Assembly: GCF_900184225.1 (NCBI RefSeq)
Contig: NZ_FXWZ01000002.1
Span: forward strand, 850,369-914,368
Reading direction: 5' to 3'
Source of the DNA: Brevibacterium ihuae
GTDB lineage: Bacteria; Actinomycetota; Actinomycetes; Actinomycetales; Brevibacteriaceae
Length of the DNA stretch: 64,000 bases
In this document: positions 1-64,000 of the stretch, in pieces
Position numbering within the stretch: the first letter of the stretch is position 1
How the letters are laid out: every line of letters starts with the position of its first letter
Made by a program: the position numbers and the translations under genes
The notes under the pieces: model-generated
Told to the model about the DNA's origin: nothing
Seen by the model: the letters and a program-made list of their open reading frames with translations, nothing else
Databases searched by the model: none

Positions 1-727
1 CGCCGAGCGCGTTGGGCAGCATGTGCTTGAACATGATGCGGACGTCCGAGGCGCCGGCGACGCGCGCGGAGTCGACGAACTCCCGCTCGCGCAGGGCGAG
101 GAACTCGCCGCGCACCAGACGGGCGAGACCGGTCCACAGGATCGCGCCGAGTGCGATGCCGAGCATGACGGCGTTCGAGTTCGACACGAGCTTGCCGAGG
201 ATGGCGCCGACGACGATGGTCGGCAGGATGATGAACCCGTCGGTGATCCGCATGAGGGCCGAGTCGAGCCAGCCGCGGTAGAAGCCGGCGAGCGCGCCGA
301 CGAGGGTGCCGATGACCATCGAGATCGCGCCGATGATGAGCATGACCATGATGGAGATCTGGGTGCCCTTCATCACGCGGGCGAAGTTGTCCCGCCCGAT
401 CTCGTCCTGGCCGAACGGGTGGACCCCGGGCGAGAACGGATCGGCGAGCGTCCAGGTCGGGGCGCCCGACGGGTTGAGGATCGGGTTCGAGGCCTGGTGC
501 CCGTGGATCCACCAGCCGGGGATCGGTCCGACTCCCTGGGCGGTGAAGGCGAGCAGGGCGACGAGGCCGAACACGCTGAGCCCGGCGATCGCGCCGGTGT
601 GGCGGATGAACTTCCGCCACACGATGGCCGACTGGGACAGGCCCTCGGTCTCCTTGTGCTCGATCGAGGAGTTCTCGCCGTCGCCGTAGGCGTCGGGATC
701 GTGGTCGGTATTCACTGCTGTGCTCAT
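1..727 (-). CDS. Oligopeptide/dipeptide ABC transporter permease, DppC/OppC type (3' part outside window)
   Basis: Inner-membrane permease subunit of a peptide-type ABC importer; it would pair with the DppB-like permease encoded just upstream. About 242 N-terminal residues are visible: a charged cytosolic head, a first membrane segment near residues 46-66, a periplasm-facing loop with the family motif HPFGQDEIGRD, then further membrane helices and the start of the cytoplasmic EAA coupling loop (ALREREFVDSARVAGAS). The ATG at 727 overlaps the stop of the upstream permease as ATGA, so the two are translationally coupled. The C-terminus runs off the window at base 1. Family assignment is firm; the substrate (peptide, nickel or opine) cannot be told from the permease. 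Confidence 0.9.
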   Translation of the reverse strand, partial: MSTAVNTDHDPDAYGDGENSSIEHKETEGLSQSAIVWRKFIRHTGAIAGLSVFGLVALLAFTAQGVGPIPGWWIHGHQASNPILNPSGAPTWTLADPFSPGVHPFGQDEIGRDNFARVMKGTQISIMVMLIIGAISMVIGTLVGALAGFYRGWLDSALMRITDGFIILPTIVVGAILGKLVSNSNAVMLGIALGAILWTGLARLVRGEFLALREREFVDSARVAGASDVRIMFKHMLPNALG

Positions 728-2265
728 GCGTGCACCCGGATTCGCGGATCGAGGACGGCGTACAGGAAGTCGGCGACGAGGTTGGCCACCATGGCGAGGA
801 TGCCGGTGATGAGGATGTAGGCCATGACCGGCTCGAGCTCGTTGCGGTTCATCGAGTCGATGAACATCTTGCCCATGCCGTTCCAACCGAAGATCGTCTC
901 GGTGATGACCGCTCCGCCGATGAGGGTGATGATGTCGACCGGGATGATCGAGGCGAGCGGGAGCAGGGCGTTGCGCAGCGCGTGCCGCATGATCACCGTG
1001 CGCTCGCCGAGGCCCTTGGCCCGGGCGGTGCGGATGTAGTCCTGGTTCATCACCTCGAGCATCGACCCGCGGGTGTAGCGGGTGTAGGTCGCGAAGGAGA
1101 TGAGGATGAGCGCGATCGAGGGCAGCAGCAGGTGGGTGAAGGAGTCGAGGTTGCGGAACCAGAAGTCCCCCTCGATGTTCGGCGTGGTGGCGCCGATGGT
1201 CGCGATCGGACGGTTGTTGATCGCCGGATGGGACGAGTAGCGGCCCCACTCCTGGAAGATCCGGTCGAAGAACACGACCGCGGAGATGATCACCGCGGTG
1301 ATCGCCCCGGTGCGGGCCGAGGCCCACTTGTCCGGACCGCCGAACGCGAGGCCGACGCCGATGCCGAGGAGGATCGACACGATGACGAGGCCGATGATGA
1401 GCAGCCAGTTCATCGGGACGAGGTAGAAGAGCCACTGGAGCGGGATGTAGAGGGCGATCCCGAGGACCGCGACGGTGAGGCCGGTGAAGAGCGAGCGGCG
1501 GTTCTTCAGACCGGTCGACAGGTAGACCACGACGACTGCGGTCGCCAGACCGGTGAGGGCCACGCCGACGATGCCGATGCTCGGGTTGTGGAGCCGACCG
1601 GTAGCGAGGACGAAGTAGATCGTCGCGAAGGTCACCGCGGCCGCGAGGACGAAGGTGAGGGCCCGCCGCTTCGCCGAACCGCCGATCGCCGCCATCCAGA
1701 ACAGGCCGGCGAAGACGGTGAGGAGGATGATCGGGGTCCAGCCGACCACCGGATCGTTGAGGAAGTTGTTGAACTCGATCGCCCCGTACTGCTTGAGCAG
1801 CACCGCGACCCAGAACACGGGAAGGGAGTACAGGAGGAAGGAGACGAAGGTGATGAAGTAGTCGAAGCCCGTGTACTGCCGGATCGCCGACACCATGCCG
1901 ACGGCGATGCCGAGGACGATCGAGACGAGGGTCGCGGCGGTGACGAGCTTGACGGTGTTGCCGATCGCCCCCGGGAGCATCGAGGTGACCTCTTGGCCGC
2001 TCTGCCAGGCGGTGCCGAGGTCGCAGGAGCCGATGAGGCAGCCGCCCACGCCGCCGAGCCACAGGAAGTAGCGGACGAGGACGGGGGTGTCGAGGTTGAG
2101 CAGCCGGGTCCGCGATTCGTACAGTGCCGCGATGTTCGGCGAGGTCGAGGATCGCAGGTCGTAGAAGTAGTCCATCGCCGCGTCGAGGAGGAGATAGATG
2201 ACGAAGGAGACGACGAGGAGGACGAGGGCCGAGGAGAGGAATCGGCGGAGCAGGAATGTGAGCAT
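724..2265 (-). CDS. ABC transporter permease, DppB/OppB type, enlarged (513 aa)
   Basis: Membrane permease of the same peptide-type importer. The N-terminal helix (FLLRRFLSSALVLLVVSF) and the C-terminal half with the EAA loop (DYIRTARAKGLGERTVIMRHALRNALLP) and the family-typical ending DPRIRVHA are standard. Members are usually about 310-340 residues; this one has roughly 180 extra residues (about 165-345) rich in predicted membrane helices, inserted between the first conserved half and the EAA domain. The gene follows the binding-protein gene after a 136-base gap containing a strong stem-loop, and it overlaps the next permease by 4 bases. The ATG at 2265 has only a weak purine-rich stretch (GGAAG) upstream. 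Confidence 0.9.
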   Translation of the reverse strand: MLTFLLRRFLSSALVLLVVSFVIYLLLDAAMDYFYDLRSSTSPNIAALYESRTRLLNLDTPVLVRYFLWLGGVGGCLIGSCDLGTAWQSGQEVTSMLPGAIGNTVKLVTAATLVSIVLGIAVGMVSAIRQYTGFDYFITFVSFLLYSLPVFWVAVLLKQYGAIEFNNFLNDPVVGWTPIILLTVFAGLFWMAAIGGSAKRRALTFVLAAAVTFATIYFVLATGRLHNPSIGIVGVALTGLATAVVVVYLSTGLKNRRSLFTGLTVAVLGIALYIPLQWLFYLVPMNWLLIIGLVIVSILLGIGVGLAFGGPDKWASARTGAITAVIISAVVFFDRIFQEWGRYSSHPAINNRPIATIGATTPNIEGDFWFRNLDSFTHLLLPSIALILISFATYTRYTRGSMLEVMNQDYIRTARAKGLGERTVIMRHALRNALLPLASIIPVDIITLIGGAVITETIFGWNGMGKMFIDSMNRNELEPVMAYILITGILAMVANLVADFLYAVLDPRIRVHA

Positions 2266-2363
2266 GGGAGCTTCCGGCGAGTGCGGGGCCGCTCGACCGT
2301 CCCGGCGGTGTCGTCGCGGGCTGCGACGCCGCCGCCGGGCCCGATCGCGCGGCGAGAAGGAGT

Positions 2364-2393
2364 GGTCGGCGGGGCCTCACGGCCCCGCCGACC
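2364..2393 (-). terminator. Intra-operon stem-loop between binding protein and permeases
   Basis: A perfect 13-bp stem (GGTCGGCGGGGCC with its complement) closed by a 4-base TCAC loop lies directly downstream of the binding-protein stop codon and before the DppB start. No T-run follows, so it is either a partial terminator or an mRNA-stabilising 3' structure. Such elements commonly let the binding protein be made in excess over the membrane subunits; that role is inferred here. Confidence 0.7.
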
Positions 2394-2401
2394 GGGTGTG
2401 A

Positions 2402-4237
2402 TCAGGAGACCTGCCACTCCCAGTAGTTCCAGAACATCGTCGGGGACACCGTGGTGGAGCTGGCGCCCTGGACGCGGTCGCGGTAGATCAGCAGCTCGGG
2501 GTGCTGGAAGATCGGGATGCCGAACCCGTCCTCGAGCAGCGTCCGCTCGACCTCGATGATGCCCTCCTGCTGCGCCTGCTCGTCGGTCTCCGCGAGAAGA
2601 TCGTCGAGCATCGAGTCGAGCTCCTCGTTGCTGTAGCCGCCGTAGTTGTTCTGCGCGCCGGTCCGCCAGTTCGCATCGGCGTTCGACACACCGGTGGTCG
2701 TCGACTGCCAGCCGAACAGCGAGGCGTCGTAGGTGCCGTCACCGAGCCGGGTGCCCCAGTTGTCGTCGCCGTCCTCGATCACCGTGAAGCCGGCCTCCTC
2801 GGCCGATTCCTTGATGAGCTGGAACTGCTGGGCACGACGCTGGTTGGACGCGCCGTAGAGGAAGCGCACCTCGGGCGACTCGACCCCGGCCTCCTCGAGG
2901 AGCTGACGCGCGCCCTCGACGTCGGTCTCGGCGTACATGTCGCTGCCGTTCTCCGCGACGATCGCGTCGTACATCGGCGAGCCGGGCACCTGGTAGAGCG
3001 AGTCGCGGACCACGGCCTCCTCGTTGAGGGGCTTGATGATCGTCTCGACGATCTGGTCGCGCGGGATCGTCATGAGGAACGCCTGGCGGACCTTCTTGGC
3101 CTTCTCCTCGTCGCCGCCGTAGCTCTCCGGGTCGAAGGGTCCGTTGTTGTCGTAGGTGAGGTCGACGTGCTCGTAGGTCGCACCGTCGCCGGTGTCGACG
3201 TTCACCCCGTCGATGCCCTCCGCGGCCTGGAGGACGTCGGCGGTCGCCTGCGGCTGGGTGATGTCGACCTCGCCGTTCTCGACCGCCTGGACCATAGCCA
3301 TCGGGTCCTCGTTGTAGCGGTAGGTGATCGTCTGCACGCTCGGCTCGACCGGGCCGGAGTAGTTCTCGTCGAGCTCGAGGGTGAGGTACTGCCCCTCCTC
3401 GAACGCGGTCATCTGGTACGGCCCGTTGTGGACGAGGAGATCCGGATCATCGGGCAGCGAGGTGAAGTCGAACCCGGTGTTCCACGTGTTCGAGATCGAC
3501 GACAGCTGACCGGCGTCCTCGTTCTCGACCGCATCGAGGATCTGCTGCTTCGCCTCCGCCGGGTCCTCGGTGCCGAGGGCCTTCTTCGCGACGATGTGCG
3601 CGGGGACGCCGATGCCGTCGGACCCGAGGCCGAGGCTGGTCTCCCAGTCGGCGAACGGCTCCGAGTAGGTGAAGGTGACTTCCTTGCCGTCCTCGGAGAT
3701 CTCCGGGAAGTCCTTGATGAGGCCCGGACCGATGCTCGAGGAGTCGAAGTAGACGGTGCCCTCGGGGTTCTCCTTGACGTTGCCCTCGTCGTCGTTGTTC
3801 GACTCGACGGTGTTGAAGTTGCCCGACTGCGCCGCCCATGCGAGGACGAGGTCGGCCGCGTCCACGGGCGTGCCGTCGGACCAGGTCGCGGAGTCGGCGA
3901 ACGTGTACTTGACCTGGAGCGGGTCCTCGGACACCTGCTCGACGGAGCCGAGGTTACCGTCCTGGAGCTCGAGGGAGTCGTCGTAGTACTTGAAGTTGTC
4001 GTTCATCAGGTACGTGACGATCGAGTTCGCCACGGCATTGCCGTTGGCGGTCATGGTGTTGACGGAGCGGAAGGGTTCGTTCCAGCCGACGTTGATGACG
4101 GAGTCGCCGCCGCCCTCACCGCCGCCGTCGCCGCCGCCGTTCCCGCCGTCGCCGCCGCTGCCGGGCGGAGTGCAGGCGCTGAGCACCAGGGCTGCGGCCG
4201 CCAGGCCTGCTCCGGTCGTCAGAAGTCGTCTCTTCAC
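2402..4237 (-). CDS. Peptide-binding lipoprotein of an ABC importer (SBP family 5)
   Basis: Extracytoplasmic solute-binding protein that feeds the two permeases downstream. The GTG start at 4237 gives an N-terminus VKRRLLTTGAG followed by a hydrophobic stretch and the lipobox LSAC (lipidated Cys22), so it should be a membrane-anchored lipoprotein. Residues about 26-43 form a glycine/aspartate linker. The body carries family-5 hallmarks: the N-terminal lobe motif around WSDGTPVDAADLVLAW and the C-terminal NQRRAQQFQLIKES and YDASLFGWQ regions. Length of 611 residues is normal for DppA/OppA types. The reading frame stays open far upstream to about 6802, but that part is antisense to other genes; the lipobox fixes the start. 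Peptide specificity is inferred from family only. Confidence 0.92.
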   Translation of the reverse strand: MKRRLLTTGAGLAAAALVLSACTPPGSGGDGGNGGGDGGGEGGGDSVINVGWNEPFRSVNTMTANGNAVANSIVTYLMNDNFKYYDDSLELQDGNLGSVEQVSEDPLQVKYTFADSATWSDGTPVDAADLVLAWAAQSGNFNTVESNNDDEGNVKENPEGTVYFDSSSIGPGLIKDFPEISEDGKEVTFTYSEPFADWETSLGLGSDGIGVPAHIVAKKALGTEDPAEAKQQILDAVENEDAGQLSSISNTWNTGFDFTSLPDDPDLLVHNGPYQMTAFEEGQYLTLELDENYSGPVEPSVQTITYRYNEDPMAMVQAVENGEVDITQPQATADVLQAAEGIDGVNVDTGDGATYEHVDLTYDNNGPFDPESYGGDEEKAKKVRQAFLMTIPRDQIVETIIKPLNEEAVVRDSLYQVPGSPMYDAIVAENGSDMYAETDVEGARQLLEEAGVESPEVRFLYGASNQRRAQQFQLIKESAEEAGFTVIEDGDDNWGTRLGDGTYDASLFGWQSTTTGVSNADANWRTGAQNNYGGYSNEELDSMLDDLLAETDEQAQQEGIIEVERTLLEDGFGIPIFQHPELLIYRDRVQGASSTTVSPTMFWNYWEWQVS

Positions 4238-4438
4238 CGTGTTCGCTCCCTCATGAGGTCGTGGACCGTGCCGGTCCTGCCGGGTGTCGTGCTCGCACCG
4301 CACCGCCGGTCGGCGGGCCGCAGAGCACAACACGAATTGATGAGACAGTAGTCGGCCCGGACGTGACCGACGTCTCGTATCGCGGAATAATCGGGGTATC
4401 GTTATCAATTCGAGACGCCCCCGAACCGACCCGGAGAC

Positions 4439-5011
4439 ATGACCGCGCACCCGAGTGATCCCCTCGCCCCGCACCCCGCCGTGCTCCGCACCGCCGGGTC
4501 CCGCGTGATCGCCACGACAGTGGGTCTGATCTGCGCCGTCGCCCTCGTCACCGTCATGCTCCAGGCCCGTCCCGACCGTGCCGCCGGACTCGCCGGGCTC
4601 GCCGTCGCCCCCGCCGTCCTCGCCTGGGTCCTCTACGGCCATCCGCACCTCCGCCTGAGTCCTCAGGGCCTGTGGATCGCGAACCCGTTCCGCACCCATC
4701 GCCTCCCCTGGTCCGAGATCATCGGCTTCGACCGGCGCCTGGGACTGAGCGTCGAGCGGCGCACCGGCCGGCCCGTCCCCGCATGGGCCCTGCCCGCGGG
4801 CGGTCGACGGTTCACCCGCGGGCCCGACGGCCGCCGGGAGATCTCCGCGCGCCCCTCCCGGCAGATCGACGCGGTGCTCGAGGCGCATGCACGGTTCGGG
4901 AGCTCGGAGCACATCCACCCTCCCGCTGCCGAATCGCAGTGGAACGTCCCCAACATCGTCGTCCTCGGCCTCGCCCTCGGGTGGTTCGCCCTCGGGCTCA
5001 CGATGGTCTGA
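4439..5011 (+). CDS. PH-domain-like membrane protein (bPH6-type)
   Basis: A 190-residue membrane protein with two N-terminal helices (about residues 23-41 and 48-66), a soluble middle of bacterial PH-like type starting at HLRLSPQGLWIANPFRTHRLPWSEIIGF, and a C-terminal helix (VVLGLALGWFALGL). The arrangement matches the actinobacterial low-molecular-weight antigen 6/PH family of unknown function. It is divergent from the peptide importer; the 201-base gap has a short AT-rich patch (about 4384-4412, with AATAAT and TATCGTTATCAATT) that stands out from its GC-rich surroundings and probably holds promoters. GGAG lies 4 bases before the ATG. Function unknown. Confidence 0.8.
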   Translation: MTAHPSDPLAPHPAVLRTAGSRVIATTVGLICAVALVTVMLQARPDRAAGLAGLAVAPAVLAWVLYGHPHLRLSPQGLWIANPFRTHRLPWSEIIGFDRRLGLSVERRTGRPVPAWALPAGGRRFTRGPDGRREISARPSRQIDAVLEAHARFGSSEHIHPPAAESQWNVPNIVVLGLALGWFALGLTMV

Positions 5012-5089
5012 GCACCGCCCGCCGCCGCAGCAGTCCGACGTCGACGGTGTTCGCCGGGTCGCGAGATCGCTGCAGCGATCAGGAGAATC

Positions 5090-5103
5090 ACAAGGTGTCT
5101 TGA
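5090..5103. promoter_or_regulatory. Candidate operator, CAAG-N4-CTTG palindrome (stress cluster copy)
   Basis: The sequence ACAAGGTGTCTTGA has the core CAAG-N4-CTTG. Two closely matching copies lie upstream of the catalase (13930-13945) and of the FMN stress protein (59456-59471). This copy sits about 90 bases before the first gene of the stress cluster; GGGTAGG at 5136-5142 could be a sigma-B-like -10. The regulator is unknown, and this is the weakest of the three copies. Confidence 0.45.
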
Positions 5104-5194
5104 TGTCGGAACCATCGACTCGACCCCGTTCCACCGGGTAGGTTCGGGAGTCACGAGGGCGCCTGCCGCGGTGTCCATGACGAGGAGGACGAGC

Positions 5195-6847
5195 ATGCGG
5201 GTCGCAGTCATCGGAGCCACCGGGAACGTCGGGACCGCGGTGCTGAGAGCCCTGGGGGCCCGGGACGAGGTGAGCTCCGTCCTCGGCATCGCGCGCCGCC
5301 TGCCCGACCGGTCGGCCGCACCGTACGCGGGCTGCGAGTGGCACTCGATCGACATCGGCGCCGCCGTCGAACCGGCGGACGCGGTCGACGCGCTCACCCG
5401 CGTCTTCGACGGCGTCGACGCCGTCGTCCACCTCGCGTGGCTCATCCAGCCGAACTCCGACCGCGCGCTGCTCCGGCGCGTCAACGTCGACGGCACCGCC
5501 CACGTCGCCCGGGCCGTCGTCGCCGCCGGGGTGCCCCACCTCGTCGTGGCCTCCTCGGTCGGGGCCTACTCCCCCGCCGCCGACGCGCGACCGCGCGACG
5601 AGTCCTGGCCGACCCAGGGGATCCCGAGCTCCCATTACAGCGTCGACAAGGTCGCGCAGGAGCGGGTGCTCGACCGGTTCTCCGCCGAGCACCCGGAGGT
5701 CGTCCTCACCCGGCTGCGCCCGGCGCTCACCTTCCAGCCCGATGCGGCCTCGGAGATCCAGCGCTACTTCCTCGGTGCCCTCGCACCGGTCCAGGCGCTG
5801 CGCGCCGGCCGTCTCCCCGTGCTGCCGGTGCCCCGCGGACTCCGCGTGCAGGCCGTCCACTCCGAGGACGTCGGCGCCGCCTATGCCGCGGCCGTCGCCG
5901 CCCGTGCGGGAGGCGCGTTCAACATCTGCGCCGACGATGTCCTCGGCCCGCAGGAGCTCGCCGATGTCGTCGACCACGGCCGGTACGTCGAGGTCCCGCC
6001 CGCGGGGGTGCGCGCCGCGCTCGCCGGAGCCCACCGGGTCGGCGCCGTGCCGGCGGACCCGGGTTGGCTCGACATGGGCATGCAGGTCCCCGTCATGGAC
6101 AGCACCCGCGCCCGCACCGAGCTCGGCTGGGCCCCGGCGCACACCGCTGCGCAGACGCTCGGCGAGCTTGTCGACGCGATGGCCGAGGGCCGCGGCACGT
6201 CCTCGGTGCCCATGCGACCCCGCGACGAGCACCGTCTCCCGGAGGCGTCCGCCGACTCCGCGCTCAGCCGTTCGGGAGAGCTGCCGCAGATCGACGGCGC
6301 GGTCGATCGGGACCTCCTCGGCCTCTACCTCTCCGACCACCTCACCGGTGCCACCGCAGGCGTCGAGCGGATCGAGCGGATGGCAGGCGCCTACGCCGGC
6401 ACCCCGGTGTATGCGGCGCTGTCCGAGCTCGCCGAGCAGATCCGGGGCGAGCGGGCGTTCCTCCGCAGCCTCATCCGCACGCTCGGGCTCAAGCAGCTGC
6501 CCCACCGGCAGGCGGCGTCCTGGGCCGGGGAGCGCCTCGCCCGGCTCAAGGCCAACGGGACGATGCTCACCCGCTCCCCGATGACCCTCGTGCTCGAGGC
6601 CGAGCTCATGCGCAGCGCCGTCGTCGGCAAGCGCGGCGGCTGGCAGACCCTCGAGAGCAACGCCGGGCTCCTCGGGCTCGAGCCCGCGGTGTTCGCCGAG
6701 CTCGCGGCGAAGGTCGACGACCAGCTCGCGGTGCTCGACGCGGTGCATGCCTACGCGCGGGAGCGCGCGCTCCGCGCCGATCGCGAGACCTTCGAACCGC
6801 ACACGGATGACCCCGGGTCCGGGACGAGCGGGGACGGGGAGCGGTGA
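5195..6847 (+). CDS. NAD-dependent epimerase/dehydratase fused to a C-terminal helical domain
   Basis: Residues 1 to about 330 are an extended-SDR Rossmann domain: nucleotide-binding GATGNVG at residues 7-13, a conserved stretch VNVDGTAHVARAVVAAGV, and the catalytic-type Y/K pair in SHYSVDKVAQE. The sugar-nucleotide or other substrate is not evident. Residues about 350-550 form a separate, mostly alpha-helical domain (LYLSDHLTGATAGVERIERM; LMRSAVVGKRGGWQTLES) that resembles the four-helix, ferritin-like stress proteins of the YciE/DUF892 sort; this resemblance is a pattern judgement. The ATG at 5195 is preceded by GAGGAGG; an in-frame GTG at 5171 is less likely. First gene of a tightly packed stress cluster, overlapping the next gene as GTGA. 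Confidence 0.82.
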   Translation: MRVAVIGATGNVGTAVLRALGARDEVSSVLGIARRLPDRSAAPYAGCEWHSIDIGAAVEPADAVDALTRVFDGVDAVVHLAWLIQPNSDRALLRRVNVDGTAHVARAVVAAGVPHLVVASSVGAYSPAADARPRDESWPTQGIPSSHYSVDKVAQERVLDRFSAEHPEVVLTRLRPALTFQPDAASEIQRYFLGALAPVQALRAGRLPVLPVPRGLRVQAVHSEDVGAAYAAAVAARAGGAFNICADDVLGPQELADVVDHGRYVEVPPAGVRAALAGAHRVGAVPADPGWLDMGMQVPVMDSTRARTELGWAPAHTAAQTLGELVDAMAEGRGTSSVPMRPRDEHRLPEASADSALSRSGELPQIDGAVDRDLLGLYLSDHLTGATAGVERIERMAGAYAGTPVYAALSELAEQIRGERAFLRSLIRTLGLKQLPHRQAASWAGERLARLKANGTMLTRSPMTLVLEAELMRSAVVGKRGGWQTLESNAGLLGLEPAVFAELAAKVDDQLAVLDAVHAYARERALRADRETFEPHTDDPGSGTSGDGER

Positions 6848-7356
6848 GCGCGGTCGACGAGCTCACCACCTCCGCCGCAGGCCTCGCACAGGAGATCGCG
6901 ACGGCGGCCCGGGCACTCGGGTCGACCGTCGGGGTCGCCGAATCGCTCACCGGCGGGCGGATCGCGACGCGGCTCGCAGCCGCCGAGGAGTCGTCGGCGT
7001 GGTTCGCCGGCGGGATCGTGAGCTACGGATCCGAGGTCAAGCATCGCGCTCTCGGCGTACCTCGCGGACCGGTGATCAGCGAGCAGGCGGTGACGGCGAT
7101 GGCCGAGGGAGCCGCCGCGCTCCTCGGGGCCGATGCCGTCGTCGCCGCGTCGGGAGCCGGTGGCCCCGGTGGGCAGGAGGGCAATCCGCCGGGCACGACC
7201 TGGCTGGCCGTGCGCGTCGGCGGGGTGACGCGCACCGAGCTCCACCGTTTCGACGGCGAGCCGCTCGAGGTCCTCGCCCGGACTGAGGACGCCGCGCTGC
7301 GCCTGCTGCGCGGGGCCCTGCACGACGCACACGACGAACGAGGAGGACCGCGATGA
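6844..7356 (+). CDS. CinA C-terminal-type nicotinamide-nucleotide amidohydrolase
   Basis: A 170-residue stand-alone CinA C-domain (PncC type), expected to deamidate nicotinamide mononucleotide to nicotinate mononucleotide in NAD recycling. Family motifs are visible: VAESLTGGRIATRLA near residues 30-45, WFAGGIVSYGSEVKHRALGV near 55-75, and the conserved SGAGGPGGQEGNPPGTTW loop, where family members usually read SGxAGPxG. The GTG at 6844 overlaps the stop of the epimerase fusion, and the stop overlaps the next ATG, so it is coupled on both sides. Such stand-alone domains often sit in actinobacterial stress clusters like this one. Confidence 0.88.
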   Translation: MSAVDELTTSAAGLAQEIATAARALGSTVGVAESLTGGRIATRLAAAEESSAWFAGGIVSYGSEVKHRALGVPRGPVISEQAVTAMAEGAAALLGADAVVAASGAGGPGGQEGNPPGTTWLAVRVGGVTRTELHRFDGEPLEVLARTEDAALRLLRGALHDAHDERGGPR

Positions 7357-8543
7357 GAGCGGTGACATGGCAGGGCAAGCGGACGATGACCGTCGAGACG
7401 GTCCCGGACCCGATCCTGCGGGATCCCACGGACGCCATCATCGAGGTGACCTCGACGGCGATCTGCGGATCGGATCTGCACCTCTACGAGGTGCTCGGTC
7501 CCTTCATGGACGCCGGTGACATCGTCGGCCACGAACCGATGGGCATCGTCGTGGAGGCGGGGTCGGACACCCGGCTGTCCGTCGGCGACCGGGTCGTCGT
7601 CCCGTTCACCATCGCGTGCGGCCGGTGCTGGATGTGCGACCGCGGCCTCTTCTCCCAGTGCGAGACCACCCAGGTCCGGGAGCACGACTCCGGTGCCGCG
7701 CTGTTCGGCTACTCGCGCCTCTACGGGTCCGTGCCCGGCGGGCAGGCGGAGTACCTCCGGGTGCCGCACGCCGACTTCGGCCCCATCCGGGTCGGCACCG
7801 AGCTCCCCGACCACCGCTATCTGTTCCTCAGCGACATCCTGCCCACGGCCTGGCAGGGCGTGAAGTACGCGGGCATCGGCCCCGGCGACACCCTCGCGGT
7901 GCTCGGCCTCGGCCCCGTCGGCCAGCTCGCCGCGCGGATCGGCGTCCACCTCGGCGCCCGGGTGTTCGGCGTCGACCCGGTGCGCGAGCGCCGGGAGATG
8001 GCCGCCCGCCACGGGGTCGAGGTCGTCGGCGCCACCGCCGACGGCATCGCCTCGATCCGCGAGTCCTGCGCCGGTCGCGGGCCCGATGCGGTGGTCGACG
8101 CCGTGGGCATGGAGGCCCACGGATCCCCGGTCGGCCGGGCGGCGCACGCCGCGGTCGGCCTGCTGCCCGACGCGCTCGGCCGGAAGCTCATGGAGACCGG
8201 CGGCGTCGACCGGCTCGCCGCGCTCCACGCCGCGATCGATCTCGTGCGCCGCGGCGGGACGGTCTCGCTCAGCGGGGTGTACGGCGGCCAGGCGAGCCCG
8301 ATGCCGCTCCTCACCCTGTTCGACAAGCAGATCCAGCTCCGGATGGGCCAGTGCAACGTCAAGCGCTGGATCGACGACCTGCTCCCGCTCGTCGAGGACC
8401 CGGCCGACCCGCTCGGCATCGACGATCTCGTCACCCACCGGGTGCCGCTCGGGGCCGCGCCGCAGGCCTATGCGATGTTCCAGCAGAAGACCGACGGGTG
8501 TGTCAAGGTCGTCCTCGACCCGCGGGCGACCACCCCGTCCTGA
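7353..8543 (+). CDS. Zinc-dependent alcohol/formaldehyde dehydrogenase family oxidoreductase
   Basis: A 396-residue medium-chain dehydrogenase resembling glutathione-independent formaldehyde dehydrogenases. The N-terminal GroES-like domain carries the catalytic zinc ligands (CGSDLHLYE and GHEPMGIVVEAG) and the structural zinc cluster CGRCWMCDRGLFSQC near residues 90-104. The Rossmann domain has GLGPVGQLAARIG near residue 185. NAD(H) is the expected cofactor. The ATG overlaps the CinA stop by four bases, so it belongs to the same transcript; a 36-base gap with GAGAGG leads to the next gene. Detoxification of aldehydes under stress is the likely role, by context. Confidence 0.9.
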   Translation: MRAVTWQGKRTMTVETVPDPILRDPTDAIIEVTSTAICGSDLHLYEVLGPFMDAGDIVGHEPMGIVVEAGSDTRLSVGDRVVVPFTIACGRCWMCDRGLFSQCETTQVREHDSGAALFGYSRLYGSVPGGQAEYLRVPHADFGPIRVGTELPDHRYLFLSDILPTAWQGVKYAGIGPGDTLAVLGLGPVGQLAARIGVHLGARVFGVDPVRERREMAARHGVEVVGATADGIASIRESCAGRGPDAVVDAVGMEAHGSPVGRAAHAAVGLLPDALGRKLMETGGVDRLAALHAAIDLVRRGGTVSLSGVYGGQASPMPLLTLFDKQIQLRMGQCNVKRWIDDLLPLVEDPADPLGIDDLVTHRVPLGAAPQAYAMFQQKTDGCVKVVLDPRATTPS

Positions 8544-8579
8544 CCCCCGCTCGCCCGGGAGCGCACCGAGAGGACCACG

Positions 8580-10379
8580 ATGACCCCCAGCGACACCGAC
8601 CGCACCGTCTCCGACCTCATCGTCGAGCGACTCCTCGCCTGGGAGGTCGAGCGCATCTACGGCTACCCCGGCGACGGCAACAACCCGCTCCTCGGCGCTC
8701 TCGGCCGCGCGGACCGGGCCCCGGAGTTCATCCAGGCGAAGCACGAGGAGAGCGCGGCCTTCATGGCCGTCGGCGAGGCGAAGTACAGCGGGTCCGTCGG
8801 GGTCGTCGCCTCGACGCAGGGCCCCGGCGCGGTGCACCTCCTCAACGGGCTCTACGATGCGAAGCTCGACAGCGCCCCGGTGGTCGCGCTCGTCGCCCAG
8901 CAGCACACGACCGCGCTCGGCTCGGACTACCAGCAGGAGATCGACCTGCAATCGCTCTTCGGCGACGTCGCCGCGAACTTCACCCAGCTCGTCGCCGCTC
9001 CCGAGCAGGTGCCCATGGTCATCGACCGGGCGTTCCGCTCGGCGCTCTCCACCGCGCAGCCCGCCGTCGTCATCCTGCCCCACGACGTCCAGCAGGCGCC
9101 GGCGCCCGAGCTCGGCCAGGAGCACGGGGAGGTCGTCACCGCACCGCGCTGGACCACCGGTCAGGTGCTCCCCCGCGAGGACGACCTCGACGCCGCCGTG
9201 CGCGTCATCGAGGCCGGCGAGCGCATCGCGATCCTCTCCGGTAGGGGCGCCGCGCGCGCTCAGGAGAAGGTCGTCCGACTCGCCGAGCACCTCGGCGCCG
9301 GGATCACGACGAGCCTGCTCGGCAAGCCCTACGTCGACGAGTCCCACCCCCTGGCCGCGGGCACCATGGGGCACCTGGGGACCACGGCCTCGGCCCGTAT
9401 CCTCCAGGAGTGCGACACCCTCCTCATCATCGGGTCCAACGACCCGTGGACGGAGTTCTACCCGGCTCCGGGACAGGCGCGCGCGGTGCAGATCGACATC
9501 GATCCGGCGATGCTCGCCAACCGCTATCCGGTCGAGGTGGGCCTCGTGGGCGACAGCGGGCCGACGATCACGGCGCTGCTCGACAGACTCGGCGATCGCC
9601 CCGCTCCATCGTGGCGCACCCGGGTCGAGGAGCACATCCGGAACTGGCGCACGATCAGCCGGGAGAGGGCCGAGGTCCCCGCCGCCCCGCTCAATCCGGA
9701 GCTCGTCGTCCGGCGCTTCGCCGAACGGATCCCCGACGACGCCCAGGTGGCGATCGACGTCGGCAGCTGCGTCTACCACTACGTCCGCCAGATGCCGCTG
9801 CCCACCTCGGTGCCCGCCCATCTTTCGAGCACCCTGGCGAGCATGGGGTGCGCGATCCCCTACGGCATCGCGGCGAAGGAGGTCGCACCCGCCCGGCCGG
9901 TGTGCGCCGTGGCCGGCGACGGGGCGATGCAGATGCTCGGGATCAACGAGCTCATCACCCTGGCGGAGCGGTACCGCACGTGGGAGGACCCGCGGTTCGT
10001 GCTGCTCGTCCTCCACAACCGCGACCTCGCCGAGGTGAGCTGGGAGCAGCGGGAGTATGAGGCCCAGCCCCGGTTCGCCCCCTCGCAGGACATCCCGCGG
10101 TTCGACTTCGCCGGCTATGCCGAGCTGCTCGGCCTGCGCGGTCTGCGGATCACCGACCCGACGGAGGTCCCCGCGGTGCTCGAGGAGGCGTTCGCCGCAA
10201 GCACCCCGGTGGTCGTCGAGGCGCGCACCGACGCCGCGATGCCGCTGCTGCCCCCGCTGCCCCACCTCGAGGAAAAGCTCGAGGCGATGCGGACGGGCCT
10301 GCGCGCGGAGGGAGCGGCGGGCGAGCACGCCCGCTCCCTGCTCGACGAGTACGAACGCATCGAACGCGCCCACCGATGA
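8580..10379 (+). CDS. Thiamine-pyrophosphate-requiring enzyme (pyruvate oxidase/acetolactate synthase-like)
   Basis: A 599-residue three-domain TPP enzyme. The N-terminal PYR domain has YGYPGDGNNPLLGAL and the catalytic glutamate region QAKHEESAAFMAVGEA (about residues 47-62). The central domain ends near VQIDIDPAMLANRYPVEVGLVGD. The C-terminal PP domain has the Mg-diphosphate motif GDGAMQMLGINELITLAERY near residue 445. The family contains pyruvate oxidases, acetolactate synthases and many uncharacterised members; this type is frequent in actinobacterial stress clusters beside CinA, alcohol dehydrogenase and SDR genes, as here. The substrate is not evident. The stop overlaps an upstream ATG (10376) of the frame used by the next, damaged gene. 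Confidence 0.85.
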   Translation: MTPSDTDRTVSDLIVERLLAWEVERIYGYPGDGNNPLLGALGRADRAPEFIQAKHEESAAFMAVGEAKYSGSVGVVASTQGPGAVHLLNGLYDAKLDSAPVVALVAQQHTTALGSDYQQEIDLQSLFGDVAANFTQLVAAPEQVPMVIDRAFRSALSTAQPAVVILPHDVQQAPAPELGQEHGEVVTAPRWTTGQVLPREDDLDAAVRVIEAGERIAILSGRGAARAQEKVVRLAEHLGAGITTSLLGKPYVDESHPLAAGTMGHLGTTASARILQECDTLLIIGSNDPWTEFYPAPGQARAVQIDIDPAMLANRYPVEVGLVGDSGPTITALLDRLGDRPAPSWRTRVEEHIRNWRTISRERAEVPAAPLNPELVVRRFAERIPDDAQVAIDVGSCVYHYVRQMPLPTSVPAHLSSTLASMGCAIPYGIAAKEVAPARPVCAVAGDGAMQMLGINELITLAERYRTWEDPRFVLLVLHNRDLAEVSWEQREYEAQPRFAPSQDIPRFDFAGYAELLGLRGLRITDPTEVPAVLEEAFAASTPVVVEARTDAAMPLLPPLPHLEEKLEAMRTGLRAEGAAGEHARSLLDEYERIERAHR

Positions 10380-10429
10380 TCACCACGAGGGGGCGACCGT
10401 CCCCTCGGCGACGACAGAGAGGAACGCCC

Positions 10430-10689
10430 ATGTCCGCGAACGACCCGCGCAGCAACCCCGATCCCATGAACTCCGAGCACACGGAGCACAACCCCAACCT
10501 CGACCCCGCCCCGCAGGGGGATCCGGACCTCGAACCCGGCGGCGGCGTGCGACCGGGCGACACGCCTCCCGAATCGCAGTCGGCCACCTCGACCCCGGAT
10601 CGAAGGGCCCGATCATCGCGATCGCACTCGTGGTCCTCGCCCTCGTCTTCCTGTTCATCGCCTACGCCGTAGGCATCTTCGGCTCCTGA
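10430..10689 (+). pseudogene. DUF6480-type small membrane protein, frameshifted
   Basis: The N-terminal part in one frame (MSANDPRSNPDPMNSE, then the proline/aspartate/glycine-rich LEPGGGVRPGDTPPESQSATS) matches the DUF6480 type, but that frame then drifts into serine/arginine-rich nonsense and stops at 10672. The expected C-terminus, LDPGSKGPIIAIALVVLALV and a membrane helix ending IAYAVGIFGS, is in the next frame and stops at 10689. Restoring one base near 10589-10592 (TCGACC to TCGGACC) joins the halves into an approximately 86-residue protein with one C-terminal helix. The repaired stop overlaps the ribosome binding site of the following SDR gene. It is either a real frameshift or a homopolymer sequence error. 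Confidence 0.78.
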
Positions 10690-10698
10690 GGAGGGACC

Positions 10699-11607
10699 AT
10701 GACCCAGCACTCCACCACCGACCAGCTGACCTTCCAGAACCCCGTCACCCGCTTCCCCGTGATCTCGCCCCCGAAGCAGGACCAGCCCGAGCCCGGTCTC
10801 GACCAGGAGCTCACCCCGCAGACCGACCGGGGGCACCGCTCCTACCGCGGGACGGGTCGCCTCGAGGGCCGGAAGGCGCTCATCACCGGTGCCGACTCCG
10901 GCATCGGCGCCGCCGTCGCGATCGGCTTCGCCCGGGAGGGTGCCGACATCGCGCTGTCCTACCTGCCGGAGGAGGAGGCCGATGCCCAGGAGATCAAGTC
11001 GGTCATCGAGGACACGGGACGCCGCGCGTTCCTCTTCCCCGGCGACATCTCCGATGCGGAGTTCTGCACCGAGCTCGTCAAGCGCGCCGTCGACGCGCTC
11101 GGCGGCCTCGACGCGCTCGTCAACAACGCCGGGCGGCAGATCGCCGTCGAGGAGTTCTCCGATCTCCCCGACGCGCAGTGGACGCAGACCTTCGCGACGA
11201 ACATCCACGCGATCTTCCGGATCTCGCAGGCCGCGGTGAAGCACATGCCGCCGGGGTCGACGATCGTCAACTCGACCTCGGTGCAGGCGTACGAGCCCTC
11301 GACGCACCTGCTCGACTACGCCTCGACGAAGGCGGCGATCAACAACTTCACCAAGGGGCTCGCGCAGTCCCTCGCCGGGCAGGGGATCCGCGTCAACGCC
11401 GTGGCTCCCGGCCCGATCTGGACCCCGCTCCAGGTGTCGGACGGGCAGCCGAAGGAGGCGCTGCCGGAGTTCGGGAAGAGCACGCCGCTCGGCCGTGCCG
11501 GGCAGCCCACCGAGCTCGCCCCGGCCTACGTGTTCCTCACCTCGCCGGAGTCGAGCTACGTGCTCGGCGAGACGCTCAACGTCAACGGCGGCATGCCGAC
11601 CCCCTGA
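10699..11607 (+). CDS. SDR oxidoreductase, general-stress (YghA/Gsp39) type
   Basis: A 302-residue short-chain dehydrogenase with the roughly 45-residue N-terminal extension typical of the stress-related YghA/GSP39 group (PKQDQPEPGLDQELTPQTDRG). The cofactor motif is TGADSGIG near residues 62-69, NNAG is present, and the catalytic set is S (NSTSVQAYEP), YASTK. NAD(P)-dependent reduction of an aldehyde or ketone is expected; the substrate is unknown. GAGGAGGGACC gives a strong ribosome binding site. It is the last gene of the stress cluster, before a strong hairpin shared with the convergent catalase gene. Confidence 0.9.
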   Translation: MTQHSTTDQLTFQNPVTRFPVISPPKQDQPEPGLDQELTPQTDRGHRSYRGTGRLEGRKALITGADSGIGAAVAIGFAREGADIALSYLPEEEADAQEIKSVIEDTGRRAFLFPGDISDAEFCTELVKRAVDALGGLDALVNNAGRQIAVEEFSDLPDAQWTQTFATNIHAIFRISQAAVKHMPPGSTIVNSTSVQAYEPSTHLLDYASTKAAINNFTKGLAQSLAGQGIRVNAVAPGPIWTPLQVSDGQPKEALPEFGKSTPLGRAGQPTELAPAYVFLTSPESSYVLGETLNVNGGMPTP

Positions 11608-11623
11608 CGACGCACCCGAACGC

Positions 11624-11660
11624 GGCAGAGGCCCGGAGCCGTCGGCTCCGGGCCTCTGCC
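11624..11660. terminator. Bidirectional terminator between SDR and catalase
   Basis: A perfect 17-bp inverted repeat (GGCAGAGGCCCGGAGCC and its complement) with a 3-base loop lies between the convergent stop codons at 11607 and 11680. No long T-run flanks it, which is usual for GC-rich actinobacterial terminators. Confidence 0.88.
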
Positions 11661-11679
11661 GTGCACGCGCGGCGAACCC

Positions 11680-13869
11680 TCAGTCGGAGAACCGCTCCCA
11701 CACGCGATGAGCCGCCAGGAGTCCGAACAGGTCCTCGAGCCCGGACCGGGGATCGTCGAGGACCACCCCGGGTGCACCCGGGGTGATGCCGGCCGCCTCG
11801 AGCACGGGCGTCCGGGGCGTGACGAGCAGCGCCTTGCAATGGCGGTAGGCCTCGGCGGCGAGGAGGACGAGACGCGGATCCACCGGCCCCAGCCCGGTCG
11901 GGTCGGCGGCCTTGGCATCCTTCTCCCCCTCCGCGTCCGGGCCCGGTGCCGCCCCCGAGGTGGCGAAGACGAGCGCATCGAACTCGACCGAGCGGGCGGT
12001 GAGGTACGTGCGCTGCACCGGGGTGCCGTCGTCCAGCGTCCCGCCGACCGGGGCGATGATGAGTGGCACCATGCCCTGCTCGTCGATCGTCTCGGCCAAT
12101 GCGGTGGCGTCCTTCGCCCGCGTGTGCGCGTCGACGACGATGCCGATCGTCCTGCCCGCGGTCGGCCAGCTGCCTCCCACCTGCGAGAGGGCCGGGCTGG
12201 TCCGTCCGTCCTCCGACTCCGTCCGCTTCTGCGGGGCCGGTGCGGGCAGGCCGAGGCCTGCGGCGACCGCGGCGCACAGCCCCGCATCGATCTCCGCCAG
12301 GCACTGCAGCTGGCGCTCCTTGATCGGCTGCTCGTAGCACTTGCCGAGCTCGAAGGTGTAGGCCTGCTTGACGTGCTCCTGCTCCACCGGGGTGAGGCTG
12401 CGGTAGAAGAGGGCGGCCTGCGAGAAGTGATCGTCGAAGCTCGCGGGATTCTCCCGCAGCTTGAGCGACTCCGGCAGCGCCTCGGGGAAATCGATGAGCG
12501 CTCCGTCCTCGGCCCCGGCGTGGAAGGGGCACCCGCCGTCGAGCGAGTTCGGCCGGTACGGCGCCACCCCGGCGTGGTCGGCGGTCTGGTGCATCCCGTC
12601 GCGCAGCATGTCGTTGACGGGCGCATGGGGCCGATTGATGGGCAGCTGCGCGAAGTTCGGCCCGCCCAGCCTGGAGAGCTGGGTATCGAGGTAGGAGAAC
12701 ATCCGCGCCTGGAGGAGCGGGTCGTTCGTGACGTCGATGCCGGGGACCAGGTGGCCGGGGTGGAAGGCGACCTGCTCGGTCTCCGCGAAGTAGTTCCGCG
12801 GGTTCGCATCGAGAGTGAGGAGGCCGAGCGGCTCGACCGGGGCGAGCTCCTCTGGCACGAGCTTGGTCGGGTCGAGCAGATCGATGCCCTCGAACATCTG
12901 GTCCTCGGTGTCCGGGAACACCTGCACCCCGAGCTCCCACTGCGGATGGGCCCCGGACTCGATCGCGTCGGCGAGGTCCCGGCGATGGAAGTCGGGGTCG
13001 ACGCCGTTGATCATCTGCGCCTCCTCCCACACGAGGGAGTGCACGCCGAGCTCGGGCTTCCAATGGAACTTCACCAGGGAGGTCCCGCCCTCGGCGTTGA
13101 TCATCCGGAAGGTGTGGATGCCGAAGCCCTCCATCATCCTCAGCGACCGCGGGATCCCCCGGTCGGACATCTGCCAGATGACGTGGGCCTGCGCCTCGGT
13201 GTGGAGGGAGACGAAGTCCCAGAAGGTGTCGTGGGCGCTCTGTGCCTGGGGGATCTCGCGGTCGGGATGCGGCTTGGCGGCATGGACGACGTCGGGGAAC
13301 TTGATGCCGTCCTGGATGAAGAACACCGGGATGTTGTTCGCGACGAGGTCGAACGTCCCCTCGTCGGTGTAGAACTTCGTGGCGAAGCCGCGGGTGTCGC
13401 GCACGGCGTCGGCCGATCCGCGCGATCCGACGACGGTGGAGAAGCGGGTGAAGACCCGGGTGCTCGTCTTCTCGGCGAGGAATCGCGCCCGCGTGAGCTT
13501 CCCCGCGGTCCCGTAGGACTCGAACACCCCGTGCGCGGCGGCTCCCCGGGCGTGGACGACGCGCTCGGGAATGCGCTCGTGGTCGAAGTGGGTGATCTTC
13601 TCCCGCAGGTGGTGGTCCTGGAGCAGGGTCGGTCCGCGCCGCCCCGCCTTGAGCGAGTGGTCCGTGTCGGACAGCCGCGCACCCTGCGCGGTGGTGAGGA
13701 ACTCCCCCTGCTGGACTCGGGGGTCGGCGCCGTCGAGCGGCGCGCCGGTCGGGCCCACGGCTGCGGCGCCGCGCTGATCCGCTGACTGCGGCAGCGGGCC
13801 GGCAGGCTGCGTCGGCTCTTCCACGGACGGGGTCGCGGAGCCCGGGGCCCCGGGGATCTGCGGTTTCAT
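11680..13869 (-). CDS. katE: Large-subunit catalase (HPII/KatE type)
   Basis: Heme catalase that decomposes hydrogen peroxide in the cytoplasm. At 729 residues it is the large-subunit clade: the catalase core includes the distal-histidine region ERVVHARGAAAHG, and the proximal tyrosine region is MFSYLDTQLSRLGGPNFAQLPINRP. The last roughly 150 residues (after TIGIVVDAHTRAKDATALAE) are the DJ-1/class I amidotransferase-like domain of this clade. The start at 13869 is chosen because AGGAGAG lies 4 bases upstream; an upstream in-frame ATG at 13920 has no such signal. A palindromic operator-like site lies 60 bases upstream. The gene converges on the stress cluster and probably shares its regulation. 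Confidence 0.95.
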   Translation of the reverse strand: MKPQIPGAPGSATPSVEEPTQPAGPLPQSADQRGAAAVGPTGAPLDGADPRVQQGEFLTTAQGARLSDTDHSLKAGRRGPTLLQDHHLREKITHFDHERIPERVVHARGAAAHGVFESYGTAGKLTRARFLAEKTSTRVFTRFSTVVGSRGSADAVRDTRGFATKFYTDEGTFDLVANNIPVFFIQDGIKFPDVVHAAKPHPDREIPQAQSAHDTFWDFVSLHTEAQAHVIWQMSDRGIPRSLRMMEGFGIHTFRMINAEGGTSLVKFHWKPELGVHSLVWEEAQMINGVDPDFHRRDLADAIESGAHPQWELGVQVFPDTEDQMFEGIDLLDPTKLVPEELAPVEPLGLLTLDANPRNYFAETEQVAFHPGHLVPGIDVTNDPLLQARMFSYLDTQLSRLGGPNFAQLPINRPHAPVNDMLRDGMHQTADHAGVAPYRPNSLDGGCPFHAGAEDGALIDFPEALPESLKLRENPASFDDHFSQAALFYRSLTPVEQEHVKQAYTFELGKCYEQPIKERQLQCLAEIDAGLCAAVAAGLGLPAPAPQKRTESEDGRTSPALSQVGGSWPTAGRTIGIVVDAHTRAKDATALAETIDEQGMVPLIIAPVGGTLDDGTPVQRTYLTARSVEFDALVFATSGAAPGPDAEGEKDAKAADPTGLGPVDPRLVLLAAEAYRHCKALLVTPRTPVLEAAGITPGAPGVVLDDPRSGLEDLFGLLAAHRVWERFSD

Positions 13870-13929
13870 GTGCTCTCCTGACGCTGGTGAGGGTGCGCTC
13901 GACGAGCAGCGCGACGACATTTCAACCGT

Positions 13930-13945
13930 AACAAGGTGCCTTGTT
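13930..13945. promoter_or_regulatory. Candidate operator, perfect palindrome AACAAGG-TG-CCTTGTT
   Basis: A perfect 7+7 inverted repeat with a 2-base centre lies between the catalase gene (minus) and the amber-broken membrane-protein gene (plus). It matches the site at 59456-59471 (centre CA) and more loosely the one at 5090-5103. It is the best copy of the motif in the window. Confidence 0.6.
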
Positions 13946-14034
13946 GTTCGACAGGGGGTTCGACGAGATGGGGACCTGGCGGGGCGGCGATCCGTCTCAT
14001 CTTCGTCTCATCGTGAACGCCTAGTGTCGCGATC

Positions 14035-14796
14035 ATGAATGGACGGTGCCTGAGATCGATGCCGGCGGCGGTCCGCGTCCGGCTCGGACGGGGAGCGGCC
14101 TGGTGGTGGGCGGCGGTCATCATCTCCGTGCTCGTGCTCGGCGTCCTCGTCGTCATCGACATGATGCACCGGCTCGAGAACACCCGCGGGATCTTCCCCG
14201 CCTTCGCGAACCCGCTCTTCAACGCCGACCGGGACCGCGGATTCGCGGAGAGCTTCGGCTACCTCCAGCTCGTCATCGCCGGGGCCGCGCTCGTCTACAC
14301 CGCTCTCCACCTGCACCGGGCATGGATCCACTACGCGATCACCGCCGCGTTCCTCGTCGTCATCGCCGACGACAGCCTCGAGCTCCACGAGAACTGGGGC
14401 GGGGCGCTCGCCGACGGGCTCGGCTTCGAATCCGGCATGGGACTCCGGGGCCAGGACTTCGGGGAGCTCCTCGCGTGGGGCCTCATGGGCGTCCCGGTGC
14501 TCCTCGCGCTCGGGATCGCGTGGATCTTCACCGGCGCGCGCGCGAGGCGACAGGCGTGGGTCATCGTCGCCGGGCTCGCCGCGCTCGTGTTCTTCGCCGC
14601 GATCCTCGACATGCTCCACCCGGCCTCGGGGCTGTGGGGCTAGCCCGAGCGGGTGCGCTACGGACTGACCCTGCTCGAGGTCATCGGGGAGATCGGCTCG
14701 ATGATCTTCATCATGGCCGCATCCCTGTTCTTCGCACTCCGCCAGCGCGTCGAGAAGCGCGAGGGGCTCACCGAACGTCCGGCCGCGAACGGCTGA
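14035..14796 (+). pseudogene. Integral membrane protein gene interrupted by an in-frame TAG
   Basis: The frame from ATG 14035 runs 202 codons to a TAG at 14641-14643, then continues without another stop for 50 codons in the same frame to TGA at 14794. The downstream part encodes a membrane helix followed by a charged tail (GSMIFIMAASLFFALRQRVE), exactly what would complete the protein. The upstream part has four or more helices (near residues 23-42, 80-95, 103-120, 150-166, 175-190). No family is recognised with certainty. TAGTGT at 14022-14027 is a -10-like element 7 bases before ATG with no Shine-Dalgarno, suggesting a leaderless message; two direct copies of CGTCTCATC (13993, 14004) precede it. 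Either the protein is truncated, the gene is decaying, or the base is an error. Confidence 0.75.
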
Positions 14797-14805
14797 ACCG
14801 GCACC

Positions 14806-15459
14806 TCACCACCCGCGCTCGCGCCATTCGGAGAGCTGCGGGCGCTCCGCCCCGAGCGTGGTCGTGTCCCCGTGGCCGGGCAGCACCCGGACCTCGTCGC
14901 CGAACCGGCCGAAGATGCGCTCCTCGAGGTCGTCCATGAGCGAGACGAAGTCCTCGGGACTCCACGTCTTCCCGGGGCCGCCGGGGAACAGGCTGTCGCC
15001 GGAGAAGATCACCGTCTGCCCGCCGGCGTCCGCGAGCACATAGGCGATCGAACCCGGGGTGTGGCCGCGGAGCTCGATCGCCTCGAGACGGAAGCCGTCG
15101 AACTCAAGGGCGCTCCCGTGGGCGACCCGCTCGTCGATGCGGGCGCCGGATTCCTCCTCGATCGCGTCCGCATCGTTCTCGCCGGCCATCGTCCGGGCGT
15201 CGTTCTCCGCCGCGGTCTCCCGCAGGGCGCGCACGTGGTCCCAGTGGCGATGGGTGGTGAGCACCGTCGTCACGCGCGTGCCGTGCTCGGAGTCCTCGGC
15301 ACCTGCGGCCACGAGATCGCGGATCGCAGGCAGGTCGTCGGCCGCGTCGATGATCACCTGCTCCCCGCTCGTCCGGGCGGTGATGAGGTAGACGTTGTTC
15401 TCCATATCGGAGACGGACGTCGAGCGGATGACGACGTCGTCGAGTGCGAGCGATTCCAT
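14806..15459 (-). CDS. MBL-fold metallo-hydrolase, glyoxalase II-like
   Basis: A 217-residue metallo-beta-lactamase-fold hydrolase. Metal ligands are visible: HRHWDH near residues 70-75, the histidine in RGHTPGSIAYVL, the aspartate in IFSGDSLFPGGPGKT and the C-terminal LPGHGD. The pattern is that of hydroxyacylglutathione-hydrolase-like proteins acting on thioesters or lactones; the substrate is unknown. GGAGGAG lies 5 bases upstream of the ATG. It is the last gene of a minus-strand series behind an old-yellow-enzyme and a dicarboxylate transporter, with a 63-base gap. Confidence 0.9.
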   Translation of the reverse strand: MESLALDDVVIRSTSVSDMENNVYLITARTSGEQVIIDAADDLPAIRDLVAAGAEDSEHGTRVTTVLTTHRHWDHVRALRETAAENDARTMAGENDADAIEEESGARIDERVAHGSALEFDGFRLEAIELRGHTPGSIAYVLADAGGQTVIFSGDSLFPGGPGKTWSPEDFVSLMDDLEERIFGRFGDEVRVLPGHGDTTTLGAERPQLSEWRERGW

Positions 15460-15522
15460 GTTCTCCTCCGGTGGTGTCTGCGGTGCGGATGGGGGCGGGA
15501 CGGTTCTAGCGCCGGGGCGGCG

Positions 15523-16599
15523 TCACCACTTCCCGCGGGTGTATTGGGGCGGATAGGGGGTGTTCCGCCAGCCGACCCCGAGCGCGTGGGCCGCGCGCTG
15601 CGGCCAGCTCGGATCGCGGAGCGCGGCCCGGGCGAGCAGGACGACGTCGGCGTCCCCGGTGGTGAGGATGCCCTCGGCCTGAGCGGGTTCGGTGATGAGG
15701 CCGACCGCCCCGGTGGTGACGCCGGCGGCGGCGATCTCCCCGGCGAGCGGGACCTGGTACGAGGGCCCGATCGGGATGTCGGCGAGCACATTGCCGCCGC
15801 TGCTGACGTCGACGAGGTCGACGCCGGTCTCCTGGAGGCGGACGGCGAGTTCCGTCGCCTCGGCGATGTCGAACCCGCCCGCCGTCCATTCCGAGGCGGA
15901 GATCCGCACGAGCACCGGAGCGTCGTCGGGCAGCGCGGCGCGCACGGCGTCATGGATCTCGAACAGCAGCCGGGCCCGGTTCTCGAGCGAGCCGCCGTAC
16001 TCGTCGGTGCGGGTGTTCGACAGCGGGGAGAGGAACTCGTGGATGAGATAGCCGTGCGCGGCATGGATCTCCACGGAGTCGAAGCCGGCGTGCACGGCGC
16101 GGGCCGCGGCGGTTCCGAAGGCCACGACGACCTCGGTGATGTCGTCGCGCGTCATCGCGCGCGGGGCGGCCAGGCCCTCGAACGCCTCCGCCGAGGGACC
16201 GACCGACTGCCAGCCGCCCGCGTCCTCCGACACCGAGCCGGTGGCCTCTCCGACGAAGGGACGGTGGGTGCTCGCCTTCCGTCCGGCGTGCGCGAGCTGG
16301 ATGCACGTCGCCGCGCCCTGCGAACGGAGGAAGTCGACGATGCGCGACCACGCGCGCGCCTGCTCGTCGTTCCAGATCCCGACGTCCTGCGGCGAGATGC
16401 GCCCTTCGGGCACGACTGCGGCGGCCTCGGTGATGATGAGCCCGAACCCGCCCTGCGCCCGCGCCCCGAGGTGGACGAGGTGCCAGTCGGTGGGCACACC
16501 GTCGCGGGCTTCGACGGAGTACTGGCACATCGGTGCGAGCCAGACCCGGTTGCGGACGGTGAGTGCGCGCAGGGTGATCGGTTCGAAGAGTCGGGGCAC
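15523..16599 (-). CDS. NADH:flavin oxidoreductase, old yellow enzyme (YqjM-like)
   Basis: FMN-dependent ene-reductase, predicted to reduce activated C=C bonds using NAD(P)H. 358 residues from the GTG at 16599, which has AAGGAGA upstream; the longer in-frame start at 16668 lacks support. Family features: N-terminal LFEPITLRALTVRNRVWLAPM followed by CQYS, whose cysteine tunes the flavin in thermophilic-type OYEs; active-site HAGRK near residue 108; IHAAHGYLIHEFLSP; and a C-terminal FMN phosphate region. It sits between an MBL hydrolase and an anion transporter in the same direction, so a small catabolic unit for an organic acid or enone is plausible. Confidence 0.92.
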   Translation of the reverse strand: MPRLFEPITLRALTVRNRVWLAPMCQYSVEARDGVPTDWHLVHLGARAQGGFGLIITEAAAVVPEGRISPQDVGIWNDEQARAWSRIVDFLRSQGAATCIQLAHAGRKASTHRPFVGEATGSVSEDAGGWQSVGPSAEAFEGLAAPRAMTRDDITEVVVAFGTAAARAVHAGFDSVEIHAAHGYLIHEFLSPLSNTRTDEYGGSLENRARLLFEIHDAVRAALPDDAPVLVRISASEWTAGGFDIAEATELAVRLQETGVDLVDVSSGGNVLADIPIGPSYQVPLAGEIAAAGVTTGAVGLITEPAQAEGILTTGDADVVLLARAALRDPSWPQRAAHALGVGWRNTPYPPQYTRGKW

Positions 16600-16684
16600 G
16601 GAGGTCTCCTTGTCGAGAGGTGGTGCAGGCGGTCGGGCGGCGGGGCGGCCCGGATGCCCAGCGGGCACGGGACCGCCCGCCGGG

Positions 16685-18349
16685 TCAGTAGACGATGCCG
16701 AACACCCACGTGGCCAGGGTCATGGTCACCAGGGTGATGAGGACGACGCCGACGAGGTTGAGCAGGACGCCGCCCTTGACCATCTGGCTGATCGTCACGT
16801 AACCGGAGCCGTAGGCCACCGCGTTCGGCGGGGTAGCGACAGGGAGCATGAACGCGCACGTCGCGGCGAGCGCCACCGGGATGGTGAGCAGCAGCGGGTC
16901 GACCTGGAGGCCGATCGCCACACCGCCGACCACCGGCAGGAAGGTCGCCGCCGTGGCGGTGTTCGAGGTGATCTCGGTGAGCATGAGGATGCCCGCGGCG
17001 AGGATGATGACGATCAGCAGCACCGGCACGCCGGCCAGGCCCTGCGCCGACTCGCCGATCCAGTCGGTGAGTCCGGAGGACGAGAACTGGGCCGACAGCG
17101 CGAGTCCGCCGCCGAACAGCAGGAGGACGCCCCAGGGCAGTTCGACCGCCGACTCCCAGTCGAGCAGTCGCACGCCGCGCTCGGCGCCCGCGGGCACGAT
17201 GAAGAGGAGGATGCCTGCGACGATCGCGATACCGGCGTCGGAGATCGGGGGCTCCTCGAACACCGTCGGGATGATGATCCACGACAGCGCGGCGAGGACG
17301 AAGATCGCGAGCACGAGCTTCTCGCCGAGCGACATCGGTCCGAGCTTCGCCTTCTCCTCGGCGATGAGCTCCTTGCCGCCCGGGATCCGCGCCGTCTCCG
17401 GCTTGAAGAGCACCTTGACGAGGAGGAACCACGTGATCGCCATCATCACGACCGCGAGCGGGACGCCGACGAGCATCCATTGGCCGAACCCGATGGAGAT
17501 GTCGTGGTTCTCCTCGAGGTAGCCGACGAGCAGGAGGTTCGGCGGGGTGCCGATGATCGTACCGAGCGAGCCGACCGAGGCCGCGTAGGCGATGCCGAGC
17601 ATGAGCGCGGTGCCGAAGTTCGATCGGAGCACGCTCGATTTCACCGACTCACCGGCGGGACCGTCGACATCGACCTCCTCGTCGGTCCCCGTGCGATCCG
17701 CCGAGTCGCCCGCGAGCCCGGAGGACTCCGGGTCCTTCTCCATCGCCTCGTTGACGAGGACGAGGACGGACAGGCCGATCGGCAGCATGAGGACCGCGGT
17801 GGCGGTGTTCGACACCCACATCGAGAGGAAGCCGGTGGCGATCATGAAGCCGGCGATCATCGCCCCCGTCCTCTCCCCCATGAGGGACAGGACGAACAGC
17901 GCGATCCGGCGGTGGAGGTTCCAGCGCTGCATCGCGAGCGCGATGAGGAAGCCGCCCATGAAGAGGAAGATCGTGTCCTGGCCGTAGCTCGCACCGACCG
18001 AGGACACGCTCACCGGCTCCTCCTCGGTGCCCCCGAACAGCGGGAACGCGACGAGCGGGACGAGTGCGGTGGCGGGGATCGGGATCGCCTCGGTCATCCA
18101 CCACACAGCCATGACACCGGCGACGGAGGCGGTGACGCGGGCCGCCTGCGGGAGGTCGGCGGGCAGGATCACCCACAGGAGGACCGCGAGCAGCAGTCCG
18201 CCGATGAATCCGATCCAGCGGATGCGCGTCGTTCCCGGGGAGAAGGCCTCGGCACGCTCACCGGGGGACTTGAAATCGCGCTCCGTGTCGGTGCGGGGCA
18301 GCGGAGCATAGCGCGCGGCGTGCTCTCCGGCGGGGCGGGATGATGACAT
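16685..18349 (-). CDS. DASS/SLC13 family sodium:dicarboxylate (anion) symporter
   Basis: Cytoplasmic-membrane transporter of the divalent-anion:Na+ symporter family, 554 residues with about 12 helices. Family signatures seen: the AVWWMTEAIPIPATALVPLVAFP motif near residues 80-102, the first SNT sodium/substrate motif (MWVSNTATAVLMLPIG) near residue 175, and the second (LTEITSNTATAATFLPVVGG) near residue 460. An acidic, nonconserved loop (ESSGLAGDSADRTGTDEEVD) lies in the middle. Substrates are usually C4-dicarboxylates or sulfate. A 19-bp tandem duplication lies immediately upstream of its start. It is probably co-transcribed with the alpha/beta hydrolase upstream and the OYE downstream. Confidence 0.9.
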   Translation of the reverse strand: MSSSRPAGEHAARYAPLPRTDTERDFKSPGERAEAFSPGTTRIRWIGFIGGLLLAVLLWVILPADLPQAARVTASVAGVMAVWWMTEAIPIPATALVPLVAFPLFGGTEEEPVSVSSVGASYGQDTIFLFMGGFLIALAMQRWNLHRRIALFVLSLMGERTGAMIAGFMIATGFLSMWVSNTATAVLMLPIGLSVLVLVNEAMEKDPESSGLAGDSADRTGTDEEVDVDGPAGESVKSSVLRSNFGTALMLGIAYAASVGSLGTIIGTPPNLLLVGYLEENHDISIGFGQWMLVGVPLAVVMMAITWFLLVKVLFKPETARIPGGKELIAEEKAKLGPMSLGEKLVLAIFVLAALSWIIIPTVFEEPPISDAGIAIVAGILLFIVPAGAERGVRLLDWESAVELPWGVLLLFGGGLALSAQFSSSGLTDWIGESAQGLAGVPVLLIVIILAAGILMLTEITSNTATAATFLPVVGGVAIGLQVDPLLLTIPVALAATCAFMLPVATPPNAVAYGSGYVTISQMVKGGVLLNLVGVVLITLVTMTLATWVFGIVY

Positions 18350-18357
18350 GGCGGCCT

Positions 18358-18395
18358 CTCTCGGTCGGACGTCGTGCTCTCGGTCGGACGTCGTG
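18358..18395 (-). repeat. Tandem duplication, 2 x 19 bp, upstream of the DASS transporter
   Basis: CTCTCGGTCGGACGTCGTG occurs twice head to tail (18358-18376 and 18377-18395) with no mismatch, in the 105-base gap between the alpha/beta hydrolase stop and the transporter start. It ends 8 bases from the transporter ATG, so it may alter leader length or duplicate a protein-binding site. Confidence 0.85.
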
Positions 18396-18454
18396 CTGGT
18401 CGGGCGGGCGGGCGGTGGGGTGCGGTGCGCTGGAGGACCGGCGGGGACTCCGGG

Positions 18455-19228
18455 TCAGCCGAGCCGGGCGCCGAAGAACCCCGCGAGGCGGTCGGCGACG
18501 AGCTCGGGGTGCTCCGCGACGGGCAGATGGGCGGAGTCCGGGATCACCGCGAAGGCGGATCCCTCGACCTGCTCGTGGAGTGCGCGCATGGACTCCGGCG
18601 GGTTGCTCGGGTCCTGGGCACCGGCGAGGAACAGCACGGGGACCTCGATCGAGGCGACCGCATCGCTGAGGTCGAATCCGGCGAGGGCCTCGCAGCAGTC
18701 GATGTAGCCGGCGTCGTCGGTCCCGGCGAGCATCTCGAGCACGATGGGGCCGGTCGAGTCGTCCTCGTCGAGGAAGCCGGCGGCGAACCAGCGGTCCGCG
18801 GTGTCGGGGACGAGGGAGCGCGTGCCGTCGGACCGGACGTCGCCGATCCGCTGCTCCCAGGTCGAGGCGTCCCCGAACCGGGCTCCGCAGCACAGGGCCG
18901 CGGCGGCGCGCACGCGCTCCGGGGCGCGCAGCGCCAGTGCGAGGGCGAGGCCGCCGGAGATCGAGATCCCGGCGTAGAAGAAGGTCTGCGCCCCGAGGTC
19001 GTCGGCGATGTCGAGGACGAGTTCGGCGATCCGTTCGATGGTCACTCCGGGGATCCGCGGGCTGCGGCCGTGCCCGGGGAGGTCGAAGGTCACGACGCGG
19101 TAGTCGTCGGCGAGCCGGTAGGCCGGCCCGGCCCACAGCGCACCGGTGGTGCCGAGCGAGGGCCCGAGGATGAGGACGGGGGCGGAGGGGTCGGCATCGT
19201 TGATGATCGAGTAGGCGAGCTGTGACAT
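18455..19228 (-). CDS. Alpha/beta hydrolase, 3-oxoadipate enol-lactonase (PcaD)-like
   Basis: A 257-residue alpha/beta-hydrolase. The oxyanion region is LGPSLGTTGALW, strand-loop DLPGHGRSP is present near residue 50, and the nucleophile elbow is GISISGG near residues 91-97, a G-x-S-x-S-G variant of the usual G-x-S-x-G. The catalytic aspartate is likely in LAGAQDPSNPPE and the histidine in IPDSAHLPVAEHP, the PcaD-like ending. It would hydrolyse a lactone or ester. No other protocatechuate-pathway genes are nearby, so the specific PcaD name is not given. It leads the minus-strand series hydrolase, transporter, OYE, MBL hydrolase. Confidence 0.85.
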   Translation of the reverse strand: MSQLAYSIINDADPSAPVLILGPSLGTTGALWAGPAYRLADDYRVVTFDLPGHGRSPRIPGVTIERIAELVLDIADDLGAQTFFYAGISISGGLALALALRAPERVRAAAALCCGARFGDASTWEQRIGDVRSDGTRSLVPDTADRWFAAGFLDEDDSTGPIVLEMLAGTDDAGYIDCCEALAGFDLSDAVASIEVPVLFLAGAQDPSNPPESMRALHEQVEGSAFAVIPDSAHLPVAEHPELVADRLAGFFGARLG

Positions 19229-19320
19229 GGCGCTTCACTCCAGAGGTCGACACTGGTTCCGGCTGATTGCCCCACTGTATCCGGTCGCCCGGACACGGCA
19301 CGGGGACCGCGGCGTCCGTC

Positions 19321-19959
19321 TCAGCCGAGATCGCTGCCGCGCCCGGCCGATTCCGCGAAGTAGCAGTGGGCGCACAGCGATTCGTAGGTCACCTCGGCGC
19401 CGTCGATCGCGACCTGGTCGCCGTCGAACACGAACCGCCCCTCGACCCGACGGCCATTGAACAGGGCCTTGCGCCCGCAGCGGCAGATCGTCTTGAGCTC
19501 CTCGAGCGTGTGTGCGATCTCGAGCAGCCGGGCCGATCCCGGGAAGGCGCGGGTCCGGAAATCGGTGCGGATCCCGTAGGTCATCACCGGCACCTCGTGC
19601 CGCACCGCGATCCGCAGCAGATCCTCGACCTGGCCCGGTTCGAGGAACTGGGCCTCGTCGACGAACAGGCAGGCGACGGGGGCGACGGGCACCTCGATGC
19701 TCGTGAGCAGGGCCGCCGGGTCCTCGAGCCCGGCGGCGGCGAGGAAGCGCGCCTCGACGTCCTCGCCCGCCCGGATGAGGAAGTCGACGCGCCGGCGCAC
19801 CCCGAGCCGGGACACGACCTCGTCGTCGCCCTTGGTGTCGAGCGCGGGTTTGGCGAGGAGCACGCGCTGATCGCGCTCCTCGTAGTTGAAGGCGGCCTGG
19901 AGCAGTGCGGTCGACTTCCCCGAGTTCATCGCGCCGTAGCGGAAGTAGAGCTTGGCCAT
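19321..19959 (-). CDS. tdk: Thymidine kinase, type II
   Basis: Phosphorylates thymidine to dTMP in the salvage pathway. 212 residues from ATG 19959. The Walker A motif GAMNSGKST lies near residues 9-17, the Walker B/active-site region is LFVDEAQFLEPGQVEDL, and the zinc-binding cysteines are CRCGRKALFN and CAHCYF, all typical of the bacterial type II enzyme. The frame remains open upstream, but MAKLYFRYGAMNSGKST is the standard N-terminus. It is divergent from the isocitrate dehydrogenase gene, with 128 bases between them. Confidence 0.95.
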   Translation of the reverse strand: MAKLYFRYGAMNSGKSTALLQAAFNYEERDQRVLLAKPALDTKGDDEVVSRLGVRRRVDFLIRAGEDVEARFLAAAGLEDPAALLTSIEVPVAPVACLFVDEAQFLEPGQVEDLLRIAVRHEVPVMTYGIRTDFRTRAFPGSARLLEIAHTLEELKTICRCGRKALFNGRRVEGRFVFDGDQVAIDGAEVTYESLCAHCYFAESAGRGSDLG

Positions 19960-20042
19960 CGGTGTCCGCGCGTCCTCTCTCCCGTGTCGGGACGTCTCAA
20001 CCCGACGCCCTCCAGCATGGTACCGATCCCGGTGCACAGTAG

Positions 20043-22313
<2,271 letters not shown>

Positions 22314-22327
22314 CCCGCCCTCGCCCA

Positions 22328-22370
22328 GCAGAATCCTGCGGTTCCTGAGACCGGAACCGCAGAATTCTGC
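22328..22370 (+). terminator. Terminator after isocitrate dehydrogenase
   Basis: An 18-bp inverted repeat (left arm GCAGAATCCTGCGGTTCC, right arm its complement with one mismatch) with a 7-base loop starts 14 bases after the icd stop. GTTCT follows the right arm. Confidence 0.85.
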
Positions 22371-22485
22371 GTTCTCGGCACGGCCGTGACGTGCGACAAT
22401 CGATGACGAGGCGGGTCCCGCACCGCCGTGGCGCGAGCCTGCGGGACGGAACGCCGAGAGCCGACCGACGAAGGACGTGAGTGCA

Positions 22486-22920
22486 GTGACCGATCCCTAC
22501 CGCTCCCCCGAGCCCGCCGGCGCCCCCCGGCCCGCAGGCGACGCCGGCTACTCCGATGCCGGGTACCCCGAGCCCGAGGCGCACCCGCCGGCCCGGCGGA
22601 GCGACGAACGGACCCGCCGTCCGGCCGCGGAGCCGAAGCGCTCCTCCGGGGTGTCCGCCGGCGTGTGGATCGCGCTCATCCTCGGTGCGCTCATCCTCGT
22701 CCTCCTCCTCGTCTTCATCATCCAGAACAACGTCTCCGCGCAGTTCCAGTACTTCTCCTGGCAGTTCAGCCTGCCGCTCGGCGTGGCGATGCTGCTCGCC
22801 GCGATCGCCGGGGTGCTCATCGCCGGGATCGCCGGCTCCGTGCGGATCGCCGTGCTCTCCCACCGGCTCAAGAAGTCGAACCGCTCGCTCGCCGAGGTCG
22901 AGCGCATCCTCGACCGCTGA
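22486..22920 (+). CDS. LapA/DUF1049-domain membrane protein
   Basis: A 144-residue protein with a proline-rich cytosolic N-terminal half (about 55 residues) and two membrane helices (near 62-82 and 98-120) separated by NNVSAQFQYFSWQFSLPLG, the signature of the lipopolysaccharide-assembly-A (DUF1049) domain; actinobacteria use it in an unknown envelope role. It ends in a basic coil (RLKKSNRSLAEVERILDR). Start choice: GTG 22486 (MTDPYRSPEP) has AAGGA at 10 bases; GTG 22477 is only 1 base from AAGGA, so the shorter form is preferred. Its TGA overlaps the next ATG. Confidence 0.85.
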   Translation: MTDPYRSPEPAGAPRPAGDAGYSDAGYPEPEAHPPARRSDERTRRPAAEPKRSSGVSAGVWIALILGALILVLLLVFIIQNNVSAQFQYFSWQFSLPLGVAMLLAAIAGVLIAGIAGSVRIAVLSHRLKKSNRSLAEVERILDR

Positions 22921-23849
22921 TGTCCGCTCCCGCCGTGCGCACCCTCCCGCCCGCCGAGTCGTCCCTGCCCGGGATCCTCGTCGACCCCGCGTGGCTCGCC
23001 GCGCACCTCGACGATCCGCAGGTGCTCGTCGTCGACGTCACGACGTTCCTCGTCCGCACCGCCACCGGGGTGCGCCCGGAATCCGGGCGGTCGACCCACC
23101 TCGACGCCCATATCCCTGGGGCGGTGTTCGCCGACCTCCTCGACGTGCTCACCGCTCCCGAACCGGTGCGGTTCACCGCTCTCGACAGCGATCGGTTCGC
23201 CGCGGCGGCCGGCGGGCTGGGGATCGACGGGAGCGTCGACGTCGTCGTCTACGACCACGGAGAGAACGAGTGGGCCACCCGGCTGTGGTGGAACCTCCGG
23301 CTCGAAGGCCACGGCCGGGTGGCGCTCCTCGACGGCGGGCTGCCCGCCTGGCGCGCCGCCGGACTACCCGTCGAATCCGGTGCGGTCGCACCGCGCCCGC
23401 GGACCTTCACCGCGCATCGGCGGCCCGAGCTCCTCGCCGACGCCGCCGCGGTCGAGGCGGCGGGCGGCGCGGGCACCCCGGTGGTCAACGCGCTCGATCC
23501 CGACGCCTACTCCGGACGCACCCGCCCCTACGGCCGTCCCGGGCACATCCCCGGCAGCGGTCACGCGCACTTCCGCGACCTCTACGACGAGGAGCGCGAT
23601 CACCGGCTCGTCCCGGAGGAGCGCGCCCGCGCCGTGCTCGCACCGACCGGGACGCTCGACAGCGCGGAGCGGCCGATCGCCTACTGCGGCGGCGGGATCG
23701 CGGCGACCCTCGTCGCCTTCAGCGCCGCACGGCTCGGACGCCCGGACGTCGCGGTGTACGACGGCTCGATGACCGAATGGGTCGCCTCCGGCCGTCCGCT
23801 CGAGACGAGCCCGGGCGTCGAGGGACCCCCGGCCGAACCGACCCCCTGA
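22920..23849 (+). CDS. Sulfurtransferase, tandem rhodanese domains
   Basis: A 309-residue thiosulfate/3-mercaptopyruvate sulfurtransferase-like protein with two rhodanese domains: an inactive N-terminal one (about residues 20-150, VDVTTFLVRT, HIPGAVFADL) and a C-terminal catalytic one with the cysteine loop CGGGIAAT near residue 262. It transfers sulfane sulfur to thiol acceptors or cyanide. ATG 22920 shares one base with the stop of the LapA-domain gene (TGATG), so translation is coupled. A second tandem rhodanese is encoded at 54811-55716. Confidence 0.92.
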   Translation: MSAPAVRTLPPAESSLPGILVDPAWLAAHLDDPQVLVVDVTTFLVRTATGVRPESGRSTHLDAHIPGAVFADLLDVLTAPEPVRFTALDSDRFAAAAGGLGIDGSVDVVVYDHGENEWATRLWWNLRLEGHGRVALLDGGLPAWRAAGLPVESGAVAPRPRTFTAHRRPELLADAAAVEAAGGAGTPVVNALDPDAYSGRTRPYGRPGHIPGSGHAHFRDLYDEERDHRLVPEERARAVLAPTGTLDSAERPIAYCGGGIAATLVAFSAARLGRPDVAVYDGSMTEWVASGRPLETSPGVEGPPAEPTP

Positions 23850-23882
23850 TCCACCGCATCACCACCGAAACCTGGAGGACCC

Positions 23883-24206
23883 ATGTACTTCATCGTCGTC
23901 AAATTCCTCGTCGCCGACGCGTTCGCCGACCGCTGGCCGGAGATCTCCCGCCCCTTCACCGAGGCCACCCGGGCCGAGCCCGGCAACATGTGGTTCGACT
24001 GGTCGCGCAGCGTCGAGAACCCGAACGAGTACGTTCTCGTCGAGGCGTTCGCCGACGACGAGGCCGCCGGGGCCCACGTGGGCAGCCCGCACTTCGCCGC
24101 GATGCGCGAGGAGTTCCCGCAGTACCTGCAGCAGACCCCGCGCATCATCTCCCGCAAGATCGAGGGCGACGGCTGGGACGAGATGGGCGAGATCAGCGTC
24201 GACTGA
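23883..24206 (+). CDS. Antibiotic-biosynthesis-monooxygenase-fold protein (putative quinol monooxygenase)
   Basis: A 107-residue ABM-fold ferredoxin-like protein with the family pattern: N-terminal FIVVKFLVADAFADRW, central TRAEPGNMWFDWSRSVENPNEYVLVEAFADDEA, then HVGSPHFAAMREEF. Members are small dimers, often called YgiN-like quinol monooxygenases; the real activity is seldom known. CTGGAGGACCC gives a clear ribosome binding site. It follows the rhodanese by 33 bases and ends back to back with the convergent OsmC gene. Confidence 0.88.
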   Translation: MYFIVVKFLVADAFADRWPEISRPFTEATRAEPGNMWFDWSRSVENPNEYVLVEAFADDEAAGAHVGSPHFAAMREEFPQYLQQTPRIISRKIEGDGWDEMGEISVD

Positions 24207-24686
24207 TCACCCGTCGCAGACAGGCGCCTCCCCGACCTCCGCGCGCGAGGTGATCCGCACCGGGGTCGCGTGCTCGACGGTGCGCGACACCGTGCAGTGC
24301 TTGTCGTGCGACAGCCGCACGAGGCGCTCGACCATGCCCGCCGCGGTGCGGCCGGACTCGTCGTCGGGGAACGCGAGGTCGAAATCGACCCCGATGTCGG
24401 CCAGGCGGCTCGCCCCGTCCTCGTCGATCTTCGTCCCGCTCGCCCGCGCGGTGAAGCGCGTCGGCTCGGTGCGTCGCGAGGTCACGGTGTCGACGTCGAT
24501 CGCCGAGCAGCCGGCGATCGCCGCGAGCAGCAGCTCGACCGGGGTGAGGAGGCCCTCGCCGCGGCCGAACTCGAGGGTCGTGCCGCTCGCGCCGACCGCC
24601 CGGTAGCGGTTCTCCGCCACCCGGGTGATCTCGACGGCGTGCGAGGGCTGGGGGTCTCCTGCCGGTGCGGCTGTGCTGTCGTCCAT
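24207..24686 (-). CDS. OsmC/Ohr family thiol peroxidase-like protein
   Basis: A 159-residue OsmC-fold protein. The two redox cysteines of the family are present: one in LLLAAIAGCSAIDVDTV near residue 60 and one in SHDKHCTVSRTVEHATPV near residue 135; the usual catalytic arginine/glutamate context is partly visible. The role would be organic-hydroperoxide reduction or sulfur handling. Minus-strand CAGGAT ends 6 bases before the ATG with no Shine-Dalgarno, so a leaderless message is possible. Its stop abuts the stop of the ABM gene (24206/24207). Confidence 0.9.
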   Translation of the reverse strand: MDDSTAAPAGDPQPSHAVEITRVAENRYRAVGASGTTLEFGRGEGLLTPVELLLAAIAGCSAIDVDTVTSRRTEPTRFTARASGTKIDEDGASRLADIGVDFDLAFPDDESGRTAAGMVERLVRLSHDKHCTVSRTVEHATPVRITSRAEVGEAPVCDG

Positions 24687-24690
24687 GGCC

Positions 24691-26145
24691 TCATCCTGTC
24701 ACAGGGCCGGGGTCGGCCCAGCGCACCCGTCCGGGGGTGCCGGCGCCCTCCCCGAGACTCTCCGCGATGAGTGCGAGCGCCTCGCGCAGCCGCTCCGGAG
24801 CCGCCGCGGACCGCGCGACGACGAGGCCGTGCCGACCGGCCTCCCCCGACCAGCCGGAGGCGAGGTCGCCGACGACGATCCCGTGGGCGGCGAGCCGCCG
24901 ATGCGCGTTCCGGGCGCCGGACTCATCCGTCTCGATGACGAGATCGCGTCCGCGCCGGACGAGTCCGGGCAGCCCCGCGTACTCCGCGGCCACCGGTTCG
25001 GCCGCGCGCAGGCGAGCGCGACCGCGGGTGATCCGGCGTCGCAGCCCGCCGGAGGTCAGATACTCCGCGACCGCGGTCTGGAGCAGCGGGGACACCGCCG
25101 GCCCGAGGTTCTCGCGGGCGGCGCGGATCCGGTCGCCGGCGCGCCCCCGGGCCACGAGGTATCCCGTGCCGACCGCGGAGGTGAGCACGGTGGAGAAGGT
25201 CCCGAGGTGGACGACCCCGCCGCCCGGCGCGGAGTCGAACAGCGGCGGAACCGCGGGGCCGAGGTAGCGCGCTTCGCTGTCGTAGTCGTCCTCGAGGAGG
25301 AGCACGCCGGCGTCGGCCGCCGTGCCGCACAGCTCGACCCTGCGCCCCACCGGCATCGCCGTGCCGTAGGGGAACTGGTGGTTCGGGGTGACGAGCGCCG
25401 CGGCCGGCCAGTCCTCCGCGATCGCCCTCCCGACGCCTGCGTCCCCCGGGTGCACCGCCCGGGCAAGACCGTGCGGGGACAGGCCGAGCTCGTCGACGGG
25501 AACGGGCACCGCCTCGACGCCGCGCAGGGCCCGGCGCAATCCGGGGAATCCGGGGTCCTCCACCGCGACCCGGGTCACGCCGGTCGCCGCGAGCACGAGT
25601 GCGAGCCCGTCGCGCGAGCCGGCGGTGACGACGACCTCGGCGGCGTCGACGACCATGCCGCGCATCGTGCGGAGGTGCTCGGCGATCGCCTCGCGCAGCC
25701 GGTGCTCTCCGAGCGGGTCCGGCGGCCCGGGAGGGAGGTCGAGGGCCCGGCGCCAGGCCGCGCGGAACTGCGGATCGGTGGACGGGGAGTCCCCGCCGCC
25801 GCCGGGGCGGAGATCGAGCCGGATCGGGCGGCGGCGCGCGCGGGGTCGGGGAACGGGCGCCGGAGGGCGGGCGAGGGCGGTCGCCGGGAGATCGGGATCG
25901 ATGACCGTTCCGCTCCGCGGACGCTGCACGACGTACCCCTCGGTGGCGAGCTGGGCATAGGCGCTGTCCACGGTGCCGCGCGCGGTGCCGAGCGACGCCG
26001 CGAGCGCACGGGCCGACGGCAGCCGGTCCCCCGGGGTGAGGCGCCCGCCCGCGACGGCGGCGCGGATGCCCCGGATGATCTGCACCGGCAGGGCGACGTC
26101 GCTGGTCCGATCGATCTCGAGATGGAGTTCCGGGGCGCGGCTCAT
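24691..26145 (-). CDS. pdxR: MocR-family regulator (PdxR-like), PLP lysine not conserved
   Basis: A GntR winged-helix domain (residues about 10-75; LPSARALAASLGTARGTVDSAYAQL) joined to a class I aminotransferase-like domain, 484 residues. Its position divergent from pdxST marks it as the PdxR type that activates vitamin B6 synthesis when PLP is low. PLP-pocket motifs TPNHQFPYG and LLEDDYDSEARY are kept. The Schiff-base lysine, normally in SFSKTL, is threonine here (LGTFSTVLTSAVGTGYL), and the following arginine/glycine pattern is altered too. ATG 26145 starts MSRAPELHLE; the frame stays open upstream but antisense to pdxS. The name is by context, and effector binding may differ. Confidence 0.85.
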   Translation of the reverse strand: MSRAPELHLEIDRTSDVALPVQIIRGIRAAVAGGRLTPGDRLPSARALAASLGTARGTVDSAYAQLATEGYVVQRPRSGTVIDPDLPATALARPPAPVPRPRARRRPIRLDLRPGGGGDSPSTDPQFRAAWRRALDLPPGPPDPLGEHRLREAIAEHLRTMRGMVVDAAEVVVTAGSRDGLALVLAATGVTRVAVEDPGFPGLRRALRGVEAVPVPVDELGLSPHGLARAVHPGDAGVGRAIAEDWPAAALVTPNHQFPYGTAMPVGRRVELCGTAADAGVLLLEDDYDSEARYLGPAVPPLFDSAPGGGVVHLGTFSTVLTSAVGTGYLVARGRAGDRIRAARENLGPAVSPLLQTAVAEYLTSGGLRRRITRGRARLRAAEPVAAEYAGLPGLVRRGRDLVIETDESGARNAHRRLAAHGIVVGDLASGWSGEAGRHGLVVARSAAAPERLREALALIAESLGEGAGTPGRVRWADPGPVTG

Positions 26146-26162
26146 GGAACCATGACACCACA

Positions 26163-26194
26163 TCTGGCCCATTGATGTGATCGACTTCTGGCCC
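26163..26194. promoter_or_regulatory. Candidate PdxR operator, direct repeats TCTGGCCC
   Basis: TCTGGCCC occurs at 26163-26170 and again at 26187-26194, a 24-base repeat distance, in the 126-base gap between the MocR gene and pdxS; a related inverted element (CAGACCAG) follows at 26202. MocR regulators bind such spaced direct repeats on one face of the DNA. The site would control both divergent genes. Confidence 0.55.
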
Positions 26195-26271
26195 TGCCGG
26201 CAGACCAGTTCGCCGCTTACGGTGACGGTGACCCATCCCGCACCCACCGGAACCACCGAGGAGAACCCCGC

Positions 26272-27153
26272 ATGACCGCGACCCAGCCCCTGCTCAACAC
26301 CGGACTCGCCCAGATGCTCAAGGGCGGGGTGATCATGGACGTCGTCACCCCCGAGCAGGCCCGGATCGCCGAGGCCGCCGGCGCCGTGGCCGTCATGGCG
26401 CTCGAGCGCGTACCGGCCGACATCCGCGCCCAGGGCGGAGTGGCGCGGATGAGCGATCCCGACCTCATCGCCGGCATCATCGACGCCGTGTCGATCCCGG
26501 TCATGGCGAAGGCGCGGATCGGTCATTTCGTCGAGGCCCAGGTGCTCCAGACCCTCGGGGTCGACTACATCGACGAGTCCGAGGTGCTCTCGCCGGCAGA
26601 CTTCGTCAACCACATCGACAAGTCGGGGTTCTCGGTGCCGTTCGTGTGCGGTGCGACGAACCTCGGCGAGGCGCTCCGGCGGATCACCGAGGGCGCCTCG
26701 ATGATCCGCTCGAAGGGTGAGGCGGGCACCGGCGACGTGTCCGAGGCGATGCGCCACATCCGCACGATCACCGGGGAGATCCGCGGGCTCGCGGCGATGA
26801 GCGCCGACGAGCTCTACGTCGCCGCCAAGGAGCTGCGAGCGCCCTACGAGCTCGTCAAGGAGGTCGCCGGCGCGGGCCGGCTGCCGGTGGTGATGTTCGT
26901 CGCCGGCGGCATCGCCACCCCCGCCGACGCGGCGATGATGATGCAGCTCGGCGCCGACGGGGTGTTCGTCGGATCGGGGATCTTCAAGTCCGGGGACCCG
27001 GAGAAGCGGGCCCGCGCGATCGTCGAGGCGACCACCCACTTCGACGACCCGGACACGATCGCCCGGGTGTCGCGCGGGCTCGGCGAGGCGATGGTCGGCA
27101 TCACCGTGTCCGAGCTCCCCGCTCCGCACCGCCTGGCCGAGCGCGGCTGGTGA
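26272..27153 (+). CDS. pdxS: Pyridoxal 5'-phosphate synthase, lyase subunit PdxS
   Basis: TIM-barrel subunit of the DXP-independent PLP synthase; with PdxT-derived ammonia it makes PLP from ribose 5-phosphate and glyceraldehyde 3-phosphate. 293 residues, the usual length. The first active-site lysine is in [14 protein letters not shown] and the second in the SKGEAGTG loop after [24 protein letters not shown] is the typical start. GAGGAGAACCCCGC provides the ribosome binding site. It overlaps pdxT by 4 bases (GTGA) and is divergent from its presumed regulator. Confidence 0.97.
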
Positions 27154-27809
27154 CTCCGTCCGACCGCCCCTGCGTGGGCGTCGTCGCGCTCCAGGGCGCG
27201 GTCGCCGAGCACCGAAAGGTCCTCACCGCACTCGGCGCCGCGACCCGCCGCGTCACCCGCCCGGAGCATCTCGACGGCCTCGCCGCCGTCGTGCTGCCGG
27301 GCGGGGAGAGCAGCGCGATGGTGCGCCTGGCCGCCGGCAGCGGACTGTTCCCCGCGCTCGCGGAGCGCACCGCGGCCGGCCTGCCGGTGTTCGGCACGTG
27401 CGCCGGGCTCGTGCTCCTCGCCCGTGACGTCGAGGACGCCGCCGCGCTCTCCGGCTTCGCTCGGGTCCCCGCGCTCGACGTCACCGTCCGCCGCAACGCC
27501 TACGGCGCGCAGCGGGAGTCCTTCGTCGCCCCGCTGGCCGTCCGCGGGCTCGCGGGCGACGGAGGAGCCGGGACCGTCGAGGCGGTGTTCATCCGCGCAC
27601 CGCAGATCACCGGGACGGACCCCGGCGTCGAGGTGCTCGCCGAGCACGACGGCGTGCCCGTCCTCGTCCGGCAGGGGCACGTCATGGCCGCGAGCTTCCA
27701 TCCGGAGCTCACCCCGGACCCGCGGATCCATACCCTCTTCCTCAGCGCGGCGGGTGTGCTCCCCGCAACGGCATCCGAGGCGGCGCCGGTCAGAACTCGA
27801 ACGAGCTGA
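27150..27809 (+). CDS. pdxT: Pyridoxal 5'-phosphate synthase, glutaminase subunit PdxT
   Basis: Class I glutaminase that supplies ammonia to PdxS. 219 residues. Catalytic triad visible: cysteine in [14 protein letters not shown] near residue 82, and the HxE pair in SFHPELTPD near residue 188; oxyanion-type LPGGESSAM lies near residue 50. The GTG start at 27150 is fixed by coupling to pdxS. The last 20 bases overlap tail to tail with the convergent YeiH-type exporter gene, so read-through would be antisense. Confidence 0.96.
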
Positions 27810-28980
27810 ACAGCAGAAGCGCGAGGCCGAGCCCGGCGACGAGATTGACGAGGGTCGCGGCGGTGAAGACGAGGATCGGCTTCCAGCCGGCCTCCCGCAC
27901 CGAGGAGACCGTGAACTCGAGGCCGATCGACACGAACGCGAGGCTGAGCGCCCACACCTGGAGCTCCTTCGCCGCATCGAGGCGCGGTTCGAGGACCGCG
28001 GGGTCCATGGTGGCGCCGAGGACCGTGGCGATGATCGAGGCGAAGAGGAACCCGAGGACGAACTTGGGGAACCGGTCCCACACCATCGCCCAGGCCCGCG
28101 GCCGCGGTGCCCCGGCATCCGCGGCGGCCCCGGACGCCGGTGCCTCGCCGGCGCCTGCCCTGCGATCGACGCGCAGGGTGAAGTACAGGGTGAGGAGCAC
28201 CGCGACGAAGCCGAGGAGCGCGTTCTGCGTGACCTTGACGATCGAGGCGATCTGCAGCGGCTGCTCGCCGGCCACGGTGCCCGCGGCCGTCACCGCCGCG
28301 GTGGTGTCGATGTTGCCGCCGATCCAGGCACCGGTCACCGCCGGCGGCAGACCCAGGAGGCCGGCGAGCCACGGCAGGAGGAAGATCGAGGGCACCGCGA
28401 ACACGATGACGAGGGTCGCGGTGTAGGCGAGCTGCTCCTTCTTCGCCCGCACCGCGCCGGCGGCGGCGACCGCGGCGCTCACGCCGCAGATCGACAGCGC
28501 CGAGGCGAGCAGCGCCCGCAGGCGGTCGTCGAGGCCGAGCACGCCGGCGAACCACCAGGTGAATGCGAAGACGATCGCGATGAGGCAGACCGCCTGGATC
28601 ACCGCCGGGCCGAAGGCCTTGACGAAGATCGCGAAGTTGATCGTCGCGCCGAGGAGCACGAGTCCGATCTTGATGAAGAGCTCGGTGCGGAACGCGGCCT
28701 CCATCCGGTCCCGGATCCCGCACAGGGAGAGGACGGCGTTGGCGAGGAAGCCGAGCGCGATCGCGTAGATCGGGTACTCGATCGACTCCGCGATGTCGCC
28801 GAACCACGTCCCCGCGGCGAGCGCGGGGACGGCGTCGGTGAGGTACTGCACGAGGCCCGCGAGGCCGAACACGATGATCGCACCGATGCCGGTCCACAGC
28901 GCCCGGCGGCCCGTGGACGTCCGACGGGCGGGCGCCTCGGGCGCGGCGTCGGTGCCGGGCGCGGCGTCGGCCCGGCTCAC
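27790..28980 (-). CDS. YeiH-type putative sulfate exporter (UPF0324/PSE family)
   Basis: A 396-residue membrane protein with about 11 helices. Family stretches include FIKIGLVLLGATINFAIFVK, SICGVSAAVAAAGAVRAKK and AWIGGNIDTTAAVTAAG. Members are called sulfate exporters on slim evidence. The GTG at 28980 overlaps the stop of a 44-residue membrane-protein gene (GTGA), so translation is coupled; the frame stays open upstream without meaning. An extended nonconserved loop ([17 protein letters not shown]) lies near residue 275. It converges on and overlaps pdxT by 20 bases. Confidence 0.88.
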   Translation of the reverse strand: MSRADAAPGTDAAPEAPARRTSTGRRALWTGIGAIIVFGLAGLVQYLTDAVPALAAGTWFGDIAESIEYPIYAIALGFLANAVLSLCGIRDRMEAAFRTELFIKIGLVLLGATINFAIFVKAFGPAVIQAVCLIAIVFAFTWWFAGVLGLDDRLRALLASALSICGVSAAVAAAGAVRAKKEQLAYTATLVIVFAVPSIFLLPWLAGLLGLPPAVTGAWIGGNIDTTAAVTAAGTVAGEQPLQIASIVKVTQNALLGFVAVLLTLYFTLRVDRRAGAGEAPASGAAADAGAPRPRAWAMVWDRFPKFVLGFLFASIIATVLGATMDPAVLEPRLDAAKELQVWALSLAFVSIGLEFTVSSVREAGWKPILVFTAATLVNLVAGLGLALLLFSSFEF

Positions 28981-29111
28981 GGGATGATCTCCGGGCCGAT
29001 GATGCCGAGGAGGCACGCGGCGAGGAGCACGAGCCCGATGATCGTCGCGGTCCAGTCCTCGTTGAGGGAGAACCGGCCGTGGTCGTCCGGTGCGCTGCTG
29101 TCCTCGTCCAC
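28977..29111 (-). CDS. Small single-helix membrane protein coupled to the YeiH-type exporter
   Basis: A 44-residue ORF from GTG 29111 (preceded by GAGAGGA): acidic N-terminus (VDEDSSAPDDHGRFSLNEDW) followed by one membrane helix, TIIGLVLLAACLLGIIG. Its stop overlaps the exporter's GTG by 4 bases. I recognise no named family. Position and size suggest an accessory or assembly subunit of the exporter; that is inference. It is easily missed by gene finders. Confidence 0.72.
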   Translation of the reverse strand: MDEDSSAPDDHGRFSLNEDWTATIIGLVLLAACLLGIIGPEIIP

Positions 29112-29365
29112 CCGTGAGTCCTCTCGTCGATCCGCCGCGTCCGGTCGACCCGGTTCGCAGGTCGACCTCCCCAATCCTACGAGCTGCCGCGCCCGGGTCG
29201 GACACCCGCGGATCGAGGGGAGGAGAATTCACCCTCCCGTCATCCGGGCACACTTGCTCACCTGCGCACATCTCGACTTGTCGCCCGCCGCGGCGCTCGC
29301 TAGAACTGGGAGTGCACGGTCGGCCCCACCCGGCACCGACCCCGGCGCGAAGACGAGGAGGAAGC

Positions 29366-30160
29366 ATGGAGAACGTGCTCTTCGCCTTCGCGCTCACCCT
29401 GGGCGCCGGCCTCGCCACCGCGGTGGGCGGTGTCGTCGCCGTGCTCGGCGGGGCCGAGTCGAAGCGCTTCCTCGCCGCCGCCCTCGGGTTCTCCGGCGGC
29501 GTCATGGTCTACGTGTCGATGATCGAGATCCTCCCCAAGGCCACGGAATCCCTCACCGAGGAGCACTCGCAGTCCGCCGCCGGCTGGCTCACGGCCGCCG
29601 GGTTCTTCGCCGGCATCGCCCTCATCGCGATCATCGACCGGCTCGTCCCCGACGCGGTGAATCCCCACGAGGTGCCCGGAGATCGCCTCGCGGCGCACCG
29701 TCGCGAGCACGCACTGCTGCGGATGGGCCTCTTCACCGCCGGTGCGATCGCCCTCCACAACTTCCCCGAGGGGTTCGCGACCTTCCTCTCCGGACTGCAG
29801 AGCCCGGAGATCGCGATCCCCATCGCGATCGCGATCGCGATCCACAACATCCCGGAGGGCATCGCCGTCGCCGCCCCGGTCCACTATGCGACGGGCTCGC
29901 GGAAGCGCGCGCTCGGCTACGCCACGCTCGCCGGCCTCGCCGAGCCCGCCGGTGCGCTCATCGGCTTCGCGGTCCTCGCACCCTTCGTCACCCCGACGCT
30001 GTTCGGCCTCGTGTTCGCTGCGGTCGCCGGGATCATGGTCTTCATCTCCTTCGACGAGCTGCTGCCCACCGCGGAGCGCTACGGCCACCACCACCACGCG
30101 GTGTACGGCCTCGTCGCCGGCATGGCGGTCATGGCGCTCAGCCTGCTCCTCCTCACCTGA
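29366..30160 (+). CDS. ZIP-family divalent metal transporter (ZupT-like)
   Basis: A 264-residue cytoplasmic-membrane transporter for zinc and related cations. The two ZIP metal-site motifs are clear: HNFPEGFATF near residue 130 (helix 4) and HNIPEGIAVA near residue 160 (helix 5); a histidine-rich loop (YGHHHHAVYG) lies near residue 239. Eight helices are likely. GAGGAGGAAGC precedes the ATG at 29366. It is divergent from the small membrane protein and YeiH exporter; in the 254-base gap I see TAGAAC (29300-29305) as a possible -10 and nothing else distinct. Confidence 0.93.
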   Translation: MENVLFAFALTLGAGLATAVGGVVAVLGGAESKRFLAAALGFSGGVMVYVSMIEILPKATESLTEEHSQSAAGWLTAAGFFAGIALIAIIDRLVPDAVNPHEVPGDRLAAHRREHALLRMGLFTAGAIALHNFPEGFATFLSGLQSPEIAIPIAIAIAIHNIPEGIAVAAPVHYATGSRKRALGYATLAGLAEPAGALIGFAVLAPFVTPTLFGLVFAAVAGIMVFISFDELLPTAERYGHHHHAVYGLVAGMAVMALSLLLLT

Positions 30161-30219
30161 CCGTATGCTGGTGCCCTGTCGAGCGCGGCGGCCCGAGCGG
30201 CACCGCACCAGGAGGCACC

Positions 30220-31878
30220 ATGGACACCGACGTCCTCGTCATCGGCACCGGTCTCTCCGGCCTCGTCGCCGCGACCGAGGCGGCCCGCGCCGGAGCGCGC
30301 GTCGTCCTCGTCGACCAGGAGGGCGAGCAGGACCTCGGCGGACAGGCGTACTGGTCGTTCGGCGGCCTCTTCCTCGTCGACTCCCCCGAGCAGCGCCGGA
30401 TGGGGATCCGCGACTCCCCCGCTCTCGCGCACGCCGACTGGATGGGCTCGGCCGGGTTCGAGGAGCACGACGGGTGGCCGCGCCGCTGGGCCGAGGCGTA
30501 CCTCGACTTCGCCCACGGGGAGAAGCGCGCGTGGCTCCACGACATGGGTCACCGGTTCTTCCCCGTGGTGGGCTGGGCCGAGCGGGGCGACGGCACCGCT
30601 GACGGCCACGGCAACTCCGTGCCCCGCTTCCACATCACCTGGGGCACCGGGCCCGGGATCGTCGCACCGTTCGTCGCCCGGGCCAAGGAGCTCATCGCCT
30701 CGGGATCCCTGCATGTCCATTTCCGGCACCGGGTCGACGCGCTCGTCCGCGAGGACGGCGCGGTCGCCGGGGTGCGCGGCTCCGTCCTCGCTCCCGATAC
30801 GAGCCCGCGCGGCGTCGCGTCGACCCGTGAGGCCGTCGGGGAGTTCGCGATCCGCGCCGGGGCGACGATCATCGCCTCCGGCGGCATCGGGGCGAACCAC
30901 GCGCTCGTCCGCGAGAACTGGCCGGCCGACCTCGGCGCTCCCCCGCGCACCATGGTCTCCGGGGTGCCGGAGTACGTCGACGGGAGGATGATCCCGATCG
31001 CCCAGGCCGCCGGCGCCCACCTGCTCAACCCCACCCGGATGTGGCACTACACCGAGGGCATCCGCAACTGGGATCCGGTGTGGGCGGGACACGGCATCCG
31101 GATCCTCCCCGGACCGTCCTCGCTGTGGCTCGACGACCGCGGCCGCCGGCTGCCCGTGCCGCTGTTCCCCGGTGACGACACCCGGGCGACGCTGAGACAT
31201 CTGCGGGAGATCGACGCGGAGCACTCGTGGTTCGTCCTCAACCAGCGCATCATCGAGAAGGAGTTCGCACTGTCGGGCTCGGAGCAGAATCCGGATCTCA
31301 CCGGGAAGTCGATCCGGCAGACGCTCGGGCGGGCGCGGCCGGGGGCGACCCCGCCGGTCGAGGCGTTCAAGAAGCACGGGGAGGACTTCGTCGTCGCCGA
31401 CTCCCTCGAGGAGCTCGTCGCCGGGATGAACGCACTCACCGGGGCGGGGCCGGGTTCCCAGCGCGTCCTCGATCCGGCGGAGATCCGCCGGATCGTCGAG
31501 GCGCGCGATGCGCAGGTCGACAACCCCTTCGGCAAGGACGCCCAGCTCGCGGCGATCCGGCAGGCCCGCGCCTTCAGCGGCGATCGGCTCATCCGGGTGG
31601 CGCCGGTGCACCGGATCCTCGAACCGGCGGCCGGCCCGCTCATCGCCGTCCGGCTCCACGTCCTCACCCGGAAGACCCTCGGCGGCCTCCACACCGATCT
31701 GCAGGCACGGGCGCTCGACGAGCACGGCACGCCGATCCCCGGCCTCTACGCCGCGGGCGAGGCCGCCGGATTCGGCGGCGGCGGGATGCACGGGTTCAAC
31801 TCGCTCGAGGGCACCTTCCTCGGCGGCTGCCTGTTCTCCGGCCGGGTGGCCGGGCGCGCGGCCGCCGCCGCAGTCTGA
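30220..31878 (+). CDS. FAD-binding dehydrogenase (flavocytochrome/KstD-type fold)
   Basis: A 552-residue flavoprotein of the fumarate reductase/3-ketosteroid dehydrogenase superfamily. The N-terminal FAD motif VIGTGLSGLVAATEAARAGA lies at residues 6-25, followed by the GGQAYWSFGGLF loop typical of this 'FAD-binding dehydrogenase' subgroup; the C-terminal FAD site is GLYAAGEAAGFGGGGMHGFN near residue 505. Subgroup members are annotated without a substrate; a steroid or enoyl substrate is possible. CAGGAGGCACC precedes ATG 30220. A very long in-frame extension upstream is antisense noise. It stands as a single transcription unit. Confidence 0.9.
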   Translation: MDTDVLVIGTGLSGLVAATEAARAGARVVLVDQEGEQDLGGQAYWSFGGLFLVDSPEQRRMGIRDSPALAHADWMGSAGFEEHDGWPRRWAEAYLDFAHGEKRAWLHDMGHRFFPVVGWAERGDGTADGHGNSVPRFHITWGTGPGIVAPFVARAKELIASGSLHVHFRHRVDALVREDGAVAGVRGSVLAPDTSPRGVASTREAVGEFAIRAGATIIASGGIGANHALVRENWPADLGAPPRTMVSGVPEYVDGRMIPIAQAAGAHLLNPTRMWHYTEGIRNWDPVWAGHGIRILPGPSSLWLDDRGRRLPVPLFPGDDTRATLRHLREIDAEHSWFVLNQRIIEKEFALSGSEQNPDLTGKSIRQTLGRARPGATPPVEAFKKHGEDFVVADSLEELVAGMNALTGAGPGSQRVLDPAEIRRIVEARDAQVDNPFGKDAQLAAIRQARAFSGDRLIRVAPVHRILEPAAGPLIAVRLHVLTRKTLGGLHTDLQARALDEHGTPIPGLYAAGEAAGFGGGGMHGFNSLEGTFLGGCLFSGRVAGRAAAAAV

Positions 31879-31936
31879 GGGTTGCACAGCGCTCCCGAAC
31901 CTGCACCGTGCTCCCCACCGACACGGCGGCCCGCGC

Positions 31937-32869
31937 TCACACGACGACGCTGAGCGCGCCCGCGGCGATCCCGAGATCCATCTCCACCGCCTCCGGGAAC
32001 GGCTCCCCGTCGAGGTGGACCGCGGTCGGCGACGCCGGGACGAGGTGGGCCCGCGGGGTCCGGTGATAAGCGAGGTCGGCCGGCACGCCGGAGCGCAGTC
32101 CGAGTCCGTAGGCCGCGATCGCCGACCACCCGGCGAGTGTCGGCGGGGTGCACACGAGGAGTTCGAGATCGCCGCTGCCGGGACCGCCGTGGGGGAACAC
32201 GCGGATGCCGGCGGGAGCGCGGGAGATGTTCCCCGCGAGCACGCTCCATACCGGTCCGTCGAGCTCCCCGCCGGGGATCCGCACCCGGGCGCGGATCCCC
32301 GGTGACCGGAGGAACCGGGCACCGCGGAGCAGGTACGCCGGCCACCCCAGACGGTGCTTGAGGCGGTCGGTGAGCGCCATGACGGTCCGCGCGTCCTCGC
32401 CGAGCCCGGCGGCGGCGAGGAACACCTCGGACGATTCCCGGCCCCAGCGGTTCCGCACCCGGGCGGTGCCGACATCGGCCGACCGGCACCGGGAGGAGAA
32501 CAGCCGCGCCGGCTGCACCGGTCCGGGCCGGATCCCGAGATTCCGGGCGAAGAGGTTGGCGGTGCCGGTGGGGACGATGAGGAGCGGGACGGTGCCCGGT
32601 GCCGCGCCGGAGTCCGCGGAGAGCAGGCCGCGGACCGTCGAGCGGACGGTCCCGTCGCCGCCGATGACGACGAGCCGCGCCGCTCCCGAGCGCACCGCCG
32701 CCGCCGCCTGCTCAGCGCCCTCGCGGACCCGCGTGGTCCGGGACACCGAGTACGGGATGCCGCGGGCGTCGAGGAGGGAGCTCGCCTCGGCGAGGCGGCG
32801 CAGACCGGCCGCGTGGACCGGGTTGACGACGAAGGCCCAGGGCGCCGCCGGATCCGCGTGCCGGTTCAT
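31937..32869 (-). CDS. Diacylglycerol kinase-family lipid kinase (YegS/DgkB-like)
   Basis: A 310-residue lipid kinase with the catalytic-domain signature: N-terminal VVNPVHAAGLRRLAE, nucleotide-binding LVVIGGDGTVRSTVRGLL near residues 66-83, and VPTGTANLFARNLGI near residues 99-113. It would phosphorylate diacylglycerol or a related lipid at the membrane. The expected NP-x-SG start is NPVHAAG, a small departure. It lies 12 bases downstream of the NlpC/P60 hydrolase gene on the same strand and is probably co-transcribed. Confidence 0.88.
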   Translation of the reverse strand: MNRHADPAAPWAFVVNPVHAAGLRRLAEASSLLDARGIPYSVSRTTRVREGAEQAAAAVRSGAARLVVIGGDGTVRSTVRGLLSADSGAAPGTVPLLIVPTGTANLFARNLGIRPGPVQPARLFSSRCRSADVGTARVRNRWGRESSEVFLAAAGLGEDARTVMALTDRLKHRLGWPAYLLRGARFLRSPGIRARVRIPGGELDGPVWSVLAGNISRAPAGIRVFPHGGPGSGDLELLVCTPPTLAGWSAIAAYGLGLRSGVPADLAYHRTPRAHLVPASPTAVHLDGEPFPEAVEMDLGIAAGALSVVV

Positions 32870-32881
32870 CGGCGCACCGGA

Positions 32882-33979
32882 TCAGAGGTAGCGCTGGGCC
32901 CCGGCGAACTGCCCGCTGCGGTCCCAGGCGCGCCAGTCGACGATCTCGACGTCCTTCGAGGCGTTCGGGGAGTGGATCATCTTCCCGTGCCCGATGTAGA
33001 TGCCGACGTGGTGGACCGCGCCGCGGCCGCCGCGGCCGGCGAAGAAGAGGAGGTCGCCGACGGCGATGTCCTGCGTCCGCACCGCGGTTCCACCCTCCGA
33101 CTGCGGTCCCGAGTCGCGCGGGAGGTCGATGCCGTGGGCACGGAACACCGCCCAGGTGAAGCCGGAGCAGTCGAAGCCCGCCGGCGAGGTGCCGCCCCAC
33201 AGATAGGGGGTGCCGAGGAACGACCGGGCGGTGGACACGATCTCCGAGGGCTTCGGTGCCGCCGGCCCTGACCCGGACCGGAGGACGTCGACATCGGCGG
33301 CGTCCGCCCAGGCCTTCGACCCGTCGGGCAGGGCGACGCGCACCCGGTCCCCGGAGCGGGCGAGAACCGGGACCTCGGCGGTGAACGGGAGCTGCTCGAT
33401 CGCGTCCCCGTCGGGTCGATCGGTGACCTCGGTCGAGGCGGCGGTGACGACGGCGGTGTCCCGGGTCTCGAGCGCCCGGTCGAAATCGGGGTTCTCGACG
33501 AGCTGCCGGGCGGGCACCCAGCCGGGGTACCCGTGCTCCTCGCCGGGCTCCTCCTGCCCGGCGACGGCCACGCGCACCCACGCACCCCGGGTCTCGAGGA
33601 TGCGCACCTCGTCGCCGAGCAGCGCCTGCGTCTGCGTCTTCCCGGTGAGCGCGCGGCGCACCTCCGTCTGCCTCAGCGCCCGGTCCCAGGCACCCAGGCG
33701 CACCGGATTGCCGAGCGCCGGGTCGTCGATGCCGCGCGGCGAGCTCGGCGCGGTCCACAGCGTCGCGACCTTGACGTCGACGAAGGCCGTGTCGCCGGCG
33801 GCGAGGCCCTTCCCGGGCTCCGCGGTCGGGCCGGCCGACGGGGTGCTGTCCTGCGCGTGCCCGTTGAGGCCGGGCGCGGCGTAGATCGGAACCGCGGAGC
33901 CCGCGAGGAGTCCGAGTCCGAGGACGGCGGCGGCGAGAGTGCGGCCGCGAGGGCGGAATGCGGGCGTGCGAACAGACAT
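32882..33979 (-). CDS. Secreted NlpC/P60 (C40) peptidoglycan hydrolase with SH3-like domains
   Basis: A 365-residue exported cell-wall hydrolase. A signal peptide lies at residues 1-35 (basic head, LAAAVLGLGLLAGSAVPIYA, AxA-type cleavage). Two SH3-like segments follow (about 55-150, with WVRVAVAGQEEPGEEHGYPG, and 165-225). The C-terminal NlpC/P60 domain has cysteine in GFDCSGFTWAVF near residue 270 and histidine in AVHHVGIYIGHGKMIHSPN near residue 330. It should cleave D-gamma-glutamyl-diaminopimelate bonds. ATG 33979 follows GGAAGGA. The leader also contains a run of nine Cs (Gs on the plus strand, 34000-34008). Confidence 0.93.
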   Translation of the reverse strand: MSVRTPAFRPRGRTLAAAVLGLGLLAGSAVPIYAAPGLNGHAQDSTPSAGPTAEPGKGLAAGDTAFVDVKVATLWTAPSSPRGIDDPALGNPVRLGAWDRALRQTEVRRALTGKTQTQALLGDEVRILETRGAWVRVAVAGQEEPGEEHGYPGWVPARQLVENPDFDRALETRDTAVVTAASTEVTDRPDGDAIEQLPFTAEVPVLARSGDRVRVALPDGSKAWADAADVDVLRSGSGPAAPKPSEIVSTARSFLGTPYLWGGTSPAGFDCSGFTWAVFRAHGIDLPRDSGPQSEGGTAVRTQDIAVGDLLFFAGRGGRGAVHHVGIYIGHGKMIHSPNASKDVEIVDWRAWDRSGQFAGAQRYL

Positions 33980-33999
33980 GATGTCCTTCCAGTCGAACC

Positions 34000-34008
34000 G
34001 GGGGGGGG
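34000..34008. repeat. Nine-base G homopolymer in the NlpC/P60 gene leader
   Basis: Nine consecutive Gs on the plus strand (Cs in the mRNA sense) lie about 21 bases upstream of the NlpC/P60 start, just before its GGAAGGA. The rest of the 245-base gap up to 34224 shows no gene; a -10-like ATTGTC near 34143 may serve the DUF2243 gene. Such tracts can slip during replication. Confidence 0.8.
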
Positions 34009-34224
34009 AAGCCGGACAGCTGCGGTCAGTGTAGGCATGCGGGCGCCGCGCTCCCCGGTCGCGCACACGCGCCGGGCCGCCATCGTCATGGAATCGTGAC
34101 GCGGCCGCGATCCGGATTCCCGCAAGGAAACCTGTTCGAGACCATTGTCGGACCGGGGCCCCGGGGCGGACAATGGACGGGTCGCGCACGACTCCGCGCG
34201 GCCCACGACCGGAGGAGCGGGAGC

Positions 34225-34707
34225 ATGACAGCAGGACCGGCCACCGGGACCGCGAGCCCGACCGCCACCGATCGTCGCACCCTGGCTTCGGGCTTCCTGT
34301 TCGGCTGCGGGATCGCGGCCGCGATGATCGACCTCTTCGTCTTCCACCTGGGCCTCCAGTGGCATCACTTCTACGACCTGTCCACCCCGGAGATCGCGCT
34401 CGCGGCGGACGGGTTCTTCCACGCATTCGCCTGGTTCATCACCGTGGCCGGCGTCTTCCTCCTTGCCGACATCCACCGCAGGTCGCCGGTGCGCTGGGGC
34501 CGCTGGGCCGGGGCGGTGCTCGGCGGGGTCGGTGCCTTCCAGCTCTTCGACGGCGTCGTCAACCACAAGATCCTCGGCATCCACCAGATCCGCTACGGCG
34601 TCGACCTCCTCGTCTACGACCTCGTGTGGATCGGGTCGGCGGTGCTTCTGCTCGTCGCCGCTGGGCTCGTCCTGTGGGGCACGCGCTCGGCCCGCCGCAC
34701 CCGATGA
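34225..34707 (+). CDS. DUF2243 membrane protein
   Basis: A 160-residue membrane protein with four helices (near 22-40, 60-82, 95-112, 128-150). The family pattern is visible: GFLFGCGIAAAMIDLFVFHL with the conserved QWHHFYD, then FHAFAW and FDGVVNHKILGIHQIRYG, histidines that could bind metal or heme. Known only as DUF2243, regularly next to CtaG-like caa3 oxidase assembly genes, as here. GGAGGAGCGGGAGC precedes the ATG at 34225. It overlaps the next gene as ATGA. Confidence 0.9.
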   Translation: MTAGPATGTASPTATDRRTLASGFLFGCGIAAAMIDLFVFHLGLQWHHFYDLSTPEIALAADGFFHAFAWFITVAGVFLLADIHRRSPVRWGRWAGAVLGGVGAFQLFDGVVNHKILGIHQIRYGVDLLVYDLVWIGSAVLLLVAAGLVLWGTRSARRTR

Positions 34708-35528
34708 CCCTCGCCGGACACGACCACGGCCCGACTGCGGCGACGCTCAGCGGCTGGGTCGTGGTCGAATCCGTCGTCGCCGTCGTCCTCCTCGGCGCCG
34801 GGATCGGGTATCTCTTCGCTCTCCGCTCCGGGCGGCATCGCCGTCCGTGGCCCGCCCACCGCACGGTGCTCCTCGTCCTCGGCCTGGCGTGCGCCGGTGC
34901 CGGACTCGTCGGTCCGATCGCACGCGCGGGCCACGCGAGCTTCACCGCGCACATGCTCGCCCATCTGCTCGTCGGCATGATCGCTCCGCTCCTCCTCGTA
35001 CGCGCCGCACCGGTGACGGCACTCCTCCGCGGGCTGCCGCAGCAGCGGGCGCGCCTGCTCGCGCGGGCGCTCCGGTCGCCGTACGTCCGGTTCATCGGCT
35101 ACCCGGTGACCGCGGCCGTGCTCAACGCCGGCGGACTATGGGTGCTGTACTCGACGGGCCTGTTCCCCCTCATGCACGCCTCGCTCACCGTCCACGTCCT
35201 CGTGCACGTCCACGTGTTCGCCTCCGGCTACCTCCTCACCGCGTCGATCGTCGGCATCGACCCCGACCCCCACCGCGCCCCGTTCCGGCTCCGCGCCGCC
35301 GTGCTCATCGCCTTCATCGCCGCGCACTCGATCCTCGCGAAGCACCTCTACGCCCATCCGCCGGCGGGGGTCGAGGCGGCCGACGCCCGCATGGGCGCGC
35401 AGTTCATGTACTACGGCGGGGACGCCGTGGACGTCGTCCTCATCGTGCTCCTGTTCCTCGGCCTCCACCGGGCGCGCCGAGCGCGCGACACCGCACCGCG
35501 CCTCCCCTCGCCCACCGCCTCCCGGTGA
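34704..35528 (+). CDS. ctaG: CtaG-type cytochrome c oxidase assembly protein
   Basis: A 274-residue polytopic protein of the caa3_CtaG family, thought to help copper insertion into heme-copper oxidase. Seven helices are likely. Conserved histidine-bearing stretches: HASFTAHMLAHLLVGMIAPLLL near residue 75 and SLTVHVLVHVHVFASGYLL near residue 165, and a late MGAQFMYYGGDAVDV. It is translationally coupled to the DUF2243 gene; the pair probably acts in respiratory-chain or copper biogenesis. No oxidase subunits are in the window. Confidence 0.9.
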   Translation: MTLAGHDHGPTAATLSGWVVVESVVAVVLLGAGIGYLFALRSGRHRRPWPAHRTVLLVLGLACAGAGLVGPIARAGHASFTAHMLAHLLVGMIAPLLLVRAAPVTALLRGLPQQRARLLARALRSPYVRFIGYPVTAAVLNAGGLWVLYSTGLFPLMHASLTVHVLVHVHVFASGYLLTASIVGIDPDPHRAPFRLRAAVLIAFIAAHSILAKHLYAHPPAGVEAADARMGAQFMYYGGDAVDVVLIVLLFLGLHRARRARDTAPRLPSPTASR

Positions 35529-35540
35529 CACACTGGTCCC

Positions 35541-36044
35541 ATGGTCGCCGCCGGATCGCTCTCCGCCCTGAGCCGGGCCATCGGTCGACGCAGCAATGAC
35601 GTCGCCGTGCTCGAGGCGATGCTCGTCGTCGAGGAGAACCCGGTGACGCGCGCCCTCGATGCCGATGTGTGCTGGGAGTTCGTCAACTCCGGCGTCGACT
35701 TCGTGTTCGCCGGCGGGGTCCTCACCTCGATCGGCGTCCGCCTCGTCTACGACCGGACGAGCAGCTTCAACGGGATCGTCGTCCCCTCCTGGCTCGTCGC
35801 CGGGTGGCACCGACGGCCGGGGCCGGAGGAGATGCGCGAGCAGTTCGGCGACTCCATGGCCGCCGGGGAGACCGAGCCGGAGACCGTCCGGCTGCCGGAG
35901 TGGGAGGCCCTCGGCGATCCGTCCCCGCGCACCCGGCCGGGAACGCGGTGGGAGGTGTTCGAGCTCGACACGGGCATGCTCCACGTCGACTACGACGCGT
36001 CCGGCGCCGCGCGCATCCTCACCCTCATGGCCGAACCGGGCTGA
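35541..36044 (+). CDS. Hypothetical protein, 167 aa
   Basis: A soluble acidic protein I do not recognise. The first 35 residues look helical (RAIGRRSNDVAVLEAMLVVEENP); a mixed beta region follows (FVFAGGVLTSIGVRLVYDRTSSFNGIVVPSWLVAGWHRRP), and it ends with a conserved-looking RWEVFELDTGMLHVDYDASGAARILTLM. No signal peptide or membrane helix. Codon usage is like its neighbours, supporting a real gene. CACACT lies 7 bases before ATG without a Shine-Dalgarno, so it may be leaderless. It sits 12 bases after ctaG and 57 bases before the macro-domain gene. Confidence 0.7.
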   Translation: MVAAGSLSALSRAIGRRSNDVAVLEAMLVVEENPVTRALDADVCWEFVNSGVDFVFAGGVLTSIGVRLVYDRTSSFNGIVVPSWLVAGWHRRPGPEEMREQFGDSMAAGETEPETVRLPEWEALGDPSPRTRPGTRWEVFELDTGMLHVDYDASGAARILTLMAEPG

Positions 36045-36101
36045 GACCCGCAGCCCTCCGCGCCCCTCCCCCTCGGCCTCCCCGCTCGCTAGGCTCGGGA
36101 C

Positions 36102-36620
36102 ATGGAGATCACCCTGCGCACCGGAGACATCACCACCTCGACCCTCGACGCCGTGGTCAACGCGGCGAACTCCTCGCTGCTCGGCGGGGGCGGGGTCGAC
36201 GGCGCGATCCACCGCGCCGCCGGACCCGCGCTCCTCGCCGAGTGCCGGGAGCTGCGCGACTCGACGCTGCCCGACGGCCTGCCGCCGGGCCGAGCGGTCG
36301 CCACGGGTGCCGGCGACCTCGCCGCGCGGTGGGTCATCCACACCGTCGGCCCCAACCGGCACGCCGGCCAGACCGACGTCAGCGTGCTCGAATCGTGCTT
36401 CTCCGCCTCCCTCGACGAGGCGCAGCGCATCGGAGCGCACTCGGTGGCGTTCCCCGCGATCGGTGCCGGGGTGTACGGCTGGGACGCCGCCGAGGTCGCC
36501 CGCGCGGCACACCGGGCGCTCACCGCCGAGGACGCCGACGAACGATGGCCGGACGTCGCCCGGGTCGAGTTCGTGCTCTTCGGACAGGCCGCGGCGCAGG
36601 CCTTCGACGCCGTGTTCTGA
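36102..36620 (+). CDS. Macro-domain protein (O-acetyl-ADP-ribose deacetylase-like)
   Basis: A 172-residue single macro domain of the MacroD/YmdB type, binding ADP-ribose and probably removing ADP-ribose or O-acetyl-ADP-ribose adducts. Motifs: GDITTSTLDAVVNAANSSLL near residues 7-26, the catalytic loop GGGGVDGAIHRAAGP near residues 27-41, and the phosphate loop FPAIGAGVYGWDAAEVA near residues 118-134. TAGGCT at 36090-36095 is a -10-like hexamer 6 bases before ATG without a ribosome binding site, so a leaderless message is likely. Confidence 0.93.
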   Translation: MEITLRTGDITTSTLDAVVNAANSSLLGGGGVDGAIHRAAGPALLAECRELRDSTLPDGLPPGRAVATGAGDLAARWVIHTVGPNRHAGQTDVSVLESCFSASLDEAQRIGAHSVAFPAIGAGVYGWDAAEVARAAHRALTAEDADERWPDVARVEFVLFGQAAAQAFDAVF

Positions 36621-36672
36621 GGCCCCGCCGCCGTTCGCCGCCCGTGTCCGGGTCCTGTGCCAGAATGACCGC

Positions 36673-38328
36673 ATGAGCGATTCATCGGCTGCCCTCGACG
36701 TCATCCGCACCGGCTACACCTTCGACGTCCCCGCCATCGACCTCGGCTCCGCGCTCGACGGCGACACCGCGGTGACCGACGCCCGCGTGCGGCTGCCGCT
36801 CGGCATGCTCAACCGCCACGGGCTCGTCGCCGGGGCCACCGGCACCGGCAAGACCGTGACCCTCCAGGTGCTCGCCCAGGCGATCTCCGACGCCGGCGTC
36901 CCGGTGTTCGCCGCCGACATCAAGGGCGATCTGTCCGGCATGGCGAGCCCCGGTGACGGCTCGGAGAAGCTCCTCGCCCGCACGGCGGCCAACGGTCAGG
37001 ACTGGGCACCGGCGGCGAGCACCGTCGAGTTCTACGCGCTCGGCGGCGAGGGCACCGGGGTGCCGCTGCGAGCGACCGTGACCTCGTTCGGACCGCTCCT
37101 CCTGTCGAAGGTGCTCGAGCTCAACGACACCCAGGAGTCCGTGCTCGGCCTGCTCTTCCACTACGCGGACACCCAGGGCCTCGCACTCCTCGACCTCGCC
37201 GACCTCAAGGCCGTGCTCACCCACCTGACCTCCGACGACGGCAAGGCGGAGCTCAAGGCGATCGGCGGGGTGAGCAGCGCGTCCGTGGGCGTCATCCTCC
37301 GCTCGATCGCGAATCTCGAGGCGCAGGGCGCGGACGTCTTCTTCGGGGAGCCGGAGTTCGACATCGCCGACCTCCTCCGCACGGCGGAGGACGGCCGCGG
37401 CATCGTCTCCATGCTCGAGCTGCCGGCGGTGCAGAACCGCCCCGCGCTGTTCTCGACCTTCCTCATGTGGCTCCTCGCGGAGCTCTTCGAGACCCTGCCC
37501 GAGGTCGGCGACGCGGAGAAGCCCGCGCTCGTGTTCTTCTTCGACGAGGCCCACCTCCTGTTCCGCGACGCCTCGAAGGCGTTCCTCGACTCCGTCGCAC
37601 AGACCGTGCGCCTCATCCGCTCCAAGGGCGTGGGCATCGTCTTCGTCACCCAGTCCCCCGCCGACGTCCCCGACGAGGTGCTCGCGCAGCTCGGATCCCG
37701 CGTCCAGCACGCCTTGCGCGCCCACACCCCCAAGGACGCGAAGGCGCTCAAGGCGACGGTGGAGACGTTCCCCATCACCGACTTCGACCTCGGCGCCCTG
37801 CTCACCGGGCTCGGCACCGGCGAGGCGGTCGTCACGGTGATGGACCCCGAGGGCTCGCCCACTCCGGTCGCCCCGACCCGGATCTTCGCCCCGGCGTCCC
37901 GCATGGGTCCCACCGACGCCGCGGTGATGACCGGCATGGTCGAGTCCTCCCCGCTGTGGCAGAAGTACGGCGAGGCGGTCGACCGCGAGTCCGCGCACGA
38001 GATCCTCGCCGCCCGCTACGCGGAGGGCGCGGCGGGTGCCGCCGAAGGAGGCGCGGATCCGGCGAACGCGCCGCGCACCCCGGACGAGTCGGCGACGAAC
38101 CCGCAGCCCGCGGACATGCCGCCGGCGCCCACGCGCGGCGAGACCCCGAACCGCATCCCGGCCCCGGGTCGCGCTCCGCGCTCGCGCACCGCGGACCGGG
38201 CCCCGGAGCGGGAGGAGTCGATGCTGACCAAGGTCGTCGGGTCCCAGGCATTCAAGCAGTTCACCCGCACCGCCGCCCGGGAGATCGCGCGCGGGATCTT
38301 CGGCACCGGGCGCAGGCGGCGCCGGTGA
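36673..38328 (+). CDS. HerA-like helicase/ATPase, DUF853 (YjgR) family
   Basis: A 551-residue hexameric-type ATPase. Walker A GATGTGKT lies near residues 55-62 after PLGMLNRHGLVA; Walker B ALVFFFDEAHLLF near residue 285; a sensor-like VTQSPADVPDEVLAQLGSRVQHALRA follows. The extreme C-terminus is a low-complexity linker plus a short basic tail (AAREIARGIFGTGRRRRR). The family is related to HerA but its function is unknown. CAGAAT at 36661-36666 lies 6 bases before ATG, a leaderless layout. It overlaps the patatin gene by 4 bases (GTGA). Confidence 0.92.
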   Translation: MSDSSAALDVIRTGYTFDVPAIDLGSALDGDTAVTDARVRLPLGMLNRHGLVAGATGTGKTVTLQVLAQAISDAGVPVFAADIKGDLSGMASPGDGSEKLLARTAANGQDWAPAASTVEFYALGGEGTGVPLRATVTSFGPLLLSKVLELNDTQESVLGLLFHYADTQGLALLDLADLKAVLTHLTSDDGKAELKAIGGVSSASVGVILRSIANLEAQGADVFFGEPEFDIADLLRTAEDGRGIVSMLELPAVQNRPALFSTFLMWLLAELFETLPEVGDAEKPALVFFFDEAHLLFRDASKAFLDSVAQTVRLIRSKGVGIVFVTQSPADVPDEVLAQLGSRVQHALRAHTPKDAKALKATVETFPITDFDLGALLTGLGTGEAVVTVMDPEGSPTPVAPTRIFAPASRMGPTDAAVMTGMVESSPLWQKYGEAVDRESAHEILAARYAEGAAGAAEGGADPANAPRTPDESATNPQPADMPPAPTRGETPNRIPAPGRAPRSRTADRAPEREESMLTKVVGSQAFKQFTRTAAREIARGIFGTGRRRRR

Positions 38329-39278
38329 GCGCGACCGGCGAGCACGCCGCCGCGTCCCCGGTCCCCGACTCCGAGCACCACACCCCGGGCGGGCCGCTCG
38401 CCCCGAACCTCTCCGACACCGCACTGATCTTCGAGGGCGGAGGGATGCGCGCCTCGCTCACCTCGGCGGTGGTCGTCGTCCTCCTCGAAGCGGGCATCCG
38501 CTTCGACTACGTCGCCGGGATCTCCGCGGGGGCGAGCAACCTCGCGAACTACCTGTCCCAGGACGCCCGGCGCGCCCGCCGCTCCTTCGTCGACTTCGCA
38601 GCCGACCCGAAGTTCGGCGACATGCGCACGATGCTCCGCGGCGAGGGGCTCTTCAATGCGAAGTACATCTACGAGGAGACCGGTCTGCCGGACCAGGCGC
38701 TCCCCTTCGACTGGCGGACGTTCGCGGACAACCCGGCCGACTTCCGGATCGGCGCGTTCGAGGCCGAGACCGGCGACGAGGTGTTCTTCTCCCGCTCCGA
38801 CGTCCGCGAGATGCCCGACCTCATGGTCCGGGTGCGGGCGTCGTCGACCATGCCGGTGATCATGCCGCCGGTGACGATCGGCGAGCGGACCTACGTCGAC
38901 GGAGCGCTCGGCGTCGACGGCGGGATCGCGCTCTCGCAGGCCCAGGCCGACGGCTACGAGAAGTTCTTCATCGTACTCACCCAGGAGCGCGCCTACCGCA
39001 AGGAGCCGCAGCGGTTCCCGTGGTTCTACCGGCAGTACTTCCGCCGCCACCCGGCGATCGCCGAGGCGCTCATCACCCGCTGGGAGCGCTACAACCGGAC
39101 CCGCGAGCGGATCTTCGAGCTCGAGCGCGAGGGCCGGGCGTACGTCTTCGCCCCCGAGGTCATGCCCGTGGGCAACGGCGAGCGCGATCTCTCGAAGCTC
39201 GCCGCGAGCCACCGCCGGGGCCTGTCCCAGGCGCGCCGCGAGCTGCCGGCCTGGCAGGAGTTCCTCGGACTGCGCTGA
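38325..39278 (+). CDS. Patatin-like phospholipase
   Basis: A 317-residue patatin-fold acyl hydrolase. The oxyanion motif is FEGGGMRASLTSAVVVVLLE near residues 36-55, the nucleophile serine is in GISAGASNLANYL near residue 68, and the catalytic aspartate in the DGALGVDGGIAL motif near residue 190. No signal peptide, so it is cytosolic or membrane-peripheral. It would hydrolyse phospholipids or acyl esters. The GTG at 38325 is coupled to the HerA-like ATPase, an arrangement that hints at a joint role. Confidence 0.92.
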   Translation: MSATGEHAAASPVPDSEHHTPGGPLAPNLSDTALIFEGGGMRASLTSAVVVVLLEAGIRFDYVAGISAGASNLANYLSQDARRARRSFVDFAADPKFGDMRTMLRGEGLFNAKYIYEETGLPDQALPFDWRTFADNPADFRIGAFEAETGDEVFFSRSDVREMPDLMVRVRASSTMPVIMPPVTIGERTYVDGALGVDGGIALSQAQADGYEKFFIVLTQERAYRKEPQRFPWFYRQYFRRHPAIAEALITRWERYNRTRERIFELEREGRAYVFAPEVMPVGNGERDLSKLAASHRRGLSQARRELPAWQEFLGLR

Positions 39279-39315
39279 CCCCGCACAACTGCGCTGCGGC
39301 TCCGCCGCCCGCGCG

Positions 39316-39708
39316 TCACTCGATCGGTTCGAGGTACATCCAGCGGCCGGCCCGGCGGACGAAGCGCGACTTCTCGTGCATCCGCCCCTGGGCCATCGCA
39401 TCGCGGAACCGGGCGGTGAAGGTCACCGTGCCCACCTCGTCCTCGGGTCCGCCGCCGGCGACCTCCTCGATCTCGAGACCGGTCCAGGTCGTCACCCGGT
39501 CGGCGCTCGGATCGGCCGGGCGCGTGCGCGGATGCCACGTGCGGAACAGGTGGTCGTCGTGCCGAAGGGCGAACGCGGTGTAGCGCGAGCGCATGAGCGC
39601 CTCGGCGGTCTCCGGCCACACCTCCCCGCGCAGAGCGGGGCCGCAGCACTCCGCGAACGCGGCTCCGGCGGGCATCCCGCCGCACGGGCACGGGGTCACG
39701 TCTGCCAT
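39316..39708 (-). CDS. YchJ-family protein with SEC-C zinc motif (UPF0225)
   Basis: A 130-residue protein. The N-terminal metal-binding cysteines CPCGGMPAGAAFAECCG match the YchJ/SEC-C pattern, followed by ETAEALMRSRYTAFALRHDDHLFRTWHP, the core family signature, and an NTF2-like C-terminal part (VTFTARFRD, HEKSRFVRRAGRWMYLEP). Function unknown; probable nucleic-acid or protein-binding zinc protein. GAAGGAGGAGAC precedes ATG 39708. It is divergent from the DUF808 gene, with 96 bases between. Confidence 0.92.
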   Translation of the reverse strand: MADVTPCPCGGMPAGAAFAECCGPALRGEVWPETAEALMRSRYTAFALRHDDHLFRTWHPRTRPADPSADRVTTWTGLEIEEVAGGGPEDEVGTVTFTARFRDAMAQGRMHEKSRFVRRAGRWMYLEPIE

Positions 39709-39804
39709 GTCTCCTCCTTCGTCTACGCTTGAGCCTATGTCGAACCCGTCGCGCAGCACGACCGCCCCCGCACCCCGCACCGGCCGCACCCCGAGGACCG
39801 CCCG

Positions 39805-40857
39805 ATGAGCGGCGGTCTCGTCGCGCTCCTCGACGATGTGGCGGCACTCGCCCGCATCGCGGCCGCGAGCGTCGACGACGTCGCCGCAGGCGCTGCCAAG
39901 GCGAGCACGAAGGCCGCTGGCGTGGTCATCGACGACGCCGCGGTCACCCCGCAGTACGTCACCGGCGCGGACCCCTCGCGCGAGCTCCCGATCATCTGGC
40001 GCATCACCAAGGGCTCGCTGCGCAACAAGCTCCTCATCATCGTCCCGGTGCTCCTCGTCCTCAGCCAGTTCGTGCCATGGATCCTCACCCCGATCCTCAT
40101 GCTCGGTGGCACCTACCTGTGCTTCGAGGGCGCGGAGAAGGTGTGGGCGAAGATCCGCGGCCACCATGCGGAGAAGGGCGAGCCCGCGGTCTCCCAGGGC
40201 AAGGACGCGGAGGACAAGGTCGTCAAGTCGGCGATCACCACCGACTTCATCCTCAGCTGCGAGATCATGGTGATCTCCCTCAACGAGATCGCCGACGAGA
40301 CGCTGCTCAGCCGCGCGATCATCCTCGTCGTCGTCGCGATCGGCATCACGCTGCTCGTCTACGGCGTCGTCGGCCTCATCGTCAAGATGGACGACATCGG
40401 CCTCCATCTCGCGCAGAAGGAATCGGAGGGCTCGCAGAAGTTCGGCCGGCTCCTCGTCGCGGGCATGCCGCACGTGCTCGACTTCATCTCGCTCGTCGGC
40501 ACCTTCGCGATGCTCTGGGTGGGCGGCCACATCATCCTCGTCGGGATGGACGATCTGGGCTTCCACGCGCCGTACGCCTTCGTCCACGGCATCGAGGGCC
40601 TCGTCGCAGGGGTCGCGGTGATGGGCCCGTTCCTCGCGTGGCTCATCAACACGTTCTTCTCGCTCGTCCTCGGACTGCTGTGGGGCCTCGTCGTCGTCGG
40701 CATCGTCCACCTGCTGCCGATCGGTCGCAAGCACGGCGACGTCCACAAGGGCACCGACGGTGCCGCTGCGCACGGTCACGGGAAAGCTGTTCCCGACGGC
40801 GGGAAGCCGCCCCCCGGCGACGAGGGGTCGACCGGGTCGCACGCTGCCCGGTCCTGA
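39805..40857 (+). CDS. DUF808 (YedI) membrane protein
   Basis: A 350-residue inner-membrane protein. Family stretch at the N-terminus: SGGLVALLDDVAALARIAAASVDDVAAG, then ASTKAAGVVIDDAAVTPQYV, IWRITKGSLRNKLLII and the helical body with LGGTYLCFEGAEKVWAKI. About seven helices. Function unknown. The stop codon lies inside the first unit of a fourfold 17-bp tandem repeat, so expansion or contraction there would not change the protein. Confidence 0.92.
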   Translation: MSGGLVALLDDVAALARIAAASVDDVAAGAAKASTKAAGVVIDDAAVTPQYVTGADPSRELPIIWRITKGSLRNKLLIIVPVLLVLSQFVPWILTPILMLGGTYLCFEGAEKVWAKIRGHHAEKGEPAVSQGKDAEDKVVKSAITTDFILSCEIMVISLNEIADETLLSRAIILVVVAIGITLLVYGVVGLIVKMDDIGLHLAQKESEGSQKFGRLLVAGMPHVLDFISLVGTFAMLWVGGHIILVGMDDLGFHAPYAFVHGIEGLVAGVAVMGPFLAWLINTFFSLVLGLLWGLVVVGIVHLLPIGRKHGDVHKGTDGAAAHGHGKAVPDGGKPPPGDEGSTGSHAARS

Positions 40858-40920
40858 TCCGTCGCGCGTCCTGATCTGCCGCACGACCTGATCCGTCGCG
40901 CGACCTGATCCGTCGCGCGG
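40853..40920. repeat. Tandem repeat, 4 x 17 bp, over the DUF808 stop codon
   Basis: Four head-to-tail units of CCTGATCCGTCGCGCG plus one variable base at 40853, 40870, 40887 and 40904. Units 1, 3 and 4 differ only at the last base; unit 2 has two substitutions (CTGCCGCACG). The TGA in unit 1 is the DUF808 stop. The array fills the gap to the convergent gene ending at 40939. No CRISPR-like spacers. Confidence 0.9.
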
Positions 40921-40938
40921 CGACCCCGGGTCGAGCGC

Positions 40939-41511
40939 TCAGCGGAACCGCTGCCACGTCTCCCGGAGGAACGCGGTGATCGGCTCCGCTCCGCCCTTGA
41001 GGGTGGTCGGCAGAGCCATCCCGGGTCCATCGATGAGGTCCCTCTCGGTCTTCCGGAGCGCAGCCATGAGATCGGAGTCGCGGCTCTCGATGTGGGCGTA
41101 GGCCTCCGGGGTGAGGCGCAGCACCGTGTGGGAGGACGTCCCGGAGCCCGCGGGCACCTCGACCGTCTCGATGTCGGTGATCCCCGACCACGCGAGCTGC
41201 CCGAGGTTCGTCCGGGAGTTCGGCCAGCCCCGCTTGAGCTCGACGCCGGACTGGCTGACGATGAGCCGGTCGGGATTGACGAACTGGCTCGCGAACAGCG
41301 GCAGGCCGAGGACGCCGAAGAAGCCGACGGACAGGATGCCGATCATCCACTCCCACGACCACATGGACGAACCGAGGATCATGAGGAGTCCGGCGAGGGT
41401 GAAGCCGAGCGCGATCATCGTGACGCACCCGAGTCCCATCCGGCCGGTCTTGATGACGACGCGCCCCGAGCGGTCGAGCCGGCCGCGCCATGTACCCGTG
41501 AGATCTGCCAT
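40939..41511 (-). CDS. Hypothetical membrane protein with PH-like domain
   Basis: A 190-residue protein with two closely spaced helices (about residues 27-48 and 54-75) followed by a soluble domain starting RLIVSQSGVELKRGWPNSRTNLGQLAWSGITDIETVEV, which has the strand order of bacterial PH-like domains. Not assignable to a named family with confidence. The protein starts MADLTGTWRGRLDRSGRV. It is divergent from the erm regulatory region and converges on DUF808. Confidence 0.7.
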   Translation of the reverse strand: MADLTGTWRGRLDRSGRVVIKTGRMGLGCVTMIALGFTLAGLLMILGSSMWSWEWMIGILSVGFFGVLGLPLFASQFVNPDRLIVSQSGVELKRGWPNSRTNLGQLAWSGITDIETVEVPAGSGTSSHTVLRLTPEAYAHIESRDSDLMAALRKTERDLIDGPGMALPTTLKGGAEPITAFLRETWQRFR

Positions 41512-41601
41512 GACCTCACCCTACTGAGCAGTTCGACACCCGTTCCCGGCAGCGCTGTAACAGTTCTGCGACATCGATCCCGCGGAATCGACCCGTGACT
41601 A

Positions 41602-41633
41602 CGGGCCGCGCGGATGCCGGGCCGCGCGGATGC
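41602..41633 (+). repeat. Tandem duplication, 2 x 16 bp, in the erm promoter region
   Basis: CGGGCCGCGCGGATGC is repeated exactly and without spacer at 41602-41617 and 41618-41633. The second copy covers the position where a -35 element would lie for the -10-like TAGCCT at 41647-41652. It may duplicate an activator site or simply reset promoter spacing. Confidence 0.85.
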
Positions 41634-41646
41634 TGCCGGACCGTGA

Positions 41647-41652
41647 TAGCCT
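41647..41652 (+). promoter_or_regulatory. -10-like element of the erm leader transcript
   Basis: TAGCCT ends 7 bases before the ATG of the leader ORF at 41660, and no Shine-Dalgarno precedes that ATG, so transcription probably starts at or next to the ATG (leaderless leader peptide). Confidence 0.45.
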
Positions 41653-41659
41653 GCCGCGC

Positions 41660-41725
41660 ATGGGAACTCTCTGCACCGCGCCGACCACGGCGCGTCGACT
41701 CATCTGCCGCGAGCGCCGCGCCTGA
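41660..41725 (+). CDS. erm leader peptide (21 aa)
   Basis: A short ORF, MGTLCTAPTTARRLICRERR plus a final A, 124 bases upstream of the erm start. It is arginine-rich and ends with R-E-R-R; macrolide-dependent stalling is known to favour +x(+) motifs such as R-x-R. A 7-bp hairpin (41677-41694) lies within it and a small one spans its stop (41718-41731). Ribosome stalling here would change pairing of the downstream RNA and expose the erm ribosome binding site. Coding status is inferred from position, composition and the attenuator structure. Confidence 0.65.
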   Translation: MGTLCTAPTTARRLICRERRA

Positions 41726-41754
41726 CGGCGCCGATCCGCATCCGCGCCGTCTCC

Positions 41755-41845
41755 CCCGGGCCCACAGCACCCGGGCGACGCGACTCCACCCACCTCTGCG
41801 GTGATCCGCCCGCACCCGGGTGCTCCTTCCTCTTCCCAGGAGCAC
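41755..41845 (+). promoter_or_regulatory. Translational attenuator of erm (mutually exclusive hairpins)
   Basis: Three competing pairings are visible. Hairpin C: CCCGGG 41755-41760 with CCCGGG 41770-41775. Hairpin A: AGCACCCGGG 41766-41775 with CCCGGGTGCT 41815-41824. Hairpin B: GTGCTCC 41820-41826 with GGAGCAC 41839-41845, which hides the AGGAG of erm. A excludes both B and C; C frees B. The layout is that of inducible erm leaders. Confidence 0.7.
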
Positions 41846-41849
41846 CGCG

Positions 41850-42644
41850 ATGCCTCAGCATCCCACCCCCGGCGGCCGACATGAGCTCGGCCAGAACTTC
41901 CTCGTCCACCTGCCCACCGTCGAGCGCATCGTCGCGCTCGTCCGCGAGACCCGCGGCCCGATCCTCGAGATCGGTGCCGGCGACGGAGCCCTCACCCGTC
42001 CGCTCGCGGACCTCGGCCGGGAGATCCGCGCGATCGACATCGACGCCCGTCGGGTCTCCCGCCTGCGCGCTCGCCTGCCCGGCGTGCGCGTCGATCACGC
42101 CGATGTGCTCGAGGTCCCGCTCGACGCTCCGGTGATCGTCGGCAACATCCCGTTCCACCTCACGACACCGATCCTGCGGCGCCTGCTCTCCGCGGACGGC
42201 TGGCGCACCGCGGTCCTCCTCACCCAGTGGGAGGTCGCCCGCAAGCGCGCCGGGGTGGGCGGCGGGACGCTCCTCACCGCGCAGACCGCACCGTGGTTCG
42301 CGTTCCACCTCGATCAGCGCGTGCCGGCTGCGGCGTTCCGTCCGCGGCCGAACGTCGACGGCGGTCTCCTCGTCATCGCGCGACGGGACCGACCGCTCGT
42401 CCCGCCATCCGATCGCGTGCGCTACGCGTCGTTCGTCCGTCGCGTCTTCGGAGCGCGGGGCCGGACGCTCGAGCAGATGTACTCCGCGGCGACGGGGAGC
42501 ACCCGGCGTGACGCCGGCCGGGAGCTCGGCCGGGCGCACGTCCCCGGTCGTCTCCTCCCCCGCGACCTCGGGCCCGAGGAGTGGGCAGCGCTGTGGAGGG
42601 AGACGAACCGGGACCGCGCCGCGCCGCGGCGCCGTCCTCGGTAG
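41850..42644 (+). CDS. erm: 23S rRNA adenine N6-methyltransferase, Erm family
   Basis: Methylates an adenine in domain V of 23S rRNA (A2058 in E. coli numbering), giving macrolide-lincosamide-streptogramin B resistance. 264 residues. Motifs: HELGQNFLVH at residues 11-20, SAM motif I EIGAGDGALTRPLADLG near residues 40-56, acidic DIDARR, and catalytic motif IV GNIPFHLTTPILRRLL near residues 97-112, then the basic actinobacterial C-terminal tail. The start at ATG 41850 (AGGAG 7 bases upstream) is preferred; an in-frame start at 41820 would override the attenuator. Standing single gene on the chromosome, flanked by housekeeping-like genes, so it is probably intrinsic. The exact erm class cannot be named here. 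Confidence 0.93.
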   Translation: MPQHPTPGGRHELGQNFLVHLPTVERIVALVRETRGPILEIGAGDGALTRPLADLGREIRAIDIDARRVSRLRARLPGVRVDHADVLEVPLDAPVIVGNIPFHLTTPILRRLLSADGWRTAVLLTQWEVARKRAGVGGGTLLTAQTAPWFAFHLDQRVPAAAFRPRPNVDGGLLVIARRDRPLVPPSDRVRYASFVRRVFGARGRTLEQMYSAATGSTRRDAGRELGRAHVPGRLLPRDLGPEEWAALWRETNRDRAAPRRRPR

Positions 42645-42653
42645 TCTGTGGCC

Positions 42654-44309
42654 ATGAGCGACGACGCGGACGAGATGGATACCCCGGGACCCGCCGTGCT
42701 GCACCGCGGGGAGCTGCACCCGAGCGAGGGGCTCGTCATCGAGCGCCTCCGCTCCCAGCTCCCCGCCGACGCCGTCATCATCCACGGGCAGCGCATCACC
42801 ACCGCCGAGGCCGACGTCGAGATCGACGTCCTCGTGCTGTGGCCGGGCGTCGGGATCGTCGTGCTCGAGGTCAAGGGCGGCCAGGTGCGGGTGGAGGACG
42901 GCACCTGGTCGACCTCCGGCCGCGGCGGCACCCATGCGCTCCGCCGCTCGCCGCTCGAGCAGGCGATGACCGCCAAGCACGCCCTCCTCGGCTGGCTCCG
43001 CCCGCGGATGAGCAGACGCGCGGGACGGATGGTCCACATGGCATGCCTGCCGTTCACGAACACCCGGAGCTGGGACGACATGGCGGACGTGCCGCGGACG
43101 TCGATCATCGGCCAGGAGGATCTCGACGACATCGCCGGGGCGATGAGCAGATTCCTCCGGACCCACATGCAGAGCGAGGGCCCGCCGAGCCGGGCCGCGA
43201 TCGACGTCATCGTCAAGCAGCTGCGGCACACCCAGACGGCGATCGAGAACGCCCGCTCGGCCGCGCTCGAGCTCGAGCACCGGGCGAACGCGCTCACCCG
43301 CGAGCAGGAGAAGCTCCTGTCGGTGCTCCGCTACCAGACCCGCGCCGAGCTCAGCGGCGGGCCCGGCTCCGGCAAGACCCACCTCGCGCTCCTCAAGGCC
43401 CGGCAGCTCGCCGCAGCCGGGCAGCGGGTCGCCCTCATGTGCTATTCCCGGGGCCTCGGCCGCTACCTCGAACTCATGACCGCGCAGTGGCCGGAGACGG
43501 AGCGACCGGCCTACGTCGGCCTGTTCCACGATCTGCCGCTGGGCTGGGGCGCGGTCCACGCCGGCGACGACGACCCGGAGTACTGGGAGGTCGTCCTCCC
43601 CACGCGGATGCGCGAGCTCGCCGCCTCCCGCGACCGCGCCGAGCTGTTCGACGCGATCATCGTCGACGAGGGCCAGGACTTCTCCAACCTCTGGTGGGAG
43701 GCGGTGCTGTCGTGCCTGCGCGATCCCGACAGCGGGGTGCTCTACGTCTTCACCGACGAGCAGCAGCGGATCTTCGACCGCGACGGCGACGCGCCCATCG
43801 AGATGAATCCCTTCCATCTGGGCGAGAACCTCCGCAATGCGCAGACGGTCGCCGAGGCGTTCGGCTGGCTGTCCGACGAGCCGCAGATCGTCCGCAACCC
43901 CGGCGGGGAGCCGGTGGAGCAGATCGACGTGCCGTTCGCCGACGCGTTCGGCGCCGCCGACGACGCGGTCGACCGGCTGCTCGAGGGCGGGGACTGGCGG
44001 CCCGGGGACGTCGCCCTGCTCACGACCTACAGCCGCCACCCGGTGCAGAAGGAGACCGTCGTCGCGGAAGGGTACGACGCGTACTGGGACGAGTTCCTCT
44101 CCGGCTCGGAGGTGTTCTACGGCCACGTGCTCGGTTTCAAGGGCCTCGAGCGCCCCGTGGTCGTCTTCTGCATCAACGGCTTCCGCGACGCCTCCCGCGC
44201 GCGCGAGATGCTCTACGTCGGGATGTCGCGGGCGCGGTCGAAGCTCGTGCTCGTCGGCGACATGACGGAGATCGAGCGCCTCATCGCCGCGGACGACGAC
44301 GGCGCCTGA
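42654..44309 (+). CDS. NERD nuclease-related domain plus superfamily 1 helicase
   Basis: A 551-residue two-module protein. The N-terminal NERD domain (about 20-130) has the endonuclease-like D-x(n)-E-x-K pattern in ADVEIDVLVLWPGVGIVVLEVKGG. The C-terminal UvrD/Rep-like ATPase part has Walker A SGGPGSGKTHLALLKARQLA near residue 240, Walker B AIIVDEGQDFSN near residue 337, and the final motif LYVGMSRARSKLVLVGD near residue 522. A DNA or RNA processing role is expected; specifics are unknown. TAGTCT at 42642-42647 overlaps the erm stop and lies 6 bases before ATG 42654, so a leaderless transcript separate from erm is likely. A GTG at 42648 is the alternative start. Confidence 0.88.
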   Translation: MSDDADEMDTPGPAVLHRGELHPSEGLVIERLRSQLPADAVIIHGQRITTAEADVEIDVLVLWPGVGIVVLEVKGGQVRVEDGTWSTSGRGGTHALRRSPLEQAMTAKHALLGWLRPRMSRRAGRMVHMACLPFTNTRSWDDMADVPRTSIIGQEDLDDIAGAMSRFLRTHMQSEGPPSRAAIDVIVKQLRHTQTAIENARSAALELEHRANALTREQEKLLSVLRYQTRAELSGGPGSGKTHLALLKARQLAAAGQRVALMCYSRGLGRYLELMTAQWPETERPAYVGLFHDLPLGWGAVHAGDDDPEYWEVVLPTRMRELAASRDRAELFDAIIVDEGQDFSNLWWEAVLSCLRDPDSGVLYVFTDEQQRIFDRDGDAPIEMNPFHLGENLRNAQTVAEAFGWLSDEPQIVRNPGGEPVEQIDVPFADAFGAADDAVDRLLEGGDWRPGDVALLTTYSRHPVQKETVVAEGYDAYWDEFLSGSEVFYGHVLGFKGLERPVVVFCINGFRDASRAREMLYVGMSRARSKLVLVGDMTEIERLIAADDDGA

Positions 44310-44316
44310 GCCGACC

Positions 44317-45066
44317 TCAGCCCCGCCGCGCGCGCACGAACTCGACGAAGGCGCGCGCCACCGGCTCGCCGCTGTCCTCGATGACCTGTTCGGCCGCCGT
44401 GATCTCGGCGACCACGCCGTCGGCGGTGAGCCCGCCGGGCAGCTCGGTGTCCGAGGCCGTGATCCAGCCGGCGATCTGCTCCCCGGTCGACTCCGGGTGG
44501 AACTGCGTGCCCCAGGCCATGTCGCCCACCCGGAACGCCTGGACCGGCGCTGCGGTCCCGGTGACGAGGAGCACCGAGTGCTCCGGCGGGTGGATCTCGT
44601 CGCGGTGGAAGAGCACCGACCGGCCGCGGGCCGGATGGGCGGAGAACACCGGGTCCGCCGCCGCCTCCGGGGTCGGGACGATCTCGAGCGCACCGTACTG
44701 CCCCGCCTCCCGGCGGCTGATCGAACCGCCGGTCGCCACCGCGAGCATCTGCCCCCCGAGGCAGATGTTGAAGCTCGGGAACGCACCGTGCCCGGAGGCG
44801 GCGAGCAGGCCCCGCACGTGCGGGAACCACGGGCTCACCGCATCGTCGAGCGCGCCCGCCGCACCGCCGAGCACGACGAGCGCGTCGGCGGTGCCCGTGA
44901 ACGCCGCGGGGTCCGGCAGGGGCTCGCCGAGGTCCGGCCGGGCCACGGTCACCTGCGCCCCGGCGGCCTCGAGCCAGTCGCCGAACCGGCGGGCGTCCGT
45001 GCCCTCCTCGTGCTGGACGACGAGGATGCGGACGGGCGCCTCGGGCGCGGGCGGTGTCTCGGTCAT
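44317..45066 (-). CDS. Class I glutamine amidotransferase-like protein
   Basis: A 249-residue GATase1 protein like the N-terminal domain of GMP synthase: nucleophile cysteine in FNICLGGQMLAVATGG near residue 100 and H-x-E in TQFHPESTGEQ near residue 190. It has no synthase partner here. It ends a six-gene operon containing a gamma-glutamylamine synthetase and a PuuD, so it may hydrolyse a gamma-glutamyl amide intermediate; that is inference. It lies 9 bases behind the SDR gene and converges on the NERD-helicase gene with 7 bases between stops. Confidence 0.85.
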   Translation of the reverse strand: MTETPPAPEAPVRILVVQHEEGTDARRFGDWLEAAGAQVTVARPDLGEPLPDPAAFTGTADALVVLGGAAGALDDAVSPWFPHVRGLLAASGHGAFPSFNICLGGQMLAVATGGSISRREAGQYGALEIVPTPEAAADPVFSAHPARGRSVLFHRDEIHPPEHSVLLVTGTAAPVQAFRVGDMAWGTQFHPESTGEQIAGWITASDTELPGGLTADGVVAEITAAEQVIEDSGEPVARAFVEFVRARRG

Positions 45067-45075
45067 GCCCTCACC

Positions 45076-45858
45076 CTATTCGGCGGTGACGTAGGCGGCG
45101 GAGATCCCGCCGTCCACGGTGAAGGCCGAGGCGTTGACGAACGAGGCGTCGTCGCTCGCGAGGAACGCGACGGCCGCCGCGATCTCCTCCGGTTCGCCGA
45201 ACGTGCCGCGCGGCACGTGGACGAGGCGGCGCTGCGCCTGCGCCGGGTCCGCGGCGAACAGCTCGGCGAGCAGCGGCGTGTTCACCGGTCCCGGGCACAG
45301 CGCGTTGACCCGGATCCCCTGCTTGGCGAACTGCACCCCGAGCTCCCGGCTCATCGAGAGCACCCCGCCCTTCGAGGCGGAGTAGGAGATCTGCGACGTC
45401 GCCGCACCCATGATCGCGACGAACGACGCGGTGTTGATGATCGACCCCGAGCCCTGCTCGACCATGTGCTCGAGCGCGTACTTGCAGCACAGGTACACCG
45501 AGGTGAGGTTGACCGTCTGCACCTTCGCCCAGACGTCGACCCCGGTGTCGAGGATCGAACTGTCCTCCGGCGGGTTGATCCCGGCGTTGTTGAAGGCGAC
45601 GTCGACGGACCCGTACTCCTCCTTCGTCCGCCGGAACAGGGCGGCGACGTCGGCCTCGTCGGCGACGTTCGTCGGCACGAACATGCCGCCGAGCTCCTCG
45701 GCGACCTCGGGCCCGCGGACCTCGTCGAGGTCGGCGATGACGACGGTGGCCCCTTCTGCCGCGAGGCGGCGGGCGCTGGCCAGGCCGATCCCCGAGGCGC
45801 CCCCGGTGATGACGCAGACCTTGCCTGCCATCCGCTCGGACACGATGCGCTTCTCCAT
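45076..45858 (-). CDS. SDR-family alcohol dehydrogenase/3-oxoacyl reductase in the gamma-glutamylation operon
   Basis: A 260-residue classical SDR: cofactor motif TGGASGIG near residues 19-26, NNAG near 93, catalytic serine in INTASFVAIMG and YSASK near residue 159. An aspartate after beta-2 (VVIADLDE) favours NAD. In this operon, between an aldehyde dehydrogenase and an amidotransferase, it could oxidise the alcohol of a gamma-glutamylated amino alcohol to the aldehyde, a step that the flavoenzyme PuuB performs for gamma-glutamyl-putrescine. AAGGAGAACC precedes ATG 45858. Substrate inferred only from context. Confidence 0.88.
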   Translation of the reverse strand: MEKRIVSERMAGKVCVITGGASGIGLASARRLAAEGATVVIADLDEVRGPEVAEELGGMFVPTNVADEADVAALFRRTKEEYGSVDVAFNNAGINPPEDSSILDTGVDVWAKVQTVNLTSVYLCCKYALEHMVEQGSGSIINTASFVAIMGAATSQISYSASKGGVLSMSRELGVQFAKQGIRVNALCPGPVNTPLLAELFAADPAQAQRRLVHVPRGTFGEPEEIAAAVAFLASDDASFVNASAFTVDGGISAAYVTAE

Positions 45859-45874
45859 GGTTCTCCTTGGGTTC

Positions 45875-47239
45875 TCAGATCGCCTGCGTGGCGAAGAAGA
45901 CGTTCTTGGTCTCGGTGAAGGCGTCGACGGCGTCGGGCCCGAGCTCCCGGCCGAGGCCGGACTGCTTGTAGCCGCCGAAGGGCGTCGCATAGCGCACCGA
46001 AGAGTGGGAGTTCACCGACAGGTTGCCCGCCTCGATCGACCGGGACACGCGCAGCGCCCGATCGAGGTCCCGGGTCCACAGCGAGCCCGACAGCCCGTAC
46101 TCGGTGTCGTTGGCGATCGCCACCGCCTGGGCCTCGGTGTCGAAGCGGACGACCGAGAGCACGGGGCCGAAGATCTCCTCGGTGAAGTCCGGGGCGTCGA
46201 GACCGGGCGGGGTGACGACCGTGGGAGGGAACCAGAAGCCCGGGCCGGTGGGGCACGTGCCGGCGAAGGCGACCTCGGCGGCATCGACGTAGGCGGCGAC
46301 GGAATCGCGGTGCGCGGCGGTGACGAGGGGGCCCATGTCGCTCTCCGCGGAGCGCGGGTCGCCGCACACGAAGCCGGACACCGCGGTCTCGAGGGCGGCC
46401 ATGAAGTCGTCGTACACCGCGGACTCGACGAGCAGGCGGGAGCGCGAGCAGCAGTCCTGCCCGGCGTTGTCGAACACCCCGGCCGGTGCGGCGGCGGCCG
46501 CGGCCGCGATGTCCGCGTCGGCGAACACGATGTTCGCGTTCTTGCCCCCGAGCTCGAGCGTGACGTTCTTGACCTGCTCGGCGCACCCGGCCATGATCCG
46601 CTTCCCGACCTCGGTCGAGCCGGTGAACACGACCTTGCGGACGAGCGGGTGGGTGACGAACCGGTCGCCGACGACGGATCCCTTGCCGGGCAGCACGGTG
46701 AGCACGCCCTCGGGGATCCCCGCCTCGAGAGCGAGCTCGCCGAGGCGCATCGCGGTGAGCGGGGTGACCTCAGCGGGCTTGAGGACCACGGTGTTGCCCG
46801 CGGCGAGCGCCGGGGCGAAGCCCCAGGCGGCGATCGGCATGGGGAAGTTCCACGGCACGATGACGCCGACGACGCCGAGCGGCTCGGCGAAGGTGATGTT
46901 CACTCCCCCGTCGACCGGGATCTGGCGGCCGAACAGCCGCTCCGGCACCGCCGCGTAGTACTCGACGACATCGCGGACGTTGCCGGCCTCCCACGTCGCG
47001 TTGCCGATGGTGTGGCCGGCGTTGGCGACCTCGAGCTCGGCGAGCTCGGGGATGTGGGCGTCGACGAGGTCGGCGAACCGGCGCAGCAGCCGGGCGCGAT
47101 CGGCCGGTGCGAGGTGCCGCCACGTCTCGAAGGCGCGCGCGGCGCGCTCGATGGCGGCGTCGGTGCCCTCGCGGTCGACGAGCTCGACCTCCCGGATGAC
47201 CTCGGCGGTCGCGGGATTGATGACCTGGGTGATGCTCAC
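45875..47239 (-). CDS. Aldehyde dehydrogenase family protein (PuuC-like by context)
   Basis: A 454-residue NAD(P)-dependent aldehyde dehydrogenase. Seen: VVGVIVPWNFPMPIAAWGFAPALAAGN, cofactor loop FTGSTEVGKRIM, catalytic glutamate in LELGGKNANIV near residue 236, catalytic cysteine in NAGQDCCSRSRLLV near residue 270, and FGGYKQSGLGRELG near residue 425. The GTG start at 47239 overlaps the PuuD-like stop by 4 bases. It would convert the gamma-glutamylated aminoaldehyde to the acid in the pathway proposed for this operon. Confidence 0.92.
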   Translation of the reverse strand: MSITQVINPATAEVIREVELVDREGTDAAIERAARAFETWRHLAPADRARLLRRFADLVDAHIPELAELEVANAGHTIGNATWEAGNVRDVVEYYAAVPERLFGRQIPVDGGVNITFAEPLGVVGVIVPWNFPMPIAAWGFAPALAAGNTVVLKPAEVTPLTAMRLGELALEAGIPEGVLTVLPGKGSVVGDRFVTHPLVRKVVFTGSTEVGKRIMAGCAEQVKNVTLELGGKNANIVFADADIAAAAAAAPAGVFDNAGQDCCSRSRLLVESAVYDDFMAALETAVSGFVCGDPRSAESDMGPLVTAAHRDSVAAYVDAAEVAFAGTCPTGPGFWFPPTVVTPPGLDAPDFTEEIFGPVLSVVRFDTEAQAVAIANDTEYGLSGSLWTRDLDRALRVSRSIEAGNLSVNSHSSVRYATPFGGYKQSGLGRELGPDAVDAFTETKNVFFATQAI

Positions 47240-48048
47240 GATCCTCCTCGGGGATCAGGGGTGGGTGCTGACGGGGGCCGCGTCCGGGCGCGGGCCCGGG
47301 CTGCGGCGACGAGGCCGGTGACGACGCGGGCGTCCTCGGAGTCGTGCTCGGGGTGCCACTGCACGGCGAGCAGCCAGCCGGGCACGGTGTCCGGTTCGGC
47401 CTCGAGAATCTCGACGAGCCCGTCGGGCGACCGGCCGGTGACCCGCAGGCCCGGGGCCACGCGGTCGACTCCCTGGTGGTGGTAGCACGGGGCCGTGGTC
47501 TCCGGTCCGAGCAGCGCCGAGGCGATGGTCCCCGGCTCGCAGCTCACCGTCACCTCGCCGTAGGTCGCCGGTGCCGGCTGGTAGTCGCTGTGGCCGAGCA
47601 CCTCGGGCAGGTGCTGGTGGAGCGTTCCGCCGAGCGCGACGTTGATGACCTGGAGGCCGCGGCAGATCCCGAGCACCGGCAGCCCGGAGTCGATCGCGGC
47701 GGCGGCAAGGGTGAACTCGTGCTCGTCGCGCCAGTCCTGGCTCTTCGTCTCCGCGTGCGGCTGCACCCCGTAGCGGGCGGGCCCGATGTCCGCGCCGCCG
47801 GACAGGAGGAGGCCGTCGATCCGGTCGAGCACGGCGACGTCGGTGCCGTGCGGCGGGAGGAGCACGGGCACTCCCCCGGCGGCGACGACCATGCGCACGT
47901 ACTCCGCCGGGAGGACGGCGGCCTCGGTGTCCCACACGCCCCAGCGCGCGGGCTGCTGGTAGGAGGTGAGGCCGATGACGGGCGCGGGATCGTGCGCGCC
48001 GGGAGCGTCCGTCCCGGGTTCGTGCGGGTCAGAGACGCTCGAAGCCAC
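47236..48048 (-). CDS. puuD: Gamma-glutamyl-gamma-aminobutyrate hydrolase family (PuuD-like)
   Basis: A 270-residue class I GATase-fold hydrolase (peptidase C26). N-terminal VIGLTSYQQPARWGVWDTEAAVLPAEYV is the PuuD signature; the nucleophile cysteine is in LGICRGLQVINVALGG near residue 135, and H-x-E in LAVQWHPEHDSED near residue 238. It would release glutamate from a gamma-glutamylated product at the end of the pathway. GTG 48048 lies 20 bases inside the end of the upstream synthetase gene, so translation is coupled. Confidence 0.9.
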   Translation of the reverse strand: MASSVSDPHEPGTDAPGAHDPAPVIGLTSYQQPARWGVWDTEAAVLPAEYVRMVVAAGGVPVLLPPHGTDVAVLDRIDGLLLSGGADIGPARYGVQPHAETKSQDWRDEHEFTLAAAAIDSGLPVLGICRGLQVINVALGGTLHQHLPEVLGHSDYQPAPATYGEVTVSCEPGTIASALLGPETTAPCYHHQGVDRVAPGLRVTGRSPDGLVEILEAEPDTVPGWLLAVQWHPEHDSEDARVVTGLVAAARARARTRPPSAPTPDPRGGS

Positions 48049-49438
48049 GGACCCGCTCCCAGTCGGTGATCGCGGAGTCGAACTGACGGATCTCGACGTC
48101 GGCGGCGTTGAGGTAGTGGTCGATCACCTCGTCGCCGAACGCCTCCCGGGCGAAGGCCGAGTTCGCGAGCTTCTCCCGGGCGTCGCGCAGCGTGGTCGGC
48201 AGCCGGTCGGCGTCGCCGGCGTAGGCGTTGCCGTCGGTCACCGGGGGCAGCGCCATCTTCTCGTCGATCCCGCGGATGCCGGCGGCGATGAGCGCGGCCA
48301 CCGCGAGGTAGGGGTTGAGGTCGGCCCCGCCGACCCGGCACTCGACGCGCAGGGACTCCCCGCTGCCGACGACGCGGAACGCGCACGAGCGGTTGTCGAA
48401 GCCCCAGGCGACCGCGGTGGGAGCGAACGAGCCCTCGACGAAGCGCTTGTAGGAGTTGATGTTCGGGGCGAAGAAGTATGTGAAGTCCTCGATGCTCGCG
48501 AGCTGCCCGCCGAGGAAGGCGTGCATGAGCTCGGAGAAGCCGTGCTCCTCGTCGCCGGCCATCGCCATCGAGCCGTCGGCTCCGCGGAAGCTCAGGTGGA
48601 CGTGGCACGACGAGCCCTCCGCCGCGTCGTACTTCGCCATGAAGGTGATCGCCTTGCCGTGCTCGGCGGCGATCTCCTTGGTCCCGTTCTTGTAGAGCGA
48701 ATGGTTGTCGCAGGTCCGCATCGCCTCGTCGTACTTGAAGGTGATCTCGTGCTGGCCGAGGTTGCACTCGCCCTTCGCACCCTCGACGTACATCCCCGCC
48801 CCGGCCATCGAGTTACGGATGTCGCGCAGCAGCGGCTCGATCCGGGCGGTGCCGAGCAGCGAGTAGTCGACGTTGTACTGGTTCGACGGGGTGAGATCGC
48901 GGTAGCCGCGGGTGAAGGCGTCCTCGTAGCTCGTGTCGAAGCTGATGAACTCGAGCTCGGTGCCGACGTAGGCCCGGAGCCCGCGCTCGGCGAGCCGTTC
49001 GAGCTGCCGGGCGAGGATCTGCCGCGGCGAGGCGACGACGGGGCTGCCGTCGGTCCATTCGACGTCGCAGGTGACGAGCGCGGTGCCCGGCTGCCACGGG
49101 AGCAGGCGCAGGGTGTCGAGGTCGGGCTTCATGACGATGTCGCCGTAGCCGCTCGCCCACGAGGACATCGCATAGCCCTCGACGGTGTCCATGTCGACGT
49201 CGACGGCGAGCAGGTAGTCGCAGCCCTCCGCGCCGTGGTCGATGACGTCGTCGACGAAGAACCGGGCGCCGATCCGCTTGCCCTGGAGCCGGCCCTGGAC
49301 GTCGGTGAAGGCGACGACGACGGTGTCGACGGTGCCCTCGTCGACGAGGCGGCCGAGCTCCTCTCGGGTGAGGGGAGGTGCCGGGTTGGAACCGGTGGTG
49401 ACCCTCTGCGGGTCGCCGTTGCGGGTGGGGGCGCTCAT
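48029..49438 (-). CDS. Glutamine synthetase-like gamma-glutamylamine/ethanolamide synthetase (PuuA/GlnA4-type)
   Basis: A 469-residue GSI-fold ligase, predicted to ATP-dependently join glutamate to an amine rather than ammonia. Catalytic-core motifs: VGTELEFISFDTSYEDAFTRG near residue 150, VEGAKGECNLGQHEITF, NHSLYKNGTKEIAAEHGKAITFMAKYD, SCHVHLSF, and the C-terminal RVECRVGGADLNPYLAVAALIAAG. The N-terminal beta-grasp part (VDTVVVAFTDVQGRLQGKRI) fits the PuuA/GlnA2-4 group of actinobacteria, not housekeeping GlnA. The permease partner resembles ethanolamine permeases, which favours ethanolamine. GGAAGGA precedes ATG 49438. Confidence 0.9.
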   Translation of the reverse strand: MSAPTRNGDPQRVTTGSNPAPPLTREELGRLVDEGTVDTVVVAFTDVQGRLQGKRIGARFFVDDVIDHGAEGCDYLLAVDVDMDTVEGYAMSSWASGYGDIVMKPDLDTLRLLPWQPGTALVTCDVEWTDGSPVVASPRQILARQLERLAERGLRAYVGTELEFISFDTSYEDAFTRGYRDLTPSNQYNVDYSLLGTARIEPLLRDIRNSMAGAGMYVEGAKGECNLGQHEITFKYDEAMRTCDNHSLYKNGTKEIAAEHGKAITFMAKYDAAEGSSCHVHLSFRGADGSMAMAGDEEHGFSELMHAFLGGQLASIEDFTYFFAPNINSYKRFVEGSFAPTAVAWGFDNRSCAFRVVGSGESLRVECRVGGADLNPYLAVAALIAAGIRGIDEKMALPPVTDGNAYAGDADRLPTTLRDAREKLANSAFAREAFGDEVIDHYLNAADVEIRQFDSAITDWERVRGFERL

Positions 49439-49455
49439 GCGCGGTCCTTCCATGG

Positions 49456-50892
49456 TCAGTGGAGGCCGGATTCGGCCTCGGAGATCTGGGCGAACTCCTC
49501 CTCCGGCGCCTGGTGGACGAGGCGGTGGCGGGAGTAGAACCAGAAGTAGGCGAGCGCGACGAGCAGCACGCCCGCGGCGATGCCGGCGGCGAGCATGTCG
49601 ACGACGAAGGTCGCGACCACGGCGACCGCGGCGAGCACGAGGGCGATCGAGGTCGTCACCGCGCCGCCCGGGGTGCGGTAGCCGCGCGGCAGATCCGGCT
49701 CCTTGAACCGGAGCACGACGTGGGAGAGGTTGAGGAGCACGTAGGACACGGTGGCGCCGAACACCGCGACGTTGAGGAGCACGCCGCCGTTGCCGCCGGT
49801 GGCCACCGCGAGGATGAAGCCGATGGTGCCGGGCACGATGAGCGCCATGTACGGGGTCTTGCGACCGCCGGTGAGCGAGAGCCAGCGCGGCAGGTAGCCT
49901 GCCCGGGAGAGGGCGAAGAGCTGGCGCGAGTAGGCGAAGATGATCGAGAAGAAGCTCGCGATGAGACCCGCGAGACCGGCCCAGTTGACGAAGGTCGCGA
50001 GGGCGGAGTTCTCGCCGTAGACGACGCGCACGGCCTCGGGCAGCGGGTTGTCGGACACGCCCATCGCCTCGGAGCCGGCGGTGCCGGGGACGATGATGAG
50101 CATGAGGGCGCCGAACACGACGAGGACGCCCATCGCGACGAGGATGCCGCGGGGCATGTCGCGCTTGGGATCGGCGGACTCCTCGGCGGCGAGCGGCACG
50201 CCCTCGATCGCGAGGAAGAACCAGATGCCGAACACGAGGGCGGCGAGCACGCCGGAGATGCCGTACGGGAGGAACTCGCTCGACCCGAGCGAGCCGTCGG
50301 GCACGGTGTCGAACATGTTCGCCGTGTCGACGTGCCAGATCATGCCGAGGACGAAGGCGAGGAGTGCGACGACGGCGATGATCGTGATGCCGAAGATCAC
50401 GCGGAGGGCCTCGCCCACGCCCCACAGGTGGATGCCGACGAACACCGCGTAGGCGACGAGGTAGATCGTCCACGCGGGGACCGATTCGGGCAGGATGCCG
50501 AGCGCCTTGACGTAGCCGGCGATGAAGGTCGAGATCGCCGCGGGCGCCATGGTGTACTCGATGAGGATCGCCATGCCGGTGGCGAAGCCGCCGAGCGGGC
50601 CGAGCGCGCGCCGGGCGAAGCCGTAGCCGGCGCCGGCGGTCGGCAGCGTGGAGGAGAGCTCCGCGAGGCCGAGCGACATGCACACGTACATCAGGCCCAT
50701 GAGGCAGAAGGCGATCGCGAGACCGCCCCAGCCGCCCTCGGCGAGGCCGAGGTTCCAGCCGGAGAAGTCCCCGGAGATGACGTAGGCGACGCCGAGGCCG
50801 GCGAGCAGCACCCAGCCCGCCGCGCCCTTCTTCAGCTGTCGCCGCTCGAGATAGTTGTCCTCGACATGGCCGTACTCGACTCTGCGGGTCAT
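49456..50892 (-). CDS. APC-family amine permease (ethanolamine permease-like)
   Basis: A 478-residue, 12-helix amino acid/polyamine/organocation transporter. It begins VEYGHVEDNYLERRQLKKG and has VISGDFSGWNLGLAEGGWGG, LAELSSTLPTAGAGYGFARRALGPLGGF and GIWFFLAIEGVPLAAEES, the pattern I associate with ethanolamine permeases. It is the first gene of a six-gene minus-strand operon, 17 bases before the synthetase gene. ATG 50892 follows AGGA at 8 bases; an in-frame ORF extension to 51006 is not needed. Ethanolamine is the best guess; other amino alcohols or polyamines remain possible. Confidence 0.88.
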   Translation of the reverse strand: MTRRVEYGHVEDNYLERRQLKKGAAGWVLLAGLGVAYVISGDFSGWNLGLAEGGWGGLAIAFCLMGLMYVCMSLGLAELSSTLPTAGAGYGFARRALGPLGGFATGMAILIEYTMAPAAISTFIAGYVKALGILPESVPAWTIYLVAYAVFVGIHLWGVGEALRVIFGITIIAVVALLAFVLGMIWHVDTANMFDTVPDGSLGSSEFLPYGISGVLAALVFGIWFFLAIEGVPLAAEESADPKRDMPRGILVAMGVLVVFGALMLIIVPGTAGSEAMGVSDNPLPEAVRVVYGENSALATFVNWAGLAGLIASFFSIIFAYSRQLFALSRAGYLPRWLSLTGGRKTPYMALIVPGTIGFILAVATGGNGGVLLNVAVFGATVSYVLLNLSHVVLRFKEPDLPRGYRTPGGAVTTSIALVLAAVAVVATFVVDMLAAGIAAGVLLVALAYFWFYSRHRLVHQAPEEEFAQISEAESGLH

Positions 50893-50943
50893 CGCTCGTT
50901 CCTGTCCGTGAGTGCACCCGGCGGCCGATCGACCCCCTGCGCC

Positions 50944-50965
50944 AATGGTCTGTTCACAATCCATT
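50944..50965. promoter_or_regulatory. Candidate operator/promoter region of the gamma-glutamylation operon
   Basis: In the 179-base gap between the permease and the divergent GntR-type regulator, AATGG (50944-50948) pairs with CCATT (50961-50965), followed by TAGGAT and TGTAATTTC, an AT-richer patch than its surroundings. A FadR/GntR protein could bind here. Evidence is positional and weak. Confidence 0.3.
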
Positions 50966-51071
50966 AGGATGGGGACACTGTAATTTCGGTCACATCGGGG
51001 TGTCAAGAGTTCCCGCCCCGGGGTGTCACGAGTCGGAACGAGGGTCCAGGAATGGGAGCGAGGGGTCAGCG

Positions 51072-51761
51072 ATGAGCACGGTCCGCCCGGTGCGCACGGG
51101 CAATGCGTTCGAGGACACGATCGCGCAGCTCCTCCGCGCCATCCGGCTCGGCGAGTTCATGGTCGGCGAGAAGCTCCCGGCGGAGCGCGATCTCGCCCGT
51201 TCGCTCGGGGTGTCCCGCGCGACCCTGCGCGAGGCGCTCCACGAGCTCAAGGAGACCGGGATCGTCGAGGTGACCCGCGGTCGCTACGGCGGAACCGTGG
51301 TCATCGGCCTGCCGAAGGACCATGGCGACCTCGCGGCGATCGACCCGGCCGAGCTCGCCGACGCGCTCGCGTTCCGCGAGGTGCTCGAGACGGCCGCGGC
51401 CCGGATCGTCGCCGCAGCGCCGCTGTCGGCCGCGCAGCGGCAGGAGCTCCGGAGCGCCTGCACGGACTGCGAGGAGGCCGAGCTCGTCGAGTACCGCGCC
51501 TTCGACTCCCGCTTCCACCTCACGCTCGCCGAGCTCACCGGCATCCCCTCGCTGCGCACCGCGGCGGCGGAGACGCGCGACCGGGTCAATGCGCTGCTCG
51601 ACCGGATCCCGCTCCTGCAGCCGAACCTCGATCATGCGAACGACCAGCACGAACTCCTCGTCGACGCGGTGCTGTCCGGCGACGTCGAGGCCGCCGTGCG
51701 GCACGCGGCCGATCATGCCCGGGGAACGGCCGCACTCCTCCAGGGCTACCTGGAGGAGTGA
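51072..51761 (+). CDS. GntR-family transcriptional regulator, FadR/FCD subgroup
   Basis: A 229-residue regulator: winged helix at residues about 8-75 (LPAERDLARSLGVSRATLREALHELKETGIVEV) and a C-terminal FCD ligand domain with the metal-binding pattern D-x(3)-H (AFDSRFHLTLAELTG) and later histidines (NDQHELLVDAV, AVRHAADHARG). It is divergent from the amine permease, so it probably controls the six-gene operon and senses the amine, its glutamyl derivative or an acid product. GAGGGG precedes ATG 51072; the stop lies 16 bases from the convergent ppk2 stop. Confidence 0.9.
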   Translation: MSTVRPVRTGNAFEDTIAQLLRAIRLGEFMVGEKLPAERDLARSLGVSRATLREALHELKETGIVEVTRGRYGGTVVIGLPKDHGDLAAIDPAELADALAFREVLETAAARIVAAAPLSAAQRQELRSACTDCEEAELVEYRAFDSRFHLTLAELTGIPSLRTAAAETRDRVNALLDRIPLLQPNLDHANDQHELLVDAVLSGDVEAAVRHAADHARGTAALLQGYLEE

Positions 51762-51777
51762 GACGGAGCCTGCGGGC

Positions 51778-52725
51778 TCAGAGGTTCGGGAAGGTGCCGA
51801 TCGACTCGCCCTCGCCGGCCTCGAGGAGGGACTTGCCGCGGCCGACGATCTTCTTGTCGACCTTGCCGACGACCTTGTGGTCCTTCTCCGGGTAGTCGAA
51901 CTGGGAGAGCACGTAGCGCATCGCCTCGAGGCGGGCGCGCTTCTTGTCGTTCGACTTCACCACGGTCCACGGCGCGTGGGCGGTGTCGGTGTAGAAGAAC
52001 ATCGCCTCCTTCGCCTCGGTGTAGGCGTCCCACTTATCGCGGCTGGCGAGGTCGGTGGGCGAGAGCTTCCACTGCTTGACCGGGTCGTTGGACCGGGCCA
52101 GGAAGCGTGCGGCCTGCTCGGCCTGGGACACCGAGAACCAGAACTTGATGAGGTGGATCCCGGAGTCGACGAGCATCCGCTCGAACTCGGGGCAGGTGCG
52201 CATGAACTCGAGGTACTGCGCGGGATCGCAGTAGCCCATGACGCGCTCGACGCCGGCCCGGTTGTACCAGGAGCGGTCGAAGAACACGAGCTCCCCGCCG
52301 CTGGGCAGGTGCTCGACGTAGCGCTGGAAGTACCACTGGGACTGCTCGCGCTCGGTGGGCACGCTGAGCGCGACGATGCGGGCGCCGCGCGGGTTGAGGT
52401 GCTCCATGAACCGCTTGATCGACCCGCCCTTGCCGGCGGCGTCGCGGCCCTCGAAGAGGATCGCGACCTTCTCGTTGTTCGTCCGGATCCAGAGCTGGAG
52501 CTTGAGGAGCTCGATCTGGAGCTGGCGCTTCTGGCGCTCGTAGCTGCGGCGCGTGAGCTTGGTGTCGTAGGGGTAGTTCTCCCGCCACGCGGGCAGTCCG
52601 CCCGGACCGCTCGGCACCTCGACCTTCGCATCCTTGGCGGCCTGGACCTTGACCTTGGAATGGAGCTCGACGAGTTCGTCGACCTCGTAGCGGTTGTGGT
52701 CGTGCTCGATATCGAGATTGGTCAT
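51778..52725 (-). CDS. ppk2: Polyphosphate kinase 2 (PPK2)
   Basis: A 315-residue cytosolic kinase that transfers phosphate between polyphosphate and nucleotides. Walker A is LFEGRDAAGKGGSIKRFMEH near residue 93, Walker B FFDRSWYNRAGVERVMGYC near residue 150, and the lid region follows (WKLSPTDLASRDKWDAYTEAKEAMF). Length and a single domain fit class I PPK2. ATG 52725 (MTNLDIEHDHNRYEVDEL) is preferred over an ATG 11 codons upstream that lacks conservation. It lies 97 bases after the thiol peroxidase on the same strand. Confidence 0.94.
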   Translation of the reverse strand: MTNLDIEHDHNRYEVDELVELHSKVKVQAAKDAKVEVPSGPGGLPAWRENYPYDTKLTRRSYERQKRQLQIELLKLQLWIRTNNEKVAILFEGRDAAGKGGSIKRFMEHLNPRGARIVALSVPTEREQSQWYFQRYVEHLPSGGELVFFDRSWYNRAGVERVMGYCDPAQYLEFMRTCPEFERMLVDSGIHLIKFWFSVSQAEQAARFLARSNDPVKQWKLSPTDLASRDKWDAYTEAKEAMFFYTDTAHAPWTVVKSNDKKRARLEAMRYVLSQFDYPEKDHKVVGKVDKKIVGRGKSLLEAGEGESIGTFPNL

Positions 52726-52822
52726 GCGGCCCCCTCGGCGCTGTGGGTCAAGCGGCACGGGAGGCGCCGCCGATCAATTGTACCGAACAGGGCGAGCGGT
52801 CCGGACGGGCGGGGTCGGACCC

Positions 52823-53320
52823 TCAGCCCAGCGCGGCGACGGCGGCGTCGTAGTCCGGCTCGGAGGTGATCTCCGGGACGAGCTCGGTGTACGTCACGGT
52901 GCCCGACTCGTCGAGCACGAGCACGGCGCGGGCAAGCAGCCCGGCCATCGGGCCGTCGGCGAGCGTGAGACCGAAGTCCTCGCCGAAGGTTGAGCGGAAC
53001 GCCGAGGCGGCGGTGACGTTGTCGATGCCCTCGGCCCCGCAGAAGCGGGACTGGGCGAACGGCAGATCCTGGGACACGCAGAGCACGGCGGTGTTGTCGA
53101 GACCCGCGGCGATCTCGTTGAAGCGGCGCACCGAGGCGGCGCACACGCCGGTGTCGATGCTCGGGAACACGTTGAGCACGACGCGCGTGCCGGAGAACGC
53201 GCCGCTCGTCACCGCGCCGAGGTCGGTGCCGACGAGGTCGAAGGCCGGCGCCTGGGAGCCGGTGGCGGGGAGATCGCCGGAGGTGTGGACGGGATTCGAT
53301 TTGAATGCGGTTTCAGCCAT
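52823..53320 (-). CDS. tpx: Thiol peroxidase (Tpx)
   Basis: A 165-residue atypical 2-Cys peroxiredoxin reducing hydroperoxides with thioredoxin. Peroxidatic cysteine in [18 protein letters not shown] near residue 60, resolving cysteine in [15 protein letters not shown] near residue 94, both in the standard Tpx spacing. N-terminal [20 protein letters not shown] is typical. It is located 31 bases downstream of the DUF368 gene, in a run of sulfur/redox genes. Confidence 0.95.
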
Positions 53321-53351
53321 ACCACCATCCTCGCCTGCCCGCGGCCGGCGA

Positions 53352-54368
53352 TCAACCGTCCGCGGCGTCCTTCCGGTCCCGCCGGGCGGCCTCGCGCGCG
53401 GCCTCCTCCTCCTCGATCTCGTGGACCGTGGGCGAGAATCTCCGCTCGAACACGACGAGCGCACCCACCACCACGGCGCCGAGGAGGGCGAGCAGCACCG
53501 GACCGAGCACGGGGTCGTAGGGCGCGAGCAGGGCACCGGGGGCGCTCTCGTCGCCGCCGGACGCGGCCTGCCACGGCCACAGGGCGCGGAGCGAGCCGAT
53601 CATCAGCCCGGTCATGACGAGCAGGGTGAGGCGGCGATGCCGGGTGAGGAGGTGCTTGAGCAGCCGCACGAACGAGGCGAGACCGACGAGCGCGCCGAGG
53701 CCGAACACCGCGATGTAGCCGAGGTCCCGGTCGTCGAGCGCTCCCATCGTCGTCGAGTAGAGGCCGACGGCGAGGAGGAAGAACGAGCCGGACACCCCGG
53801 GGACGACGAGAGCGCAGATCGCGATCGAGGCGGCGAAGAAGACGACGACGAGCGACGGGTCTGCCTGCGCGCCGCCGTCGGCGAATCCGATGAGCACGAA
53901 GGCGAGGGCCGCGGCGGCGACGACGAGCCCGGCGTCGAGCAGCCGGGTGCCGGCGGTCGGCGCGTCCCGGGACGGGAGCATGAGCACCGGCACGAGGATG
54001 CTCATCGCGACGAGCCCGAAGAACAGTCCGCGCGAGGCCTCGGGGTGGTCGGCGACGAAGCGGGCCATGATCCCGGCCGCGGTGAGCACGGCGGCGGCCA
54101 TCCCGATGAGCACGGGGACGATGAGCATCCACTGCGTGCGGGCGAGCTCCTCCCGGAATCCGGTCCAGCGGTCCGGGCCGACGACGAGCCGCTTGAGCGC
54201 GGACAGCACGTGGGAGGCGGAGTCGATGAGCTGGTCGTAGACACCGGTGACGAGGGCGACCGTGCCGCCGGAGACCCCGGGGACGAGCTCGGCCAGGCCG
54301 ATGAGGAAGCCGCGGACCAGGTCGAGGGGCAGAACCCACAGCGGGCGGCGCTCCGTGCCCGTCGTCAT
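53352..54368 (-). CDS. DUF368 membrane protein (putative polyprenyl-phosphate translocase, PopT-like)
   Basis: A 338-residue polytopic protein with the two DUF368 repeat signatures: [23 protein letters not shown] near residues 26-48 and [23 protein letters not shown] near residue 185. DUF368 proteins have been shown in other bacteria to recycle undecaprenyl phosphate across the membrane; that role is inferred here. A charged C-terminal tail follows ([15 protein letters not shown]). The ATG at 54368 overlaps the SufE stop as ATGA. Confidence 0.9.
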
Positions 54369-54814
54369 CCGGCGGTCCTCTCGCGGACCTGGCGCTGGAT
54401 CCGGGCGAGCATCCCGCTCATCCCCCGCAGCCGCAGGGGGCTCACCTGGTCCTCGAGCGACAGGCGCAGCGGCAGCTCGGCGGGCACCGCGAGCACGGTC
54501 GCGGCCGGCCGGCCGTCGAGCCCCTCGTGGAGGATCCCGGCGAACCCGCGGGTGGTGGGCGCCTCGGGCGGGGCGCTGAAGTGGAGGCGCACGGTGCGCT
54601 CCGCGTCGTCGTCGACCTCGGTGACGAGGAAGATCGGCGACTGGCACTCCGGCACCGGCTCGAGGAACTCGGGGTGCTCGGCATAGCGCTCCGGGAGGTC
54701 CGGGAGCTCCTGGCTGAACTCGAGGAGGAGCTGGAGCTTGTCCGGATCCGGCATCGCGGCGAAGTCGTCGGCGATCTCCTGGAGACCGCCGGGCAGGGGT
54801 GCGGCCTCGGTCAT
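54365..54814 (-). CDS. SufE-family sulfur acceptor protein
   Basis: A 149-residue SufE-like protein, accepting persulfide sulfur for Fe-S assembly or related chemistry. The acceptor cysteine is in [13 protein letters not shown] near residue 57, where SufE usually has GCxSx[15 protein letters not shown] and [18 protein letters not shown] complete the pattern. It is coupled to a tandem rhodanese upstream (ATGA overlap at 54811-54814); such SufE-rhodanese pairs are common in actinobacteria and suggest direct sulfur hand-over. Confidence 0.92.
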
Positions 54815-55716
54815 CGTCGGGGAGCCTCCCCCGGCTCCTCGCCGCGCACGATCGGCACACGGACGACGTTGCCCCATTCCGTCCACGAGCCGTCGTAGTT
54901 CCTCACCCGGTCGAAGCCGAGCAGGTGGTGGAGGACGAACCACGTGTGGCTCGAGCGCTCGCCGATCCGGCAGTAGGCGATGACGTCGGAGTCCGCGCCC
55001 AGGCCGAGGTCGTCGCGGTAGAGCGCGCGGAGCTCCGCGGCCGACCGGAAGGTGCCGTCCTCGTTCGCGGCCTTCGCCCACGGCACCGAGTGCGCGGTGG
55101 GGATGTGGCCGCCGCGCAGGGCGCCCTCCTCGGGGTAGTCGGGCATGTGGGTGCGCTTCCCGGTGTACTCGTCGGGGCTGCGGACGTCGATGAGCGGAAC
55201 GGTGCCGATGCTCTCGAGGACCTCGGGGAGGAACGCGCGGATGGCCGAGTCGTCGCGGTCGACGACGGGATAGTCGACCTGCGGGCGCTCGGGCTTCGCG
55301 GTGGTGAGCTCGCGGCCCTCGGCCTGCCACAGGGCGCGTCCGCCGTCCATGAGGCGCACGTCGGAGTGGCCGAACAGCGTGAAGACCCACAGCGCGTATG
55401 CGGCCCACCAGTTGGACTTGTCGCCGTAGATCACCACGGTCTCGTCCCGGCCGATGCCCTTGGACCCCATGAGCGCGGCGAAGCCCGCGCCGTCGACGTA
55501 GTCACGGGTGACGGGGTCGTTGAGCTCGGTGTGCCAGTCGATCTTCACCGCGCCGGGGATGTGCCCGGTCTCGTAGAGCAGCACGTCCTCGTCGCTCTCG
55601 ACGATGACGACGCCCGGGGTGTCGAGGTGGTCGGCCACCCACTGCGTGCTCACCAGACGCTCGGGATGGGCGTACTCGGCGAACTTCGGGTTCGTGCTGT
55701 CGGCGGGTGCTCTCAC
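54811..55716 (-). CDS. sseA: Sulfurtransferase, tandem rhodanese domains (SseA/CysA type)
   Basis: A 301-residue thiosulfate/mercaptopyruvate sulfurtransferase. N-terminal domain: [40 protein letters not shown]-terminal catalytic domain with active cysteine loop [12 protein letters not shown] near residue 251, the CRxGxRS pattern typical of the actinobacterial CysA/SseA group. The GTG at 55716 follows GGAGG. It heads a coupled series: rhodanese, SufE, DUF368, then Tpx. Confidence 0.94.
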
Positions 55717-55777
55717 GATGCCTCCACGGTCTCGGGTTCGAATGGTCCACTCAGCCCAACCGCACCGCGACGGCCGC

Positions 55778-58272
55778 TTATTCCCGCCCGCCGTCCGGCG
55801 CCCGGCCCGCCAGGCAGGTCCCGGTCGCGGTCCCGGAGGCCGCGACCTCGGCGGGAGACCCGGCGGCGACGATCCGGCCGCCGGCGGCACCCGCCCCCGG
55901 CCCGAGGTCGATGACGTGGTCGGCGCGGGCGACAACCCGCATGTCGTGCTCGACGACGACGACCGTGCTCCCCTGATCGACGAGACGCTCGAGCTCGGCG
56001 ACGAGGAGGTCGACGTCGGCGGGATGGAGTCCGGTCGTCGGCTCGTCGAGCAGGTACACCGTGTGGCCGCGGGACGCGCGCTGGAGCTCGGTGGCGAGCT
56101 TGATCCGCTGCGCCTCCCCGCCGGAGAGCTCGGTGGCCGGCTGCCCGAGGGTGAGGTACCCGAGTCCCACGGCGGCGAGCGCGTCGAGCGCCCGGGTGAT
56201 GCGGGCGTCGCCGGCGAACACCGGCCGGGCGTCGCGCACGGTGAGGTCGAGGACCTCGGCGACGGTGCGGTCGTTCCACGTGATCTCGAGGGTCTCGGCG
56301 GTGTAGCGGGCGCCTCCGCAGTCCGGGCAGCGGGCGTAGCTGCCGGGGAGGAACACGAGCTCGACCTCGATCTGCCCCTCACCCGAGCACGTGGGGCAGC
56401 GCCCCTCGGGGACGTTGAACGAGAACCGGCCCACGCCCCAGCCGCGCGCCTGCGCCTCCGGGGTCCCGGCGAAGAGCTGCCGGACCCGGTCGAACAGCCC
56501 GGTGTACGTCGCGAGGCACGACTGAGGGCTGCGCCCGATGGGCTTCTGCGTGATGTGGACGAGGCGGTCGACCGCCTCGGCGCCGGTGACGCTCCGGATG
56601 CGCGGCGCGTCCTCCGGCGCGGCGTCCTCCCCGCCGTCCTCGACGACGGTCGTGCGCACGCGACCGGCGAGCACCCGGCCGAGCACGTGGGTGACGAGCG
56701 TCGACTTGCCCGACCCCGACACCCCGGTGACGGCGGTGAGCACGCCGAGCGGGAACTCCGCGTCGAGGTCGTCGAGGGTGCGCGCGGTGATGCCCTCGAG
56801 CCGCAGCCGCCCGCGCGGGGTGCGGGCTTCGGCCGCGGTCCGGAGGGCGGGCGCCGGGGCGCCGAGGTAGCGCGCGGTGATCGAGCCGCTGTCCTCGGAG
56901 AGCTCGGCGACCGGCCCGGAGTGGAGGATCCGCCCGCCCTCGACGCCGGCGCCGGGACCCACGTCGATGACCCAGTCGGCGTGCTCGACGAGGCCCATGT
57001 CGTGCTCGACGAGGAGGACGGAGTTGCCCTCGGCTAGGAACCGGTCGAACAAATCGAGGAGGACGCCCTTCTCCGTCGGATGGAGACCGGCCGAGGGCTC
57101 GTCGAGGACATAGGCGACGCCGAACAGGCCGGAGCGGAGCTGGGCGGCCAGCCGGAGGCGCTGGAGCTCGCCGGCGGACAGGGTGGCGGCCGGCCGGTCG
57201 AGCGAGAGGTGTCCGAGGCCGAGCCGGACGGTGGTGTCGAGCACGGGGAGCGCGGCCGGCAGGAGGATCCTCTCGGCCTCCTCCTCCGGGGTCCCCTCGC
57301 CTGCCGGCAGCGCGGCGAGGCGTGCGGTGAGGCGGGCGTGGACGTCCGCTGCGGTGCGGGCCATGAGCGCGTGGACGGGCTCATCGAGGTAGGTCACCCG
57401 CAGCGCGTCGGCACCGAGCCGGTGGCCGTCGCAGGCCGGGCACGTCCGGGTGTCGAAGTGCCGCAGGGCGCGCGCCCGGGTCTTCTCCGATTTCGTGTCG
57501 TGGTACGTGTGCAGGAGGTAGCGGCGCACGGAGGACCATTTGCCCTGGTAGTCGCGCTGGATCCGGCCGGCCTCGCGCTCCGGGGACACCGTGACGACCG
57601 GCTGCTCCTCGGTGAAGAGGATCCATTCGCGGGTGTCGGCGGGCAGGGTGTGCCACGGGGCGTGGATGTCGATGCCGAGGGTGCGGAGGATGTCCCGGAA
57701 GTTCTTGCCGAGCCACGCTCCCGGCCAGGCGGCGATCGCGCCGTCCGCGATCGAGAGCGCGGGGTCGGGAACCATCGAGTCCTCGGTCGGCTCGTGGAGG
57801 ACCCCGGCGCCGTGGCATCGCGGGCACATCCCCTCCGGGGTGTTCGGGCTGAAGGCGTCCGAGGTCAGCCGACCCCCGTGGAGCGCCGAGCCGCGCGTGA
57901 GGACATCCGCGGGATGATCGCCGGCGCGGGAGTACAGGAGCCGGATCGCGTTCGACAGCGTCGTGATCGTGCCGACGGTCGAGCCGCGGTGTGCCGCTGC
58001 TCGAGGGCGACCGTGGGCGGCATGCCGGTGACGGATTCGACCCGCGGGTCGACCGCGGAGCCGATGAGGCGGCGGGCGAAGGGGGCGATCGATTCGAGAT
58101 AGCGCCGCTGCGCCTCCCCGTGGAGGGTGCCGAAGGCGAGCGAGGACTTGCCGGACCCGGAGACGCCCGTGAAGGCGACGAGGCGGCCGCGCGGGAACGC
58201 GGTCGTCACGTGCCGGAGGTTGTGGAGGCGGGCGTCGTGGACGTGGACGAGGCCGGAGGGATCGACGGGCAT
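55778..58272 (-). pseudogene. UvrA2-type excinuclease ABC subunit A paralogue, frameshifted near its N-terminus
   Basis: UvrA-like ABC ATPase of the shorter, UvrB-interaction-lacking class (UvrA2/DrrC), about 831 residues if repaired. The N-terminus (MPVDPSGLVHVHDARLHNLR; Walker [32 protein letters not shown]) is in one frame from 58272; the rest (RGSTVGTITTLSNAIRLLYS onward) is in another. Restoring one base near 57987-57990 (a CC to CCC change in the gene sense) joins them. Downstream parts look intact: zinc motif CPRCHGAG, signature LSAGELQRLRL, second Walker [11 protein letters not shown], zinc CPTCSGEG and [18 protein letters not shown]. Likely role is tolerance to DNA-binding drugs. It is either a pseudogene or a sequence error. 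Confidence 0.85.
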
Positions 58273-58302
58273 GGGACCACGCTACCGGGCACAATGGTGC
58301 CC

Positions 58303-58881
58303 ATGAGCGATCTCTACCTCTCCACCGATCCCGCCGCCGACGCGCTCCTCGCGGAGAACCCCTTCGCCCTGCTCACCGGCATGCTCCTCGATCAGCAGGT
58401 GACGATGGAGTCCGCGTTCGCCGGCCCCGCGAAGCTCGCCGAGCGCCTGGGCGGGTACTCCCCCGCCGTCGTCGCGGACATGGACCCTGAGGCGTTCCTC
58501 GCCGCGTTCCGGGAGAAGCCGGCGGTCCACCGGTTCCCGAAGTCGATGGCCGAGCGGGTGCAGAAGCTCGCCGCCGCGATCTGCGCCGACTACGACGGCG
58601 ACGCGGCGGCGATCTGGACCGCGGGTGACCCGGATGGTCCCGAGGTGCTGCGCAGCCTCAGGGCGCTGCCGGGATTCGGAGAGCAGAAGGCGCAGATCTT
58701 CCTCGCCCTGCTCGGCAAGCAGTTCGGCCTCGCGGCCGACGGCTGGCGCGAGGCGGCGGGCGAGTACGGGGACGCCGCAGCCCGCCTGTCGATCGCCGAT
58801 GTCGTCGACGAGCACACGCTCACCGAGGTGCGCGAGACGAAGAAGACCCGCAAGGCCGCCGCGAAGGCGCGGAAGCAGTAG
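58303..58881 (+). CDS. HhH-GPD base-excision DNA repair protein
   Basis: A 192-residue helix-hairpin-helix glycosylase-like protein: FALLTGMLLDQQVTMESAFAGP at the N-terminal side and the HhH region LRALPGFGEQKAQIFLALLGKQFG near residue 118. It lacks a C-terminal Fe-S cluster and ends with a basic tail (KKTRKAAAKARKQ) suited to DNA contact. A base-excision role is predicted; the lesion is unknown. CACAAT at 58290-58295 lies 7 bases before ATG with no Shine-Dalgarno, a leaderless layout. It is divergent from the UvrA2 gene by 30 bases, giving a small DNA-repair pair. Confidence 0.9.
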   Translation: MSDLYLSTDPAADALLAENPFALLTGMLLDQQVTMESAFAGPAKLAERLGGYSPAVVADMDPEAFLAAFREKPAVHRFPKSMAERVQKLAAAICADYDGDAAAIWTAGDPDGPEVLRSLRALPGFGEQKAQIFLALLGKQFGLAADGWREAAGEYGDAAARLSIADVVDEHTLTEVRETKKTRKAAAKARKQ

Positions 58882-58915
58882 CCGGCCCGGCCCTCCGACC
58901 GGCGACCCGGTCACC

Positions 58916-59413
58916 TCACATGTCGACGGTGCGGGACTCCCCAGCCTGCGGGGTGCCCTTCGACGCGGCAGCGGCGATCATCGACACCATCGTCCGCACG
59001 CCGCCGGGGGAATCCCAGAACTGCGCGGTGCGCGGAGTGACGCGGATGAGGCGCACGTCCGGGTCGTCGGCGCCGCCGGAGAACCAGGCGGAGGTGAAGG
59101 TGTTCCACAGCTCCTTCTGCTTCTCGACGTCGCGGATCACCGCCGCGGTGCCGGAGACGGAGACCCAGCTCGACTTCCCGGAGTAGGCGACGTTGACCTC
59201 CGAGTCGCGGGCGAGCTCGTCGACGACGTCGGAGCCGACCGAGGTGATGAACCAGACGTCGCCGTCCTCGACGACCTCCTGGGTGCCCATCGGCCTGGAG
59301 ACGAGCGTGCCGTCGGTGTCGACCGAGGTGAGCATCGCGATCCGGGTGTTGTTCATGAGCTCCCGGACCTTCTCGCGGAGCTCGGCCTCGGAGGTGCGGG
59401 TGGTGTCATTCAT
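58916..59413 (-). CDS. FMN-binding split-barrel general stress protein (pyridoxamine-phosphate-oxidase-like)
   Basis: A 165-residue protein of the general stress protein 26 / PNPOx-like group. Features: MNNTRIAMLTSVDTDGTLVSRPM near residue 20, DGDVWFITSVGSDVVDELARDSEVNVAYS, and the KQKELWNTFTSAWFSGGADDPDVRLIRVTP segment typical of Gsp26-type flavin binders. Role: stress response, ligand possibly FMN. GGAAGGAACC precedes the ATG. A palindrome shared with the catalase lies 44 bases upstream, and GGGTAC (59442-59437) could be a sigma-B-like -10. Confidence 0.9.
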   Translation of the reverse strand: MNDTTRTSEAELREKVRELMNNTRIAMLTSVDTDGTLVSRPMGTQEVVEDGDVWFITSVGSDVVDELARDSEVNVAYSGKSSWVSVSGTAAVIRDVEKQKELWNTFTSAWFSGGADDPDVRLIRVTPRTAQFWDSPGGVRTMVSMIAAAASKGTPQAGESRTVDM

Positions 59414-59455
59414 GGCGGGTTCCTTCCCATCGACGTGTACCCCCACTCTTCCAGG

Positions 59456-59471
59456 AACAAGGCACCTTGTC
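59456..59471. promoter_or_regulatory. Candidate operator, AACAAGG-CA-CCTTGTC palindrome
   Basis: A 6+6 perfect inverted repeat (ACAAGG/CCTTGT) with a 2-base centre, upstream of the FMN stress protein. It is nearly identical to the site before the catalase (13930-13945). Two independent stress genes sharing a 14-base palindrome argue for a common regulator. Confidence 0.6.
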
Positions 59472-59502
59472 GATGGAACGGCCTCGAGGACTCGGCGGAT
59501 GC

Positions 59503-60024
59503 TCAGCCGGAGGCCAGCCGCTCCCGCAGTCCCCGCTCCCCGGCGGCCATGACCCGGCCGTGCGCCCAGGGTGCGAGCGGTCGCAGTGCGCGCACGAGGC
59601 GGCGACGGCTCACCACGCACCAGGTGATGGTGAGTGCGGTACCCGCACCCGCCTCGGTCGCGGTGAGCCGCCCGGTGCCGCGGAGGTCGCCGGCGGCGCG
59701 GACGAGGGCGCGCTCCGGCGGGCGGGCCTCGGTGAGCTCGAGGGCGAAGCGCAGGCGGTGTCCGAGCGGGCTGCCGATGGTGAGGGCCACCCGCCGCCCG
59801 GGCGCGCCCTCACCGGGGTCGGCGAGGACCCGCGCGCTGCGGATCCCCGGCCACCACCGGGGCAAGTGCTCGACCGCGATGAGCTCCTCCCACACCCGCG
59901 CAGGCGGCACCGGAGCCGTCCACGTCGAGGTGAAGTGGAACGCCGCGGATTCCCCGGGCGCGGGTGCGGTGTGCCGGTGGGGCCCGGCCGGTGCGGGGTG
60001 CGCGGTGATCGGGGTGCCGCTCAG
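59503..60024 (-). CDS. SRPBCC (polyketide-cyclase-like) family protein, probable CTG start
   Basis: A START-like lipid-binding fold of about 173 residues: FHFTSTWTAPVPPARVWEELIAVEHLPRWWPGI is the standard first strand and helix, followed by the alternating strands of the fold and LTITWCVVSRRRLVRALRPL near the end. Function unknown. No ATG, GTG or TTG exists upstream of the first strand in a suitable position; a CTG at 60024 overlaps the SDR stop (CTGA) like other coupled starts here, so I propose it. The first GTG, at 59910, would remove part of the fold. Runs behind the SDR gene. Confidence 0.75.
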   Translation of the reverse strand: MSGTPITAHPAPAGPHRHTAPAPGESAAFHFTSTWTAPVPPARVWEELIAVEHLPRWWPGIRSARVLADPGEGAPGRRVALTIGSPLGHRLRFALELTEARPPERALVRAAGDLRGTGRLTATEAGAGTALTITWCVVSRRRLVRALRPLAPWAHGRVMAAGERGLRERLASG

Positions 60025-60791
60025 CCGGCGGACCAGCCGGCGTCGACCGGGATCACGGCGCCGTTGACGTCGGAGGCGGCGTCCGAGGCGAGGAAGGCGA
60101 TGACCTGGGCGAGCTCCTCGGGCTTGGCGTTGCGGATCGCGCTCTGGTGGACCGGGGTGATCGCGGCGAGCCCGTGCTCGGGATCCATCGCGGACATGTC
60201 GGTGCCGGACATGATGTTCGTCTCCACTCCGCCCGGGCAGGCCGCGTTGCAGCGGATGCTCTGCTTGCCGTAGGTGTAGGCAGTGTTGAGGGTGAGGCCG
60301 ATGAGCCCGTGCTTGGAGGAGGTGTAGGCGGCACCGGCGGCGCCCCCGCGCAGGGAGGCCGAGCTGCCGACGTTGACGATCGCGCCGCCGCCGCGCTCGA
60401 GCATGACCGGGATCGCGGCGCGGATGAGGTACATCGGGGCGGTGAGGTTGACCCGGAGGATCCGGTCCCACTGCGCGGTGTCGACGTGGGCGGCCCCGGA
60501 GAAGTCGTCCATGATCCCGGCGTTGTTGACGAGCCCCAGGCGGTCGCCGCGCTCGGCGGCGAGTGCGATGAGATCGGCGGCGGCCTGCTCGTCGGAGATG
60601 TCTGCGACGACGGCGGTCGCCTCGCCCCCGGCTCCGGTGACGAGCTCGACGGTCTCGTGCGCGGAATCGGCGATGTCGGCGACGACGACATGGGCCCCGC
60701 GCGAGGCGAGGAGGCGGGCGGTGGCCCGGCCGATGCCGGAGCCGGCTCCGGTGACGACGATCGTGTGGCCGGTCATGTCGGTGGTGGTCAT
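60021..60791 (-). CDS. SDR-family oxidoreductase
   Basis: A 256-residue classical short-chain dehydrogenase: TGAGSGIG near residues 14-21, D in VVVADIADSA (NAD-type), NNAGIM near residue 90, catalytic serine in VNVGSSASLRGG and YTSSKHG near residue 155. The C-terminus DVNGAVIPVDAGWSAG is the usual ending. The substrate is unknown. It is divergent from the exonuclease/polymerase gene and coupled downstream to the SRPBCC gene, hinting that the lipid-binding-fold partner handles the same hydrophobic compound. Confidence 0.9.
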   Translation of the reverse strand: MTTTDMTGHTIVVTGAGSGIGRATARLLASRGAHVVVADIADSAHETVELVTGAGGEATAVVADISDEQAAADLIALAAERGDRLGLVNNAGIMDDFSGAAHVDTAQWDRILRVNLTAPMYLIRAAIPVMLERGGGAIVNVGSSASLRGGAAGAAYTSSKHGLIGLTLNTAYTYGKQSIRCNAACPGGVETNIMSGTDMSAMDPEHGLAAITPVHQSAIRNAKPEELAQVIAFLASDAASDVNGAVIPVDAGWSAG

Positions 60792-60903
60792 GGATCCTCC
60801 GTGGTTCGGTGACGTGGACGGCGGCCGGGTGTGAGGCGCGCCACCTCGAGCCTGTCACAGTCGGGTGGCGCTCGCACCCGAACGCCGGGGGAACTGCCGG
60901 TGA

Positions 60904-60909
60904 CGATAA
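60904..60909 (+). promoter_or_regulatory. -10 element, leaderless promoter of the exonuclease/polymerase gene
   Basis: GATAAT ends 7 bases before ATG 60917 and no Shine-Dalgarno lies between, so transcription should begin at or beside the start codon. It is the clearest -10 match in the window. Confidence 0.6.
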
Positions 60910-60916
60910 TGGGGGC

Positions 60917-62701
60917 ATGCACATCGTCCTCGGCCCCGCCGGTTCCGCCCCCGACGCATCCGGCCCCTCGGGATCCGAGGCGCCGGCGTGGCAGGCCCTC
61001 CTCGTCGAGGACGACCGGACCGTCGGCAGCCGCGAGGCCCCGCTCGAGCACCTGCCGGAGCTCGTGCGCTCGCTCGCCGCAGAAGCGCCCCGGCCCGAGG
61101 CGATCCGCTGGGTGTGGTCGCAGACGGCCCAGGTGTATCCGCCGCTCCTCGCCGCCGGGATCGTCCCGGCGCGCTGCTGGGATCTGAGCCTGTGCCAGCG
61201 GATCCTCCGGGATGCCGCCGCCCTGCCGCTCACCGGGGTCGACTACTCCCCCGTCGTCCCGCTCGACCCGACGCCCCCGGAGCCGGCCGAGGAGCGGGTG
61301 GTGCCGCGGGTGGACCCCGGGCAGGGATCGCTGTTCGATGCGCCGGCGGACGGCGACGATGCCCCGGAGCCCTCGGCCGAGCAGCTCGCCGCCGAGCTCG
61401 CCGCGCAGCTGCGCGCCGTCGCCGGCAGTCGGCACCCGCAGCGGCTCCTCCTGCTCCTCGCCGGGGAGTCGCAGGGCGGGATGATCGCGGTCGAGATGCA
61501 CCGCGCCGGCCTCCCCTGGCGACGCGATGTCCACGAGCGCCTCCTCGCGGACGCGCTCGGGCCACGTCCGGTCGACGGCGCGCGCCCGGAGCGGATGCAG
61601 GCCCTCGCCGACCGGATCGCGGCGACGCTCCAGGTGCCCGACGTCAATCCCGACTCCCAGCCCTCGCTGCTGCGCGCTCTCCACACCGCGGGCGTCCCGG
61701 TGCGGTCGACGAGCAAATGGGATCTGCTCGCCTGGGCGGAGGAGGGCGGAGCGCGCGCCGAGCAGCGGCACGCCCTCATCGCCGAGGTGCTCGAGTACAA
61801 GACGCTGCACCGGCTGTGGACCGCGAACGGCTGGCAGTGGCTCGATGCGTGGGTGGAGGACGACCGGTTCCACCCCTCCTACGCCGTCGGCGGGGTGGTG
61901 ACCGGACGCTGGGCCGCGCACGGCGGCGGCGCCATGCAGATCCCCGGCACCGTCCGCGATGCGGTGCGCGCCGACCCGGGGTGGGCGCTCACCGTCGCCG
62001 ACGCCTCCCAGGTCGAACCGCGGATCCTCGCGGCGATGTCCGGGGACCGGGCGCTCGCGCAGGCCGGCCGCGACGGCGACATGTACCTCGGCGTCGCGGA
62101 GCTCGGACGGCGTGCCGGGTCGGCGGTGAGCGAGCGCTCGCGGGCGAAGATCGCCCTGCTCGGCGCGATGTACGGCTCGACGACCGGGGACTCCGGGGCG
62201 CTCGTCCCCCATCTGCGCCGGCTGTTCCCCGTGGCCCTCGACTTCGTCGAATCCGCGGCGCGGGCCGGCGAGCGGGGTGAGCGGGTGGCGACGTGGCTCG
62301 GCCGGACCTCGCCGGTGCCGGACGAGCGGTGGTGGGAACGGGTCGCCGACGTCAGCACGGCGGAGGCCGAATCGCGGGCGGGCTCCCTGCGCCGCTCCCA
62401 CGGTCGGTTCACCCGGAACTTCGTCATCCAGGGCACGGCCGCCGAATGGGCGCTGTGCTGGATGGGCGGGGTGCGCCGGCGGCTCCTCGCCGGCACCCCG
62501 GACGGGCGACCCCTGCGGACCCGGATGGTGTTCTTCGTCCATGACGAGATCGTGCTCCACGGCCCGGAGGAGGAGGCCGAGGCGGTCCGCGCACTCGTCT
62601 CCGCGGCGGCCTCCGAGGCCGGACGGCTGCTGTTCGGCGCAGCTCCCGTCGAGTTCCCGCTCACCGTCGCGACGGTGAGGTCCTACGCCGAGGCGAAGTG
62701 A
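60917..62701 (+). CDS. Bifunctional 3'-5' exonuclease/DNA polymerase (Pol I family A, actinobacterial type)
   Basis: A 594-residue stand-alone family A polymerase. The C-terminal palm/fingers carry motif A VADASQVEPRILAAMSGD near residue 362, motif B RSRAKIALLGAMYGSTTG near residue 408, and motif C MVFFVHDEIVLHGPEEE near residue 538, with the catalytic HDE. The N-terminal third aligns with a degenerate exonuclease-like domain: WDLSLCQRIL and LLEDDRTVG-type residues are seen, but the classic DEDD residues are not obvious. No 5'-nuclease. Likely role in repair or damage tolerance, as opposed to the main PolA. The last 19 bases overlap the convergent DUF429 gene. Confidence 0.9.
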   Translation: MHIVLGPAGSAPDASGPSGSEAPAWQALLVEDDRTVGSREAPLEHLPELVRSLAAEAPRPEAIRWVWSQTAQVYPPLLAAGIVPARCWDLSLCQRILRDAAALPLTGVDYSPVVPLDPTPPEPAEERVVPRVDPGQGSLFDAPADGDDAPEPSAEQLAAELAAQLRAVAGSRHPQRLLLLLAGESQGGMIAVEMHRAGLPWRRDVHERLLADALGPRPVDGARPERMQALADRIAATLQVPDVNPDSQPSLLRALHTAGVPVRSTSKWDLLAWAEEGGARAEQRHALIAEVLEYKTLHRLWTANGWQWLDAWVEDDRFHPSYAVGGVVTGRWAAHGGGAMQIPGTVRDAVRADPGWALTVADASQVEPRILAAMSGDRALAQAGRDGDMYLGVAELGRRAGSAVSERSRAKIALLGAMYGSTTGDSGALVPHLRRLFPVALDFVESAARAGERGERVATWLGRTSPVPDERWWERVADVSTAEAESRAGSLRRSHGRFTRNFVIQGTAAEWALCWMGGVRRRLLAGTPDGRPLRTRMVFFVHDEIVLHGPEEEAEAVRALVSAAASEAGRLLFGAAPVEFPLTVATVRSYAEAK

Positions 62702-63468
62702 GGCGGGGCGGCCGGGTCTCCGGTCGGCAGGCAGATCCAGCCCTCCACGCGAGCCGCCTCGGCCTGTTCCGGTTCGGGGCGGAGGCAGCGGCCGCCGGCG
62801 ACCTCGCGCGCGAGGAGAGCCGAGAGGACCGCATCCACGGCGTCGTCGCTGTCGGCGCAGAGCTCGTCGTACCCGTGCCACTCGAGCCACGGGAGCATGT
62901 CCGCCAACCGGCGGACGAGGTCCCGCCGACGCGCGTCGTGGTCCCTGCCCTTGTACCCCCGATGCGGAAGTCCCCAGACCTTGAGGGCGGCGGCCGGATA
63001 CACCTCGCAGGCTGACCCGGTTCCATCCCGAGCGGTATCGACGCCGTGCGCGCGGAGCCGCGCGGCGACGGCGGCCCAGCGGAAGGCCGGATGGGCGATG
63101 CGGTCGGTCGACACGCTCAGCGGCACCACCCCGGCCCGTGCGCGGACGACGAGGTCCGTGGTGCGCATCGCCAAATGCCTGCGCCACCCGTCCCCGGTCG
63201 GCAGCTCGGCGCTCACGTCTCCGCGGGCGTGGGCCGCGATGAGCGCGGCGAAGGGCTGCGGCCATCCGAAGGGCACGTCGACCCCGGTCCGGTCGGCGCG
63301 GACCACGGCGGCCACGACGGTGTCGTCATCCGCGCCGACGGCCACGCTGTCGATGTGGACGCGGTGGTCCGCGGGATCCTCGACGAGGAATGCCAGGCCG
63401 GTTCTCCGCGGGTCTGCCGCGAGATCGATCCCGCACCAGATGCTCCCGGTTCGCGTCGTCGTGTCCAT
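62683..63468 (-). CDS. DUF429 protein (predicted RNase H-like fold)
   Basis: A 261-residue DUF429 protein: N-terminal WCGIDLAADPRRTGLAFL with the first acidic residue of an RNase H-like site, VDVPFGWPQPFAALIAAH near residue 70, RTTDLVVRARAG, and the C-terminal SDDAVDAVLSALLAREV acidic helix. A nuclease activity is predicted but unproven. ATG 63468 is chosen because GGAGG lies upstream; a GTG six codons earlier is the alternative. It converges on and overlaps the polymerase gene. Confidence 0.85.
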   Translation of the reverse strand: MDTTTRTGSIWCGIDLAADPRRTGLAFLVEDPADHRVHIDSVAVGADDDTVVAAVVRADRTGVDVPFGWPQPFAALIAAHARGDVSAELPTGDGWRRHLAMRTTDLVVRARAGVVPLSVSTDRIAHPAFRWAAVAARLRAHGVDTARDGTGSACEVYPAAALKVWGLPHRGYKGRDHDARRRDLVRRLADMLPWLEWHGYDELCADSDDAVDAVLSALLAREVAGGRCLRPEPEQAEAARVEGWICLPTGDPAAPPHFASA

Positions 63469-63549
63469 AGATGTCCCATCCTCCACCCCGGCGCGGATAC
63501 CGCAAGGCGCTCGCGGCCGGGCCTAGGGTGATCCCACAGGAGGCAGACC

Positions 63550-64000
63550 ATGGACTTCGACGTGATCCCGGGCGACATCGCGACGCAGGCGGTGCTCCTC
63601 GGCTGCGCCTTCGTCCTCGCGGCGATCATCGGCATCGAGCGCGAGGTCCGGCACAAGAGCGCCGGAGCGCGCACGCACATCCTCGTCGGCCTCGGGTCCG
63701 CCCTGTTCACCCTCGTCTCGGTCTACGGCTTCGCGGGGATGGTCGACGACGAGACCGTGCGGGACCCCGGCCGGATCGCCGCCCAGATCGCCACCGGGAT
63801 CGGCTTCCTCGGCGCCGGCGTGATCTTCGTCCGGCAGAACGTCGTGTCCGGACTCACCACCGCCGCCTCGATCTGGGTGAGCGCGTCGGTGGGAATGGCG
63901 TGCGGGGCGGGGATGCCGCTCATCGGCGCGCTCGCCGTCGTGTTCTACCTGCTCACCGTCACCGTGGTGAACGCGCTCGTCGAGAAGCTCAGGAGGCCCG
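63550..64000 (+). CDS. MgtC/SapB family membrane protein (3' end outside window)
   Basis: The first 150 residues of an MgtC-like inner-membrane protein. Signature GIEREVRHKSAGARTHILVGLGSALFTLVS near residues 28-57 and IATGIGFLGAGVIFVRQ near residue 82 followed by GLTTAASIWVSASVGMACG identify the family; MgtC proteins modulate membrane ATPase activity and survival at low magnesium in other bacteria. AGGAGGCAGACC precedes ATG 63550. The C-terminal cytosolic part lies beyond base 64000. Confidence 0.9.
   Translation, partial: MDFDVIPGDIATQAVLLGCAFVLAAIIGIEREVRHKSAGARTHILVGLGSALFTLVSVYGFAGMVDDETVRDPGRIAAQIATGIGFLGAGVIFVRQNVVSGLTTAASIWVSASVGMACGAGMPLIGALAVVFYLLTVTVVNALVEKLRRP

Follow-up and report, generated by a model that had tools for sequence, protein, structure and literature searches.

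The window, a stretch of 64,000 nucleotides from Brevibacterium ihuae (genome of 3.1 Mb in 3 contigs, with three GS-type genes), contains six tightly packed minus-strand genes and a divergent GntR/FCD gene. All seven lie where the first-pass annotation had placed them, and Pfam and NCBIfam models concur with the gene-family names given there (Table 1). Permease and synthetase are separated by a 17-base gap, the synthetase and the PuuD-like peptidase C26 overlap by 20 bases (the start of the latter being uncertain), C26 and the aldehyde dehydrogenase (ALDH) overlap by 4 bases, and gaps of 16 and 9 bases follow between ALDH and short-chain dehydrogenase (SDR) and between SDR and the stand-alone class-I glutamine amidotransferase (GATase). 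This spacing is operon-like. The GntR/FCD gene starts either at GTG 51000 or, more likely, at ATG 51072. Active-site residues were invariant in the homologues compared, i.e. Ser-Tyr-Lys of the SDR in 75/75, Cys and Glu of the ALDH in 78/78, and Cys-His-Glu in 73/73 each for C26 and the GATase.

Table 1. Genes and candidate control elements of the operon and its neighbours in the window.
Feature	Position	Strand	Evidence
23S rRNA methyltransferase, Erm type	41820..42644	+	NF000499 226.7 bits, cut-off 212
Helicase-like protein	42648..44309	+	PADLOC RTasNERD-Hel 111.6 bits, NERD+UvrD 79 bits
GATase, stand-alone class-I glutamine amidotransferase (GAT1)	44317..45066	-	triad C102-H190-E192
SDR, proposed gamma-glutamylethanolamide dehydrogenase	45076..45858	-	NF004713 458.8 bits, cut-off 404
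ALDH, proposed gamma-glutamylaminoacetaldehyde dehydrogenase	45875..47239	-	PF00171 521.6 bits
Peptidase C26 (PuuD-like), proposed gamma-glutamylglycine hydrolase	47236..48048 (start uncertain)	-	PF07722 204.5 bits
Synthetase, GlnA4-type gamma-glutamylethanolamide synthetase	48029..49438 (alternative start ATG 49453)	-	PF00120 322.7 bits
Ethanolamine permease (APC family)	49456..50892	-	TIGR00908 483.8 bits, cut-off 381.75
Candidate operator dyad CAATGG-N12-CCATTA	50943..50966	.	11/12 vs CAAWGG-N12-CCWTTG
Candidate operon promoter: -35 TTGACA 51001-51006, 18-base spacer, -10 TACAGT 50977-50982	50977..51006	-	
GntR/FCD regulator, EpuRI-type, divergent	51072..51761	+	PF00392 62.3 bits, PF07729 58.9 bits; primer mapping
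Polyphosphate kinase 2	51778..52758	-	TIGR03707 378.8 bits, cut-off 301.8

The surroundings comprise a polyphosphate kinase 2 gene next to the regulator and two plus-strand genes at the other end. For the Erm-type methyltransferase the Erm(55), Erm(46) and Erm(38) models score higher than the one listed, each under its own cut-off, and the helicase-like protein adjoining the operon matched no NCBIfam model at E 1e-20.

Both the transporter and the ligating enzyme point to ethanolamine, the substrate that had been suggested as a possibility from the letters alone: the permease exceeds the cut-off of the curated ethanolamine-permease model, and the residues of the synthetase are GlnA4-like. In the comparison with GlnA4 proposed in the first-pass annotation, 13 residues given in print for SCO1613 (GlnA4) as binding metal, glutamate or ATP were examined, the flap position included (PMC6529630); all 13 were matched, 8 of them shifted by +5 and 5 by +7. 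Phe (F338) occupies the E327-flap position of the synthetase, where both other GS genes in the genome encode Glu; across 157 actinobacterial loci the position is held by F (118) or W (39), and by F in 32/32 pseudomonadotal loci. The synthetase also remains under the NCBIfam cut-offs for GlnA, type III GS and gamma-glutamylputrescine synthetase (NF045547, 195.2 bits, cut-off 650). A true glutamine synthetase was thus rejected, given the loss of the flap Glu and scores under the equivalog cut-offs. The best PDB sequence matches were 11zs and 5dm3, the latter presumably from Chromohalobacter, and the nearest synthetase among the named genomes compared was that of Brevibacterium gallinarum (82%). 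The classical Eut route was likewise rejected because the source genome is without EutB: a search for this protein gave 0 matches there, while E. coli matched among the 14 control genomes. Brevibacterium synthetases fall into two types, with 70-82% and 53-54% identity to that of the window and one type per genome. The two types differ in gene order and flanks (L245-L249 vs L004-L013), which points to separate acquisition.

The closest described counterpart is the SCO1610-1615 cluster of Streptomyces coelicolor, for which the accessible text lists a short-chain dehydrogenase (also named in the legend of its Fig. 2), an aldehyde dehydrogenase, glnA4, a regulator, a transporter, and an amidotransferase (PMC6529630). 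According to the same text, GlnA4 was assayed and called specific for ethanolamine, and SCO1611, SCO1612, and SCO1615 were proposed for the steps after it (PMC6529630). Induction by ethanolamine and repression by EpuRI are also in print for S. coelicolor, as far as the sources could be consulted. We tied the window to this cluster by six published RT-PCR primers (for sco1612, glnA4, and sco1614), allowing up to 3 mismatches. In the expected ALDH, GS, and GntR genes, 6/6 primers matched with 0-3 mismatches in two loci (L194, L202) and 5/6 in two others (L195, L198), and the sco1614 primer sites were found with 1-3 mismatches in the homologues of the window's GntR gene in all four. The match rests on the whole set, because two of the primers, glnA4-rev and sco1612dw, are not specific alone and find conserved sites in some 90 to 100 loci. 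For the hydrolase gene left over in the cluster, all four loci have a C26, and their regulator belongs to the same GntR/FCD type as that of the window.

Curated models offer two points against the pathway set out below: the model matched by the SDR (NF004713) is named 3-oxoacyl-ACP reductase, and the ALDH is over the cut-off in 0 of the 25 models listed. An Asp after beta-2 in SDRs points to NAD, and Asp43 at this place, kept in 75/75, suggests NAD as the cofactor. The best NCBIfam models for the ALDH are those of betaine-aldehyde and aminobutyraldehyde dehydrogenase. The PuuD-like C26 matches the solved PuuD structure 6vtv and the SpuA entries 7d4r, 7d50, and 7d53. In the accessible literature on the pathway, assays of SDRs, ALDHs or C26 hydrolases like these were not found.

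Gene neighbourhoods were compared in 78 loci (L004-L081, nearly all Actinomycetota, with L060 and L063 as exceptions), in an independent sample of the phylum (79 loci, after L206 was dropped as having no synthetase frame >550 bits), and in 32 pseudomonadotal loci (L082, L083 and 30 from a separate sample). This type of SDR stands near the synthetase in 75/78 loci of the first set and 61/79 of the independent sample, and because it recurs so often its place beside the synthetase is not due to chance. A C26 does so in 73/78 and 48/79 loci. When only loci with at least 4.5 kb on both sides are considered, the counts become 64/64 and 52/56 for the SDR and 62/64 and 40/56 for C26. The loci of the independent sample where no such SDR lies in range (18/79, or 4/56 with 4.5 kb on both sides) and those without C26 (31/79) count against the ethanolamine reading. 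In Pseudomonadota, the alcohol-oxidising slot is filled by an iron alcohol dehydrogenase (Fe-ADH) in 30/32 loci and by a GMC oxidoreductase in 1/32, and the hydrolase slot by an FGase in 24/32; L311 had neither Fe-ADH, GMC nor FGase among its frames, while L313 and L324 share the permease type of the window. With slot models at E 1e-8 or better, each seeded from the proteins of one phylum so that remote members could escape, SDR, C26 and class-I GATase were the best label of no frame in the 32 pseudomonadotal loci, and Fe-ADH, GMC and FGase had no match in the actinobacterial ones. Because unrelated alcohol-oxidising enzymes share one slot, the substrate in that slot would be an alcohol. This supports the earlier argument that an SDR stands in the place of PuuB since the ligated compound is an alcohol, the slot holding an SDR in Actinomycetota and mainly an Fe-ADH in Pseudomonadota. 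The exchange of SDR for Fe-ADH and of C26 for FGase gives independent support to the proposed alcohol-oxidation and hydrolysis steps, and singles out the enzymes to assay for them.

We therefore regard ethanolamine utilisation of the GlnA4 type as the very probable function of the operon. The permease would bring in ethanolamine and the synthetase would join it to glutamate with ATP; the SDR would then oxidise the alcohol end to the aldehyde, probably with NAD, the ALDH would yield gamma-glutamylglycine, and C26 would free glutamate and glycine. Control is predicted to lie with the divergent GntR/FCD repressor, acting at the dyad and released by ethanolamine or a product of it. One point against this scheme is that the operon encodes two GATases, one above the need of the pathway. 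The SDR and ALDH would suit any primary alcohol, so the compound degraded via its gamma-glutamyl amide might instead be a different primary amino alcohol (alaninol, serinol or 3-aminopropanol, for example); we consider this improbable, as the permease is over the ethanolamine model, the synthetase residues match those of GlnA4, called ethanolamine-specific in the available text (PMC6529630), and the genes for regulator, ALDH, and synthetase are of the SCO1612-1614 type. A Puu-type polyamine route, with putrescine or another diamine as substrate, has the PuuD-like and ALDH genes in common with the operon but is scarcely credible, considering that a flavin amine oxidase (PuuB-type) is absent from the six genes, that the gamma-glutamylputrescine synthetase model is missed by a wide margin (195 bits against 650), and that an alcohol-oxidising enzyme of one fold or another is located near the synthetase in 136/157 actinobacterial and 31/32 pseudomonadotal loci, by a search for such folds only.

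A candidate operator is the dyad located just downstream of the -10 box of the candidate promoter at the GntR/permease junction. Boxes like those of this promoter recur in Brevibacterium intergenic regions. The dyad was first seen by shared words and then followed by a fixed-gap scan, with a whole-genome search and the 12 remaining gap lengths between 6 and 18 as controls; a look for perfect inverted repeats between the genes had turned up none common to the loci. The core AATGG-N12-CCAWT occurs at one place in the window, with 0.02 matches expected, and the core AAWGG-N12-CCWTT at one place in the whole genome, the control giving 0. In 158 actinobacterial loci, partly the same ones on which the dyad was found, CAAWGG-N12-CCWTTG at 11/12 or better had 75 matches near operon genes (64 loci) and 8 elsewhere, against 0 to 9 near-operon matches for each of the other gaps. 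Dyad and GntR gene tend to occur together (both in 53 loci, GntR only in 19, dyad only in 11, neither in 75; Fisher p 2.4e-15, kinship ignored), and the 11 loci with a dyad and no GntR in range include six of Amycolatopsis (L045, L049, L053, L054, L055, L057) as well as L036.

Sites were found in most members of several groups, i.e. Brevibacterium (10/11), Lentzea (18/19), Amycolatopsis (7/8), Saccharothrix (3/3), Kribbella (4/7), Nocardioides (3/4), Crossiella (2/2), and Rothia (1/1), while Antrihabitans (0/3) and several singletons had none. In the nearest relative (L004) the dyad appears only in the five-base core scan (9/10), being missed by the 12-position scans, and L010 and L046 also have sites in the core scan. 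Among the loci of the second Brevibacterium type (L245-L249), which lie outside the 158-locus scan, some have 10 or 11 of 12 positions and L248 has none. Eight loci of one genus, taken as Streptomyces from gene order and primers, carry two sites each, one at the GntR-synthetase junction (10/12) and another ahead of the permease or C26 gene (11 or 12/12). This two-site pattern fits the EMSA shifts of the glnA4 and epuRI promoter regions reported for EpuRI, a protein that according to the accessible text also shifts promoters outside the ethanolamine cluster (PMC8998196). A limited literature search, in sources seen in part, did not find a description of the CAAWGG-N12-CCWTTG motif. The dyad offers a precise and cheap test of regulator action in many genera.

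The class-I GATase at the operon end seems to have a history of its own. The six genes as one old unit were rejected, as a GATase of this type above 100 bits was near the synthetase in only 10/78 loci (L004-L081), all of them Brevibacterium. It is linked to the operon in 17/19 Brevibacterium genomes with the window's synthetase type, and is probably a resident Brevibacterium gene that is now read with the operon, judging by its distribution. If it does belong to the pathway, its likeliest role is hydrolysis of a gamma-glutamyl amide. It could be a working part that acts as a relief valve on gamma-glutamylethanolamide or another intermediate, by analogy with AtdA2, which is reported, in the text available, to hydrolyse gamma-glutamylanilide (PMC11335346). 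The GATase has the class-I fold with the Cys-His-Glu triad that an AtdA2-like hydrolase requires, and its presence in 36/36 synthetase-bearing Brevibacterium genomes speaks against a wholly independent role. Still, we see such a valve as a minority possibility: the gene is kept in 13/21 Brevibacterium genomes without such a synthetase, its site is operon-free in the loci of seven relatives, and the gene tree mixes linked with unlinked copies, requiring 6 or more changes over its 35 rows. Moreover, in genomes with the second synthetase type it is linked in 0/17, the two genes mostly lying on different contigs, the GATases that other families have beside the synthetase are placed elsewhere in the tree, and many glutaminases have the same fold, several of them reaching a comparable or higher Z.

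Class-I GATases also occur near the synthetase, together with the permease, in six loci of two other families (f10, f16; L165, L166, L211, L214, L221, L228), where no C26 match was present in the stretch examined; there the hydrolase slot may be taken by the GATase. Near L071 and L072 there are weak class-I GATases (24-26% identity). A broader picture would have two opposed hydrolases, C26 finishing the route and the GATase undoing the first step when gamma-glutamylethanolamide piles up, one repressor acting via one 24-base dyad across many actinobacterial genera, and unrelated enzymes in the same slots in Pseudomonadota; taken as a whole, we hold this combination to be rather unlikely.

An ethanolamine route with an SDR is not new, since it is already in print as a proposal for S. 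coelicolor SCO1611-1615 in the text consulted (PMC6529630). As described there, the published route consists of one assayed enzyme and three proposed ones, and what is added here is comparative support for the proposed steps and a predicted control site common to many relatives. With SCO1610-SCO1615, as far as the published account could be seen, the window shares the SDR, the ALDH, the GlnA4-type synthetase, a divergent regulator, an amidotransferase, and the proposed steps, whereas it has a C26 between synthetase and ALDH, the permease in first place, and an extra class-I GATase after the SDR. The permease is shared too, though absent from S. coelicolor itself. The ethanolamine operon of Phaeobacter, in a report that also cites Chromohalobacter and Agrobacterium, has the same proposed intermediates in its accessible portion (PMC10132767). 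The pseudomonadotal loci L082 and L083 possess homologous synthetases (49-51% identity), and our 32 pseudomonadotal loci, a set of our own and not the Phaeobacter sequences, have Fe-ADH or GMC for the SDR, FGase for C26, and often a TRAP transporter. In aniline-type pathways, as in the window, a gamma-glutamyl amide synthetase has a GATase-like neighbour (there the GAT-like hydrolase AtdA2/NpaA2), a likeness in gene content (PMC11335346). Finally, the Puu pathway of E. coli has gamma-glutamylation, an ALDH, and a PuuD-like hydrolase in common with the window, which differs from it by an SDR in place of the flavin oxidase PuuB and an ethanolamine permease in place of PuuP.
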